Assembly (NCBI GenBank): GCA_017506865.1
Contig: JAFCMP010000390.1
Location: 186,001-250,000, forward strand
DNA length: 64,000 bases
Reading direction: 5' to 3'
From: Tribonema minus
Taxonomy: Eukaryota > Sar > Xanthophyceae > Tribonematales > Tribonemataceae
The position numbers and the translations under genes are program-made. Under the pieces are notes generated by a model. That model was not told the origin of the DNA. It made no database searches and saw nothing but the letters and a program-made list of their open reading frames with translations. Shown one piece after another: positions 1-64,000 of the stretch (within the stretch, counting starts at the first letter, position 1; every line of letters begins with the position of its first letter).

Positions 1-135
1 GTATGGCGGCGATTAGAGTGTGCGGCAGTGAAGAGCAGCGCAGGCCGTTGCGGTGCGGCTCATGTACGCGCGGCGGGGCACGAGATGCGGGCGGCGAATG
101 GGCAGCGTGTGCTCGCGGCCGCGCGCAGAGCGTCC

Positions 136-281
136 AACATCCCAGGGCAGTAGAAGACACTGCTGCTCATTCGGGTGGTCACGTAATCGAAGTTTACTTG
201 CGTGCGCGAGCTGTGCATCATCCCAGGGAAGTAGAAGATGCTGCTGCTCACGCCAGCTGATCATGCAACCGGAGTTTATTT
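136..281. repeat. Two imperfect direct repeats of about 65 bp
   Basis: Copy 1 spans 136-200 and copy 2 spans 217-281. Both start with a CATCCCAGGG core, continue through AGTAGAAGA and CTGCTGCTCA, and end in AGTTTA(C/T)TTG. They lie downstream of the last visible exon of the minus-strand IF-3 gene, probably in its next intron. No transposon ends or coding meaning is visible. The rest of 1-588 shows nothing else I can assign. Confidence 0.6.
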
Positions 282-588
282 GATGTCTTTCAGGCAACAG
301 CAACGTGTGCAATTCAACCACTCCATCGCCGCTCGCTGTCAGGCGCGCGTCAAGCAGCAGCCGCGGCGATCGTTGCGCTCACCCTCACTGCTGATGGACC
401 TAATGAAGCGGTGCAGAGCTAGCACCCAAGCTGCGCGGACGACTGAGGTAGCCTGCTGCTGCTGGCGTTGTTGCCGTTGTCGACCACAACATGCTACCCA
501 GAGTAGTCCGCAGTTAATCATTGGAGACACATTGTGCTTACTCACAGCCATTGTGGTGGTGGAATTGCAAAGCCCAGCTGAACCTCAC

Positions 589-1984
589 CTGCAGGGTGCG
601 TTTTGTGGCCTTTTTCTCCTTGTACTGCATCTTGCGGACAAAGTTCTCGTAGCTGTAGTTCATGAGCCGGCAAACGGGCGGATTCGCCTCAGGGGCCACT
701 GCGATATATATCGTAGCGCTCAAACGTTAGCGTCAAGTTCAGGTCAGCACTGAAAGCAGGGTCCAATGCATTTCAATCATGTTCATGAAATGCTGCTTGT
801 GATTCTTCTGCTGCATCGTGACGTTAATCGAGTTAATTGAGTTGCGGGAGGACGCATGGGTGAAGTGTTGGATTCGTCACCAGAACACAGTGATCCCCGT
901 GTCAACGATAACACAGACAATAAGCAGCATAAGCAGGATGCAGCACATGTGGGCGGTCCTTGCTGGGAAGCACGCCATTTCACACTCAAGCCTGCTGTGA
1001 GGAAAATTTTTGGCTGATCTGCCTGCAGCAGGTGTTCAGAATAATCACTGAAATAGGAAGTGTTTCTGCTGTGGATGTAAAATCTGGCGAGGATCACTTC
1101 ATGAACCAGATATCGGTATGAGCTGCATTGTCACAGCATGAGCACAAACCGACAAGGGGTGCCCAGTGAGGTTCAGTGTCAACAAGCTATACTTGGGACT
1201 CACGTTTTGTGCTACAAGTAGGGACGCCCTCGCCAATCAGTGTTAGCAGGATACAGCAGTTGACATGGCACAACACTCAGAGGAGCTGTCAAATGCAGTG
1301 TGCACCTGGAAGATGCGCATGCGGCCGCTTTTTGCGCGCGTTATTCAGTTGGACTTGAGATAGCCAATGACGGTTTTGTTGACAACAGCTATGCAAATGT
1401 GCTGGTTTGTATCAGTAGACTGCAATGGCACACAAATGCTGCGTTCTGTTGCACTGCACTGCGCCTGACCGCACAACTACTGTGCCTTGTCTGTCCTGGG
1501 CGCAGGCCGTTGACAACTGCCAGCACTGCTGTCACATTCTTGGTCTGAGGATGGCTGCAATGCAAAACAGCCACTCACCGCAAACAAGGTCCAGCTGCAT
1601 CGCCTGAGCCTTCTTCAGGGCTGTGTATCTGTCCACCACTTGAGGCTTTGGCGGTGCCTCCTGTCCAGGTTCCTGTGGCAGCACCAGCAGCACCGTGGCA
1701 GCCCGAATCTCCCTGTTCATGAGCGGTCTCGCCTCGTCTGCCGAGCTTCTGGATGCCTTCGAAAACCTCCTGCTTTGTTGGTGCCCCCACCAGAGACAGA
1801 GGTGCGGTCTAGACGAAAGAGGTGCTCGCCCTGGCGCAGAAGCGGTGAGCTGGCTAGTGCATCTGCTGACGACCGCTGAGGGCCTGCAGAGGTGCGTCAA
1901 GGGGCGACTGGCGCGTGCAATCGTGGTCTGGCATGATCGCGGGGGGGCGCTTGACAGCCAGCGCAGCACCAGCCTATGGCTCAT
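589..1984 (-). CDS. infC: Organellar translation initiation factor IF-3, 5' part (3' exons not found)
   Basis: Bacterial-type IF-3 binds the small ribosomal subunit and controls initiator selection in organelles. Exon 1 is 1984-1579. It holds an Arg/Ser-rich leader of about 90 residues without a hydrophobic signal core, then the IF-3 N-domain start PLMNREIRA and a helix ending LDLVC. Exon 2 is 698-589 and reads VAPEANPPVCRLMNY, the conserved linker-side motif, then a Lys-rich helix. Phase 1 at the junction restores LDLVCVAPEANPPVC exactly, which supports the splice. Exon 2 ends CAG before GTGAGG. The C-terminal IF-3 domain must lie beyond 589, probably off the left edge; I could not find it in 1-588. 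ATG 1984 is the first ATG in frame. The leader suggests mitochondria (inference). The gene is divergent from lepA. Confidence 0.85.
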
Positions 1985-2225
1985 GCTCTCTCTCTCTAAC
2001 AAATCACGCACTTGAAGTTTGAAATGCTTGCCCCCCCTCCTGCCGATCCGTGCAGCCGAAGCTGTATATGTCAGCTACAGTTTTGAGCTTGCAGCTGTGC
2101 CAGAATGCACTCTGCGCCTCCCTCTGTTCGTGTGCGTGTAGGTGTTTCTAATGTCGAACTTCCCACACGGCAGATGCTCAGCATTCGCGCGGTCAGCCAA
2201 AGACACGAACCACCAGCGAAAGCTG
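1985..2225. promoter_or_regulatory. Shared intergenic region between divergent infC and lepA
   Basis: Only 241 bp separate the two predicted start codons, which point away from each other, so both promoters and 5' leaders must fit here or run into each other's transcribed DNA. A TATA-like stretch CTGTATATGT lies near 2060. No experimentally known element was recognised. Calling this a bidirectional promoter is an inference from spacing. Confidence 0.4.
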
Positions 2226-5200
2226 ATGGCGTCTATGCGACGCGTGCTGCTGGCGCTGGTCGCGCCTTGGTATGTAGCCGCCTTTGCACCAGTGGTACGG
2301 CCCTGGGGTGCGCGGCCCGTCGCCTGTCCTGTGCACCAATGTGCGACAGCTAGTAGCAGCAGGCGAGGACAGGCCTCCATGGCTGTGGGCAAGAGGGACG
2401 CTGCTTCGGGGACGTCGGATGTGTCCAACATTCGCAACTTTTGCATTATAGCGCACATCGATCACGGCAAGAGCACGCTGGCGGATCGGTGAGCTTCCAA
2501 TTTTCTGTACACTCACTTGAACATCGCACACATTGCCCCCACTGTTGCTGCTCTACTGGCGTCATCATGGGTGCGACACAGTACTTCATGCCGAATTTGT
2601 TTCTCAACGCTGGCAGGTTATTGGAATTTACTCAAACAGTGTCCAAACGAGACATGAAGGCGCAGCTGCTGGACTCCATGGACTTGGAGCGAGAGAGGGG
2701 CATCACCATCAAACTCAACGCAGCGCGCATCATGTACACTGCAGACGACGGCGAAACCTATCAGCTCAATCTCATTGATACACCTGGCCACGTTGATTTT
2801 TCATATGAGGTGAGCGAACCGGCATTTCGCAGTGCACCACTTGCACACTTCATCTGAAACTGTCGTTCAGGCTCATGTATTGGACAGCATCCACTAGACA
2901 CAGTGTGCGATGCCTGGAACAAAATGCCTGCTATGTGCCATCTATGTCTCTTCTGGTGCGCCTATACTGCTGTACTCTTAGTTGTTATCGAGCTGAGCCA
3001 GGAGCTCCTGCGCAAGTCAACGTTGACCTCCCAATGCGCGTGCCTGCTGCTCTATGTTCGAATGTGATGCAGGTGTCACGATCGCTAGCGGCTTGTGAGG
3101 GAGCGCTGCTGGTGGTGGATGCTTCTCAAGGCAAGTTGGGCACGCGTAGTGACACTTGAAGTTCTCAGTGCAATTGTGCAGATGACAATGTGACACTGGC
3201 AGAAGTCTCGCTGCTGCATGTGCTCGCTGGTTGTACGGTGCTCAATCATTTCTCAACACTGCCGCAGACGTGTATGAACGTTTCGCTGCTTGAGTTCAAG
3301 TGCCATATCAAGTCACTTCAAGTTCCTGTTGCGGTTGCACGCAAGACACTGGTTTGACACGCAGCACACTTCACTTGCTTTGTTCCCAATCCGCAGGGGT
3401 AGAGGCGCAGACATTAGCCAACTGCTACCTGGCCCTGGAGAACAATCTAGAGATCATCCCAGTGCTCAACAAGATTGACCTGCCTGCTGCGGACCCTGAG
3501 AGGTAAGCATCATCTCAGTGGGCGCCCCTCTGTTCATGACTTTGAGCTTCAATGGTTGAGCACCGCATCGCCTCTTGGTCAACTTCAAATTCTATTCTCG
3601 TGCAGCTTGGCCTTCAGTGCCGGCTGACAGCGGCTGCTACGAGTGCAATGGCTTCGGCAGGTGTCATGGTGCAGTTCACCTTGTTACAAACACCGGCTGA
3701 ATTGCTCTTGCTGTCGCCGTCTGCGTGCGCAGGATTGCGGAGGAGGTGGAGGCGACCATTGGGCTTGACTGCACGGAGCCGCTGCTCTGCAGCGCAAAGG
3801 CGGGCATAGGCATCAAGGAGATCCTGGAGAGGGTCGTGAAGCAGGCAAGCGCACCTCAGTCGCACAGTCAAGGCAGCGTGACGGTGTCACATGTGTTGCT
3901 GTCGGTGGCACACGCGCACGGATAAGGACTGGGTGTTGCGGCTGTAGCGGCAGTGCCTATGTGGTCTACAAAGGCCACAGGGTCTTGTGACACCAACAGA
4001 CGCGAAGCACTGTGGTGCTTTCCTGTGCCACTGCGCTCACGTCGCTGGCATGCTTGTGCTGCTGTCGTCCCCAAAGAGACTGTCCATTCTGCTGGAATAG
4101 GCCCCCAATCGGGCAGCACAATGGCAGCTCAACCCTATGTTGGTGTCACTTGCCAAGGCGATGCCGTGCTGATGATTTTGCTGCTGCCGCTGTCGACAGG
4201 TCCCCCCTCCCCCTGCCCCCACTGGCGGACCGCTGCGCGCGCTGATCTACGACTCGTTCTACGACGAGTACAAGGGCGTTGTCGTGTACTTCAGGGTGAT
4301 GGATGGGGCTGTCAAGAAGGGGGACAAGGTGCGCTGCGTGGATCATATGCCAACACCGCTTAACTGCTTATGGCAGCCTGAATACTTGAGAGCTGTGAGC
4401 TGTGCTCTGCGCTTTGCACTGTGCTCGCCTAGACGATTTCTGTCAGAGAATTGCGAGTCTGAACTACCACTAAATGTACTCTTCTGCAGCCATCTCGTGC
4501 ATGAAGGCACATGGGCACAACATGTTTCTGCGCACTGAGCTTGTGACATGTGCGTTGAAGCTTGAGGCCCTGGTCCCTTTGTGACGGTACATACATACAT
4601 ACCGCTGTAGGGAGCCCTTGCAAAATCTACAATCAAATTTCACCTTCTAATTCGTGCCCATGCCCAACCTCTGCCCCCCCTCTCTGCATTGCGTGCGAGC
4701 AGGTCCAGTTCATGGCAAGCGGCGCGCAACACGAGGTAAGCCGCGTTTTGTAACAGCAGTCGCCGGTATCGACTTCAGCAGTGACAAGCAGTCGGCTGGC
4801 AGGCAGCACTCCTCTGCGCTGCAGGCCCATTCTCTCCATGCCCGCGCCATTGCCACAGAGTGCCGCGCCGCTGCACCCCTGGAGTCTCTCACAGTGTTTG
4901 TTTACCAGAGGCGGTGTGTGTTGCAAGCTTGCCCGGATGGAGATCACATACTTCAATTCACCAGCATACCTACCCCCATCCCATTGCGCCCCGTGGCGCC
5001 CCCTCTGTATTCGCCCTCGTCGCGCGCAGGTCATTGAGGTGGGCGTGCGCACGCCCGCGGAGGTGGTGCTGCCGGACGGCCTGAGCGCTGGGGAGGTGGG
5101 GTACTTGGTGGCGGGCATCAAGGACGTCATGGACGCGCGCGTGGGCGACACCATCACCAACGGTACGTTCGCCTGCCAGCTGAAGCAGCGGCGCCATAGC

Positions 5201-8200
5201 GCAGCTGTGAGCATGCTCGGCGTGCGGACGCGTTGCTCAGACGGGGGGGGGGGGGGGGGGGACGCGGCACCGCTTGGTTCTATGGGCACGTCGCAGACAA
5301 AGTGCGGCAGCGTCTGACTCCATTGAGTGCTCAGCGCTGTCTTGGTATGACGGCAGGCATGAGCACGGCAAATATCCGTACGTGCGTGTGCGTCTTGCGT
5401 TGTACCCGCCGCCAGCGGGCTGATGGCCGACAGCGTGTCGAGGGCGCCGATGGTGTGTATTTCTATCATGCACGGTGTGTGCATCGTTGTATGGGCAGGC
5501 AATCTGACAACCGCCACAGAGCCCCGAAGAACGCGCGCTGTCATCGCTGCGCCTTGTACCGGTGGCCTTTGGGAGACAGAACACTCATCACAACGGCAGC
5601 GCGCCGCATCGCTGGGCAGAGGCAAATCGTAGCGAGATGCTGTCAGTGCAAGGCGGCGGCTCGCTGCGAATGCCTGTGACGTAGAGGTGGTCACAACGGG
5701 CGCATCACTGTTGGTGGCGGCACTGCCTTTACGCACGCGCTACTGACGACTGTGCTCAGAGCTGGCTTCCTGTTGCAAATGCCGTTGATGCCCGTGTCCC
5801 CAGCATGCGAGAGCTTGGCATTGAATTGAAGTTTGTGTGTGCTTGTTGGGCTGCGGTGTGATCGCACCTCATGAGCTTGCTTCTTAATCACAGCAGCTTG
5901 TACTGATGCATAATATCATGTTATTACATGCCACGCCGCCAAGAGTGACATATATGTGTGTCCACTTGCACTCGCAAATACGCAGCCGACAGCCTACAGC
6001 CACGCATTACCTCCTGTGCACATGCATCTGCACAAGAATCAGCCTCATATGTGTACAGTGCTTGGGCGGCAGTTCGCTGCCTGAACTGTGTAACAGTCAT
6101 GCAATGGGGTGGGGATCACATAGATGCAATGGGGGGGGGGGGGCGGTCACATGAATGCAATGGGGGGCGGGTCACACATTTCGTCAACAGTTTGGTGGCG
6201 GGCCGCACATACACGCGCGGAGCAACAGCCAGCGGTGCTCGCTTCATTCTCCGACTGCCCTCTGTCCTCACGCCTGTGCGCACGCAGCGCGCCTGCCCGA
6301 CGGCGTCCAGGTCAAGCCGCTGCCCGGCTACGCCGAGGCGAACCCCATGGTGTTCTGCGGCCTGTACCCGGTGGACGCGTCCGACTACGAGTCGCTGCGC
6401 GACGCGCTGGGCAAGCTCAAGCTCAATGACGCCGCGCTCGCGTACGAGCCCGAGACGTCCAGCGCCATGGGCTTCGGCTTCAGGTGCGCGCGTCGTGTCT
6501 GTATCTGCGCATGGGCTGTGCGCGTGTGCGTCCATTTGAGGCTGTGCTCGCGTCGTGCCGGTGGTGCGAGCAGCACCTTTCGGACTCGCGCCTGCGTGCT
6601 TTGCGCGGTGGAGAAGCGGCGGCGATGCGGGGCTTCCTTGCTGAGCAGCTGCGCTGCGCTGCGGTGCTCACTCCGTACGCAGGTCCCGAACTGAGTCGTG
6701 TGCTTGCCCAGTTGAGACCATCGCGCGCTGCAGCGCCGTGGGGTGCACGCGCCATTTGCTCTGTATGCAGGCCTCCCGATGGTGTCGTGCTTGCACTGTG
6801 AACATCATGCGTGCTGTCGTGCCCCCGAGGTGCGCCGCTCTGTGCATGCGTGCGTGCACTGAGTCCGCTGAGGCCATTATCGATACAGCGTATTGTGTCC
6901 GAACTCTGAGCGCTGACGTGTATCACGGCGCATGCTGCCTTACTGCTGCCGCGCGCGCAGGTGCGGTTTCCTGGGCTTGCTGCACATGGACGTCGTCCAG
7001 GAGCGCCTGGAGCGGGAATACAGTGAGTCACTTGCCGCGCGCATGATGTATGTGTGCCGCCCACTGCCCCTCATGTGGCCTTCCGTCGCTAGCGTGCGTG
7101 AGCACATCGGGGGCCGTGCTGTGCTGCGCCAGCTAGCGCCCGCAGCCGCCAACTGCTTTTGCGAGGGAATGGCAGGACTGGCGCAGCGCCGCTCGTGCGC
7201 TGACGCCGGTGTGCGCGTCCGCATCGTTCAGCACGCACCATCTTGGAATGGCATTTTTCCGCGACAGCGACACAAGTGGCACACGAAGTCATGGGCCACG
7301 CCACTGCGCACCGTGCCGCTGCATGATGCAGCGCACATGTCCCACCTACCTACATCGGCGCGCGTGTGCCGCTGACACGCCGTGCTTGCGCGCCTCCCGC
7401 CACGCGTGCCTCTGACCCCCACCCCCCCCCCCCCCGCCCCCCGGCCCCCCCAGACCTGGACCTGATCGTCACGGCGCCCTCCGTGGTGTACAAGGCCGTG
7501 ACCACCAAGGGCGCGGAGATCACGGTGGACAGCCCCGTCAAGCTGCCCGATGGCGACAAGCGCAAGAGCGTGTCGGAGCCGTACGTGCGCCTCGAGATCC
7601 TCACGCCGCAGGAGTACACGGGCACGCTCATGGAGCTGTGCCAGAACCGCCGCGGCGAGGTGAGACGAGCGCCAACGCTGAACGCGGACCTCGTTCGCCG
7701 TAACCGATTTGAAGCAGAAGACAGGAGGGTGCTTGCTGCGTTGAACCTTGCGCTTGAGCAGCTTTCTGAGGCGCAGCGTGGTCGATGAGCGCGGAGGCGA
7801 CACTTCATGTGCACCGCTGTCATGCTGCTGTAGGTCTCAGGCGGGCCGCTGCATTCGCCTGCTGCGCATCTTCCAGACTTTAGAACGTCAACTGAAGCAT
7901 ATCAAAAAGCGCCTGGCAGGTGTGCTGCCGCCGTCTGATGTCGTTCGCGACCGTGGGCGCCGACGTGTCCACTCCTTGCTCATGACCCCCCCCCATCCCA
8001 CCCCCCCCCTACCCCCTCGCAGCTCAAGGACCTCAAGTTCCTGACGCCGACGCGCGGCTCCATCATCTACGACATGCCCCTGGCCGAGGTCATCACGGAC
8101 TTCTTTGACCAGGTCAGTGCTGGGGGGGGTCACGCATGACTTTGCGCGCGCCGCTGCATTTAAGGCTGTCTTGTGTCTGGCGCGGAAGGGCGTAACGTGG

Positions 8201-9721
8201 CGTGTGCATCGCAGCATGGCCATGGCAGCAGCGGCGCGCATCTCACCTGACCCCTCATCGCAGGCAGCACATGCCTTGCTGCCCTGCGCAGCGTGTGCAC
8301 CCTGACAGCCCTCAGAAGCTGGCTGGCATAAATGTCATAGCTGGCCCGCCTCTATGGCCTGTTGACCACGAGCGCAGAGATCCAGGTGCAGCTGGTGGCA
8401 AGCACGTAGAGTACAGCTATCGCAGCGTGTGCTTCCTGAATGCTGACCAAAACCGCCAACCTAATGCTCGCTGTCACTGAAGGCCTGGGTTACATCCTCA
8501 ATGAAATCAAAAGCGAGGCTCAACTTGCGACTGATGTTCTTTGCCCTCCCAACCCTGGCCGTCGACAGGTGAAGAGCAGGTCCAAGGGGTATGCATCAAT
8601 GGAGTACTCCCTCACAGGGTACAGGGAGAACGATCTGGTGAGTTTGCCGCTTGTGCCTTGTCATGGCCTGCAGGCATGTTGCTTGAACTACGTGTACATG
8701 GACATGGGTGTTTGGGAAGGTCGGTCCCCATCTGCAGCACACGCACAACAGCGCGCCATCTGCTGCTTGCCAGATAGATGCTAATCTCCTCCTCCAATCC
8801 TCACTCTGCCAATCTTTGCCAGCTCGCACTGCCCCTCGGTCAACTTCAACAGGATTGGCCAGCGCAGCTCACACTCTCTGCCCCCCTTGTTCAACTTCAA
8901 CTCTCGCGCCGCAGGTCCGTCTGGACATCAAGATCAACGGGGAAGAGGCGGGCCCTCTGGCGTCCATCTGCCACCGCGACCAGGCCCACCAGCGCGGCAA
9001 GCAGCTCACCGAGAAGCTGAAGCAGCTCATTCCGCGGCAGATGTTCAGGGTGCCCATCCAGGCATGCATCGGGGCAAAGGTACGTACACTTCGACACGCG
9101 CCATTTGCGTTCGCACCTGTTGAATTGCGTCTTGCTTGTCGTGCATTTGGGTGAAGGTGCGTACTTGCCAAGTGGAAGCGCACGCCATGTGCCCCGCCCC
9201 TGCTACGTTGTGTCTAGCTTGCTGCAGATGATCCCTGTGCCGGCAATCATTTGGCGCTGCGCATGTGCCTGCTCTCGCTGATGCGACGCTTTGTCGGGTT
9301 GCGTCAGCAGCGACGGCGCGGACAGCGTGTCACGCGCTGACTCGCGCAGCGTTTTCATGCTCTGACTCGTGCCTGAGCAGCGCTGCCCGGAATCTTTGCG
9401 AGGCTCCGCATGCACGACACAGGCACCGAACTCAGCGCACGTAGCGTCGCATGCAGCACTCCGTTCCGTGCTATGCCGTAGCATGCGCCTCACGCGCGCC
9501 ATCATGCTGCCCGCTGCTGCTGCTCGCTGCCGCAGCCCGTCGCGTCCAGCTCCATCTCGGCCATGAGCAAGGACGTGCTGGCCAAGTGCTACGGCGGCGA
9601 CATCACGCGCAAGAAGAAGCTGCTGCAGAAGCAGGCCAAGGGCAAGAAGCGCATGAAGGCCATGGGCAAGGTGTCCGTGCCGCAGGAGGCGTTCATGGCG
9701 GTGCTGTCGCTCAACGACTGA
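2226..9721 (+). CDS. lepA: LepA/EF4 translational GTPase, plastid-targeted, 15 exons
   Basis: LepA is a ribosome-binding GTPase of bacterial-type translation. The spliced product is 666 aa against about 600 in bacteria; the excess is the leader. Residues 1-30 form a hydrophobic signal ending VAAFAP, typical of secondary red plastid bipartite leaders. The GTPase motifs are G1 AHIDHGKST (76-84), G3 DTPGH, G4 NKID and G5 SAK. The LepA C-terminal domain ([17 protein letters not shown]) is intact. Exons: 2226-2488, 2617-2809, 3073-3130, 3397-3502, 3733-3844, 4200-4328, 4703-4735, 5030-5162, 6288-6483, 6961-7022, 7454-7659, 8023-8112, 8569-8637, 8915-9079, 9536-9721. All phases are consistent. Introns after exons 3 and 5 use GC donors. 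An upstream in-frame ATG exists at 2151, but the leader starts better at 2226. Confidence 0.95.
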
Positions 9722-11167
9722 GGGGGGAGGGGGACACGTAACTGACGCAACCGCAAGTTGATGCGGAGCGGGGTCGTGCGCATGTCGCAACGTGCGGCGC
9801 GCAGTGCCGCTGGCATGCCATCGGTGTCGCCGCTCCGCCGGCGTGCGCGGCGCGTGCGTGGCATAGTTTTACAGCGGATTTGCAGCACATGATGATGCCA
9901 GGGGTGGCATTTGCCCTGATGGTAATTGCGGTTTGAAAATCTGCATGCCACTTTGCTGGTGCTGTGTGATGATTTGCATATTGTGTTGTTCTTGCCTGTG
10001 CATGTCGTTGTTATCGCCTGCGCATTGGCGCCGTGGTACTATCAACATATGCTCATGCTGGTTTGCTCAGCATGAGCATCGATGCGAGCATCAGGTGGTG
10101 AAAGGCAGCCAGCCCCTTGTTTGTGATCCGTGGAGGACCCGTTGGTCTTGTCATCACAACACCATCTCAGCGTGCTTCTGTGGCGTCTGCTGTGAAACAA
10201 ACATGATTTTCAACTCAACGAGCATACCGAATTCAAAGTACACACGGCTGATTCCTGGGCATATTGCAGCTGTCACCTAGACCCCCGCCACCCGAGGCTA
10301 GGAAGGGGGAGGGAGGGGGCCGAGGGGACAATGTTGCAACAGAGCAAATGCCATGCATACCCAAGGCGCTTTGAGCATTGAACACTTCAGTCACTGGCGA
10401 CAGCAGGCGCTATTGACAAGGTTGCCTGCTCCTTGCATCATGTGCATGCAGTTTCGCTGAACCCACTCAATCTAAGTCACCCAGCCTCATCATACTCGGC
10501 GGTCAACATACAGTACATGTTGCGGACAATTGGCTGCCATCATCTGCACAAGCAGGTGCGAACTTTACACATGGACACTGATATTGGAAGACTTTGTGGA
10601 AAAGGGATGGCTGATTTCACAGATCGAGCACCAGTGCCTCGACGCTCTTTGACAAACAACAACATCAGCAGCAAAGCACGATTGCCAGAAGCGCGAGCCA
10701 ACTTTGACGTGTTGCATTTCTGTGACGGTGTGTGTTTGTGTTGTGTTGATTGAGGTATAGCGGACAGTCTGTCGGCCACCTGCGTATTCCCCCGGTGTCA
10801 GGCTTGGTGCTATTCGCCCTTCTGCACAGCAGCAGCAGCAACAGCAACGGATCATGGATACAATGTGTGCATTCAGCACATTCAAGGCTTGAAGAAGCGC
10901 AGCCACACCCACATCCTCCTCACTTGGTGAAATGGTGGGGTGAGGCAGGGAGCGCATTGCGATGTTGCTCGCAGTGAGCCACTGAGAGAGTTGTGCTGTG
11001 GCTCGACGCTCTCAAGGCATGTTGTAGGCGCCTCACGAAACCATACAGGATGCGCAAAGCTCAACGATCGCGTGACAGAGCGACACAGGGCGTCTGACAG
11101 CGTCAACCAGGTGCAAATGCACGCAATGCTTCCGCACGTTGCTTCCGCACGTTGCGCGCGACCGTAC
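9722..11167. other. Intergenic region between convergent lepA and PNPase
   Basis: This 1.4 kb stretch should hold both 3' UTRs and the unresolved last exon(s) of the minus-strand PNPase gene. I see short open frames but none with coding character. A 15-bp tandem duplication (TTCCGCACGTTGC) is present near 11128-11157. No terminator or RNA gene was recognised. Confidence 0.5.
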
Positions 11168-11295
11168 CTTCTGCGCAGCCAGTATGCGCTGTGCTATCGC
11201 CACCTTGGACCCGTACATCGCCACGCCCAGCGCCCTGGCCTTGGCGATGAGGTCCGCCTTGCTGAGCGCCGTCAGCGCCTGCTCCTCCTCCTCAC
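11168..11295 (-). other. SAP/Rho-N-like helix-turn-helix module of the PNPase tail
   Basis: This exon joins in phase (G|GT) to the Ala/Pro-rich exon 12315-11933. It reads [14 protein letters not shown], then [15 protein letters not shown]. The spacing of Leu, Gly and Lys residues fits a SAP domain (helix, extended loop with G-S/T-K, helix), a fold that binds nucleic acid. Rho-N is the nearest alternative. The family assignment is by eye only. The donor is AAG before GTACGG, and the following exon was not found. Confidence 0.65.
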
Positions 11296-14200
11296 CTGCC
11301 ATGGCAGATCACGCGCTACGGCATGAGCAGAGTTCGCAAGACAGGCACAAGATGGCATGCCCATGGCTCAACCAGCACACGTGGGCGCCACGCCAAGGTG
11401 CCGCATGCGCCCGCAGAAACAGCTGTGCCCTGCGTGCAGGACGCGGGACACAGTCGCTGGCACCGTAGACGATTCGCGGCACCAACCTCAAAGCGCAGGG
11501 TGACTCTCCTACTACCTCCCCGACCTGCATGTCACACAGACTCGAGATCAGACACTCGGTGCGCTGCACGCAGGGGAGCCTGCACTGTCCGCGGCGCGCT
11601 GTGAAGGCGCGCCATGTGCAGGCAGGCGTTCTAAGCGACTACTGCGCTCTGCCGATGACGCATGCATGTCCACAAAGAGAGGCCACGCCTCTGCAGGCAG
11701 CGCGTCAACGCTAACGATCCGACGCTTCTCCGTGCGCGCGCCAGCGGCTCAGATCGCCGATGCAGCGCACGACCACGCATGTGCTTTTGTGATGGCTGTT
11801 ACACGACGCAGCCTTGCCGCACACAGTCAGGACCGCTGTCTCGTGCTCTGCTTGCATCAATGCTGCAGAGCTAGCGACCCACTCGAATAATGAACCAGCC
11901 GCCTGTGGATGCGACCGTCGGCGCACACGCACCTGCGGCGGCACTAGCAGTAGCAGGAGCCTTTGCGCTCCGGCGCTTAGCGGGCGCCTTCTTGGGCGCC
12001 AGCAGCGCGTCAAACACGCTGGGAGCGGGGCGCGCCTCGGCGGCATCTTCAGCAGCCACGACAGCAGCCGCAGGCGAAGGAGCAGGCATGCTATCGTCGT
12101 GCGCAGTGGCTGCAGCTGGCGCCGCCACTTCCGCCTCAGCAGCCGTGGGCGAAGGAGCAGGCGTGCCGTCGTCAGGCGTGGTGGCGGCAGCCGTTGCCGC
12201 CGCTTTCGCCTCCTCTGAGGCCGGCTTTGGCGCCGTTTTGGGGGATTGGTGGCGGGCACTGCTTGCTGGTGCCGCCGGCGGAGCGGCAGTCGAGGCCTGG
12301 CCGTGCTCGCCACGCCTGTCACCGGGGACGTGATGAGGGGGCCATCAGTGCTCAAAGCGCCATGGCGGTGAGCGAATGAATGCCGCAGCACCAGCACGCG
12401 GATATGACGAACACCCTTGATGGGTTTCTCCAACTACAATCCTTACTTTGAGGGTACGCATCTCATGACAAGGTCCTTGATGATGGGGCTTCCGCCGCGG
12501 GCGCCTGCGCAATGGCAGCGCGCACGCTGCGCAACGCCCCCCAACAGGCACACTGCGCGGGCAGAGCACGAAGCTCGATGCAGCAACACCCGCTTGTACT
12601 GAACATGTCACTCGGTACTAGACTGCCACTCAGGCAGACCATGAGCAAACTACACCCATGTACACGACGCCAGTAATGTGGTGCTATCAATAGACCCCCC
12701 CCACCCCCCCCCGCGTGCTTGCGCGGTGGTAGGCGCGCACGCAGTACTGCCCGCCGGCGCCTGTCACGCGCCGCATCAGCAATGGCGTTGTCAGCAGCGA
12801 GCAGCGCAGCGCGCTCCGCGCCGCTGCCGCCTGCAGCAGCAGCCCCCCAGCACACACACACGTCGCCGGGCAGGCGCACGCGAGCGCCGCGCCTGCACCT
12901 CTGCTCGCCATTGTGACTGTGTGACTCGTCGCCAGTTGCCGCAGCAGCGGCGACCACGGTTATTGGTGGAAGGCATTAAATTCGACGGCTGACCACACTT
13001 TGTCACCTAGAGCGCTACGATCTTTCGATTCGTTTCCGTGAAAGCGGCTCCGGCACTCCTGAACACACGTGTGTGTATTGGGGCAGGCATGTATGTACCA
13101 GAGTACACGCGTGTACTGCTGTGCTCTACTTGTGTGAGAAGTTGGGGCCAGGGTGAACGTGAATGCATCATGACCAGTAAACGGTGGACAAGAGGGTGCA
13201 AGTTTGAACGGATATTCCGAGCTCACCGTGCGTCCTGGCGGCGCGGCGCAGCCGTCTTCCGCAGGTACGCCAGTATCACCGCGTCCGCGGTGGCCGTGTC
13301 GACGGGGGGCGCAGGGCGTGGCGCGGTGTGCTGCTCGGGGAAGTACGCCTTGGGAGCAGAGAACTCCTCTTCGCTGGCGCTGGCGTACGCGGCGCCACCG
13401 CCGCTGTCGTCACCGGCGGCGGCGGTGTCTTCGAAGCCTGCGTTCTCGTCACCAGCCTGTGTTTGGAGGGACCCGGCAAAGACGGGTGCCGAGGGCGCAG
13501 CACAGGCGGAAGAGGGAGCACGGGCTTGCAGCGGTGAGCAGCACTACGTGTGGTGGCAGGTAAAGGTCGGCGCCTGTTCATTGACGAGCTCGGTTTACAC
13601 GCGATCGCGTCGAGGAGTGGGGCGAGGTGGTTCGGTGTAGCGCGCTTCAGTGTATTACGCCTTTGCGCGCGAGCTCATCGCGTTGTGGCCGGGCGCGCAG
13701 GGCGCTGCAATTTCCGCAGATGGGATGCGGGCGCGGGCGGTGGCAAAAACAACACTGTGCACCAAAGCGCTTTTAAAAGCAATGAGGCAGCAGCATGCCG
13801 CGCGCCAGTGCCCAGGCCAGCGCACGGCCACGCACTGCCGCGCTCTTGAGCTGTGCTTACATGGCAACGGCCCCGGCAGCAGCACCCTGAGCACGCGCTG
13901 CGGGCGCATGTGTGCAGGAGGACGGCCGTCCCCCATCACTGAGAGTCACAATGCGCCCTTTGAAGTTGCCATGTGCACGCATGCTGCCAGTGCTACACCT
14001 CCACGCATGCGTACGCACGCGCATGAATCACGACGCTGCGGGACGCGCAGCCAGGCGCGCGCCTCTCGTCCCGCACCTCCGCGAAAGCGACGCCCCTCTC
14101 CTCGTCCTCATCGGAGGAAGAGTCGTCCGCGATGAGCGGGTGCGAGCGGCGGATCAGCACGCCGTCGTAGACGCCTTCCGCGTCGCCGCCGCCGGCCGCA

Positions 14201-17200
14201 GCCTCCGCAGCGGTTTCGTCATCCGTACCCGCCGTGCTGTCGTCCGCGACGAGCTCCGTCTCGCTCCACGCCGGCACGTCGTCCACGTCGTGAGGCGCTG
14301 GCTCTGTGGTGTAAACGTAAGCGCAGTGTGCATTGGCGCGCTGGCCCGTGAGCTGACTGCAAGCTCAGTCGCAGACACCTACCGGGCCCACTGCAGTACC
14401 GGGCTGCGCAATCGAGTACGAGGCCACAGATTCGTGATGCTATGATGTCGGTCCAATCGACGAGTATTCCGTCGCGTTGCGTGGAAGACTTGCGGATGCC
14501 TCCTGTGTTACCACTGATGCGCGCGTAACAATGTCCTGCAGCTGCTCCCGTGTCGGTTTTGGCGCCGCTGCTCGCTGACACGCGACAGAGCATTGCACCG
14601 CTGCGGATGGAGCCGGCAGATTTGACCACTACAATCATGATGTTCGTTTCAGCACAATGCGCGCCGTACTGGTACTTCCAAGTATACGTGATCAGCTTCC
14701 GGCATCACTCACGCGCAAGACCAGCATCCCAGAGGGCGACATTGCCACTCTCTTCAATATGCATGTGGAGCTGCCAGAGATCATCGACTCTTTGAGTGCG
14801 CTGCCAATGCAGTTTCATCACAATGGCGGCGCCAGAGCACAGCTCAGCTGATAGCACTCACCGCCAAACGCGTCCGCCGCCTCCTGCTCCGCGGCAGCTG
14901 CGGCAGCGGCCTCCGCTGCAGCCGCCTTTGCTGCGGCCGCCTCCACTGCCTGCACACGAGCGCAGCACGGAGCGACGACGGCGCACCGTGAGCGCATGTG
15001 CGACGAGAAAGCGGGCAACAGTAATCCACGAGCATCGCGCACGCCAGCCTGCGAGTCGTCGCCGTCGTCTGTCCCGTCCGCCCACGTCCCGCCCAACCCA
15101 AGCCCTGACCCTAGCCCGACACGCACCTCACGGTCGGCGTCCTCACGGCGCTGCTGCCGCGGCGCGCCGTGCGCGTGCGCCCGCTGGTGGTGCCGCGCGC
15201 GCCCTAGCGCCGCCGCCACCGCTGCCTCTGCGCCGCGCGCCGCCACCACCGCTGCCTCCGCGTCGCTGCCGCTGTCGCTGCCCGCGTCGGAGCCCGACGT
15301 CGACTCCGCGACCGCAGCAGCGCTCGCCTCGTCCTCGCGCTGCGCGGTCGGCGGCGCAGAGGGCGGAGCGACGTACGGCACGCGCTGAGACGGCGAGAGC
15401 GTGAGATGCGCGCTAGTGAGAGCGTGAGTCGTGAGCGCCTGGCGCTGAGCACGCATGCGGGTGACGACGGCTTGTCCTCCTCCGCCAAACTGGTGCTGCG
15501 GCGCGCGCATCGCGTTCAGGGTGATGCGGACGACGCTCGACCTCCCCGCACGCCCGCAGCAGCGCTGTGCGGCCGGCAACGCAGCGCAGTGCCGCTCACC
15601 GCCAGCACCTCTGGTCCACACACGCACGTCCTGTTTTGCAGCAGAGAGGGGAACCGTCTGCCGCACAAGTGGCATTGCTCACACACACACACACACACGC
15701 GCGCGCATGCACACACACACATGCACGCACACACGCTCACGCACCTGCAGAAGCGCGGCGACGCGCTGCATCACGCGCGCCTCGCGCGTGCGCGCCGCGG
15801 CGTCGCGCTCCTCCGCCGCCGCCGCCGCCGCCGCCGCCTGCTTCTGCAGCACCGCCTGGCGCAGAGCGCGCGTCTCCGCGTCGTCCGCGCCGCCGTCCAG
15901 CTCATCAGTCTCATCGCCTTGGCCGTCTGTGCGTCGATCCGCTGCGGCGACGAGGTCGTCGGTCTCGTCTTCGCCGAAGAGCGCCTTGCGGCTCAGCTGC
16001 ACACGCGGCGGCGGGGGGGAGAGGGGGGGGGGCGGGGGGGGGGGGGGGGGTCATTCCAGGGGGGTGGCAGCGGGGGGTGTTGTGGGGATGGAGGGTGCCA
16101 AGCGTGTAAGTATCTTCCTACCGGCTATCGCCGCAGTGTTGCCTGCGTGCGCATGGCCACAGACGGGCGCAGAGGGGGGGCGACTGGCCGTAGGCATGTG
16201 GCGCGCTGCTGATTGAACGTCATCAGCGGAGGGTCGTTCTGGTGCTCACGTCCAGCGCGAGCATGCCGGCACGACCAGGGTTAGGGTTAGGGTTAGGGTT
16301 AGACTGCAGTGCGCCTCGTCCGGGCACACCGTCATGGACAGTGGAAGCGCCGCAGAGTAGACTGTCGCGCAGGGGCGGCGAGCACTGACTGTACTTTCAG
16401 TACCTGCCCACTTGAAACAAACGCGCACGTCCGGACTGCGTGTGATGGAAGCCATGAATCACAATTTCAAGAAAAAGGATGGGAGACCAAAGCCTTGAAT
16501 CTGGCACCATGGAGAGTTCAAAAGCCAAAGCGTTCAAGTTGACGACACCATGAAGTTTGATGTGTGCGCACACTAGGTTGCGCGCCGGCGCTCACCTTGA
16601 TGAGACCGCGCAGCGGATCCACCTCCAGCGCCTTGACCTGCAGCTTCTGGCCCACCTGCGCATGGACATAGAGGGGGCGCCAGAGTTGCAAATGAAGACA
16701 CATAGTGTCGTCAGCAGCGCGCTCGCCCTGAGTGCTGTTGCAGTGCTCAGCATGGCATGAACGTGAATGCGTGGGGCGCGCCGCCGCAGCAGCGCCGCGA
16801 CGAACAGCGGAACATGCCGCAAGCGCTGACGCAGTCCGCCATACAAACCACGCGCACAAGCGAGAACTGCGCGAGCGATGCAAAGCGACGGCGACGGCGG
16901 GCCAGCGCGCACGTGGCCTCCAGTTCTGCCGACGCCTGTCACCGCTCTCTCGTCTGCACACGCGCACAGTCGTGCCCCCCGCTGAACCGCATGCAAGCAG
17001 GGCTCCGGAGAAGGCGATCACGGATACGCGGCGCAACGGCAATAAGTGCCGCGGGCACCGTGCGACGATACATGATACGGCACGCACCGTCAGCAGCGAC
17101 GTCACCGGCCGCGAGCCGCTCTGGTGCGAGACCTCGCTGACGTGCAGCACGCCCAGGCGCCCGCGCAGGACCTCCACCATGGCGCCAAAGTCGCGAATCT

Positions 17201-20200
17201 CCGTCACCGTGCCCGTCATCACGTCGCCGGACTGCGCAGCACGGGCACGGGCGGCGCGCGGCAGCGGAGCGAGGAATGAGTGTTGTGCGCTGCTGCTGCT
17301 GCTGCTGCCGCGCTGCGCGCCGCGTGCGAGCAGCCGGTCGCTGGGGGGCAGCGCCCCCTTTGACTCGAGGAACTGCGTCGCGGCGGGCTGCACATGCATT
17401 GCGTCGTGCATGATGACTGCGCGTGAACCGGGCTCCGTCGACGAGCGTGCGCACGGCACGGCAAACGCTGCAAGGACGCTGTGAAGTCGCCACGTTGGCA
17501 GGCGCTACGATGGGCGGAGCGGCGAGAGCGCGCCCGTCATCGCACGCCTGTGTGCGCGTGCGCACGGGCGCTGCGCTGCGTGACGACGGGACGCTGGCGG
17601 CGCCGCCTCACCCAACGAATCTGCCAGCACCGATCTGAACAATGTGCTTGCTCAGCGCTGTTGTGAACCGCTGCCTGGCGCCGAGAAGCTGCTTGTGATC
17701 GCGTCCTGGTGCGGCATGCACGCGATGAAGCGCTTGCTGAGCGCTGACTGTCCAGGCCGAGCACCGCTGACACCTGAGCGCTGCTGAGCTGCTCGCTGCC
17801 ACGTCTAGACGCGGCGTGCGCGCACTGTTGCCGGCGCCGCGCGTGTGCGCGCTGTTGCCGGCGCCGCGCGTGCGCACGCCGGCGCTGCGCGAGGTGTCCC
17901 TACGTCGGCCAACTACAGACACTGTCTGTGACCGTGCGGCGCCTGAGCGCATCTGGCACCTGCCTGCATGCCTGCACATGGTGGCAAGACGCTGAACTGA
18001 CGCGACGAAGCGTAGGTGCGCATTTGGGCTGGTAGCGCAGCTTTGCCTAGAATGCGAGTGCGCCTCGCGTCTCGCTCTGAGGTGACGCGTGCGAAGAAGA
18101 GCGGCTCACGCACAGCCTGCGGCAATGGTACTTCTATGTATGTATGGTGTCCCACAATGTGGCAGCGCGCTCACCTCAATCTCTGCTGAGAGCTCCTGCA
18201 GGATGACCTTGACCTGCAGAGCATGCGGGCACACGCGTGTGGCATCAACTTCAGCTGTGCGGATAGCTAGCAGCAGGCGGCCCTTCACAGCACATTGTCG
18301 TTGTCTACTAGCGAGCAGCGGCAGCCGCAGCTGGCAGTCACAACGCCCTGCGCAGGTGGCACGGACACACATGCTGCGCGCTCTGGTTGAAACCATTTTA
18401 AAACACGCTGCAGTTGTTCTTTTCGGACCCGCATCGCCGGCCAAAGAGGCTACAGCGCAACACCACGACGCTGTGCGGCTCGACTTACGCCCAGGCCTGA
18501 GATTTGCTACATACACAGCAGCTGCACACCCATCAACACACGCCTCTGACAGGTGCGCACATCACACCCCAACCTCTCCGGCCCCATACGGCCAAGCTGG
18601 AACACGCACGCACTCCTGCCGATCTGAACCCACGGTCTCCCACGCACAAGACCGGCGGCGGCACGCAACAGACGATCGTCGCGCCACTGCGACCGCGTGC
18701 GCGCACCTGGCGGGCCTGATGCGGGTCTTGGCTGAACACCTTGGCGATGCCGTCCTCCGACAGGTCAATGTTGACGTCGTACTGCTCCTCTATCTCGCGC
18801 AACGTGGTGCCGCCGGGGCCGACAATGTCGCGCTTGCGCACGGGGTCGAAGCGCACGATCTGCGCGCGCGCAGCAGCAGCGGCGGCGGCAGTGAGCAATG
18901 GCAGCATTATCGGTGCGACTCGCTCACGGTGCGAACCACCGCTACAAGGCCATCGGCTCAGCGACGCAGACTCCCGCGCTCAAGCTGGAGGTCACACAGT
19001 ACATATCAAGTACTAGACAGGTGCGCGCAAGCTCGTGGCAGCAGAGCAGCGGCGAGCAACAGCAGCATCAGCAGAGGACGTCACCACATTCGTTGTCGAG
19101 CTCAGGTGAGGCGGGCGCAGTCAAGCTCTGGCAGGCACGAGGGGGCACAGTTGAACCGCACGCATGCAAGGCAGGCCGCAGCTCCTTGGAAGCGCCTTAT
19201 AGGCGACGTGCCCTGCGCTGTGCCCCCCGCAGCACCGTAAGCACCGCGCTGCGCATTGCACCCGCTGCTGGGTGCGACGGCAACGCAGCAGCGCGGCCCC
19301 CCGTCCATGCAGGGCGCTCAGGGCACGCGGCTCATGCGAACCTCCCACGAGGTGTCAGCCATGGACTTGGCGGAAAACAGTAACGACGCATGTACGGCCA
19401 CGCTCGACCGTCTGCGTGAGAGAGTGCGCTGCTGCAGGTGACGCGGCCGCGGGCTCGCAGCTACCGTGCAATCGCATCATCTGCTTCATTCCCCAGCGGT
19501 GCAGGGCCTACTGACCCTGAGCGGCGGCCTCTCAGCGCCTGTGAGAGAAGGCACCAAAGGCTGGCGTGTGTGAGCACTGCTGCTGAGCCGCCTGTTGAAC
19601 TCACCGCAGGTGCCGCAGGCTCAGCGGGCGACGCACCCGGTACGCAGCGCAGTAGGGCAGGCGCGCTGCGGTGCAGGGCCGCTCAGTGCAGCGCTCAGCA
19701 GCAAGTGGACACACACGAGGGCAGGTGGTCGCTCACCTCTATGAGCGGCGCGGTGTGCTTGAGGTGCGGGCGCGGCTCCGCGACGCAGTGGTGCATGGTC
19801 TGCAGCGGCGAGCGCGCGCGCACGCAGGGCGGAGAGGTGGGAAAGGCGTGTGGAATAGAGTGCGAAGGGTTTGCAGAGAGACTCCAGGGAGCGGCAGCGG
19901 AGTGCAACTGCTTGGTGTGTGGCACGCACGCAGGACAGAGGAGCAGCGAGCACAGCGCAGCAGGGCAGCACGGCCGTCGACATCGGGCGTCAGCAGTGAG
20001 TGCGGCGCGGCGCAGCATGAGCGGCTGTGTCAGGGCGCCGGCCCCCGCCGCCATCATGCACCGTAGCACCCAAACATCGAAAAGCATCAATACACGACTG
20101 CCGCTAATGAATAGAAGCAAGTTTCAACTAGGCACCGCTCAGGTCGGCCGTCGCTGAACACAATGGCCTCACGCCCAAAGGCAAGCGGAAGGCGCACAGT

Positions 20201-21117
20201 TGCGTCATGCAGCTGACGCGCCAGGTTGTGCAAGCATCCGGCCCTCTAAACGCTTATGCGAGAGCGCATGCGCGCAGGTTGCGGGCGGCGACGCGCTTCG
20301 CATCACAGCAGGCAGCAGCGCTCAGCTACAGCATGCCTACCTACCCCCCAAGGGCATTGACCCGGCGGCGGCCAGGCAGCGCGGCGCGTCGAGGGCCTGC
20401 AACGCAACGCACCGCCGGCAGGCAGCGCTCAGGCGCGACTGTGCATACCTACAAACCGACCTTGAGGATCTGCAGCCGCGCGGTGCGCGCCCTGTCGACG
20501 GCTTGCTCCAGTATGCGCAGCGGCACGCCGCCTGCGAGCTTCACGTCCAGCTGCGTGACGGCAAAAGCGGCGCAGAGGGGAGGCAGCGGTGCGCAAGCGT
20601 GGGTAAGCGTAACCAGAAGGGATGGTGGCCGCGGGGCCAGAGAAGCGTCGCGTGTCAACGCCAGTGGGCACGTGAGTGACGCACGACAGCTTCTGTGGCA
20701 GAGCATCAGCGGCACGGCGGCCGCTATGTACACGTTGCTGGATGCCAACGAAATTGTCGTAGCGAAGCCACCGCTGCCTGTATACTGGGTACTGGAGCAG
20801 GCCGCACGAGAGCGCGAGCCTGCTGAACGCGGCAAGCAAGGCCGCGCGAGGCCCGAGGTCATCGCCTCCTCTGCCGCAAAGAGCTGCGCCAGCGATGCCC
20901 GATAGCACGGCGCAGCTGCGGCCGCAGCGGCGGCACGGTGCGCATGTCAGCGCTGCCATCACTGCAGAGCAGTCATGCACGGCGGCAGCGCACCATCGAC
21001 TCTTGCTGGAGTGCGGCGCACGGACGCATGGCCAATTGCAGTACCACGCACAGCGCTCGCAAAGAGAGCAAGAGGGCGCGCACCTGTATGGCGGTGATGC
21101 CCTGCGCCGTGCCCACC

Positions 21118-21151
<34 letters not shown>

Positions 21152-22237
21152 ACCCCAGAATGTCGGTCAGCAGCGCGTATTGCCTGCGGGCGCGCGGACG
21201 CGGCGGGGGCGCGGGGGGGGGCAGCGGCGCGACGCGTCAGCCCTGCGGAGCACTGCCGTCTAAGCGCAGAGACATCATGCGCCCCGCGTCGCCCGTCCCC
21301 TCTTCAGACGGCGCAGCGGCGGCAGCAACGGCAGCGGCAGCGGCGCGCAAGGAGCGCATCGGCGCGGCGGCGCGGCACCGCAGCACCTGCACTCCAGCTG
21401 GCGGCCTGACCGCCTCAACGCATGTGCACACAGCTCAGAACGTGTCTGTCGGAACAGCAGCCTCTCATGAGGTCTGCAGCGCAGTAGTCATGCAGGTCGT
21501 GACTGGCCGCAGTTATACAGTCCGGGGGCACAGCATGTGACTTGTTAGTTCAGGGCGTGCGCATTTTCTCGCCTGTCCAGAACTTTCTCTTGGCACACCT
21601 CTTCGCCCTTCCATCTTCAGGGCTTGCGACCTACACACAGAACACCACTATCGCTCTCCACGCAACGCGCGGCCTCCCCTCCTCCACGCTGCGCTCGCCA
21701 CGATCCTCATTCCCGACAGCGTCGCCTGCCGCCGCTGCGCCGCCGCGCCGCGAGGCGCGGCAGCAGCGCCTCAGGGAGGGCGAGCACCCTTCGACCAACT
21801 GTCAACGTGCACGCGGCCGCCGCCGTGCCGCTGTGCAGACCGCGTCACCGAAGATGTCGTGCCTCGCTTACACGCCCGCTGGCGTTGACGCACGGCACTC
21901 GTCTGGCCTCACGGCCGCCACCCCCTGTCACGGCCCACACCTGTACGCGCGAACGAGGCCGCGGCGGCGACGCTCACTCACCCCTTCTCCCAGTCGTCGC
22001 GCACGGCTACGGCAGCAGCGGCGGCGGCGTCCGCCGCGGCGGGGGCGGCGCCGGCGCCGCCGTCTGCGCCCGCGATGCGCGCGTTGGCCGCCTTGAGGCC
22101 GTGCGACACCATGCCGATGGAGACGCCGGCGACGGGGGCGCGGATGGGGACGCCGGCGTCCATGAGCGCGAGCGACGCCGCGCACGCCGTCGCCATGGAG
22201 CTGGAGCCGTTGCTCATGGTCACCTCGCTGCGCGGCG

Positions 22238-22276
<39 letters not shown>

Positions 22277-25200
22277 GGGGTCAGTTGCACGGGGTTGAGG
22301 AATGGGGAGGGGCGGGGGCGATCGGTTTTTGCTTTGAGGAGCGTGAGGGGGGTGCAAGAGGGGGTGCATGGCGGGGGGGGGGGGGGGGGATGAGCATTGG
22401 TGATGCGGTAAGAGCAGGCTGCAGGCGTCCCGCGTTGATGAACGGCCAGGCGATCCAGGTCCGTGCCTTGCAGGCGCAGTTGTGTCTGTACACGTTCTGC
22501 GACTAGCAAGGTCGTGAGGCCGCCACGGGCAGTGAACATCACGGCAGATCTCATGAGGTGCCTTGCGAAGCCTTCACGGAGCTCCGGGGCACATCCCTCA
22601 ATCTTCGTGTCCACATTGCCAGTGGAACAGTACTGCAAGCCAAACGTCACCCGCCTTCATGCCTCGCACCGTGAGGTGCGGTGAGGATGGGCTCGCCGGG
22701 GACGCGGCGGAGTTTCGCGGTAACAGAATCGGCAATGGCAATGGCGCCTGATCGGCACTGTGTCTGCATATAGGCCGGCAAGTCTCGCCAATAGGCCCGG
22801 GCCACAGTTCCACACGCAGCGCAGCAGCCGCGCACAACAGCCACACGACAGCCATCTCAGCTCAAACGCCTTGCCTGCACGTGTCAACACCAACACCCCC
22901 GCTGTACGGCGCCGGTCTCCAGCAAGTGGACATGCGTGCTGCTGGAATGCAACAACTTCAACGTGTGACTCTCCCACCTGGTGATGCGCGTCGTATACGG
23001 GAACTCGCTGAGCGGCGGCATGACGGGCACGATGGCCTTCTCGGCCAGGTTGCCGTGCCCGACCATGCGCCGGTTGACGCCGCCGACCTTGCCCACCTGC
23101 GCGTGCGGCGAGGCGTGAGTGCGTGAGAGAGAGGGCGGCGCAGGGTCAGTGGCGCCGTGCGGAGCGTCGCGGCCGCCGAGGCACGACACGCCAGTGATGG
23201 TGCTGCATCGCGCTCGGGCACTGGCGCGCCGCTGCTGCCTGGTCGTAAGACACACCGCCGTCCCGTAGCTCTGGACAGTGGTGAGCGCAGCTGGGGCACT
23301 GTGTGTGTGTGTACATTGACATGTGCAAGAGCTGCCAGGCAGGCTTGAGCAAGAGAGCACGAAGCGCCGCGGCCGTCCTGATGAGGGGGAATCACCCTGC
23401 AGTGACGCGCCCCGACCGCATGCGCTAGCACGCCGCTCGAGCCAAACACCGTCAGCACGGAAGCGTGCGGCGCTGTCCGCTCCCCGCGCGTCGCTCACAG
23501 GCAGTGCGCCCCCCTGCAACGCTCCACCGTGAACCATCTGTCGCCCGCACGCTGCGCTGCAGGATTACACTAAACGCTTTGTCCCATCAGCGCTCAGCGG
23601 ATGCGCACGCACCTCGTTGACGGAGTACGGCGGGAACTCGTAGTGCAGGTACACGCCCGCGCCCGGGGCGGCCTGCGCCCTCTTCTCCTGCAGCTTGGTG
23701 CCGCCCAGGTAGCGCTGCGCCTCGCTGGTGGGGCTGCGGTGGGGGGACGCGCAGGCAAGGACGGAAGCGGGGGTTGTTGGCGCTCTTCGTGCGCGGGGTG
23801 TGCATTGACGAGACTTCACTCAGAGCGCTGGCGGCGCATTGCGCGATGCACAGAGAGTCGTGACGCGGTCTGTCGTCAAGCAGACAGGACTGGCGGCGTG
23901 CGTCGGACGCACCACACGCACGCACCGCGCGCACGAGAGAGAGACGGAGAGTGAAGCTTCCGCTTCATTGCCGCGTGCGCCGCCTCGCAGGGCGTACGGC
24001 GGAGACAACAGCACGATGTGTCATTTGCTCAGGTGCAATCCAGGGTCCTGCGCTCAGAGCGCTGAGGCCCACGCCCGCGCTCCGCTGCAGCCCACTGCTC
24101 AGCACGCAGCACTCATACAACGGGCGCCGGGCCAGTCAGCTTTATGCCGCCGCGTCCCCGCGCGGCAACCCGGCGCTGCTGCTGCTGCCACCGCTGCAGG
24201 TGCCTGCGCTTGAAGTGCCGATGCGCACACCCACGCACCGCCGCGTCAGCGCGCGGCTGCCGCCACTGTTGCTGCCGCTGCCGCGAGGTGCGACCCCACA
24301 ATTCACGGCTCGCGGACGCGCCTCACCTCGGGCCCAGCGTGACGGTGCACAGCGCCTGCGTCTGGCCGCGCGTGAAGAGCGCCGAGCCGTGCACGATGGG
24401 CAGCACGTCTGCCTCCGCGGTGATGGGCCGCACCTCGTCGACGCGGCGGCCGTCGCTGCGCACTTTCTCCGAGATGACGGCGTCGCTGCACGAGTGGGGG
24501 AGGGGGGGGGGGGGGGGGGATCAGGCGCTGCCGCAAGGACCGTTGCCGCGGCGGCGGTGCGTAGTTGTTGCGGCGTCTGGCGGTGCGCACGCATGCCCGC
24601 AGATGACTGAGCGGCTTGGAACGCAGCAGCTCTATGTCTAGCGAGTTCTCGAGGCCCTGTCGCCAGCGACGGGGACAAGCAGCGGCGGACCCTGCCCGTA
24701 ACGCGACGTTTGCTGTCGCATACGCGAGCATGCATGCACGAACACGTGGCGAGCGCGCAGGAAGCGCCGTGGCGCGCTCGCACGTCAAGAGGAGCGCTGC
24801 TGCTGCGCGCGTGCCCGGCCGCCGCGGCGGCGCACGTCAGGTGCTGCGCAGCGCCATCGATGCGGGTGCGCTGTCGCCGCGTGCGTCTGCTCAGACTCTG
24901 AGCGACGCGTAGCCCCTCGGCGGCGCGCGCCACGGCCGCTGACGCAAGGCGTCGACAGCGCGCCGGGCAGCGGCGCCGCACGCCGCCGGCGGCAGGCATA
25001 CCACGAGCCCTCGCGCCTCGCAAGGGGGAGCTCCACTAGCGCTTGGCCCCCGGGGAGGTGCGAGCGCCGGCGCTGCGATTCCGCTCGCTTGCGCGTCGCG
25101 CAGAGGTCTGTTGTTGTCACACTTCACTGTCACGCCTGCTCCGCGTGCCGCGAGACCCACCTCATGACGTTGCGCATGAGCGTGTCCGCGGTCAGCGCCA

Positions 25201-28200
25201 GCCACTGCGGCGTCGCGCCCTCGCCCGCGGTGGCGGCGGCGTGCTCGCGCATCGCCGCGATCATGGCGGACATCGCCGCGCCCTGGCAGAGCACACAATA
25301 AAGCGCAGACGCATGAGCGGGGTCCACAAGTGAAGGAGCAAGGGGCGCCGGACGTGCCGCGGCGGCGGCGGCGTGCGTGACGCCGTGCGCACGCCGCGCG
25401 GCAGCCGCTGCCGCGTTTGATCGAGTGCAAGCGCGGACATGCGGACGGGGCGTGCTGTGATGATGCCATACGGTGCAGGCGCTCCCCACCCGCGCTGGCA
25501 CGCAGACACCAGCAGGCGACGACGCTACGGAGGCGATGGCTTTGTTAGCAGCGCTGCACTTGCGCAGGGGGGGGTTGGACCGGGGGGGGAGGGTGGGTCG
25601 CAATACTTTACGCGACACAATTGAAGCCATGGTTCAGGGGCGAGTTTGCACTGCGCGCTCCTCGCACACTGTGTCGCCCAGCCGATACTGACGGCACGTG
25701 CGTCGAAAACTGGCTCCAACAGCAGCGGCACGCTGAATCACGTGTAGTAGCAGGGTACCAGCCTTCTGCAGTATATGCATACGGGGACCATACCCCCCCA
25801 AATCAATGGGGCGCGTATCAGTCAGGTCCTTCTACACACGATGCATAAGTTGAAGTTGCGCCTCGTCTTCTCCATCAACGCTCTGACGGCTCGTCAGCGC
25901 ACAATCGCGGAGCATGCGCGACGTTGACAGCGCGCTGCCGCAATGGAGGTGACCAGCAGAAGTACAGCGAGCCCTAACCCTAGCCCTAGGTCATCATCAG
26001 TGCTCACTCACCTCTGCGCGCCCGCGCTCGGCCTTGGACAGGGAGGCATCCGTCATCGCCGCGAACGCTTTTTCGTAGCCGGCCTGAGGCGTCCAGGGCA
26101 GAGCGTGCAGCGCAAGAAGGAGCAGGGAGGGGGGGGCAGCGCGCGGCGTCACGCGTTGCATGAACGTACACGTTGGCGCGCGTGCGGTGCGCTGCGTGCC
26201 GGCGGCGAGCACTGCCCCCGGTCACACTCCGGACGCACACTCGATGAGCGCATGGCGTGCATTCCACATGGCGCCCGCTTGGACGCGTCTACAACTGCCA
26301 GTACGCTGACACACGAAGCATGCCTGCGCGATCGACAAAGCACCCCGCCCCCCCACACACACACGCACTTCCTGAAGAGATTGGCAGTGCGCAACAACTG
26401 GTTTTGAGGTTATACTGATGCTTGCGCTTCCATTCGGTGGATTCTTTTTTTGAGTATTTATGAAAACGAATCAAAAGATCGTAGAGCTCTAGGTGACAAG
26501 GGATGGTTAGTGCATGGCTTCTGCCATAAGACTGCCAGCAGCGCACCAGGCTGCAGTACGCGCAGGTACTCGCACTGAGCGGACCCCATCTGCGGGCACG
26601 CACGGATGACCAGAGTTCAACTTGAAGTGGTGCAAGCAGACCCCGAGCTCCGCCAGCCCCTGCAGGCGCCCCAAGAGCCGTCCCGCATCGGACTGCGGTG
26701 AACCGCGTACCTTCCGCGCCGCCTTGTGGTAATTTTTACAGCGAACCGCGTACCTTCCGTGCCGCCTTGTGGTAATCTTTATACCGGACGGGGTTCCTCA
26801 CGCTCGTCAGGTCCGCGGGCGGCGCGGACGCGGCGAGGTCGGCCTGCGCGCTGAGCAGCGGCTGCAGCTCCCTGCGCGGCGCGCGCGCGCGCGAGAGAGG
26901 GAGAGCGCGCGCCGCGTGTGCGTTTGCGTGTGCGTCAATGTAGGCGTGTGAGCTGCTGCATGCGCATGCGCACGCGCGCGTGTGTGTGCGTGCGCGTGTG
27001 CGTGTGTGTGTGTGTGTGTGCGTGTGCGTGCAGGGACATGGGGCAGGGTACCGGCGGCAGTGGCCCAGTGGCGACGCGAGCGCGGACTGCGCCTGACGCG
27101 CGGGCCGCGGACCGAGGCAGCGGTCGGGGGGCGCCTCGGTGGGCACGCGACGAAACGCAGGCACACGGCCATGCATGCGCACGGGGACAGACACGAAGCG
27201 CTGGAGGACATGCGCGCTCAGGGGTGCGTCAGGGGGGGCGTGCGGGGGGGCGAGGGGCGGAGAGGAGCGCGCGCCGCGCCGCGCCGCTGAGCGTTGAGGT
27301 CAGGGTAACTGGAGTGCATGGGGGGTGGAGGCGACGCGCATCGTCCGCCGGCAGGCACGTCTGACGCATGCCAGAGCGCATGCATGGACGAGACACATCA
27401 TCAGAACTGGATGCCCCGAACAATTTTGCTGGAGCAGCGGTCTTCAAGCACTCAGCAGACGTTGAGGCGGCGAGGTCAACGTGTCACGGAACACGAGCAG
27501 CGGCGCACCTGTGCGCCAGCTGTAGCGCGTCAATGACCTCCGCCTCCGGGACCTGGGAGCCGCTGAACTCTATCATCAGCGTCCGCGTCTGCGGAGCGCG
27601 GAGGGGGAGAGGCACGGGGGCAGCAGCGCACGTCACGAAAGCGGCTTACGGAACAGCGGAAGCGGTGCCCGGCGACCACAGGCGGTGGCGCAGCGGCGCA
27701 CCAAAGGGGCCACGCTTGTAAGGCCGTTGTGATGTGTGAGACGCCGGGGGTCTCGTACGGCGTCGGGCAGCAGTTGCAGCACATGCGTGCGTGCGACGCT
27801 GCAGAGTGCTGCTGCACGGAGCCTTGAGTGCGGCGACTGCAGAGCCCTGCCACACGGCTCTCTGTGACCCATGCCTGCCGGCGCCGGCTGCGCGGTGCGA
27901 GTCACATTCGATGCACTGTCACAAGACTCTGGCGGCAGACTCCCTGGTCCAACACAGGCAGCTTCTCAGGTGGATATCACGAGTGGCGGATTGACTACAG
28001 CTGTCGAGTACCCTAGAGCATTGCAGCTGGCATAACGTAGATACGCTGAGGTCCAAGCGCTGCGTCTCGTCAGACCCCACACACGGTGCGAACGAGCTGT
28101 ACTTCAGTTCCGCGACGACGCGTGCGCTAGCATCACCACACTCGGTTGGCTGTTTGAACGCCATGCACAGGGGGAGAACCGCCTGCGGCACATCCCCTAC

Positions 28201-30209
28201 AGTCTCTACTTCACCCACTCCCAGTACAAGGCATGCTGGCCCATGACCCGATGCACGTCCTTCTCAATCAGGGTTTTGAGTGTACAGTAGTGAACAGCGC
28301 CAGTGACTGCTCGACATGCAGCGCCGCAGTATTGCACGCGCCGTTCAAATGCGGCGCCTCTAGAGAGCGCATGCGCTTGCATCTGCCCGCCCCAGCGTCA
28401 GCGCACGCGCTTTTCGTAGCTGCGGGGTCCTGATCTGCCGCTGCGAACAATACTGCAAAACAGACAGGTTCACATATCCGCAAGGCTCCGAGGCGCACCT
28501 GTTGAGGTCCCCCCCCCCCCCCCACACACACACACACACCACTCCTTTTGCATGCAACTTCAACTTCAACTGACCTCCGTGCCGGCGTACAGCAGATCCA
28601 TGGTCCCGCGCGCCGCGAGCTCCCGCACGTCCGGGTTCACCACCAGCCAGCCATCGATGCGCCCCACGCGCACCGCCGCCACGGGCCCGGCAAAGGGTAT
28701 GGTGCTCATCATCAGCGCAGCGCTCGCCGAGTTGATCGCCATGGTGACCGCGTCGCCCGCGCCGTCCGTCGCCTGGAGCGTCGAGAGCACCTTGTGGGAT
28801 GCAGCCGGGGGGAGGGGGGGGGGGTTGTTTGAGTGCAATGCGGCCGGCAGCATCGGCAGTGCTGCGCAGGGCGGCAGCGGCGCGGCGCGGCAGCGGCGCT
28901 GCTTGAATAAGGCTGGTGTGTGCGGCCTTCGGCTCGCAACGCAGCACTGAACACTGGCCGCTGCGTCGTAGGGCGGCGAGTGCGGGCCGCGGTCAGCCGG
29001 CGCGCCGGGGGGGGGGGCGCGTGCGACAGGATTGGAGCGTGGACCGGCTGCTTACGCGGCGTGGCGGCGTTGCGGCGACAGCGACGCTTGCGCAAGCGCA
29101 CACGCCGCAGAGCAGTACATGACGATGATTACATGACGCACAAGGCTCAATCGTGTGGCAAGAACAGTTCACCTGCGTCGGGCAGCAGTAGCGCTGGTGG
29201 AAGAGGGGCCGCAGCACCCGGTCCACCGCGCGCCCCACCAGAATTTCCTTGTCGCCGGCATTTGCGTCACGCCGGTCCCGGGTGCGGGGGATTTTGCCGG
29301 CCGAGTGCGCCTGCGTCGTCAACAGATGCGTCAGAGGCGCTGTGACATCAAACACTTGACGACACCCTCGGCACCACGAGAGAGCACCTGCAGGTGCGGC
29401 GCGCAAGTGTCGTGGCCACGTGTTGAGCAGAAGTTGTTCAAAGAGAGTTCATGCGCAAATGCCGGGCAAGGCTGCTTTTTGAGGCACATGTTTCATAGAT
29501 CCTTTGTGCGTGCTGCTGCGCGGTGACATGCATTCTGCAGTGGTGGGCAGTGCTGCGCCAGGGGAATACTCAATTAATTTGCCAGCATCAAGAGAACTCC
29601 TGCGAGTTACACGAATGGACGGGACAGAGACTTGTAGCAAGTCTGACCACTGCGCAGATCGTCCGTGCTGTCATTCTTATGACCAGAAGACTGGAGGGCG
29701 GGAGCACAGCTGCAACTGCAATTCATAGTGCTTGCCTTTTCTCTGTAGTCCACAGTCAGAGGCAGAAAACCCGACTCGTCAGGCGCTTTCCTGTCTGCCA
29801 CGACCGTCGTCAGCACCACTGTGTCGTCTTGCCGGGCCAATATGGCACCGTCAGCCAGAGCTGCTATCCTCCCAGTTTCCAATTTGAAGAGGCTGAAGGC
29901 ATTGCAAAGGGACTGTGTCGTAAGTACAAGAGCAGAGTTGCCAAGCCCCTGGTAGTTGACTCAGTCAAAGGGATCAGATGCCACCAGGTAAATCAATAGA
30001 AGCGTTAAGTTGGCAATCGATTGACAAGACGGTAATGAACTCATTGCTTCATGGCATGTTGAGACTGTTCCAGTATACCTGCGGCCAACTCGACAACTTG
30101 TGCGCTCCACGGTAACGCGTCTGCGCTGATGATGCGCCAGCGCGCCGCTTCGCCGGCTGCACCATCGCACATCCGCTCGCGGCACCGTCAGCCGCAACGC
30201 CCGCCACAT
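11168..30209 (-). CDS. pnp: Polynucleotide phosphorylase with long acidic tail and SAP-like C-terminal module
   Basis: PNPase is a phosphorolytic 3'-5' exoribonuclease, organellar here. At least 1292 aa against about 700 in bacteria. The Arg-rich N-terminus lacks a signal peptide, so mitochondrial targeting is likely. Seen in order: first RNase PH domain (VDRVLRPLF); helical region; second RNase PH domain ([22 protein letters not shown], metal-binding EDHYGDMDF); KH ([16 protein letters not shown]); S1 ([13 protein letters not shown]). Exons: 30209-30079, 29892-29736, 29310-29173, 28790-28575, 27588-27509, 26871-26754, 26083-26012, 25282-25161, 24485-24327, 23733-23613, 23096-22978, 22227-21982, 21183-21084, 20550-20461, 19799-19737, 18859-18707, 18213-18175, 17231-17106, 16655-16596, 15996-15745, 15384-15127, 14949-14862, 14303-14077, 13456-13227, 12315-11933, 11295-11168. 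Codon phase is kept throughout. The last exon ends at GTACGG, so the stop lies further on. Confidence 0.92.
15680..15735. repeat. CA-rich microsatellite in a PNPase intron
   Basis: Runs of CACACA interrupted by CGCGCG and ATG lie between PNPase exons 20 and 21. Similar dinucleotide tracts occur at about 26970-27030 (GT-rich) and 28523-28539 (CA), also in introns of this gene. Confidence 0.85.
16277..16302 (+). repeat. Interstitial telomere-like repeat (TTAGGG)n
   Basis: Four perfect tandem TTAGGG units preceded by AGGG sit inside the PNPase intron 16595-15997. A shorter opposite-strand version (CCCTAACCCTAGCCCTAGG) lies at 25972-25990 in another PNPase intron. TTAGGG is the telomere unit of many eukaryotes. 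Here it is internal. Confidence 0.9.
22239..22275 (+). repeat. 37-bp uninterrupted G run, a C-tract on the PNPase strand
   Basis: This is the longest homopolymer in the window. On the transcribed minus strand it is a C run ending about ten bases before the acceptor of PNPase exon 12 (22227). It may serve as the polypyrimidine tract. Such a length will be unstable and hard to sequence, so the exact count is uncertain. Confidence 0.9.
26700..26782 (-). repeat. 43-bp tandem duplication of a PNPase exon end and splice donor
   Basis: GAACCGCGTACCTTCCG and the following bases occur at 26700 and again at 26743 with few differences. On the minus strand each copy contains the end of exon 6 (ACCACAAGGCGGC..GGAAG) followed by GTACGCGG. 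Only the proximal donor (exon end 26754) keeps the frame. Reading on into the distal copy meets TAA after five codons. Confidence 0.8.
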
Positions 30210-30338
30210 ACTTGGCGCTACCGGTGGTTCCTGTTCAATTGATCACAGCAGGATCTTCAAGCGGGAAGTTGAAGTTGTGATTGTGGTTCACGCGTTTAGG
30301 CACCATTCCATCCTCGTAATCAACGAAGCCGCCACATC
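30210..30338. promoter_or_regulatory. Shared 129-bp region between divergent PNPase and RPL12
   Basis: The start codons of PNPase (30209, minus) and RPL12 (30339, plus) are 129 bp apart. The region contains a GTTGAAGTTG element of the dispersed TTGAAG type around 30267. A shared promoter is inferred from the distance only. Confidence 0.4.
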
Positions 30339-33300
30339 ATGGGCCCTCCTCCTCCTGCGTCGGCAGAAGAGAAGTGAGTATGCCTCCAGGTGCCTGCTGC
30401 TGGTGCACTGATTCGTGCTGTCCACTGTGACGCCGAACTCACAGCGTTGGCACATGGTCCAAACTCAGGCTGCAACTGTGCTGTTGCGCCCTGCAGGTAT
30501 GTGGTGCTCCGTGCCATTGGCGGTGAGGTAGGAAACACGGCCGCCCTGGCCCCCAAGCTGGGTCCCCTGGGTCTGTCTCCCAAGAAAATTGGTGAGGACA
30601 TCCAGAAGAGCACCATGGACTGGAAGGGCCTGCCCATCACGGTCAAGCTCACCATCGTCAACCGTCAGGTGACTGCTCGGCACACATGCCTTGCGATTTC
30701 AGGCATTGCTTCCTGTATTTAAGTATGGAGTCGCTTTGCTGATGTTTCCACGAGCGCGTTGTAGCCGAACCTCTAGTTTGATCTGCCGTTCGGGTCAGCC
30801 ACGCGCGACTGGGCAGCTGGCATGTAGTAGTACAGGCGTTGGTGCTTTTTTCAATGCTGCTGATGTCATTAGGTTTCACAGTTTATGGCATGTTGACAAT
30901 GACATTCTGAGTGTCTCGATGCTATCTCTGCCTGCGCACCTGCTAGACAGCGCGCCCTCGACACTAAAGGCTTGTCAGCATCTTCAAAGTTCACGAGTGC
31001 AGCAAGAGCAAGTGTCAAGCTGGCCATGTCATCTCCATCAGGCAGAGTCTTGGGCTGCTGCAGTGCTGTCTGTAGGCTGTTGTGATCCCATTGCTGGCAG
31101 ACCCTCCCGCATCATCAATGGCAGCATACACCCAGCAACACTGCAATTGCATTGGGGAACAGAACAGTCATCGCCCATCGCACCGCACCCGTAACTGTGT
31201 GCACCAGCCCACTGCTCCATGGCCAGTACTGCACACTGCTGCACATACTGCTCATTGGTCGACCATCCGCTGCCGCGCGGGGGCCTCCCACTGATGCCAT
31301 CATCATTCAGCGTACTGCAGCGCTGCATGCAGTGTCATGGGTGTCAACCTGCCAGCGCGGACGCATGGTTGCGCGCAATTGCTGCAGCTGGCGGGCACAA
31401 CGGACATCGAGAACGTGTGTCAATCTGCAGTCAGCAGTCAACGCTCGCAGAGCCACTCGGAGGCGCAGTTGAGCAATCTGCAGACAGCAGCTCATGCCGT
31501 CGCGGACGTGCGAACGGGCGCGGTGTCTGCCGGTGGGGCGGGCACGGCGGAGTTGAGCGGGAGTGGAGAGGCTGCTTGCGTGGCGCGCAGTCGCCAACGC
31601 ATGCATAACGGGAACGCATCTCTCCTCCGCGCAGCAGACCACTGCTCACACAGGCTGCGCGTGGCCTCCATGACTCAATGCTCAGTGCTGAGCTGCTCCG
31701 CGAGTCAGTCTCGTCACTTGGACTGTGCAACGCTTGAAGTTATCTGACCCTGCGCGCATCTGCCGCTGCGACGCTGCAGGCGACCGTGTCGGTGATCCCC
31801 TCGGCGTCGTCGCTCATCCTCAAGGCGCTCAACGAGCCCGAGCGCGACCGCAAGAAGGTGAGGGTTGCGCATTGCGTTCGGCTTGTTGAAACCGCTGCTG
31901 CCGATCTGCGGCAACACCGCGCACCAGGATTGGTCTGCGCTTCTGGTCATCTGTGGACAGCATCATGCTCATGTGGCAGCAGCAGCATGTAGTACTGCTG
32001 ATCCCATTTTACACGCACCAAGGTGGAGATGGCGGTTGCTTGAGAGCGCCACAGTCTATATGTGCCGCACAATCTGCCACTTTCTTGTCTTGCGGGAATC
32101 GCCATGAGACAGCGGTGCCTTAAATGAATCAGCTGGCTCACCCCGTGCGCACCGCCGGCGTCACGCAGGTCAAGCACGTCAAGCACGACGGCAACGTGAC
32201 CCTGGACCAGATCATCGACGTGGCACGCGTCATGCGCGCACGCTCCATGGCGCGCACGCTGGCGGGCACCGTCAAGGTCAGTCAGTGCTCAGCTGTTTGT
32301 CTGCTCCGCACCGGGAGCAGGTGCAATTGGTCGTGAGGACTACCAGCAGCCGGCATCAGCCAATGAGTTGCCGGCAGCGATGTGGGCACCGCCTTGTGGC
32401 CGCGCATCGTCTCTGTAACATGTGTCCCCTTCCACATGCATTCGCCAGCGACGCGTCTTGCCACCAGAGGCAGCATTCAGTACAAGGGCCTCACGTTGAA
32501 TTTCAGTTGAAGTTCTTCAGTTGAAGTTCAGTGAGTCGATGTCTTTTGGTGGTTTAGCAAAAACCGGCTCGGCTGATCCCGGCTAAAGCGTCTCACCTTT
32601 GGCCTGCCAGTCCCCCTGTGACCAAGCGTGCAGGCGGGAGACCACCCCATGCACTGATGCCATGGCGCTCACAACTGCACGCACTGGCGATGCTTGTGCT
32701 CTCCCATCTCTCAGTTCACAACAGCAGAACAGCAGCGCTCTTGATCACCATGATGCAGGCGCTGATGATCATGATCTCTCATGATCCTGCTTTCATGACC
32801 GTCTCGTTGGTGTGCAGGAGGTGCTTGGCACCGCCTTCTCCGTGGGCTGCACCGTCAACGGCATGGCCCCCAGGTGCGTGTACATTGCAGGTGTGCTGAG
32901 CGTTGTAGTGCTTTTGATGGGTCTGAGTCTGCATGTGTAGTACGTCATATACTATTTGAAACTTGTGTCAATGGTGGCAACAGCAGGGAGCAAAGGCTCG
33001 GCGATGTGCTCATGTGAAGTTACTCTGCTGCCGTCTGGGGTACATGTGTGCACTTTCTCATTCAGTGGCCGGGCTGAGTGTCCATACTTGCCGTCTGTCT
33101 GATAGATGGTCAGTACAACAATGACCTTGATCACCGCAGCGCATGCTACACCAACCCTGTGATCACCAGTGCTGAAACGCCTGCAGCAGATGGGAACTGC
33201 CGATTGGTGATGTGACGTGCCTCAACTGTTCCCTGTGCCAGCATGCTACGATCACAGAACGCTCGCCCAGTGACACCGCCTGAATAATGAGTTTACACAA

Positions 33301-33406
33301 GCGCCTTCACCCCCACTGCCTCCGTGCACGCGTACTCGTCTGTAACGCGCGCAGGGACGTGCAGAAGGCGATCACCGACGGCGAGATTGTCATCCCCGAC
33401 GCCTAG
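30339..33406 (+). CDS. RPL12: 60S ribosomal protein L12 (uL11), cytosolic, 6 exons
   Basis: This is a large-subunit stalk-base protein binding 26S rRNA in the GTPase centre. The spliced product is 166 aa, normal for eukaryotic L12. Characteristic segments are [61 protein letters not shown] and [12 protein letters not shown]. Exons: 30339-30373, 30497-30668, 31780-31857, 32169-32276, 32818-32873, 33355-33406. All junctions restore the reading frame and all introns are GT-AG. The first exon codes for only twelve residues ([11 protein letters not shown] and part of a Lys codon). The gene is divergent from PNPase and convergent with SDF2. The identification is firm. Confidence 0.97.
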
Positions 33407-33885
33407 ACGGCAGCTTGCGGGCAGCGGGCGGCGTGTTGGAGCTAGTGCTGCGCCAGTTAATGCAATGCACTTCCGATGCCTTCCCGTCAGTTGCAACCCG
33501 CCGCGGCGCTCTGTCTTTTGCCTGCAGTCACAGTGTCTGCGCGTTGCAACCTGAAGGTTGTTTGCTGGTCCACGCTTGAAGCGACTGAAGCAAACAACAT
33601 GCATGCCACACAACTTGCACCAGCAGAGACGACATGCCACGGGCCACAGAAAACCATGTGCTCATTTGTATTGAGAAGCCGATTGCAGGCACAGCGGCGC
33701 ATGCGCTGATGCCGCCTGATGCCGCCTCCACGTCGTCTCGTACACTTTGTGTGCTGTACAGCACGTGAACTCAGTAGTGTCGTGTGACTGGGTCACGTGC
33801 GGCACATCGTCTCGCCTGTTACCACTGGCGCTGAACAAGATCTCAATGCACACATCGGCCACCTTTCCGGGGCAAACACGCGCTA
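33407..33885. other. Intergenic 3' region between convergent RPL12 and SDF2
   Basis: The 479 bp between the two stop codons should hold both 3' UTRs. I see no additional gene or clear polyadenylation signal. Confidence 0.5.
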
Positions 33886-35702
33886 TCATGCATTGGAGCT
33901 GAGGAACAGTCCTTGAGTGGCGGCCCACTGCGCATTCTCGCCTCTGTCAGTGTGGCACGCCACCTCCTGCTGCCCGATGATGGGGCAGTGCGGGCAGTTG
34001 GCCTGCGTGAACCGCGCGTCGGCGGTGCTGTACAGGTACTTCTTGGTGTCCACGCTGCGCAACATGATCTGCGCGGCGGAGTTGCGGCGGCGGACTTGAT
34101 GTCAGTCATCAACGAGCGGTGCTTTCATTTCCATCTTTGGGCACTTGATCGCTTTGCAGCAACCAAGGCATCAGTGCTGCACTGTTGGGTGTCAAGCCAG
34201 CTACTCTTCACAGTTGTAGGCGGGGGTGTACCCACGCCATTGCAGCTGCGCTGCGCACTGAATCGGTCAAACAGGTATGGCACGCGCTTCGAGAGGCGGA
34301 AGTGGTACGCTACAATGATGAAAGACAAGCAACCTCAAGTGCAACTGTAACCTGAAGTCACACGGTGAATGCTGCACTGTTCACAGTCCCCCTTTGTACC
34401 CTAGTGAGAAAGGATTGTGGCAGACACGCAGATGCGCTGCACGCAAGTGCACTGCTGCGCTTGCAACAGCTGCCCTGTCACGCAGCCTGATGCACCTACT
34501 GATGATGCGCACGGCTTCACAGGGTGCTGCAACTGCGATTCAAGTGCAGCCTGCTCACCTTGCCATCTTTCAGCCAGCTGCCAGAGCTGGGGTCCACGCA
34601 TTCCACTACCCAGTTGTCGCCGCTGTCGCCGTCGCCCTGCGCACAGCACGACAAGGCCACGGTACTTGAGTTCGACGCATCCATACAGTGATGCTGGCGA
34701 GGGTCGGCAGTGCTGTACATGAGTGCTGGGGTATATATGTGCTGTATTTGGGTCTACATGCGTAGTCCACTTGCCATTCTGGTCTCATCCTGAAGCTGTG
34801 CCAATGCTCATAAACTGACCATACTGTTTGCATCTTGGAGCTGCCGCAAGCTCATCTGTACAACCTGGCTACCCAAGCATTTAACTGTCATGTGCCGGTA
34901 GCACCACTTCTGTGGCAGCTGGCGAACTTGCACAAGCTACAGCGATGAGCAAGCGGCGGGGTCTGCATGCGGCGCCTGACGCAGAGCTGACTGTGGCAGC
35001 GTGGCAGTCACGGTGCGCCAAGCACTGAGTGAGTGTTGCGGATGCACAACGCCTGCTGCCTCACCTCCTCTCCGAAGGCAGAGACCTCCTGCAGCCTCAG
35101 CAGCGGGCTGACGAAGCGGTGCGTGTGCAGGTTCTTCTGCGTAAACATGTGCTCCAGCCGCACGATCCCGCCGCACTTCACCACGGTGCCCGCCTCGCTG
35201 CTCAGCGATTGCAATTGGGTAGGCAGAGGCGATGCATGAGCAACACAGAGCAGCTAGGTTTCAGCCAGCTTCGTTGCACCAGTCAACTCAAACACGCTGC
35301 TGCACTACTTTCCACGCACTTATGAAAATGAACGTCTGACAACAGAGATCCATTTCTGAACTGCTTGAGCATCAGGGCTGGCGCCAATGTGTATGCCGGA
35401 CAAGCATGTGCAGTGATGACCCTCTAACAGGACTGAACTCCTAGACGCATTCGCACTCACCATGGCAGCCCATTGTGCGGCTCCTTCACAATAAACAGCT
35501 CCCCTTGGTCGTCCGCAGCGCCGTTGGCAGTGACACTCTGCTGCCCTGAGCCCGCCCCCCACCGCACCTGGTGCGAATGCAATTGGTAACCTGTCTTCAC
35601 GTGCTGCAGCTTAACGGTCGAACCGCAAGTGACCTCTACATCTCGCCCGGCTGCTAGACCCGCCAGCGCGCTCAGAGCGAACAAAGTTGCCACCCTTGCC
35701 AT
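33886..35702 (-). CDS. SDF2: SDF2-like ER protein with MIR repeats, 4 exons
   Basis: Stromal cell-derived factor 2-like proteins are ER-lumenal MIR-domain proteins that work with chaperones on unfolded glycoproteins. The product is 211 aa, the usual size. A signal peptide (MARVATLFALSALAGLAAG) opens the protein. MIR repeats follow: VTCGSTVKLQHVKTGYQLHS with GSGQQSVT; VKCGGIVRLEH with NLHTHRF and QEVSAFGEE; DNWVVEC; SVDTKKYLYS with IIGQQEVAC. Exons: 35702-35461, 35197-35065, 34636-34559, 34068-33886, all GT-AG and in phase. ATG 35702 is chosen because it gives the signal peptide directly; an upstream in-frame non-ATG extension to 35783 is ignored. The C-terminus (GLFLSSNA) carries no HDEL/KDEL retrieval signal, so retention would depend on a partner (inference). 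Confidence 0.95.
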
Positions 35703-36679
35703 TGTTTGATGCTGTGATGTCGTCCTGGGGCTCTCTATATGTAGCAAATCGAAGCAGCAGCACAGCCCAAAGAGCAGCAGCATCAGCTCAATGATTCAGG
35801 CAATGGTTGAAGGATTGGTGTTGATGCATGGAAAATGCACATACACTCAATTGGAGCAATTTTGACAATGCCTGTGCATTGAAAGATTTGAGACGGTGTC
35901 TAAGATGCATGGTATGTAAAGCCAGCATGAATTAGGTCAAGGCCAAAAGCGCTTCGAGGACGTGAGCTTTTCTGGCAACAATGCTTCTCAAGAGGGACAT
36001 TGATTTACTGCATCTGTGTGGAAGAATCCCCGGCAAGTCAACTTTGCTTAATGATTGCTGTCGCGAAGGCACCATGTCAGTCTGGACGCGCTAATCATTA
36101 TGGCGCTTGGGAGATTGCAGGTTCATCTGTTTCAACTGCTTTCAAGCTCTGCACTGATTACCTGATTTATTGCTGCTCCAGAGTGTCGTACTCAGAGAAG
36201 ATGACCAGGTAGCGTCACAGGAGGGAGCGAGTGTCGGCGGTTCACAAACAGAGCAGTTGCACGTGTCGATCCTTCGTTAACACGTGGCATACTTCGTGCA
36301 CGCTCACGTCGGAACCCGGGTTTTTCAAACATTTGAAAACCCGGTTTGTGGGAGTTCTTCTTCTCTTTTTTATTCATGATCGAAGCGCTGAGGGAGCTAG
36401 GCACGCACCTCCTCCGCTGTGATGTGATAGCGACCAAGCGGACATTGACGCACGCCGGCACCTTGTGCAGTCCACGCTCGGGCATCAGCGCTCGCCTGCA
36501 CCGCGCCAGGTCGCGGTTCAACCTTCGCCCTGTTGTCCTACGCGCAGCTGTGTTCCAACTTCCTCAGCTGCGGAGCCGATCTCAGCGCAGTCCTGAAAGC
36601 TGGCGCCACAACAGCTGCAGTTGGTGCTCGATCGCTTGTGTAAGCTCCGTTGCGGACTGTTGGCACTGCAGCGAATATC
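35703..36679. other. Intergenic region between divergent SDF2 and the bactofilin-like gene
   Basis: About 980 bp of comparatively AT-rich DNA. It contains a near-perfect hairpin at 36316-36350, where AACCCGGGTTTTTCAAA faces TTTGAAAACCCGGTTTG. No ORF here looks coding; promoters of both flanking genes are expected. Confidence 0.5.
36316..36350. repeat. Short palindrome/hairpin upstream of the bactofilin-like gene
   Basis: The arms AACCCGGGTTTTTCAAA and TTTGAAAACCCGGTTTG are complementary over about 16 bp with a 2-3 nt loop. It could be an operator-like site or an RNA hairpin. No function can be read from the sequence. Confidence 0.6.
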
Positions 36680-38262
36680 ATGAAGGGAGGTCATCATGAA
36701 GCCGCCAACTCCGCCGGCAGCGACAGCTTTCCTCGATCGCGTCGCATCTCCAGCATTGCTCCCCACACCTTGGCGGTGGGAAAGCATGTCAAATTCTCCG
36801 GGCACGCAATGGACTGCGACCGCGCATTGATCCGTGAGTGCTTCTTGACTTTGCTCGATCAGTGACATTCCCTCCTGAGCGCGCGGTGTGGTGTGACATG
36901 GTGACATGTGTCAACATATGCTTGCGGAAAATTGCTTTTCAATATGTTTGACCAACCTTTGTGTTTGCTTATGAGCTTTGCGTTCGGGCTGATTGAAATT
37001 GCTGCCTGGCCATGCAGCAACTACGCCCTTGTTCAAGTTGACGCATGCTTTGTCTGCTGAGCTCACACTGGGTGGGGGGGGCTGCAATTGCGTCACGCTG
37101 CAGCATGTTTGCCATCAGGTCTCCTTTGTCTTGCATCTATGAGCAGCATCACAGCAATTTGACCCCCGCCCCCCCCCCCCTCCCCGCTCCCCACAGATGG
37201 CACCTTCCACGGCTACCTGGAGGCATCAGCTGTGTGCGTCCGGCGGGGGGGTGTACTCGAATGCGATGGCACAGTGGACGCTCTGGAGGTTGGCGGCACG
37301 GCCACTGGCGCTGGCCTTGCAGCAGATTTGCTGGTAGTAAGAAAAACCGGCTCTGTCGGCGGAGAGCTGCGCTATGGGCAGCTGGCTTCCGAGCAGGGCG
37401 CGCACGTAGACACGCTCACCGTGCAGCAGATCGACAGCGACTTTGCCGCTGCATGGGACAGCGAGCCCAGCGCGTGCAACGACGCGCACGACGAGGTGCA
37501 GCGTTTCCTGGACTACCGGGAAGACCTAGTCGCCAAGCAGCAGCAGGCGGCGCCGCAGCCACCGCCGGGTGAGGTGAAGCCTGAGAACGGCAGCAGCTGC
37601 GGCAGCAGCACACAGGAGGAGGAGGACAGCGAGGACGAGGAGGAGAGCAGCTCGTCGGAGTCTTCAGAAGAAGACGATGAAGTTGACGATGACTATGACT
37701 TCGATGAGGACGCGACCAACTCGTACGGGCAGCGCCCCAACCACGGCGACGGCATGAGCCTCAGCACTATAGACGAGGAGCCGGAGATGCTCAGCCCCTC
37801 GTGGCTGAGCTCAGAGGCGCGGAGCCACCGCGGCGCAGACGGCGGCTTTGCCCATAACCCGGCGCTGCACGAGAAGACGACTGCGATTTCGGCGCCTGCC
37901 TCGCTCTTCGGCAGCGCGCGCGAGAAGACCATCATCGCGCTGAGCGCGCAGAACAGCGATGCGCTGCTGGCGACACCAAGCCGCGCCGTAGTCACTGCCG
38001 CCACGGCGTCGTCGCCAGAGGTGGAGCGGGACAGCCGGTCGTACTCCGAGCCGCTGCCATCTGCCCTGTCTCTGGAGCGGCCGCGGGGTGTGCGGCAGTC
38101 GCCGCCGCCGTTGCAGGCGCCAGCGAACGTGCCACAGTCACCGCCTGCACAGTCGCCGCCACCGCCGCCGCAGCAGCCAATGCAGGCCCTGGAGCAGCGC
38201 CTGCAGGAGCAGGCCAATCAGCAGCAGCAGCAGATGGCGGAAAAGCAGCAGCAGCAGCAGCC

Positions 38263-38297
<35 letters not shown>

Positions 38298-40403
38298 AAC
38301 CAACAGTGGTGCCAGAGCAGCACCATCATGCAGCGGAAGCGCGGCTGCCGCGCCGCGCGCCGCAGCACGGCAGCGACAGCGCCGCGCCGTGGTCCGAGCC
38401 GCCAGAGCTGCAGCTGCCGCCGTCGCTGCCGCACGTTTCAGCGCCCGCCGCGCCCGCAGCTGACGCCGCCCTGATCGAAACGTTGGAGCTGCCGCTGACG
38501 GGCGCAGCCGGCATCGACGTGGCGGCTGTCATCGGCACGGGGGGGCTGAGGGACGTCGTGACGCTCGCGGCGCAGCTGCGCGAGGCAGCGCTCGGCGTGG
38601 CGGCGTCCGGCGGCGACCCGAAGCTGTCGGAGGCGCTCGTGGCGGCGGTGGTGGTGCTGGAGGCGCGGCAGCGGCACCGCCTGGACGCCAAAGCGGGCGC
38701 CGTGTGCGCCGCAGACCTCGCGCGCCTTAACGCCAAGTTCAAGGTGAGGTTTGCCTGCCTGGTGACGCCGCCGTGATGAGCGGGCTAGTACAGTGCCGCG
38801 CCGCGCGTTTGCCATGTTTGACCTTCCGCTGCGCGGCTCTCTGTTGGGGTAGTGTTGAAAGTTTGCCAGTCGTGACGGTGGTGTCGTCGCGTAGGTCACG
38901 CGTGCGCGCTGCGTCGCTGTATCTGATGCTGTGCCCTTCAGGCTGAAGACGACAAGGCGGCGGCGCTTGCAAAGACAAGGTACATGGGCCTTACGGCGTC
39001 GAAGGTGGAGGACGCGCCGCGCTCCGTGCAGCTCAAGAGTGTCAACAAGGTCAGGGCATTTGGCATTATTCGGCTTACAAAGGCGCCGCTTGCGTATCAC
39101 TGCTTCAATTGCACACAACCTTGCAAGAGACCCCCCTGCCTCTGGTGTGACGGAGGCTTAGCCCTCAAATCCAAGTTTATGATGCACTCGGCAGCCTCAA
39201 TCTTGGGCTTGCTGGTAGCCACTGGTCAATTGGCACATGGTTGTTTAGGCCGTAGTCTGTGTTCAGGTTCCTTTGTTCTACAGCCTGCACTTGTCAGTCT
39301 CACCATGCCCTGCTGCCTTCTCACTTCAATGACTGCACTCTGCAACTGCTGACAATGCCGGCGCCTTACTGCATGCAACACATGAGCGCTGCTGCACACC
39401 GCGCACACCGTGCTGTCTCTCCCGCAACTGAGCACACGTCATGACACTGCTCAGGATCGGCGGCGCTGCTCACATAGGCTCCGCTTGCCGCACCAGACCG
39501 CTAGCATCAAGCCTCTACCCCGCAATAACCTCTCACGCGCGCTGCTCCGCTGTTCGCTGCCGCGCCAGGCGATCTGGTTCCTGGGCCCGGAGGCACCAGC
39601 GATGGCGCTGCTGCTGCCGCGCTCCAGGAGCGACTCCGACCTGGACCTCACTGCCGCCAAAGCGGCGGCCGCAGCGCAGGGGCCGCCGGCCTGCGACGAG
39701 GAGCGGCGGCGGTCGCTCAGCGAGCCTGCAGGACCCGCCGGTGCGTGCGCCGCGCGCTTTACGTATGTGTTGTTGCAGTGGAATCCATGCGCGGCTGCAT
39801 TGTGATGTGATTGGGCAGCGGTGCGGCAGGTGTTGCACTCATGGATAGGTTTGGCGGCAGTTGAGGGCGCCTATTGCTTGACCCTCTCACGTCTATGGTG
39901 ACGTCCCAGCTGGAGTGCCTGCGCCAGCAACGACACAGACAAGAACGCCTCTGTTTTCCATGCGATGCGTGCCTGGCGAATTGCGCGGCGTGCACATGCA
40001 TCGCTTGGCTGCGTGACATTCATGTTGCAGTGCGCGCCTGCAGCGTTCCAGTAGTGCCTGCAAGATATACTCTTGTGGTGCTCTCTCTGGCGTACAAAGC
40101 AGTGCGACATCCTGCACAACACGCTCACGATCCTGCACAACACACTCGCGCCTGCCTGCGCTGCCTCAGCTCATCATGCCCCCCCCCCCCCCCCCCCCCT
40201 ACACGTCCTTCTTCACAGGCGCTGACGAGCTCGCAGAGGCAACCGTCGAGAGCCTGCAGGCGCCCGCCGCGGTGCAGCTCAAGCCAAAGGCGAGCCTGAT
40301 CAGGGCGCTGGGCGCCAGCGTGCGCAAGTGGGCGCCCGTCGGCATCAAGCTACAGGCCGGCAGCGGCGCGAAGGGCGCCGTGGCCAGCGCTGGCGGCATG
40401 TAG
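36680..40403 (+). CDS. Bactofilin-like (polymer-forming domain) protein with long disordered tail, 5 exons
   Basis: The spliced product is 721 aa. Residues about 30-128 show the bactofilin beta-helix pattern, with short strands every six or so residues and recurrent Gly: VGKHVKFSG, GTFHGYLEA, VCVRRGGVLECDGTVDAL, GSVGGELRYGQLASEQGA. Bactofilins are bacterial cytoskeletal polymers; some eukaryotic members are reported. The rest is low complexity: an acidic Ser/Glu/Asp stretch, Pro-rich segments, a Gln tract (38221-38293) and a basic C-terminus (KASLIRALGASVRKW). Exons: 36680-36833, 37197-38743, 38942-39049, 39569-39740, 40219-40403, GT-AG, phases consistent. ATG 36680 is the first in frame upstream of the domain. 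A direct cytoskeletal role is inference; any right-handed beta-helix scaffold is the alternative. Confidence 0.82.
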
Positions 40404-41387
40404 CTACATGTGTAGGAACTCCATTCGTCGTAGCGCTCGCCGTATCGGCCAGCGCTACCTGAGGTAGTAGTTACGCAGCAGTTTCAGAACGAACCCCATG
40501 GCTGGTGTCGGGCGGTGTCGCAGCGCGGTTGCGCGCGCGCGCGCATGCCACCGCCCCGGTTTGTGGCTGCGGCGCGATTGCAGCGCGCGCCACAAACACC
40601 GCCATTGCAGTGTAAAACTTGTATTTCCTTAGCACACGCGCACACGTGCACCTCCTGTATGTAGGCGACGTCGTGTCGCTCCCGCGACTGAGAGGGCTGC
40701 GGGCGGGCACACTGTGTGTTGTTAGGCGTGGACAGCGTGCGCCGCATCATTATCCTTCACTATCCCTACACATGGCCCTTGCATAGACGAAACGTTGCAC
40801 ATCCAAATACAACATCCATCCATGCGATAATCTCTGTCGTCATCTTCTGCACTGCACTGCCTGTGCTGCTGAACGTGCGCGCATCGGAGGTAGCGCACAG
40901 GTATGACTGCTGGTGTGTACGGGTGATGTCAGTAATCTGGATGAGGCAATGACAATTATCAGCCTTTGTGTTGACAACTAAGCGGTTTGTGTAGCCAAAG
41001 TGCTTGGGGGGCATTGGCATTGTCGAGCATGTCCTTACAAGATCACAGTATAATCGAGACACCATACTTTCGGTAGTGGTACCTTCGACTTTCAAAGCAA
41101 AAGTGTTGCTATCTTGCAGGTATAATTGCCTCAAAAAACTCTGGACTCTGTGCCCCTGGCAAGGATAATCTGGGTGCAGTGCACAGCCTCTGGTTGCCAA
41201 CGCCTGCAGTCGACTGCCCATGTTAAAAACAACTGGATTTGTGCATCTTCAAAGTTGAAGTTGTGATACTTGAAGTTCAGCTGGAACGAACGAACGAACC
41301 GAAGGCAGTCATGTCACGAGTGCACGAGCGCGGAGAGGCGCTGTGACTCGTTTCTGTCGGTCCACGTGACCGCGGCTCGGCTGCAAC
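40404..41387. other. Intergenic region between the bactofilin-like and DHHC genes
   Basis: It contains a TTGAAG-type element at 41251-41278, a GAAC tandem motif near 41283-41300, and a minus-strand ORF of 151 codons (41221-40766) starting at ATG. That ORF has no recognisable domain and I do not count it as a gene. The DHHC promoter is expected here. Confidence 0.4.
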
Positions 41388-44300
41388 ATGAGCTGGAACC
41401 GCCCCGTCGGCGAGGCAAAGCAAAAACCTCCCTGCTGTGGCACGACTGAAGGCGCTCGTCTGTGGTGCAACGTGGATTGTTGTGGAATCACCTGCGCCCT
41501 GGTCACCTGGTTCCTACTGACATACGCTCAGTATGTGGTCACCCGCTACATCATCAGGTACGCTCCCTGGGAATCACTTAGAGTTGAACTTTCTCGGAAA
41601 CTGTTGATGTTTTGTTTGAGCAAAAGCCAATTGCGCCACCCTTGCTGTTGCTGCGACTGCTGCTGCTGCATAAATGATGCACTGTCATGTGAAATGCACT
41701 CAGGGTGCTGTGCGGCTGTTGTGCTTTTTGGTGCCTCGCCGTGCCTGCAGGCCGTGGATGGGCATGAGCATGTTCGGAGTCCTGCACACTCTCTCGTTCA
41801 ACTGTCTGGCAATCCTCTGCATAGTGGTGCACCTGCGGGCCATGACGACTGATCCCGGCGCCGTCAGCTGCAGGGCGGAGCCACCACCCAAGTCGCCGGC
41901 AGTGAGTGCTCACACGAAGCCAAAACTATTAGACTACTACCATCGTGCAGGCACTGCACTCTCTACTGACTCTGCTCTGCAGACTTTGACCCAGCCATCA
42001 AGGCTCTAGTGTTTGTGTGATCATCTGAAGTGTGGCATCGTCACTGGTGTTGCGAACAGAAGACTGGTGTTGCGAACAGAAGATGCAGCGACGCAACTGC
42101 TGTTATTCGGCAGTGGAGCAGGACGCGCTGTGAAGCTATGCTGTATGGCGATCCAATGATGTGGTGCATCAGGTGACCCTCATTGCGTCGCAGCAGCAGT
42201 AATTGATGGCGCTGCACTGGGCCTGCTACCGCTGCTCGACCATTCAGCGGACCCATTGCATAACCTGACTGCTGCAGCGCGCACGCGCGCATAGTGCAGT
42301 GTAGTGTGGATGCCGCTGATACTTTTCTACCTGCTGCTCTCGTGCGCCGTCAGCGCGCCATCGGGGAACACACAACTTGCCGCTGGTCTAACTTGTGCAT
42401 GAATGGTAGTGCCCAAGTGCGGTAGCGCACCGCTGCGCTCTCCTACGCCTTGTCGTGCATCTCACAGATATGTCTGTCCTTGCGCCACTGGTTCCGCTCA
42501 GGCTGAAATAGAGGCGGGGGAGGAGGGGATGCTGCTGGACGATAGCGCAAACGTGGAGGAAAAACGCCACAAGCCAGCGCGTCGCTGGTGTCACAGGTAC
42601 TCAGCATCTACCTGCCCTTGCCTGTACCTGCATTGCGGTCTGCAGCAGCAGCAGCACGTGCCTGGAGGGCCATCGTGCAACTGCAGGGGTCGCGCAGAAA
42701 GTGAGGTAGCGCTCAGCTAGCCTGGCACCGCCCAGCGGGACGCGTGCGTGTCTGGCTTCAGTCATCTGCAAGTGCACCAGTGTACGCTCGGCGCAGTCTG
42801 TTGCACGACTCCCGATACTCCTTGCAATCTGCGCGACGGCGCACGGGCAGCACCGGTCGCGTCTCACTCCTGCGGCAACTGACGGTGATTCACGGGAGCA
42901 GCGCCCTGACAAACCCGCCGGCAGCATTTGCTCCACATGAGCTTGGCCCGCTGCAGCACATGCAGCACCACAGCGCGCGGCGCCCAGCTTCTCGCGTAGA
43001 GCTCCGACGTGAGAGCACGTCGGCGCACTCACGATCTGCGCGCCGCGTCGCGCATGCAACTGCCCGCTGTTTCGCCGCTGCGCGCGCTGCAGGCAGCGCG
43101 CCTGGCGCTGCCGCACACGGTTTCAGACCGCGTAACTGCCATTGCGCAACTGCCATCGCGTAACTGCCAGCGCGTAGATGCCAGATCAACGCGGCCATGT
43201 GTTGGCGCTGCAGCGCCTCAGCTCCGCATCCTGCCCTAATTCCACGGCGCCTCTCACGCGCATCGCTGCTGCGCGCCGCAGGTGCGACGCGTACAAGCCC
43301 GAGCGCGCGCACCACTGCTCCGTCTGCCGGCGCTGCATCGTCAAGATGGACCACCACTGCCCGTGGATGAACAACTGCGTCGGGATAGGGAACCACAAGG
43401 TGAGAGGGGGGGGGGCGGGGGCGCGCGCGGCGTGGTGCAGGACGGTCGTCGCATGCACGCCTGACACGTCGGCATGCTGACTGTTGGTTTCTGTGTGAGC
43501 ACCGGCAACATGAAGACTGCATCTGCGTGCTGCAGCTAAGCGACTTGTGGAGGCGATGGCAAGCTGCAGCTGGCAAGCACAAATTCGTCGCACAAATCTC
43601 ACAAGCAACAGGCATCATAAACATGCTGGCGCATTTACACGTCTGTATTTGCGGCAGCCCATCCGGTTGAAATTTGACCTCATCTCTGTTGCACGAAATA
43701 AATGGAATGCGCTACGGCACGTCAGAAGCTTTGTACAGCTGTACATTCAGTTTGGGGTGAGCTCACCCATCTGTGATTGCGGCACTGTATCAGGTTGACC
43801 TCGTTGTTTTGATCAAGTCAGCAAGTTGAAGTTGGTGTTCCGCGTCCGATCATTGGTTCAACTTTGCAGTCTCAAGCGGCACTGTGCGTCAACAACGATG
43901 CTTCACTCACCAGGCAACGCTGCGGATCCCTGCAGCACGCCTCGTTCTGTATGCATGTTCGCGACACCCGATGGCCCTGCTCCCTTTCTAGCACAAGCTT
44001 CCGGGCCATGGCCCGGCACTGCCTCCCCGCCCCGTGACGTGACGTGCACCCCCCCCCCCCCTCCCCCGCCCCCCCCCTTGCGCAGTTCTTCCTGCAGTTC
44101 ATCGGCTACACCTTTCTGCTTTGCGGCTACGCGCTCGTCCTGATCGTGTTCCGCTTCCTGACGTGCGTGGGCGTGCTCGGGTCGCTGCCGTCGGCGTCGG
44201 ACGGCGCGGCGCCGCTCGAGGTGCTGGGGGGGACGCGGGGGGGGTTGCTGCGGCGGGGGGGGGTGCCAGGGGGGCGGGGGGGACGACCAGGGGCAGCGAC

Positions 44301-46485
44301 TTCGGCACGTGCCTGGAGGGGAGCGGCATGGTGCTCATACTGGTGGCAGAGGCGGTGCTGTTTGGCATGTTCACGTTCTGCATGGCGCTGGACCAGTGGG
44401 AGGTGCGTGGAGGCCGAGTAGAAGGCGTACATTGACTGAGAGCAATTGTTGCATGAGTCGGTCGTGGTGTCATGAAGGGCGCCAGAGGGGGGGAGAGGGG
44501 GGGGGGGCATGCCTGCGACGGCTGCGGTGCCCACTCACTGCCATGTGCTCCGGCCTGCATGCGTGGCCAGCTGGCCTCAGTGCTGGCGCAGCGCTCAGGA
44601 GCAGTCTTTGCATTGATTGTACAGGTCATGGCACTTTTGATCATTGCATTGTTTGCAGTAAATGTTAGGTGCTGAAATGGTGGTTGTAAAAACAGAGTGA
44701 CGCCGTCCATGGGAGGCTTGAAGTACGGAGGTGGCTGGGGTGTCTTCAGAAGCTGATTTGTCAGTTACAGAGGGCTCTGCATGAGGGCGTTGATGCCGCT
44801 TTGCGAGCAGCGGTTGGAAGCCCACATATCTGCCTGTGGGCCAGTATTGCGACATCGGTTACTTTGCTTCAATGGATAGTGGATCGCCCAGCAGGCAGCA
44901 CTGGCAGCTGATTGCAGCATGCTCCTGCGCATGAGGTGTCGCAGCTCATGGAACAATGCCCCTTCGTGTCGCTTGCGCTGCAGGTGCTGTCGTCAGGGCA
45001 GACACAAATAGACAGGCTCAAGGTATGTACGAGCGCATGCACGAGCGCTTGTCGCTGGACGCAGGCATGCATCTATGCTTTCTTGTGATTGAATTCTATG
45101 CATGGTATCCATGTCCTTTCAAGCGATACGTTGAGCAGTGCATTTGGCCGACGCTAGCAGTCAGCGCTCCCGAGCTGCTCAGTCATGATTGCGAGTGTGA
45201 TGTGCCGGATGTGTCAGTTCAAGAGCTGCGGTAGCCCGCGCATGTGTGTTCGCACGAGGAAGCGCAAGCGCCATGCCTTCATGGTTATTAGCGGCGAACT
45301 GCCAGAGCTCACCGCCACAGCCTATCCTCGCCATGGTGACCGTATCACCGCGCCACACTTTTCATACCCCAGCAGCGCATGTGCGCAGTGACACTGTAAC
45401 GGCGCACTACAGTAGAGTCTGTCCCGTACCTCTGTGCACTGCAGCGCTCAACCCCCCCCCCCCCCCCCCTCAACCCCCCCCCCCCTGGTCCGCACCGCTC
45501 GCGCACGCGCGCGCGCAGGGCGAGCAGCACGCGACGTCCGCGGACGTGCACGAGGTCTTTGGCGGCGGCAAGCGCTGCCGCGTGGACTGGCTGCTGCCGA
45601 CGCGCCCCGTGTTCTGCGCGGACGCGTGGGAGGAGGTCATGGGGCACCGCCTACGGCCGGACGCGCTGTGCCTGGAGATGAAGTACTACCTGCCGACGGA
45701 GGTGGCGCGCGGCGGCGGCGGCGGCGGCGCAGCGGCAGCGGCGGCGGTGAGTGCCGGCGGCCGTGGGCTCTTTATCGTGTGCCGTATCTGGATGGTCGGT
45801 GGGATGCGACGCAGGTGCATTCGTAGGGCACAGAGGCGAATGCGGCAGCGGCTCGGACGCGGTGCGACTGTGTCAATGCGCCAGTGCATGCTCGAGCGCT
45901 GCTGCACACGTGCCATACGATGTCAGTCTGGGCGGCTCCAGTCTGCAGTAGTTCTGGCGTTGACTCATGTAGCGATCGGCGCGGCGCACGTTATGCATGC
46001 CGTGCTCCGCCATTGTGAGTTGCCGACGTGCGGCTGTATGGTCCAATGCAGCGCTGAATACACAGTGGCGGCGCGAACAGGCCAGGCGTTTGCGGCTCGC
46101 ATGGCCATCGCACACGTCCGCCAGCATCAACGACGCCTTCGCGGCCGCGGCCGTCGACCCTTCTCTTGCCCACTGCGTCGTGCTGCTGCCGAGCATCTGA
46201 AGCGCCTCCGCTGCGTGCTGTGACTGCTCATCTGCACAGGCGCCGCGCACAAACGCCGCGCCGGCGCGCGCAGGCATACCGGCCAGCGCCAAGTCATCCG
46301 CTGCGGGGGCAGCGTTCAGGGCGGGGCAGGTGCGGGAGCGGAAAGCGCCGGCGCCGCCGCCATCTGCCACGGCCAGCGGGTTTGAGTGGGAGAGGCCGCC
46401 GCCTGCAAGCGCGGCGGGCGGCAGCGGCCTGGCGGCGGCAGTCGCGTCGCCGCGCGCGCTGCACGGCACGCGCTACAACTTGTGA
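41388..46485 (+). CDS. DHHC-type protein S-acyltransferase, about 9 exons
   Basis: These are membrane enzymes that transfer palmitate to cysteines of target proteins. Seen: TM helices in exons 1-2 ([24 protein letters not shown]), a DPG motif (TTDPGAV), the zinc/catalytic domain [30 protein letters not shown] split between exons 3 and 4, and two more TM helices ([29 protein letters not shown]). Exons: 41388-41557, 41751-41901, 42502-42596, 43282-43399, 44086-about 44243, about 44291-44402, 44984-45022, 45519-45746, 46240-46485. The last exon (Ala/Pro-rich, ending GTRYNL) joins in phase 0 after a good acceptor. The exon 5/6 boundary lies in G-rich sequence and is uncertain: the obvious donor at 44221 breaks the frame. 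About 438 aa. Confidence 0.9.
42044..42085. repeat. 20-bp tandem duplication in a DHHC intron
   Basis: CTGGTGTTGCGAACAGAAGA is repeated twice in direct tandem within the intron between exons 2 and 3. No function is apparent. Confidence 0.8.
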
Positions 46486-48994
46486 ACACCCGCGCTCACC
46501 GTGCGCACGCTAGCGTGCGCGGGGCGGGGGGGCGGGGGGGGGGGGGGGGGGGCACCAATAGCAGTCATGTTTGCGCGCGCTATGCAGCGGCGCGCGTCTG
46601 CACATGAGGAATACACGCGTCGCTGTCGGTGGCAGCGGCAACACATGTGCAAGTGCAGCCACGTGTAGCACTCGCTGCGCTGTGTACCCCAGCAGCAGCC
46701 TTGACGCGCGCTGATGTCACGGGCAGCCATGTCTTTGCAGTTATCAGTGCCTTGTAAATGCGGCGCTCTCTGGTTGAGAGAGCATGAGCCCCACCCAGCG
46801 CTGATGGACCCCTGTACATTGTCATCCGGCCGCTCATGCCCTCTTTTCAGATAACATTCATCCTAACACAATAAGATCGATATCCGTTCATGTTTGGCCC
46901 GCGTCTGTTTGTGCTGGTCATGAGCTGACACTGGCATCACGCATGTGCCAGCACATCTGATCATTCTGTCGTCGCGCAGCAACGCCCGCTGCCTGATGCC
47001 GACCTCCGCATACAGTACCTTCATTGTCCAGAGTCACCCATCACGTAACCATCTGGCGTTGCGTCCATGGACTATTCGTCGGCACACACAGCTTTTGTGG
47101 CACAGCTGTCGTACAGTGTATAGTTATCATCTGTGTGCCACCATCAGTATGCCACCTTCAGTACATGCACGCAGGCAAATGGCAGGTAAATGGTGCGAGC
47201 GACATTGCACCTGACGCCTGGCAGAAGTTTGTATCTTTGACCTTGCCGCGAAACGTGCACCATGCAATGTTCCTACATACGTGCAGTACTTGTCAACACA
47301 AAGTGCTTATTCAGCGCCTCGGCAGCAGTGAAGACACGGCCATGGGGCTTCTGTCAATGCTGACAAAGAGAAGGCCCCGCTGTCAATGGCACAACTCCAC
47401 GAGGGCCAAACCTGCTACATGCCAGAACCGAGTCGCAGTATGGCATGCACCTGCAGTATGGCATGCGCCTTCTCTCTCTTGCCGCTGTCGCTGAGACGGA
47501 GCAATGCAGAGACTGCTTGTAATCCGAAGACACACCAGCCTGATGCACCTGAAGCGACACACGCTTTCAGGCTTCCCTACTTGCTGCTTCGAAGTTCATG
47601 TCCACAGCGGGCACTGACAACTAACACACATCTTGTCCACTTCACCTATGTAATATGATATTAATCATGGGGAGGCAAGACCATGATGTTGGCCTGCCTG
47701 TTGCGCTCCACCTGGGCACATGACACCAATGGCAGACGATTGACCATGCTACCAAATGATAAGGCGACAGAAAGGTCATTTGGCAACTTAGATGAAGCAC
47801 CAAGCCGGCAGCTGCGACTCATGCGTCTTTTCATGCAAGTCAGGCACGTAGGTGCACCATGTGCAGCAGCAACATTCAGCAATATACAGCCCAGGCGATG
47901 TCTACTTGAACATGAGTGACATGCAGAGTGCCCACTAGTGCACCGCACACTTGATGGCGCAAGCGGCGCACGGCCCGCAGCACCAGGCAGCAGGTGAAGC
48001 ATGTCATTTGTGCTTGTGCACCAATGATAGGCATGTGACCAAGCACGAGCGAGCGACACAGCAGCAATTCACCAAGTGAGCAACAGCACACCCAGTGAGC
48101 GATAAAAAGCTCTGCGCCAACATGCCGCAGCAAACTCATAGCAAAGCCTTGATACATTATTGCACTGTATGGGGGGTGGGGGAGAAACGCTACAGGTAAA
48201 GCGCTAGAGGTGGCCTCGAAACATTGGCCCCTCCTGGCAGCTTGTCGCAAAGTATACGCGGATGACAAGACACGGCCAAGGATATGTACGCGAGCATCTA
48301 GAGTGCGCCCCCGGCGTCGGCCGCCGCCAGTCCCCTCGCATCTGGCGAGAGGCGGCCGGCCGCGGAGGGCGCGGGGGGGGGGGTAGGGGGGGCCACGGGC
48401 GCGTGGAGCGCAGCCCACCGTGGATGCCCCCCCCCCTCCCCCCCCCCCTTCCCTCCCGGAGGCCTGCTGCCCGGCAAACTTGTGCGTGGGCGGCGCTGGC
48501 GGAGGCGTGTGTGGCGCGCGTGTAGTGTAGCCGCGGGTCGCGCATGGCGCGCCGCGTGGCGTGACGGAGGCGGTGCGCTGTAACTGCCGCGGCGGCGCGG
48601 CGTGCGGCCGGCGTCGCGGCGCGCGTGATGTGTGTTGTCCTGGTGCCGCTGCGGGGGTGGTGATGCGCTGAGCTTATGTATGTGTGCGTGTGTGGTTGCT
48701 GCGGCTGCTGGCGGTGGCCGCTACGGTCGCCGCCTCTGCTGTCGTCATGCTGCTTGAGGCACGCGCCATAGTGGCAGCCGCCCTGCTCTGCAGCGAGTGC
48801 TCGTTAGAGTGAGGTCTGCGCCTCGGAAGTGCGTGCTGCTACCGTCTGGCGGCTTGAAGGGGACATGCGCCACGCGCCGTACGCGGCCCTGTGCGCTGCA
48901 GGGGTTGAGCGCTGCCTTTGCAGGCTTGCGGCACGTGCAGCCCGCACCGCCCCCCCCCTTCCCCGCCCCGAACCCTCTTCTGCCGCCGCGCCTC
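46486..48994. other. Intergenic region between convergent DHHC and bHLH-PAS genes
   Basis: 2.5 kb without a gene I can support. It holds G runs at about 46517-46552, G/C homopolymer runs at 48370-48450, and a lower-GC stretch around 46850-48200 with only short ORFs. Both 3' UTRs should lie here. Confidence 0.5.
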
Positions 48995-50485
48995 CTACAG
49001 CAGCGTCGTCGGCGCTGGGCTCATGCTGATGGCGAAGAAGCGCGGGCGCATGATGTCGTCGCGCACGAGCGACACGCTGAGCACGCCGCCGGGCCGCCCG
49101 TCGCGCACCTTGCACGGCAGGTCGACGTGCTGCGGCGGCGCGCCGGCGGCGGCGGGCGCGCTGAGCGCGCCGCTGATGAGCGCGAACGACCGCTGCAGGT
49201 ACGCGTCCGCGACGAGGTTGAAGACGGTGAGCAGCAGCAGCTCGTCGCGGCGGAAGCCCGTCGCGACGCACATGCGCGAGTTGCACTCCACGATGTTGCC
49301 GTTGATGGAGCACACCGCCAGCGGTATCGCGGCGTTGTGGAAGATGAGCTGGTAGTCCATGCCGACGGACGCCGCCGCCGCCGACGCCGCCGCCGCTGCC
49401 GCCGTCGCGGCCGCGGTCGCCTTCTCCTGCGCCGCCGCCGCCGCCGCCTGCTGCATCTGCGCCTGAGAGTCAGCGCCGCCGCCACCGCCGCCGCCGCGCG
49501 CGCCGCCCTGCGTGTTGCCGCCGGCCGACAGCATCTGCACGAGGCCGAGCATGTGCGCGCGCTCCGCCTCCAGCGCCCCCTGCTGCCGCAGAAGCAGCTT
49601 GATGAGGTTGGTGCCCTCCTGCAGCACATGGGACTTGCTGTTCTTGACTGAGATGCCGCTCTGCCGCAGCAGCAGCCTCAGCTCGTCGATCCTCTGAGAG
49701 ATCTTGAGAGACCGCTTCTGCTCCCGCGCGTTCCTCTCCAGCCGCCGCTTGTCGACCGGTCTGCCCCCTACCCCTCCCCTCGGGCTGGTACAAGGCAAGT
49801 GCGCCATGTCCTTGAAGCCCCGCAAATCGTCCAGCCCATGCAGGCCCCCATGGTGGGGGCCAAGGCTGCCGCTGCCGCGTGACAGCCTGGGCGCACGCTC
49901 CCACCCCGCCCCGTCCGAAGGGAGGCCGACCTTAGCGTCCGCTGCGGCCTTGCCGGCGGCCTGGAATGCTTGCTCTGCTTCAAGCGCCTCCCTCGCCCGC
50001 CTCAGTTGTTCCCCCTCCACCTCTTTGGCCTCAGGCTTGACTATATCCCTGACCACCTTGGGCTGCGGTACGAGATGCTCTCGCTCACGACTTCGCCCGC
50101 CCCCTTTGCCGCTCGCCACCTCCGACAGCGGCGAAGGGGATGAGGACGCTGTCGTGGTTGCGCCCAGGCCCCCTCCTGAACGCGTGGCGGAATTTGTGGT
50201 GGCCTCCTCGTCCGTGTCATCGAGGTAATCGTTGTCGTCCGTGCAGTCGTCGTCCAGGCCCTGAATAGCGTCCATGCACTGCGAGTCGAGCTCATCCTGA
50301 ACCATGCCATAGGCATCTATGTTTTCGAATGTGAAGGGCAACCACTCTGTGGGATTATCGAGCGAGCCCGGCGCCTCGCCGATGCTGCTGTTCGCTCGCC
50401 CGCCCCCAGCATGCTGCTGTGCATCGTCCATCTGGCCTTGCCCTCCGTCCCTGCCTACTAATCTGCTTGCGCCTGCAAAGCTCAT
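48995..50485 (-). CDS. bHLH-PAS transcription regulator, single exon
   Basis: The product is 496 aa in one exon, unlike the intron-rich neighbours. Residues 1-110 are acidic and Gln/Ser-rich, a possible activation region. A basic helix-loop-helix lies at about 245-302: basic KRRLERNAREQKRSLKIS, helix 1 RIDELRLLLRQ, loop, helix 2 SHVLQEGTNLIKLLLRQQ, continuing as a coiled helix. After Gly and Ala tracts comes one PAS domain (about 376-490): MDYQLIFHNAAIPLAVCSI, GNIVECNSRMC, ATGFRRDELL. bHLH followed by a single PAS resembles the RITMO-type circadian regulators of diatoms and relatives (family-level inference). ATG 50485 is the first in frame; the upstream open frame has no ATG. Its promoter and first 35 codons are duplicated in inverse orientation at 52.2-52.9 kb. 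Confidence 0.9.
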   Translation of the reverse strand: MSFAGASRLVGRDGGQGQMDDAQQHAGGGRANSSIGEAPGSLDNPTEWLPFTFENIDAYGMVQDELDSQCMDAIQGLDDDCTDDNDYLDDTDEEATTNSATRSGGGLGATTTASSSPSPLSEVASGKGGGRSREREHLVPQPKVVRDIVKPEAKEVEGEQLRRAREALEAEQAFQAAGKAAADAKVGLPSDGAGWERAPRLSRGSGSLGPHHGGLHGLDDLRGFKDMAHLPCTSPRGGVGGRPVDKRRLERNAREQKRSLKISQRIDELRLLLRQSGISVKNSKSHVLQEGTNLIKLLLRQQGALEAERAHMLGLVQMLSAGGNTQGGARGGGGGGGADSQAQMQQAAAAAAQEKATAAATAAAAAASAAAASVGMDYQLIFHNAAIPLAVCSINGNIVECNSRMCVATGFRRDELLLLTVFNLVADAYLQRSFALISGALSAPAAAGAPPQHVDLPCKVRDGRPGGVLSVSLVRDDIMRPRFFAISMSPAPTTLL

Positions 50486-51050
50486 GCTTGCCTCTTGGTT
50501 TAGCGGCGGCTGAATGTGAAGTCCCCCCTGTGTGGTAGTCTCTCTGTCCGGTATGCTGTGTGAGCAGCGCTGCGTGTGCCGTGCCCGTCTCCCGCAATCA
50601 ATCGCTTGCACGCCTTTGTGTCTGCGTAGGCTCGTATGTGTTGCAATGGCAAACTGCGCATCAGACTGACGAAAGGAAGGGAATAGACCATGACATCATC
50701 CTTCGTGGCTTTTCGTGCCAGAGTCTGGAAGGATGTGTCACACATGTAGTATGTATGTATGGAGTGGAGAGGGGGGGGTACATTTTTTGATTTGGGCCGT
50801 GCGGTTGTGCAAACAGTTACCTTGGAGGTGACCTGATGATCAGCATAGCATAGAATAACAGCTCGTGATAGTGCTGTGCGCCTCTGGCGGGTTTACACAT
50901 GAGGGCTCATTGACGAGACGAAGTTTCCGGTTGACACATACTGAAGAAGCACTGCAACCATGTGCATGAGCTGATTTGGGCCCTCAGCAAGAATGCTGCA
51001 AACACTACACGTGTAGGCATGCGCGAGTGCAGTCGCATACGCACTGTGAG
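50381..51050 (-). repeat. Left arm of a recent inverted duplication (bHLH-PAS 5' region)
   Basis: This segment covers codons 1-35 of the bHLH-PAS gene, its 5' leader and about 560 bp upstream. Its reverse complement recurs at 52204-52872 with roughly 97% identity by eye. Differences include a 6-bp insertion near 52438, a shorter G run and three changed residues in the translated part. The spacer is about 1.15 kb. Confidence 0.93.
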
Positions 51051-52203
51051 GTGCCAACTATGGTGTCGCGCTGAAATTCGCAGGGGTCGTAGTCGTGAGT
51101 CTTCGTCACGAAAGATTGTTGTAGTCCTGCCACGTCTGTGAAAAAACACAGCAACTGGCGGCAACCGTGACCGCGATGGCAACAGCGCCATGGAGGCAGC
51201 GGCGGCGGTGGCAACGGCAGTAGTTATGGTGTGCGTAGCAGCAGCACCACTGGTAGCGCTGCGGCACGCGCAGCATATACTGATGGGGCCTGGGGTCAGC
51301 AGAAGGAGCAGGAGCAGCGGCGGCAGCAGCACAGTACTATGTTGCTGATGTACACATGGCCCCACTAGGTGCTCTCGTAGCGCACAAAAGCGCGCTGGGT
51401 AGAGCGCAATTGCACGGCAATGGCAGGGAGTGCTCCCTCCGAGGCATCGCCTGCGCACAGCCGCTGCATGCTGTTGAAATGGCGACATTGTTGTCCGGCA
51501 ACTGCCAGAGCCCAAGGTGACACAACGTAATTCACAGCCCTGCCACCATGCGCGCCCCACGTTCTGCCACCATGCGCGCCCCACGTTCATGGCACTTTAT
51601 TATGGGAATCTGTCATATGTGCTGGAGCTTGCAACAGGCAGACTTCGCCGCCATGGGTGTGTGATGCTCTGATTGCAGGCATGTCATTGACACCGGCCTC
51701 ACGGCTACAAGGTGCAATTTCTCAACGTTGCAATCATACAGCCTGGTGACCGAATCATTGTTGTGACCAGTAAACAGATTGTGCGCACATGCACTGCGGT
51801 TGAGGCGGGTGGGTCAGGACCCATGCAGTGCAGTCATTACGTGATGACACCATTATGTTCCTCAATACAAATAAATGCATTTCAGAAGCATACATTGCCG
51901 AGAGGGCGTGTCGCATGCATTACAGTCACTACATAATGGCACAGTTCCCAAGAGCCCCAGGCGATGCACCCCAGCATGACTCAGGTACGCCAGAACACGC
52001 CCAACACGGTGTCGGACACACATGGTGAACTGAAACTCCCGCCGCATATTTTCAGAACGTTGCTTGTCGCTGGCTGAAGCGGAGGACTCATGACCACACA
52101 GTGCACGGAAACCTGCAGTACTTTAAAAACAATCTCACACACTGTACAAAAATAACCAGCACACTGTGGCACCATCTCTGACGCGTCAGCAAGGAGGTCC
52201 CTC
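51051..52203. other. Unique spacer of the inverted duplication
   Basis: Non-repeated DNA between the two arms. It has a 24-bp tandem repeat (CTGCCACCATGCGCGCCCCA..) at about 51541-51588. A minus-strand ORF (51590-50907, 227 codons) begins there and runs into the left arm. It lacks any known domain and its N-terminus is just the translated tandem repeat (NVGRAWWQ twice), so I give it little weight. Confidence 0.5.
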
Positions 52204-52872
52204 TCAGTGCGTATGCGACTGCACTCGCGCATGCCTACACGTGTAGTGTTTGCAGCATTCTTGCTGAGGGCCCAAATCAGCTCATGCACATGGTTGCAGT
52301 GCTTCATCAGTATGTGTCAACCGCAAACTTCGTCTCTTCAATGAGCCCTCGTGTGTAAACCCGCCAGAGGCGCACAGCACTATCACGAGCTGTTATTCTA
52401 TGCTATGCTGATCATCAGGTCACCTCCAAGGTAACTGTAACCGTTGGCACAACCGCACGGCCCAAATCAAAAAATGTCCCCCCTCTCCACTCCATACATA
52501 CATACTACATGTGTGACACATCCTTCCAGACTCTGGCACGAAAAGCCACGAAGGATGATGTCATGGTCTATTCCCTTCCTTTCGTCAGTCTGATGCGCAG
52601 TTTGCCATTGCAGCACATACGAGCCTACGCAGACACAAAGGCGTGCAAGCGATTGATTGCGGGAGACGGGCACGGCACACGCAGCGCTGCTCACACAGCA
52701 TACCGGACAGAGAGACTACCACACAGGGGGGACTTCACATTCAGCCGCCGCAAAACCAAGAGGCAAGCATGAGCTTTGCAGGCGCAAGCAGATTAGTAGG
52801 CAGGGATGGAGGGCAAGGCCAGATGAACGATGCACAGCAGCATGCTGGGGGCGGGCGAGTGAACAGCAGCAT
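52204..52872 (+). repeat. Right arm of the inverted duplication
   Basis: Reverse complement of 50381-51050. It would place a copy of the bHLH-PAS promoter and leader facing right. Similarity stops abruptly at AACAGCAGCAT, the point matching codon 35 of the parent gene. Confidence 0.93.
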
Positions 52873-52876
52873 ATGA
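52769..52876 (+). pseudogene. Truncated 5' copy of the bHLH-PAS gene
   Basis: Starting at the duplicated ATG, 35 codons match the parent N-terminus (MSFAGASRLVGRDGGQGQM..) with two substitutions. A TGA then follows just past the duplication breakpoint. It lacks bHLH and PAS domains. It could be transcribed from the copied promoter, but the peptide is probably non-functional. Confidence 0.75.
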
Positions 52877-53369
52877 TATGCCCATACAACAGGCATACTA
52901 AGACACATGCCATATGAGCCTGCAAAGCCGCCCTGAGTGCCTGTGAGCAGAGCGACACCAGGGACCACTGGCCCTTCATCGGCCGGTCAGCAATTCATGA
53001 CCCGGTACCCAACAGAACTGCGCTTGGAACCGCACAGATCACAGCAGTCACCCCACACTGCACGAGAGGCACAGCAGCCTAGGCGCTGCTTCATCCAGGC
53101 CTCTGACCATGACAGTTGGATCATTCCGGTCTCTCCCCCGCAGAATGATTTTCTTTCAATCCACAACAACCACACCTCTCATTTTGCGCAAATTTGCGGC
53201 GCGCAGCTGCACGGCACCGCAGACATCAGTACATGACCTGTTGCAAATTTCATTTGGTCAACAAGGACAGTTTGCCATAGTTATATATACAATGACGGAG
53301 CCAGCTTAGGACCGCTTAGCAGCCCACACGATCGAGTGTGAGTGCAGCTATCATCTTTGCACCACCGAC

Positions 53370-53690
53370 CTGATGTAGAAAAGGGGCTGTGATTCTGAGT
53401 ACGGCTCTCTCGAGGTATCGAGTACTCGCTGGGGTCGGCATGGCAGCAACGTAGATCGACAAGTAGCATACGGTGAGCAATACAGCAGAGGCAGCCTCGA
53501 CTTCCACTGGCATCGCATCGCTGGTTTGCTGGAAGTACAACAACCGAACGCGACGAATGCGCATGAGGTTTCACGAAACAGCAGTGGAGAGCTGCAGGCG
53601 ACGACCTACGACGTAATCTGGCACTCACTTGCCGTGCGTGTCAAGGCCAGCACGCTGGCCATCTGCTGCTGCAGCAGGCATTGTCATAGG
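53370..53690 (-). repeat. Left arm of a diverged inverted repeat
   Basis: The reverse complement of this arm resembles 53826-54125, for example CCAGCGATGCGATG, TCTGCTGTAT, TGCTGCCATGC and AGAATCACAGC..CTTTTCTACA. Identity is perhaps 75-80%. The spacer is about 135 bp. Both arms contain short open frames that would encode a hydrophobic stretch (for example AASAVLLTVCYLSIY), so the repeat may derive from a duplicated gene piece or a foldback element. Confidence 0.65.
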
Positions 53691-53825
53691 CTCTTCCAGC
53701 GCCCCCATTAATAGTATTTCTCGCCCCTGACCTTCACGGCGACCTATGTTCAACCCGGTGAACAACGTTTTTGAAGTTCACGACCCGAAGGAATTTTAGT
53801 TGTGTCAACTGAAGAGCCTGTGACG

Positions 53826-54125
53826 ATGGGCGCAGCAGCAGCAGATGGCCAGCGTGGTGGCCTTGACAAGCACGGCAAGTGAGTGCCAGATCGCCAGTAA
53901 GTCGTCGTCGAATGCATCACTCTCCCTGGCAGGATGTTCTGTGAAGCCTCACTGCACGCCCTGTTCTTGTAATTCCTGCCAACCAGCGATGCGATGCTTG
54001 TGGAACTCGCGGCTGCGTCTGCTGTATGGCTCATCACGTGCTACCTGCCGATCTATGCCGCTGCCATGCGGACCCCACCTTCTCGGTATGTCGTGAGCCG
54101 TGCAGAATCACAGCTCCTTTTCTAC
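53826..54125 (+). repeat. Right arm of the diverged inverted repeat
   Basis: It pairs with 53370-53690. The inner ends carry CAGATGGCCAGCGTGGTGGC facing its near-complement GCCAGCACGCTGGCCATCTG. No target-site duplication or terminal motif could be established. Confidence 0.65.
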
Positions 54126-54434
54126 ACCACGATGAGCTGTATCGATCGCCACAGTGTGCGTAATCCCATGCTTTTGAACCCACGTGGTGTGCATGCCTGC
54201 ACCAATGATTGGACAGCTGGAGCCCCCATGCTTTTGTCAACGCTCGATCACGAAGAGATGCAGCTGATGAGCAGTTGATGCATGTTGCCACACGCTGATT
54301 TTATAAGATCGCTCTGATTCTGATTACCAGTGCAAGGCATGCGCTGACATGCTCACCAGATCACTGACTGACATATCTGGCTGGGTGCATGTGTTCTGAG
54401 GCCTGAAAGGCTGCTCCTCGTGCATTCTCACATC

Positions 54435-55007
54435 ATGCACTATTCTTCTTCCGCCTCCACCTCCAGAGATGACAAGTCAGAGATGGAGACAACACATGAC
54501 TACAAAACGGTGACCACAGTCATCGCAGACAACGGCGCGCCCGAGCAAGTCACGGTGTTCCCCGGCGAAACTCCCGCAGAGGCCAAGAGACGAAGCCGCA
54601 GCCCGTGGCAGTGGTTCAAAAAGAAGGCCCGTCACCAGGTGAAGAAACTGGCCGTCGTGGCGCTGGCGCTGAGCTATGTCGCGCTGGCGCTCGGCAAGGT
54701 CTTCATGGGCTGGGTCATCTCCATCACAGCAGGGCTCAACTTTTTCATCGCGTTGCTGGCCCGCGGGGCTGCGCTCTACGGCTTTGGCGCGTGCGCGGCG
54801 TCCGTCATAGGCGGCGTACTCATGGGCATGCTGTCGCCGCTGGAGATGGTCAAGGAGCAGTTCACACATATCGCGCACAAGATCGCATTCAAGATGCTCA
54901 AGGGCGTGTGGGAGGTCTGCGGCGGCGCGTGGCGACTTTTGAGGGGGCGCGGAAAGCAGCAGGACAAAGGAACAGCAGCGCGGCGGGACGCAGCGGTAGA
55001 CAAATGA
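54435..55007 (+). CDS. Hypothetical small membrane protein
   Basis: An ORF of 190 codons starting at ATG 54435 (upstream codons in the open frame are non-ATG). Residues about 1-70 are polar with a Lys/Arg-rich end (WQWFKKKARHQVKK). Then come hydrophobic segments LAVVALALSYVALALGKVFM and VISITAGLNFFIALLARGA, and a Gly/Ala-rich third (YGFGACAASVIGGVLMGML). An amphipathic region and a basic tail follow. The composition looks coding, unlike surrounding ORFs, and it is the first plausible gene downstream of the duplicated promoter at 52.2-52.9 kb. No family was recognised. It could be one exon of a larger gene. Confidence 0.45.
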   Translation: MHYSSSASTSRDDKSEMETTHDYKTVTTVIADNGAPEQVTVFPGETPAEAKRRSRSPWQWFKKKARHQVKKLAVVALALSYVALALGKVFMGWVISITAGLNFFIALLARGAALYGFGACAASVIGGVLMGMLSPLEMVKEQFTHIAHKIAFKMLKGVWEVCGGAWRLLRGRGKQQDKGTAARRDAAVDK

Positions 55008-55614
55008 CAGCTGTAGCAGGCATGCGAGGACACCTTGCATCCCTGGCGCCATGTGCGCAACCTTACATCAGACAAGCAGAACGCTAATATAGCCGAGCCT
55101 GGTCGTGCAGCATGTAGTCCTGTGGCTTGCATGTCTCCAGGCAAGCAGGCGTGGCACCAAGTCAGCATCATCTGCTGTTTTTGCGCAGCCTGACAATGAA
55201 GGCAGCCTATCAGTCACAGCAGAGTAGTTGTATAGTGTTCATAGCCACGTACATTACGACACCTGTCGCACGCAGCATTGCTGTTGGCCCTCTGATGGCT
55301 CACAATCATACACGTGTCATCTCTCTGTGCTGTAAGCGTATTGAGGTTGTTTGTGTCTCTTGTACATGTGGCTGGCACCAGATGTTTGCGTTCCTATGCG
55401 TCAGGCACACTGCATGTTCAACACCTGCTGCTGGTTATGAGCGGCGCATTCAGATGCAGCAATTTGCAGTAGAACTATGATTGCCATGCTGTTGTGATCA
55501 CGGTGTCCGATGGCACTGCTCAGGGCACACACACTCAGATGCTACTTGCTTACTGAGAGGCTTTCAGGGACCCATTTTGGGGGTGCAGCAGCTCTCTGCC
55601 CCCCCCCCCCCCAG
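55008..55614. other. Intergenic or intron sequence before the polyQ exon
   Basis: No coding segment is recognised. It ends in a run of 14 C followed by CAG, a typical acceptor for this window. Confidence 0.45.
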
Positions 55615-56071
55615 GTCAATGAGGCGCTGGAGTGCTGGCAGCGCGACGCGCACACGCAGCGCCAGCGCGAACTGCCCGACTTCATGCAGCGGCAGCAGCA
55701 GCTGAAGCAGCAGCAACAGCAGCAGCAGCGGCAGAGGCTAAGCGTGGGCAGCAGCGGCATGTCGCCAGCCTCGATGGCGCTGGCGGCAGCAGCGCCGGCG
55801 CCGGCGGCAGCAGCAGCCGCCGGCGCCGGCGCTGCTGCCGCCTGCGCCGCCCATGGAGGCGGCGGTGGCGGCGCCGGCGGCGGCGCAGCAGGCGAACACG
55901 GACATCTTGTGGCGCGCGGAGGCGCTGCAGCACCACATTGCCAGCTCTGCGCGGCTGCCTGAGTTGCGCAACGAAATGGCGCGCGAGGGCCTGACGGATG
56001 CGAACTACGAGGTTGTATATGTGGAGGCGCAGCTGCGCTCCGTGCGGCTGAAGATCTGCGAGCTCTCGTGA
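55615..56071 (+). CDS. Probable 3' exon of an unidentified polyQ/Ala-rich protein, frame interrupted
   Basis: A C-tract plus CAG precedes 55615. One frame reads VNEALECWQRDAHTQRQREL, then Gln-rich and Ala/Pro-rich sequence. Another frame (+1) carries the convincing end: ANTDILWRAEALQHHIASS, LPELRNEMAREGLTD, YVEAQLRSVRLKICELS and stop at 56069-56071. The two frames meet inside GCC/GGC repeats at about 55780-55860. A short intron or an indel in the repeat could explain this. The upstream exons and the family are unknown. Confidence 0.35.
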
Positions 56072-56215
56072 GGCGGCGGAGCGGAGAGTCCAAGTCTTTT
56101 GAAGTTTTTTTTTTCACATGTCTGTTGCCTGACCTGCAGGCATGACAAAGCGTTCGTGCACATCTTTAAATCCATGTCAAGCGCATTATTGTTTGTACGC
56201 AGAGGAAGCGCACCA

Positions 56216-56399
56216 GGCTCATAACCGTTGATTTCTTGACACCGCGCAGAGTGCCAGCCAGCAGAAGCAATATGTCCTCCTCACCTTCGTGTTGCACATT
56301 GAGCTTAAGCTTAAGGCTCATAACCGTTGATTTCTTGACACCGCGCAGAGTGCCAGCCAGCGGAAGCAATATGTCCTCCTCACCTTCGTGTTGCACATC
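56216..56399 (-). repeat. 99-bp tandem duplication, in frame in a minus-strand ORF
   Basis: GGCTCATAACCGTTGATTTC starts at 56216 and again at 56315; the copies differ at about one base. The 99-bp period is 33 codons. The minus frame 56534-56166 stays open and repeats QHEGEEDILL(P/L)LAGTLRG and VKKSTVMSL. The ORF lacks an ATG before the repeats, so it would be an exon if real. Confidence 0.85.
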
Positions 56400-57177
56400 A
56401 TCTTGACCAGGCGTGATTGCAGAGCACCAGAGGCAGAAGAGAGTTTCAACTTGTGTGGATGCAAAGGAAGTGAGGTATTCACAGGATGCACAAGACACAA
56501 GGTGGTGGAATTGCTTCCCTACAGCACGGGGCACTAGAACTTGTCAGAACAGCAAGAACGTGCCAGAACTTGCAAGGGAAACCTAGGAAACTTCTGCAGA
56601 ATACAATGACCCTTCTACATATTCCAACAGTACACAATCTTGTGAAGTCCAGCTTCACTCAATGTCACTCATGCACGCAGCAGTTGCTTGCTTGTCAACA
56701 CAGCACATCACCGCATTGTGCGGCCTTGTAGCCTTGAGATAAAAGTCAGCCACGAGTTATATGGCACGCCAAAAAGTGGACTCTCCATAGCACTACTTCA
56801 TGAACAACAAACTGTGACGAATCGGACAGTGCCACACGTACCACCAATGACCTCACAGTTACAGGCAGCGAACGTACACAAGTTTTGCCCCCCCCGGGCC
56901 AGCTCGCCAACATCGAAAGGTGTGGCAGCGCCATGAAGTGGAGGGTGGGGGCTGCTTGTCTGGCGCGCCTAGCATGTTTCACCAGCCATGGTGCATCTGG
57001 CGCGCCGCAGCAGCACCTGCCACATTTCAGCCGCACATTTGGAGCCCCTTATCACACAGCACCAGCAGGCCAGAGGAGCATTACGTTCGAGCTCGCGGCA
57101 TCGGCAAGGACCTGGAAAGCTTTGCAGTTCGCCTCTCAAGCAGCACGAGCAGCTACTTCCCTCCCCTCACGCCACCC

Positions 57178-57945
57178 AAGGATACCGTCTTCGGGCCTTT
57201 TGGCACCGTTGATTGTCATACCAAGTGCTCCTCGAGCTGATCCGTGGCTGAAGCAGAAGGAGCGGGGCTCATGCAGCTGTGCGCAGCTGCTGCAGACTAC
57301 GCCTGCTCGGCCGTCGCCAGGGCTCGTGCCTTTTCCGCCATGTGCCGACCAACCTGCGCTTGAAGTTCGCCACCAAGGACACTATCCCGGGGCTTCACGG
57401 CACCCTGGATTGTTGACCCTACTCCTATGGAGTGTTGTTCGTGTGGCGGCAAACCGCAGCTTCTGCTGGCACCTCTGGCCCCGACTGCTGCATCGGCGAC
57501 TGTGGACATCGGACCTGCGCTGCCTCCACCAGCACTTGCCGCCGTACACCGCATTTGCTGCCCCAGCACCTCACATCTGGACACTATCTTGGGACCTAGC
57601 GGTACCCTTGATTGTTGTTACACACACTCTTTCAGAGTCTTGTCTGTGGGGAGGGTCAGCGATGCGGCGACGGCGCAGGCAGGTGGCGGCTTCGCCTGCT
57701 TGGTGGCCTACGCCGATGCAGCGACCGAGTGTCAAGCCTGCTGCCTGCTGCGCCAAGATCATCAACGCGAACACCAACACCTGCAACCACACCGTCGAAG
57801 ACCGGAGCCTATCCGCCGCCGTCCCTGCCGCCGGCGATGGCGCACGCCTTCAACCCACAACCGACACAAGGACACTATCTTGGGGCCTCGCGGCACCCTT
57901 AATTGTTAGTCATACAACTCTGCGGAGTGTTGTCCAAGGCATGTG
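57178..57945 (+). repeat. Four dispersed tandem copies of a 60-75 bp motif
   Basis: Copies begin at about 57178, 57374, 57578 and 57868, with core GGACACTATCTTGGG then GGCACCCTTGATTGTT and often AGTGTTGT. Translated in one frame each gives a DT(I/V)xGPxGT(L/V)(D/N)C motif, but frames differ between copies. Spacing is roughly 195-290 bp. Confidence 0.7.
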
Positions 57946-58154
57946 GTTAGAGAGCGGCGCCTGTGTGCGGCGACGGGGCAGGCGGCGGCAGCTGCTTGGC
58001 GGGAGCGGCGCGGAGGAGCAGGAGCAGCAGGAGGAAGGAGTTCGCAGCAGGGGTTCCAGTGTGCGGCCGGGGACACCGGGGGGGGTAACACTAGCAAATA
58101 GAAGGGCGGGTTTTAGTAGATATGCTTGCTGGAGTGACAGCATCAGCCTTTGCA

Positions 58155-58580
58155 GCACCAGTGCCTGGCACTTAGTGATCCATGACCATTGTCCTCAGTT
58201 CTGGGCGCTGCTACCAGTAGCCCAGGCCTGCACAAAGCCGTTCACGGTTAGGAGCATTTTGGCAGAGACACGGGAGGCCTCAAAGTGGGTCTGGTCGTGT
58301 AGAGGCAGTAGCTTAGGCACTTTGGTGCAGCATGATAGTGGGGACCGATCGGGGTTCGGGTGGGGTTTGTTGGGGTTGGGTTGGACTCTTCGTAGCAACA
58401 GCATTGATACCCTTAGCACCAGTGCCTGGTGCCCAGTGATCATTTTGCCTAGAGGCGTGATTCAGACGTGTCAGCATGGTCCTCAGTTCTGGGCGCTGTC
58501 AAAGGCGACTCAGGCCTGCATAAATCTTTTTCAAGACGGGACAAGTGTGCCTCACGGCTGGGCAACCCTAAGTGGGGTTT
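58155..58580. repeat. Two degenerate copies of a 160-bp repeat
   Basis: AGCACCAGTGCCTGG followed by AGTGATC, GTCCTCAGTTCTGGGCGCTG and CAGGCCTGCA occurs at 58155-58310 and 58411-58580. Function is unknown. Confidence 0.7.
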
Positions 58581-59038
58581 GGTTGTGGGGTGTTGGTGGT
58601 AGTGTGAAGAGGGGGAAGCCTGTTTGCGTTTGAGTCTCTCTTCGGAGAAGGAATGTTGCATTGAGTGCACATCCAAAGAGAGGGCTTTTCGCGCCCCTTG
58701 CGAAGTGAAATTAATAAAAGTACACACCACACGCAACAGTCAAGTGACAGGACCACAATGTATTTAAACCACACGTGGGGGAGTGCCTCTGCACTTGACA
58801 TACCGCTGGCGCGGCAGACAGCACGCGAGGCCATCCACAGCCGTTTGCGCCAGCTCGCAAGTCCTACACACCGTGATGTCTTGTCGGAAGCTTTGGCCGA
58901 TGCCACGCTAGGACGCGAACGTCCGACGATGAAACAACATTGCGGTCCTCCTCCTGCACTTCGCCAGTTGGAAACCACCAAGCACCGCGGCGGCAGCGCC
59001 CACAAGCGTTGCGATACACACGGCGCGGTGGCCGGCCG

Positions 59039-59402
59039 TCACACCAGGTCGAACGTCGCCGCCTCCGTGACTGCCTGCAGCAGCTTGCGCCGCAGCGCCG
59101 CCTCGCTCGCGTAGTCCGGCACGTCCAGGTGCAGGAAGCACGTGTGCGCCACGGGCAGCGCCGCTGGCAGCGCACCGTGATGACGGCAAAGCCACCGCCG
59201 CCGCTGCTGCCGCCGCCGCCGCCGCCGCCGCCGCTGCTGCCGCCGCTGCTGCCGCTGCCGGATGCCGGCGGCAGCGATGGCGACCCGCACACAAAGACCA
59301 GGAAGCGTCGCAGCGTATCCTCGCCGAGGGAGAGGAGGAGGGCAGCCAGCGCGGCACGCCGCTGGCGGGCGGGAAGTTGTACCAGCGGAGCGCTGAGACG
59401 AC
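59039..59402 (-). pseudogene. HECT E3 ubiquitin ligase C-lobe relic
   Basis: After an acceptor-like CGCGCAG the minus strand reads RRAALAALLLSLGEDTLRRF, then LVFVCGSPSLPP, a Gly/Ser-rich insertion and GGFAVITVR, as in a HECT C-lobe. About 59170-59180 the frame shifts, and the other frame gives LPVAHTCFLHLDVPDYASE, then AALRRKLLQAVTEA, ending FDLV and stop. LP-x-AHTC contains the catalytic Cys (codon near 59140). The N-lobe and upstream exons are absent: the opposite-strand S41 gene starts 160 bp away. A truncated, frameshifted relic is most likely; a sequencing indel in a living gene with distant exons is the alternative. Confidence 0.6.
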
Positions 59403-59566
59403 CTGCGCGGCAGCACGCGAGAGATGGCGGGAATAGAGAAGGCGGTCGAATTTGAGCAGCCGCAGAGCAGGGCAGCAAGTATGCCCCCTTCAACGAACGG
59501 TTGAACTCGAGTGAGTCAGCGAGTGAGTGCCCCGTTGGCCTCCGGTTGATCACAACGCCGATCGCC

Positions 59567-62500
59567 ATGAGGCCTTGCCTGCTGCTGGCGCTGCTGGCGC
59601 CCGCTTCAGCATTTGTAGGTGGGGCCTCCAGCCTGCAGACGCGCCCTTTTCTGTCTGGCTCGAGACCGACTGGACCTGCGTCATCGGGAGCAGCGGCTTC
59701 AAGGCTGATCCACGCAACCAACAAGCAAAGGCGCGCCTGGGATCTGTATGTAAAGCAAGTTAATGGAGAAGACTCCGAGCCACGCCTCGATCTCCTCTCT
59801 CGGGTGCAACAATTTCTGTACAAGCCTGTAAATATCACCGTCCCGTGGGAAAGCCTGAAAATAGCAGGACTTGGTGGCTTGGGAGGCCTGCTGCTTGGCT
59901 CTGTTCTGTGTATTACTCTGTTCCTGACGCCATATGGGCCCGTGAGCAGCGGCATCGAAAGAAGCCTGGAGCTGTTTGAGAATGTGCTCGTGGACCTTGA
60001 CGAGGCAAGTCAACCCTTTCCGCGCCGTTGTTAGCACCTCAGGCTGAGCGTGTTGCCTGCTACTGTTTGACAGGAAGGCAGTCAATCGTTTCTTATCTGC
60101 CATCACGCTTGCTTGTATCTTCTGCAGAGCTACGTGGATGAGGTGGACGTGCAGCAGCTGCTGCAGCAAGCCATAAGTGAGTTGAAGTGCCCGGAGATAT
60201 GCCTCTGTAGTTTGTACGCAAGGAGATGAAGCCTTTGCCTCAGAACCGCCAGCTGCATCACTGGTGCTTATATACATATTCGTGCTGCTCAGTGACAGGT
60301 CTTGGTGGCACCTTGAACTTGGCCGCCAATGGTCTTGCGTGACCGTTGCACTTCACATGCTGATGCAAGGTGGTGCAATGTCAACTGCGCAGCATCACCG
60401 CAGCCAGATCTGTCCGCTTGCACACCTGCTGTTTGTTGTAGCAGGCCTGAGTCTTTGCGGTGCACCAGCGGGTGTCATCCATCACACACACAATTGCTTA
60501 CACTTTGATGTATTGCGTCAGAGCCATGGCCGGGGCTCATTGTTTTGACCCTGCTCCATGCCTGTGCCAATAATGCCGCAGGTGGAATGCTGAGGACACT
60601 GGACCCCTACACCGAGTTCGAAAATAAGGAGGACGCGGTCACTCTGCAGGAGTCCGTGTCAGGGAAGTACGGGGGTGTGGGGCTGGTGATTTCTGGGGAG
60701 ACCAAGCTGGCGCAGCAGGAGAGGAACAGGTCTGGACGAAACCAGCCGAACCGCAACATCCAGGTACGCAGCAACGGTTGCAAGATACCGGCTGCATTCC
60801 CGTTCAAACTGTACATTTCACTGGCGTGCTTTTTTTGTCCTCCCCACGAAAGTGCAACTGTCTGCAGCTGACCCCCTTCGCACTCCCACACCGCCCGCAG
60901 GTCGTGTCGGCGTTCGAGGGGTACGCATTCGACGCGGGCATGCGGCCAGGCGACACGCTCGTGTCTGTGGGTGGCACGTCCATCGAGGGCCTCACGGTGG
61001 ACTCTGTGCGGGACCTGCTGAGAGGGTCGCCGGACACCGAGGTCCCCGTCCGCTTCACGCGTGAGGGGGTGAATCTGGACGGCAAGGGCGTCCCCCAGCC
61101 GCTTGAGGTGGGATATGAGGGGGGGCAGGGACCCCTGTCACGTGGTCATTGGGAGAATGTCTTGGAACCGATCTGTACTCAGTGTTGTTTGAAGGGTGCA
61201 TGCCAGTCAACTTGTGCACTTTCACACGCGGGGCAAGCAGATGTTGCATTTGACGGAGCAGACGGCTCTGCTGCAGGCAAATGCGTTACTCCGCCTCCGG
61301 TGGCAGAAAACATGGCCACAGCGGCGCGCCGACAGTGTTTGAACAGGCGGTGGTGCAATATCCGCTGCTGTCAGTTGACACTGTTGCAACTATGAATGAT
61401 ATATAGAAGTAGAAGTATATGCCTATGGTGCTCAGCCTGAATTTGCTCTTCCTGCAGGATTCAGAGACCTCACTGTGAGACGTGTTGCACCTCAGCGCAT
61501 GACCCTTGCACGGGAGTTCATGACATGGCAACATTGTCTACAATAGCCTTCAGAAGTAGTTGAATGCCAAGTCGCACAGTGTTGCACTCCTGGTATGGAC
61601 AGCAAAACTAGACCTGTATGATGATGTATGCCATTGCAGCCATTTGGCAGGCTACCATATGTGCACAGACCCGTGACGTCCCTCCCTGCCCCTGCAGTGG
61701 GTCACTTTCCGAGGGCTTGCACGGCGCCCCTGCACCGCCTTGAACCATCCTCTCATCATGATGCCGCTGGCTCTTGTCTCGTGTGGCATGCGCAGGTCAT
61801 CCTCAAGCGCCGCATGGTCAAGGTGAGCGACGTGAAGCTGGCCACGCTCGTGGGCTCCCCTGCGGACGGCGTCGGCTACGTGCAGCTCAGCGGGTTCTCG
61901 CCGTCTGCTGGCAAGGACCTCGCAGGTACGTATGTATGTATGGTCTGCCAGGCTGAACATCATCACCATGCTTTCGCAGCCGCCGAGAAGCGGCACAGTC
62001 TCGATGGGCTGTCTTGGCGCGCAATGCCTCTTTGTGCGCACGCCACCTGTGTCAGGGGAGCGAACGTGGTCATAACACACTCACTACCTTGCCACCATTG
62101 CAGGAGGTAGTCCACCCCTCGTATCAATGGACAGCCTCAGGTATACTCGCGCATGTACGTGACAACAGCCCTGACGGGACTTGTGATCTACAAGAAGGTG
62201 GCTATTGAATGAAATTCATCGTCATCAGCAACTGATGTGAACATAATTCCAGAAAAACACACATAGCATGTCAGCATCAATTGAAACCTTGTTGTCAGAG
62301 GGGCAACTTCAACCTGTTGAGCATGCAGGTAGGGGCACCTTCAACTTGCGTGCATGTGCATCAGTCTCAAGTACACTGCTGCCTTTTCAAAATACGATGC
62401 TGTGCGATGAGCGGTGAAAGTGTTGAGAATACAGGCATTGGTGGCATGACGTACGCTTCAATGTGCTTTTCATAAGGCATGGATGCTGCGCTTCTGTAGC

Positions 62501-64000
62501 GGCAGCTGATGTTCACATGTGTGCGAGGCTAAGCATTCTGTCTCTCAACCCTTCCTGTCTGTCGTGTGTGTGTGCCTGTCGCAGCGGCTCTGCATGCGCT
62601 GGACATGACGGCCCCAAAGGTATGTATATTTTATTGTGTGCCTTCCTTGTGCAATTGCGCTGCAACAGTGTGCATCGTCGCCGCTGCTATCCCGCACTGT
62701 CGTCTTGAGACGTGTTCACTTGTCTGAACTTCAGTTACACGGATGCAATCTGTGTACATACTTCAACTGCATACTTCCAAGTTTAAATATGCACATACGT
62801 GATAGTAGTATTATGCACTTGTGAGTGAAGCAATTGCAGCAGCATTGTTGTTCCGGCAAGGACACCCCAATCCCACCGCTGCAAGTGCTGTACATGACAG
62901 GGCGAGCTGTTTCCGTTCCTGACGCAGCTCGTGCTCGTGCCGCGCTGCTCGCTCGACAGGGCCTCTCTGGACTCATTCTGGACCTGCGCGGCAACCCCGG
63001 TGGACTGCTTGAGAGCGCGGTGGAGGTGTCTGCGGCGCTGGTACCGCAGGGCAGCGACATTGTGTTTGCCAAGGGGCGCGCATTTGGCGAGGTGGGGGAG
63101 ATCTTCAAGTTCTTCTTGGAGTTCATTTTTTGATGTTTGTCAAACAGGGTTGCTGGGGACTTTTTGAAGTTTGTTTGAGCACTTACACAAGTTATACACA
63201 CTACTGAAGTATACATTGATATATGTCCGCCTGCACATGTACTACATACACGTGCGACTCGCACCGTCATCACTGCCATTGCCATCTCGGCACCAGCGCC
63301 GCTGCTGCACGTATCCTCACCGCCAATCAACGTATGCGCGCGTGTTCATCGCGCAGGCCAAGTACAAGAGTGCCTCCGCGCCGCTGCGGCGCGCCGAGGT
63401 GCCGCTGGCGATCCTCACCAACTCGGGCACTGCGAGCGCGGCGGAAATTGTGTCGGGTGCCATACAGGACACGGACTCCGGCGTGATTGTGGGCGTGGGC
63501 AAGGGGCGCACCTTTGGCAAGGGCCTCGTCCAAAACGTCAGGGTGCGTTTGACACGCCCATGGTGCACTTTTTAGGCTGTTTCATGGGCATTGCTTGTGT
63601 ACTCGTATATTTGTAACGTATTGCTTGTGTACTCAAGTATTTGTAACGTCAGGGTGCGTTCGACACGACCATGGTGAACTTTCTAAGCTCTTGCATGGGT
63701 GTTGACTGAATATACCATGTATTCGTACAGGACTTCAGAGTGTTAGGGCAAGCAGCATCGGTCAACCGCAAGTCAGACTGCGCTTTGCAACAGTTGTGTG
63801 TGTATGCACGCAGGGCGCGCCTAGAGCGTCAGCGCAAGTACTTACTCAACAAGGTTACCGCTGCGACGCCGCATCTCGCCCCCGCAGCCGCTGCCCTACG
63901 ACTCCGCCCTCAAGTACACGGTTGCCAAGTACTACACGCCCAGCGGCAGGTGCATTCAGAGCGTCAACTACGGGGGCACCAGCAGGGAGCTCGTGGCCAG
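59567..64000 (+). CDS. ctpA: S41 C-terminal processing protease (CtpA-like), plastid-targeted, 3' end beyond window
   Basis: CtpA-type proteases trim C-termini of lumenal or periplasmic substrates, in plastids the D1 precursor. The leader [19 protein letters not shown] is a signal peptide with the ASAF plastid motif; a TM helix follows ([20 protein letters not shown]). Exon 3 has LDPYTEF; exon 4 is the PDZ domain ([13 protein letters not shown]). The protease core includes [23 protein letters not shown] (catalytic Ser) and TFGKGLVQ (catalytic Lys). Exons: 59567-60004, 60128-60176, 60582-60763, 60901-61107, 61796-61925, 62585-62619 and/or an acceptor at 62928, 62960-63091, 63357-63542, 63888-64000+. 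Intron 1 has a GC donor. The segment before ILDLRGN can be coded by either of two in-frame alternatives (see findings). The window ends at SRELVA. Confidence 0.95.
63534..63660 (+). repeat. Duplicated splice-donor segment in the S41 gene
   Basis: AACGTCAGGGTGCGTT occurs at 63534-63549 (end of exon 8 and donor) and again at 63645-63660, followed by similar flanks (GACACG-CCATGGTG). A shorter repeat (GCTTGTGTACTC..TATTTGTAACG) lies between. The period is 111 bp. Translation past the first copy meets TAG within about ten codons. Confidence 0.8.

Follow-up and report, generated by a model that had tools for sequence, protein, structure and literature searches.

A predicted long-tailed bactofilin and its gene family in the alga Tribonema minus

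Gene structure at the locus

We analyzed a 64,000-nucleotide stretch of the Tribonema minus genome (contig JAFCMP010000390.1, positions 186,001 to 250,000, forward strand), which we call the window. It contains a gene predicted to encode an N-terminal bactofilin domain followed by a very long tail (Table 1). The earlier note had placed this gene exactly: the ATG begins at 36680 and the stop codon ends at 40403. This ATG is the first in-frame one downstream of an in-frame stop at 36641. In the predicted model of the splice junctions, the gene has five exons and four introns (363, 198, 519, and 478 bases). All introns have GT-AG borders, and splicing gives a single uninterrupted frame of 721 aa. 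GC3 is 0.69–0.90 in the exons, and the total GC of the introns is 0.53–0.63. Exon 2 has 515 codons, whereas the longest open stretch reached at most 426 (median 172) across 2000 single-letter shuffles. Exon 1 was recovered again by a protein search of the genome, at C390:222752-222862 (Cn is our contig label; C390 carries the window).

The gene had been described as nuclear, with its domain split by an intron. Intron 1 does fall inside the domain. A nuclear location is supported by the introns, by the length of the contig (961 kb), and by pieces of plastid DNA at other places in the assembly.

Table 1. Predicted features of the bactofilin gene, in window positions.
Feature	Position	Strand	Basis
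Exon 1, N-terminal 28 residues and initial bactofilin turns	36680..36833	+	gene model
Bactofilin domain, residues 29-126 (Pfam match 33-123), broken by intron 1	36764..37420	+	PF04519, predicted beta-helix, structure match
Intron 1, GT-AG, 363 bases, cuts bactofilin domain after residue 51	36834..37196	+	gene model
Exon 2, remaining bactofilin domain and acidic, Pro/Gln-rich, helical parts	37197..38743	+	gene model
Acidic Ser/Asp/Glu stretch, residues 190-227	37610..37723	+	sequence
Conserved tail segment, residues 238-269, contains LSTIDEEPEMLSPSW	37754..37849	+	56% identity over 32 residues with C66
Gln-rich stretch, residues 386-420	38198..38302	+	sequence
Helical region, residues 472-567	38456..38743	+	AlphaFold2, weak
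Exon 3	38942..39049	+	gene model
Exon 4	39569..39740	+	gene model
Exon 5, including stop codon	40219..40403	+	gene model

Genomic context

Eleven scattered psaA/psaB fragments and one psaD fragment are present in the assembly. They lie in nuclear contigs with stop codons inside or adjacent, and have the appearance of nuclear plastid DNA. In red-lineage algae psaD is a plastid gene, whereas green algae encode it in the nucleus. The psaD fragment has a local GC of 0.36 and contains stops; it matches 9vfj (143.9 bits, summed over three stretches), 9m4f (85.3), 8zeh (79.3), and the kelp entry (67.7). For the psaA fragment, the best PDB matches are 9m4f (95.1 bits) and 9ygv (94.6); 8ZEH (87.6), 7Y7B (81.4), 6ijj (80.0), which we take to be Chlamydomonas, and 9JJ8 (79.1) also match, with the deeper groups poorly separated. 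The psaB fragment (84.1 and 84.9 bits with the same two best entries) discriminates little, as 4kt0 and others, presumably cyanobacterial, follow 9ygv and 9m4f. According to PMC13219633, 9YGV is from giant kelp, 8ZEH from a diatom, 7Y7B from a cryptophyte, and 9JJ8 from a haptophyte. The psaD fragment and the ranking of the psaA matches argue against a green-algal host. From these fragments of 42–46 residues, a red-lineage plastid is likely, and a host among the ochrophytes, on the side of the brown algae, is probable.

Bacterial bactofilin genes are often found beside an M23 peptidase (PMC10945521). No such peptidase was found in the 10 open frames scanned among the 31 of at least 220 aa in the window. 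A telomere pattern of four TTTTAGGG repeats gave no match. Elsewhere in the window, a 566-aa open frame at 48998-50695 on the minus strand matches helix-loop-helix (28.3 bits) and PAS (25.9 bits), both over the Pfam cut-offs, and resembles a bHLH-PAS-type regulator. Known examples of this arrangement occur in animals and in a diatom clock protein.

The bactofilin domain and its fold

The domain in the window belongs to the bactofilin family. Pfam PF04519 (Bactofilin) matches the whole protein with E 3.9e-10 and 40.3 bits over profile columns 3-94 of 98, against a curated cut-off of 27.9 bits. The N-terminal 138 aa give E 1.7e-11 and 44.6 bits. PF04519 is the only Pfam family with E <= 1 for this protein. 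Bactofilins were likewise the only matches in a sequence-profile search of the PDB; phmmer with the single window domain found no PDB match.

The predicted model of residues 53-139, the part encoded by exon 2, is a beta-helix that superposes on the solved bactofilins 6rib, 2n3d, and 6ria. It excludes the turns encoded by exon 1, and the alignment behind it contained bacterial bactofilins. The predicted helix is called right-handed solely from the superposition. In the structure comparison, bactofilins head the list by about 2–3 Z units. The top three Foldseek matches are also bactofilins, none with E below 0.001. The Pfam match and a predicted fold closest to the solved bactofilins thus agree with the earlier description of the domain as a bactofilin-like beta-helix. 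A model lacking such a helix, or a better match to another family, had been named as evidence against that description; a beta-helix is predicted, and no other family scored in the Pfam and PDB profile searches. The lead in the structure list and the exclusive profile matches also count against a different beta-helix family, such as an adhesin, an ice-binding protein, or a protein like cyclase-associated protein, which merely resembles bactofilin. We consider that reading largely refuted and give it hardly any weight.

A family of paralogs

A profile search of the assembly (158 Mb, 554 contigs) found PF04519 over the cut-off at ten places. These reduce to seven loci: the window, C66, C70, C24, C542, C72, and C530. 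Two exons of C530 were merged, and two candidates were removed. One of these, the 11.8-kb contig C489, repeats C70 at 99.9% identity for 6,866 bases and may reflect assembly redundancy or two alleles. The other, C93, went from 28.6 bits in the genome search to 25.3 bits when an excerpt of its protein was scored, and has a repetitive STAG pattern. An eighth locus, C157, lies under the cut-off at 24.4 bits. Its domain is spread over three exons with GT-AG borders and by eye is like those of C72 and C530. The genome contains at least eight predicted bactofilin genes. C223, C445, and C112 (19.8–24.2 bits with PF04519) did not match the seed profile built here, and C514 has a weak PF04519 match of 16.5 bits. 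The two weak matches in the regions C112:1074575-1078150 and C445:1424234-1425076 (19.8–20.1 bits) each lie inside a very long frame, of 3544 and 1269 aa, respectively.

As proteins, the six loci other than the window score 39–76 bits with PF04519 (C66, 39.2; the remaining five, 52.8–75.7). A genome search with the window domain alone recovered C66 (E 1.5e-21, 39% identity), C24, C70, and C542 (5.4e-4); C72, C530, and C157 were not recovered. The open frames of C70 (861 aa) and C24 (676 aa, predicted end) carry huge Gly/Ala/Pro/Ser-rich tails, which share TGTIADFYG...FSFTNVFS near the C-termini (E 2.6e-8 for a segment that includes Gly runs). Two paralogs are short by open frame, C542 (124 aa) and C72 (150 aa). 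A Cys residue (C46 in the window protein) is common to the five proteins of the host clade described below and absent from C72 and C530. The short C542 protein groups with this long-tailed clade and has its Cys, and perhaps represents a tail-less ancestral type.

A 2025 paper ranks bactofilin with polymer-forming proteins that are "typically absent from eukaryotes" (PMC12448750), and a few eukaryotic cases have been noted by others (e.g. PMC9448923). A eukaryotic bactofilin as such is already known. Stramenopile bactofilins are in print and reportedly include oomycete proteins. Their description by Deng et al. (2019), cited in PMC9448923, concerns eukaryotic proteins of the same family as the window protein. 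Given those stramenopile cases, the eukaryotic bactofilin seen here is less unusual than had been expected; its gene is also one of at least eight. In the literature searched, which leaves out most subscription journals, we found no report of a long-tailed multigene algal bactofilin.

Descent of the family

Two separate host groups emerge in a tree that combines seven host proteins with 71 bacterial domains. One comprises the window protein, C66, C70, C24, and C542 (support 100/94), and the other C72 and C530 (support 100/99). The bacterial domains come from 81 matches, after removal of those weaker than E 1e-15, covering fewer than 90 profile columns, or identical; the set is weighted to Myxococcota and spirochaete genomes, with 20 of 35 places fetched. 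The two groups in this tree appear credible. Their attachment is not, because the tree has 101 columns, long branches, and sequences of unlike letter make-up. The sampled bacterial domains, 71 in all, are separated from the host clade, and the tree points to no donor. A bacterial origin of the gene, raised as a possibility in the earlier note, is plausible.

A plasmid search with the C542 protein returned only seven records, all from E. coli, with a 23.9%-identical bactofilin, and a phage search found no relative. A bactofilin was reported in Imitervirales giant viruses in 2025 (PMC12192438). It places a family member in viruses of eukaryotes; the collections we searched yielded no Imitervirales bactofilin sequence. 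This report, and the mainly bacterial distribution of the family, would fit genes that are not resident but came recently from bacteria or viruses, by contamination or insertion. However, introns occur in the window gene, in C530 (read by eye), and in C157, and the contigs that carry the eight loci range from 341 kb to 1.57 Mb. The separation of the host clade from the sampled bacteria also argues against a recent arrival. Two weak tests point the same way: scans of viral contigs, which required short-peptide matches, gave no confirmed relative, and BFVD gave nothing at E below 0.001. We regard recent contamination or insertion as very improbable.

The tail of the window protein

From residue 127 onward the tail measures 595 aa, close to the 590 or so expected. 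It has the acidic, poly-Gln, and Pro-rich parts described for it, but the disorder does not seem to extend throughout. Residues 472-567 look helical: AlphaFold2 on the single sequence gives four helices, weakly, with a mean pLDDT of 70.3.

One tail motif is common to the window protein and C66 (LSTIDEEPEMLSPSW and LHTIEEEPEILSPSW), and in C66 it is within a later, separate open frame. Searched against the whole genome, the tail segment matches C66, besides the window itself, with E 0.0023, which is modest at this scale; the next match has E 0.43. Conserved islands amid unalignable tails resemble short binding motifs, from which we infer that they may bind partners.

Known bactofilins are built differently. 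Thermus thermophilus TtBac (6ria, 6rib) is a 123-residue chain without a long tail, and BacA of Caulobacter crescentus (2n3d) is a 184-residue chain, to which the window protein adds its tail and the gene its introns. BacA of Asticcacaulis biprosthecum has its core between disordered Pro-rich ends and is like the window protein in this flanking disorder, but its C-terminal end has 41 residues (141-181). Removal of that disordered C-terminal part abolishes contact with SpmX (PMC12364344).

Residues at the polymer interface

Residues V37, A43, V66, and V122 of the window protein align with L46, V52, V75, and F130 of C. crescentus BacA. Every residue at these four positions in the seven host proteins (C157 excluded) is V, I, L, or A; two of the V52 positions hold Ala. 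The F130 position is V in five host proteins, including that of the window, L in two, and Phe in none. Among the 71 bacterial domains it is F in 32, V in 16, L in 10, I in 6, H in 4, and M in 3, so that V, L, or I is as frequent there (32 of 71) as F. The mutation F130R abolishes polymerization of BacA (PMC12448750), and V75 is described as outside the direct interface (PMC12364344). Polymerization of A. biprosthecum BacA requires its end faces (PMC12364344). Judged by the alignment, hydrophobic residues occupy the polymer-interface positions of the window domain. Since bacterial domains, too, commonly have V, L, or I in place of F130, its sequence would allow polymerization.

The same residues bear on an alternative in which the fold has been kept and polymerization lost. 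The protein would then be a dimeric or monomeric adaptor whose disordered tail acts, for example in the nucleus or in forming condensates. The replacement of Phe by Val at the C-terminal interface and the acidic, Gln-rich tail agree with this, as do the PF04519 scores of the window protein (fragment and whole) and C66, the lowest among the seven proteins scored. However, the restriction of all four positions to V, I, L, and A, and the many bacterial domains with V, L, or I at F130, argue against it. We consider such an adaptor unlikely, though it is the runner-up to the reading that follows.

Proposed role

A eukaryotic bactofilin filament core with long recruiting tails is, in our view, the reading that is somewhat favored. 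The N-terminal right-handed beta-helix would join end to end into a non-polar filament without nucleotide. The tail of each subunit, largely flexible, would project from the filament and recruit partners by means of short motifs, LSTIDEEPEMLSPSW among them, making the protein a cytoplasmic scaffold. The bacterial parallels for a recruiting tail are direct, as with SpmX and the C-terminal part of A. biprosthecum BacA. The window protein falls in a branch specific to the host, within a family that numbers at least eight genes; the tails, which vary on a shared core, thus probably act at different sites in the cell. Some observations count against this reading. The huge tail could hinder bundling, and the aligned interface Phe is Val or Leu in all seven host proteins. 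The N-terminus, MKGGHHEAANSAGSDSF, also seems by eye to be without a clear hydrophobic-cationic membrane-targeting peptide, a feature that many but not all bactofilins have.

An anchor might instead be supplied by a paralog, with the window protein co-assembling with the short C72 protein into a membrane-linked scaffold. The predicted start of C72, MFRRSS, is by eye like MFSKQAKS, the membrane peptide of BacA (PMC12448750), and interacting bactofilins in one bacterium are named in the title of PMC10259793. However, C72 belongs to the other host group, and its start codon is a prediction. We find a membrane-linked scaffold of this kind quite improbable.

Beyond the filament with recruiting tails, a wider picture can be offered tentatively, and we hold it to be possible rather than probable. 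The alga would have a multigene scaffold beside actin and tubulin, made of bactofilins with paralog-specific tails of ~570–760 residues that form brush-like filaments addressed to their sites by motifs. The clade would then be a eukaryotic invention and not a recent transfer. With at least eight predicted nuclear genes, introns, and motifs conserved between tails, the family suggests that one eukaryotic lineage has bactofilin and has elaborated it. It also makes testable the question of whether a eukaryote keeps a nucleotide-free filament alongside actin and tubulin, and for what purpose.
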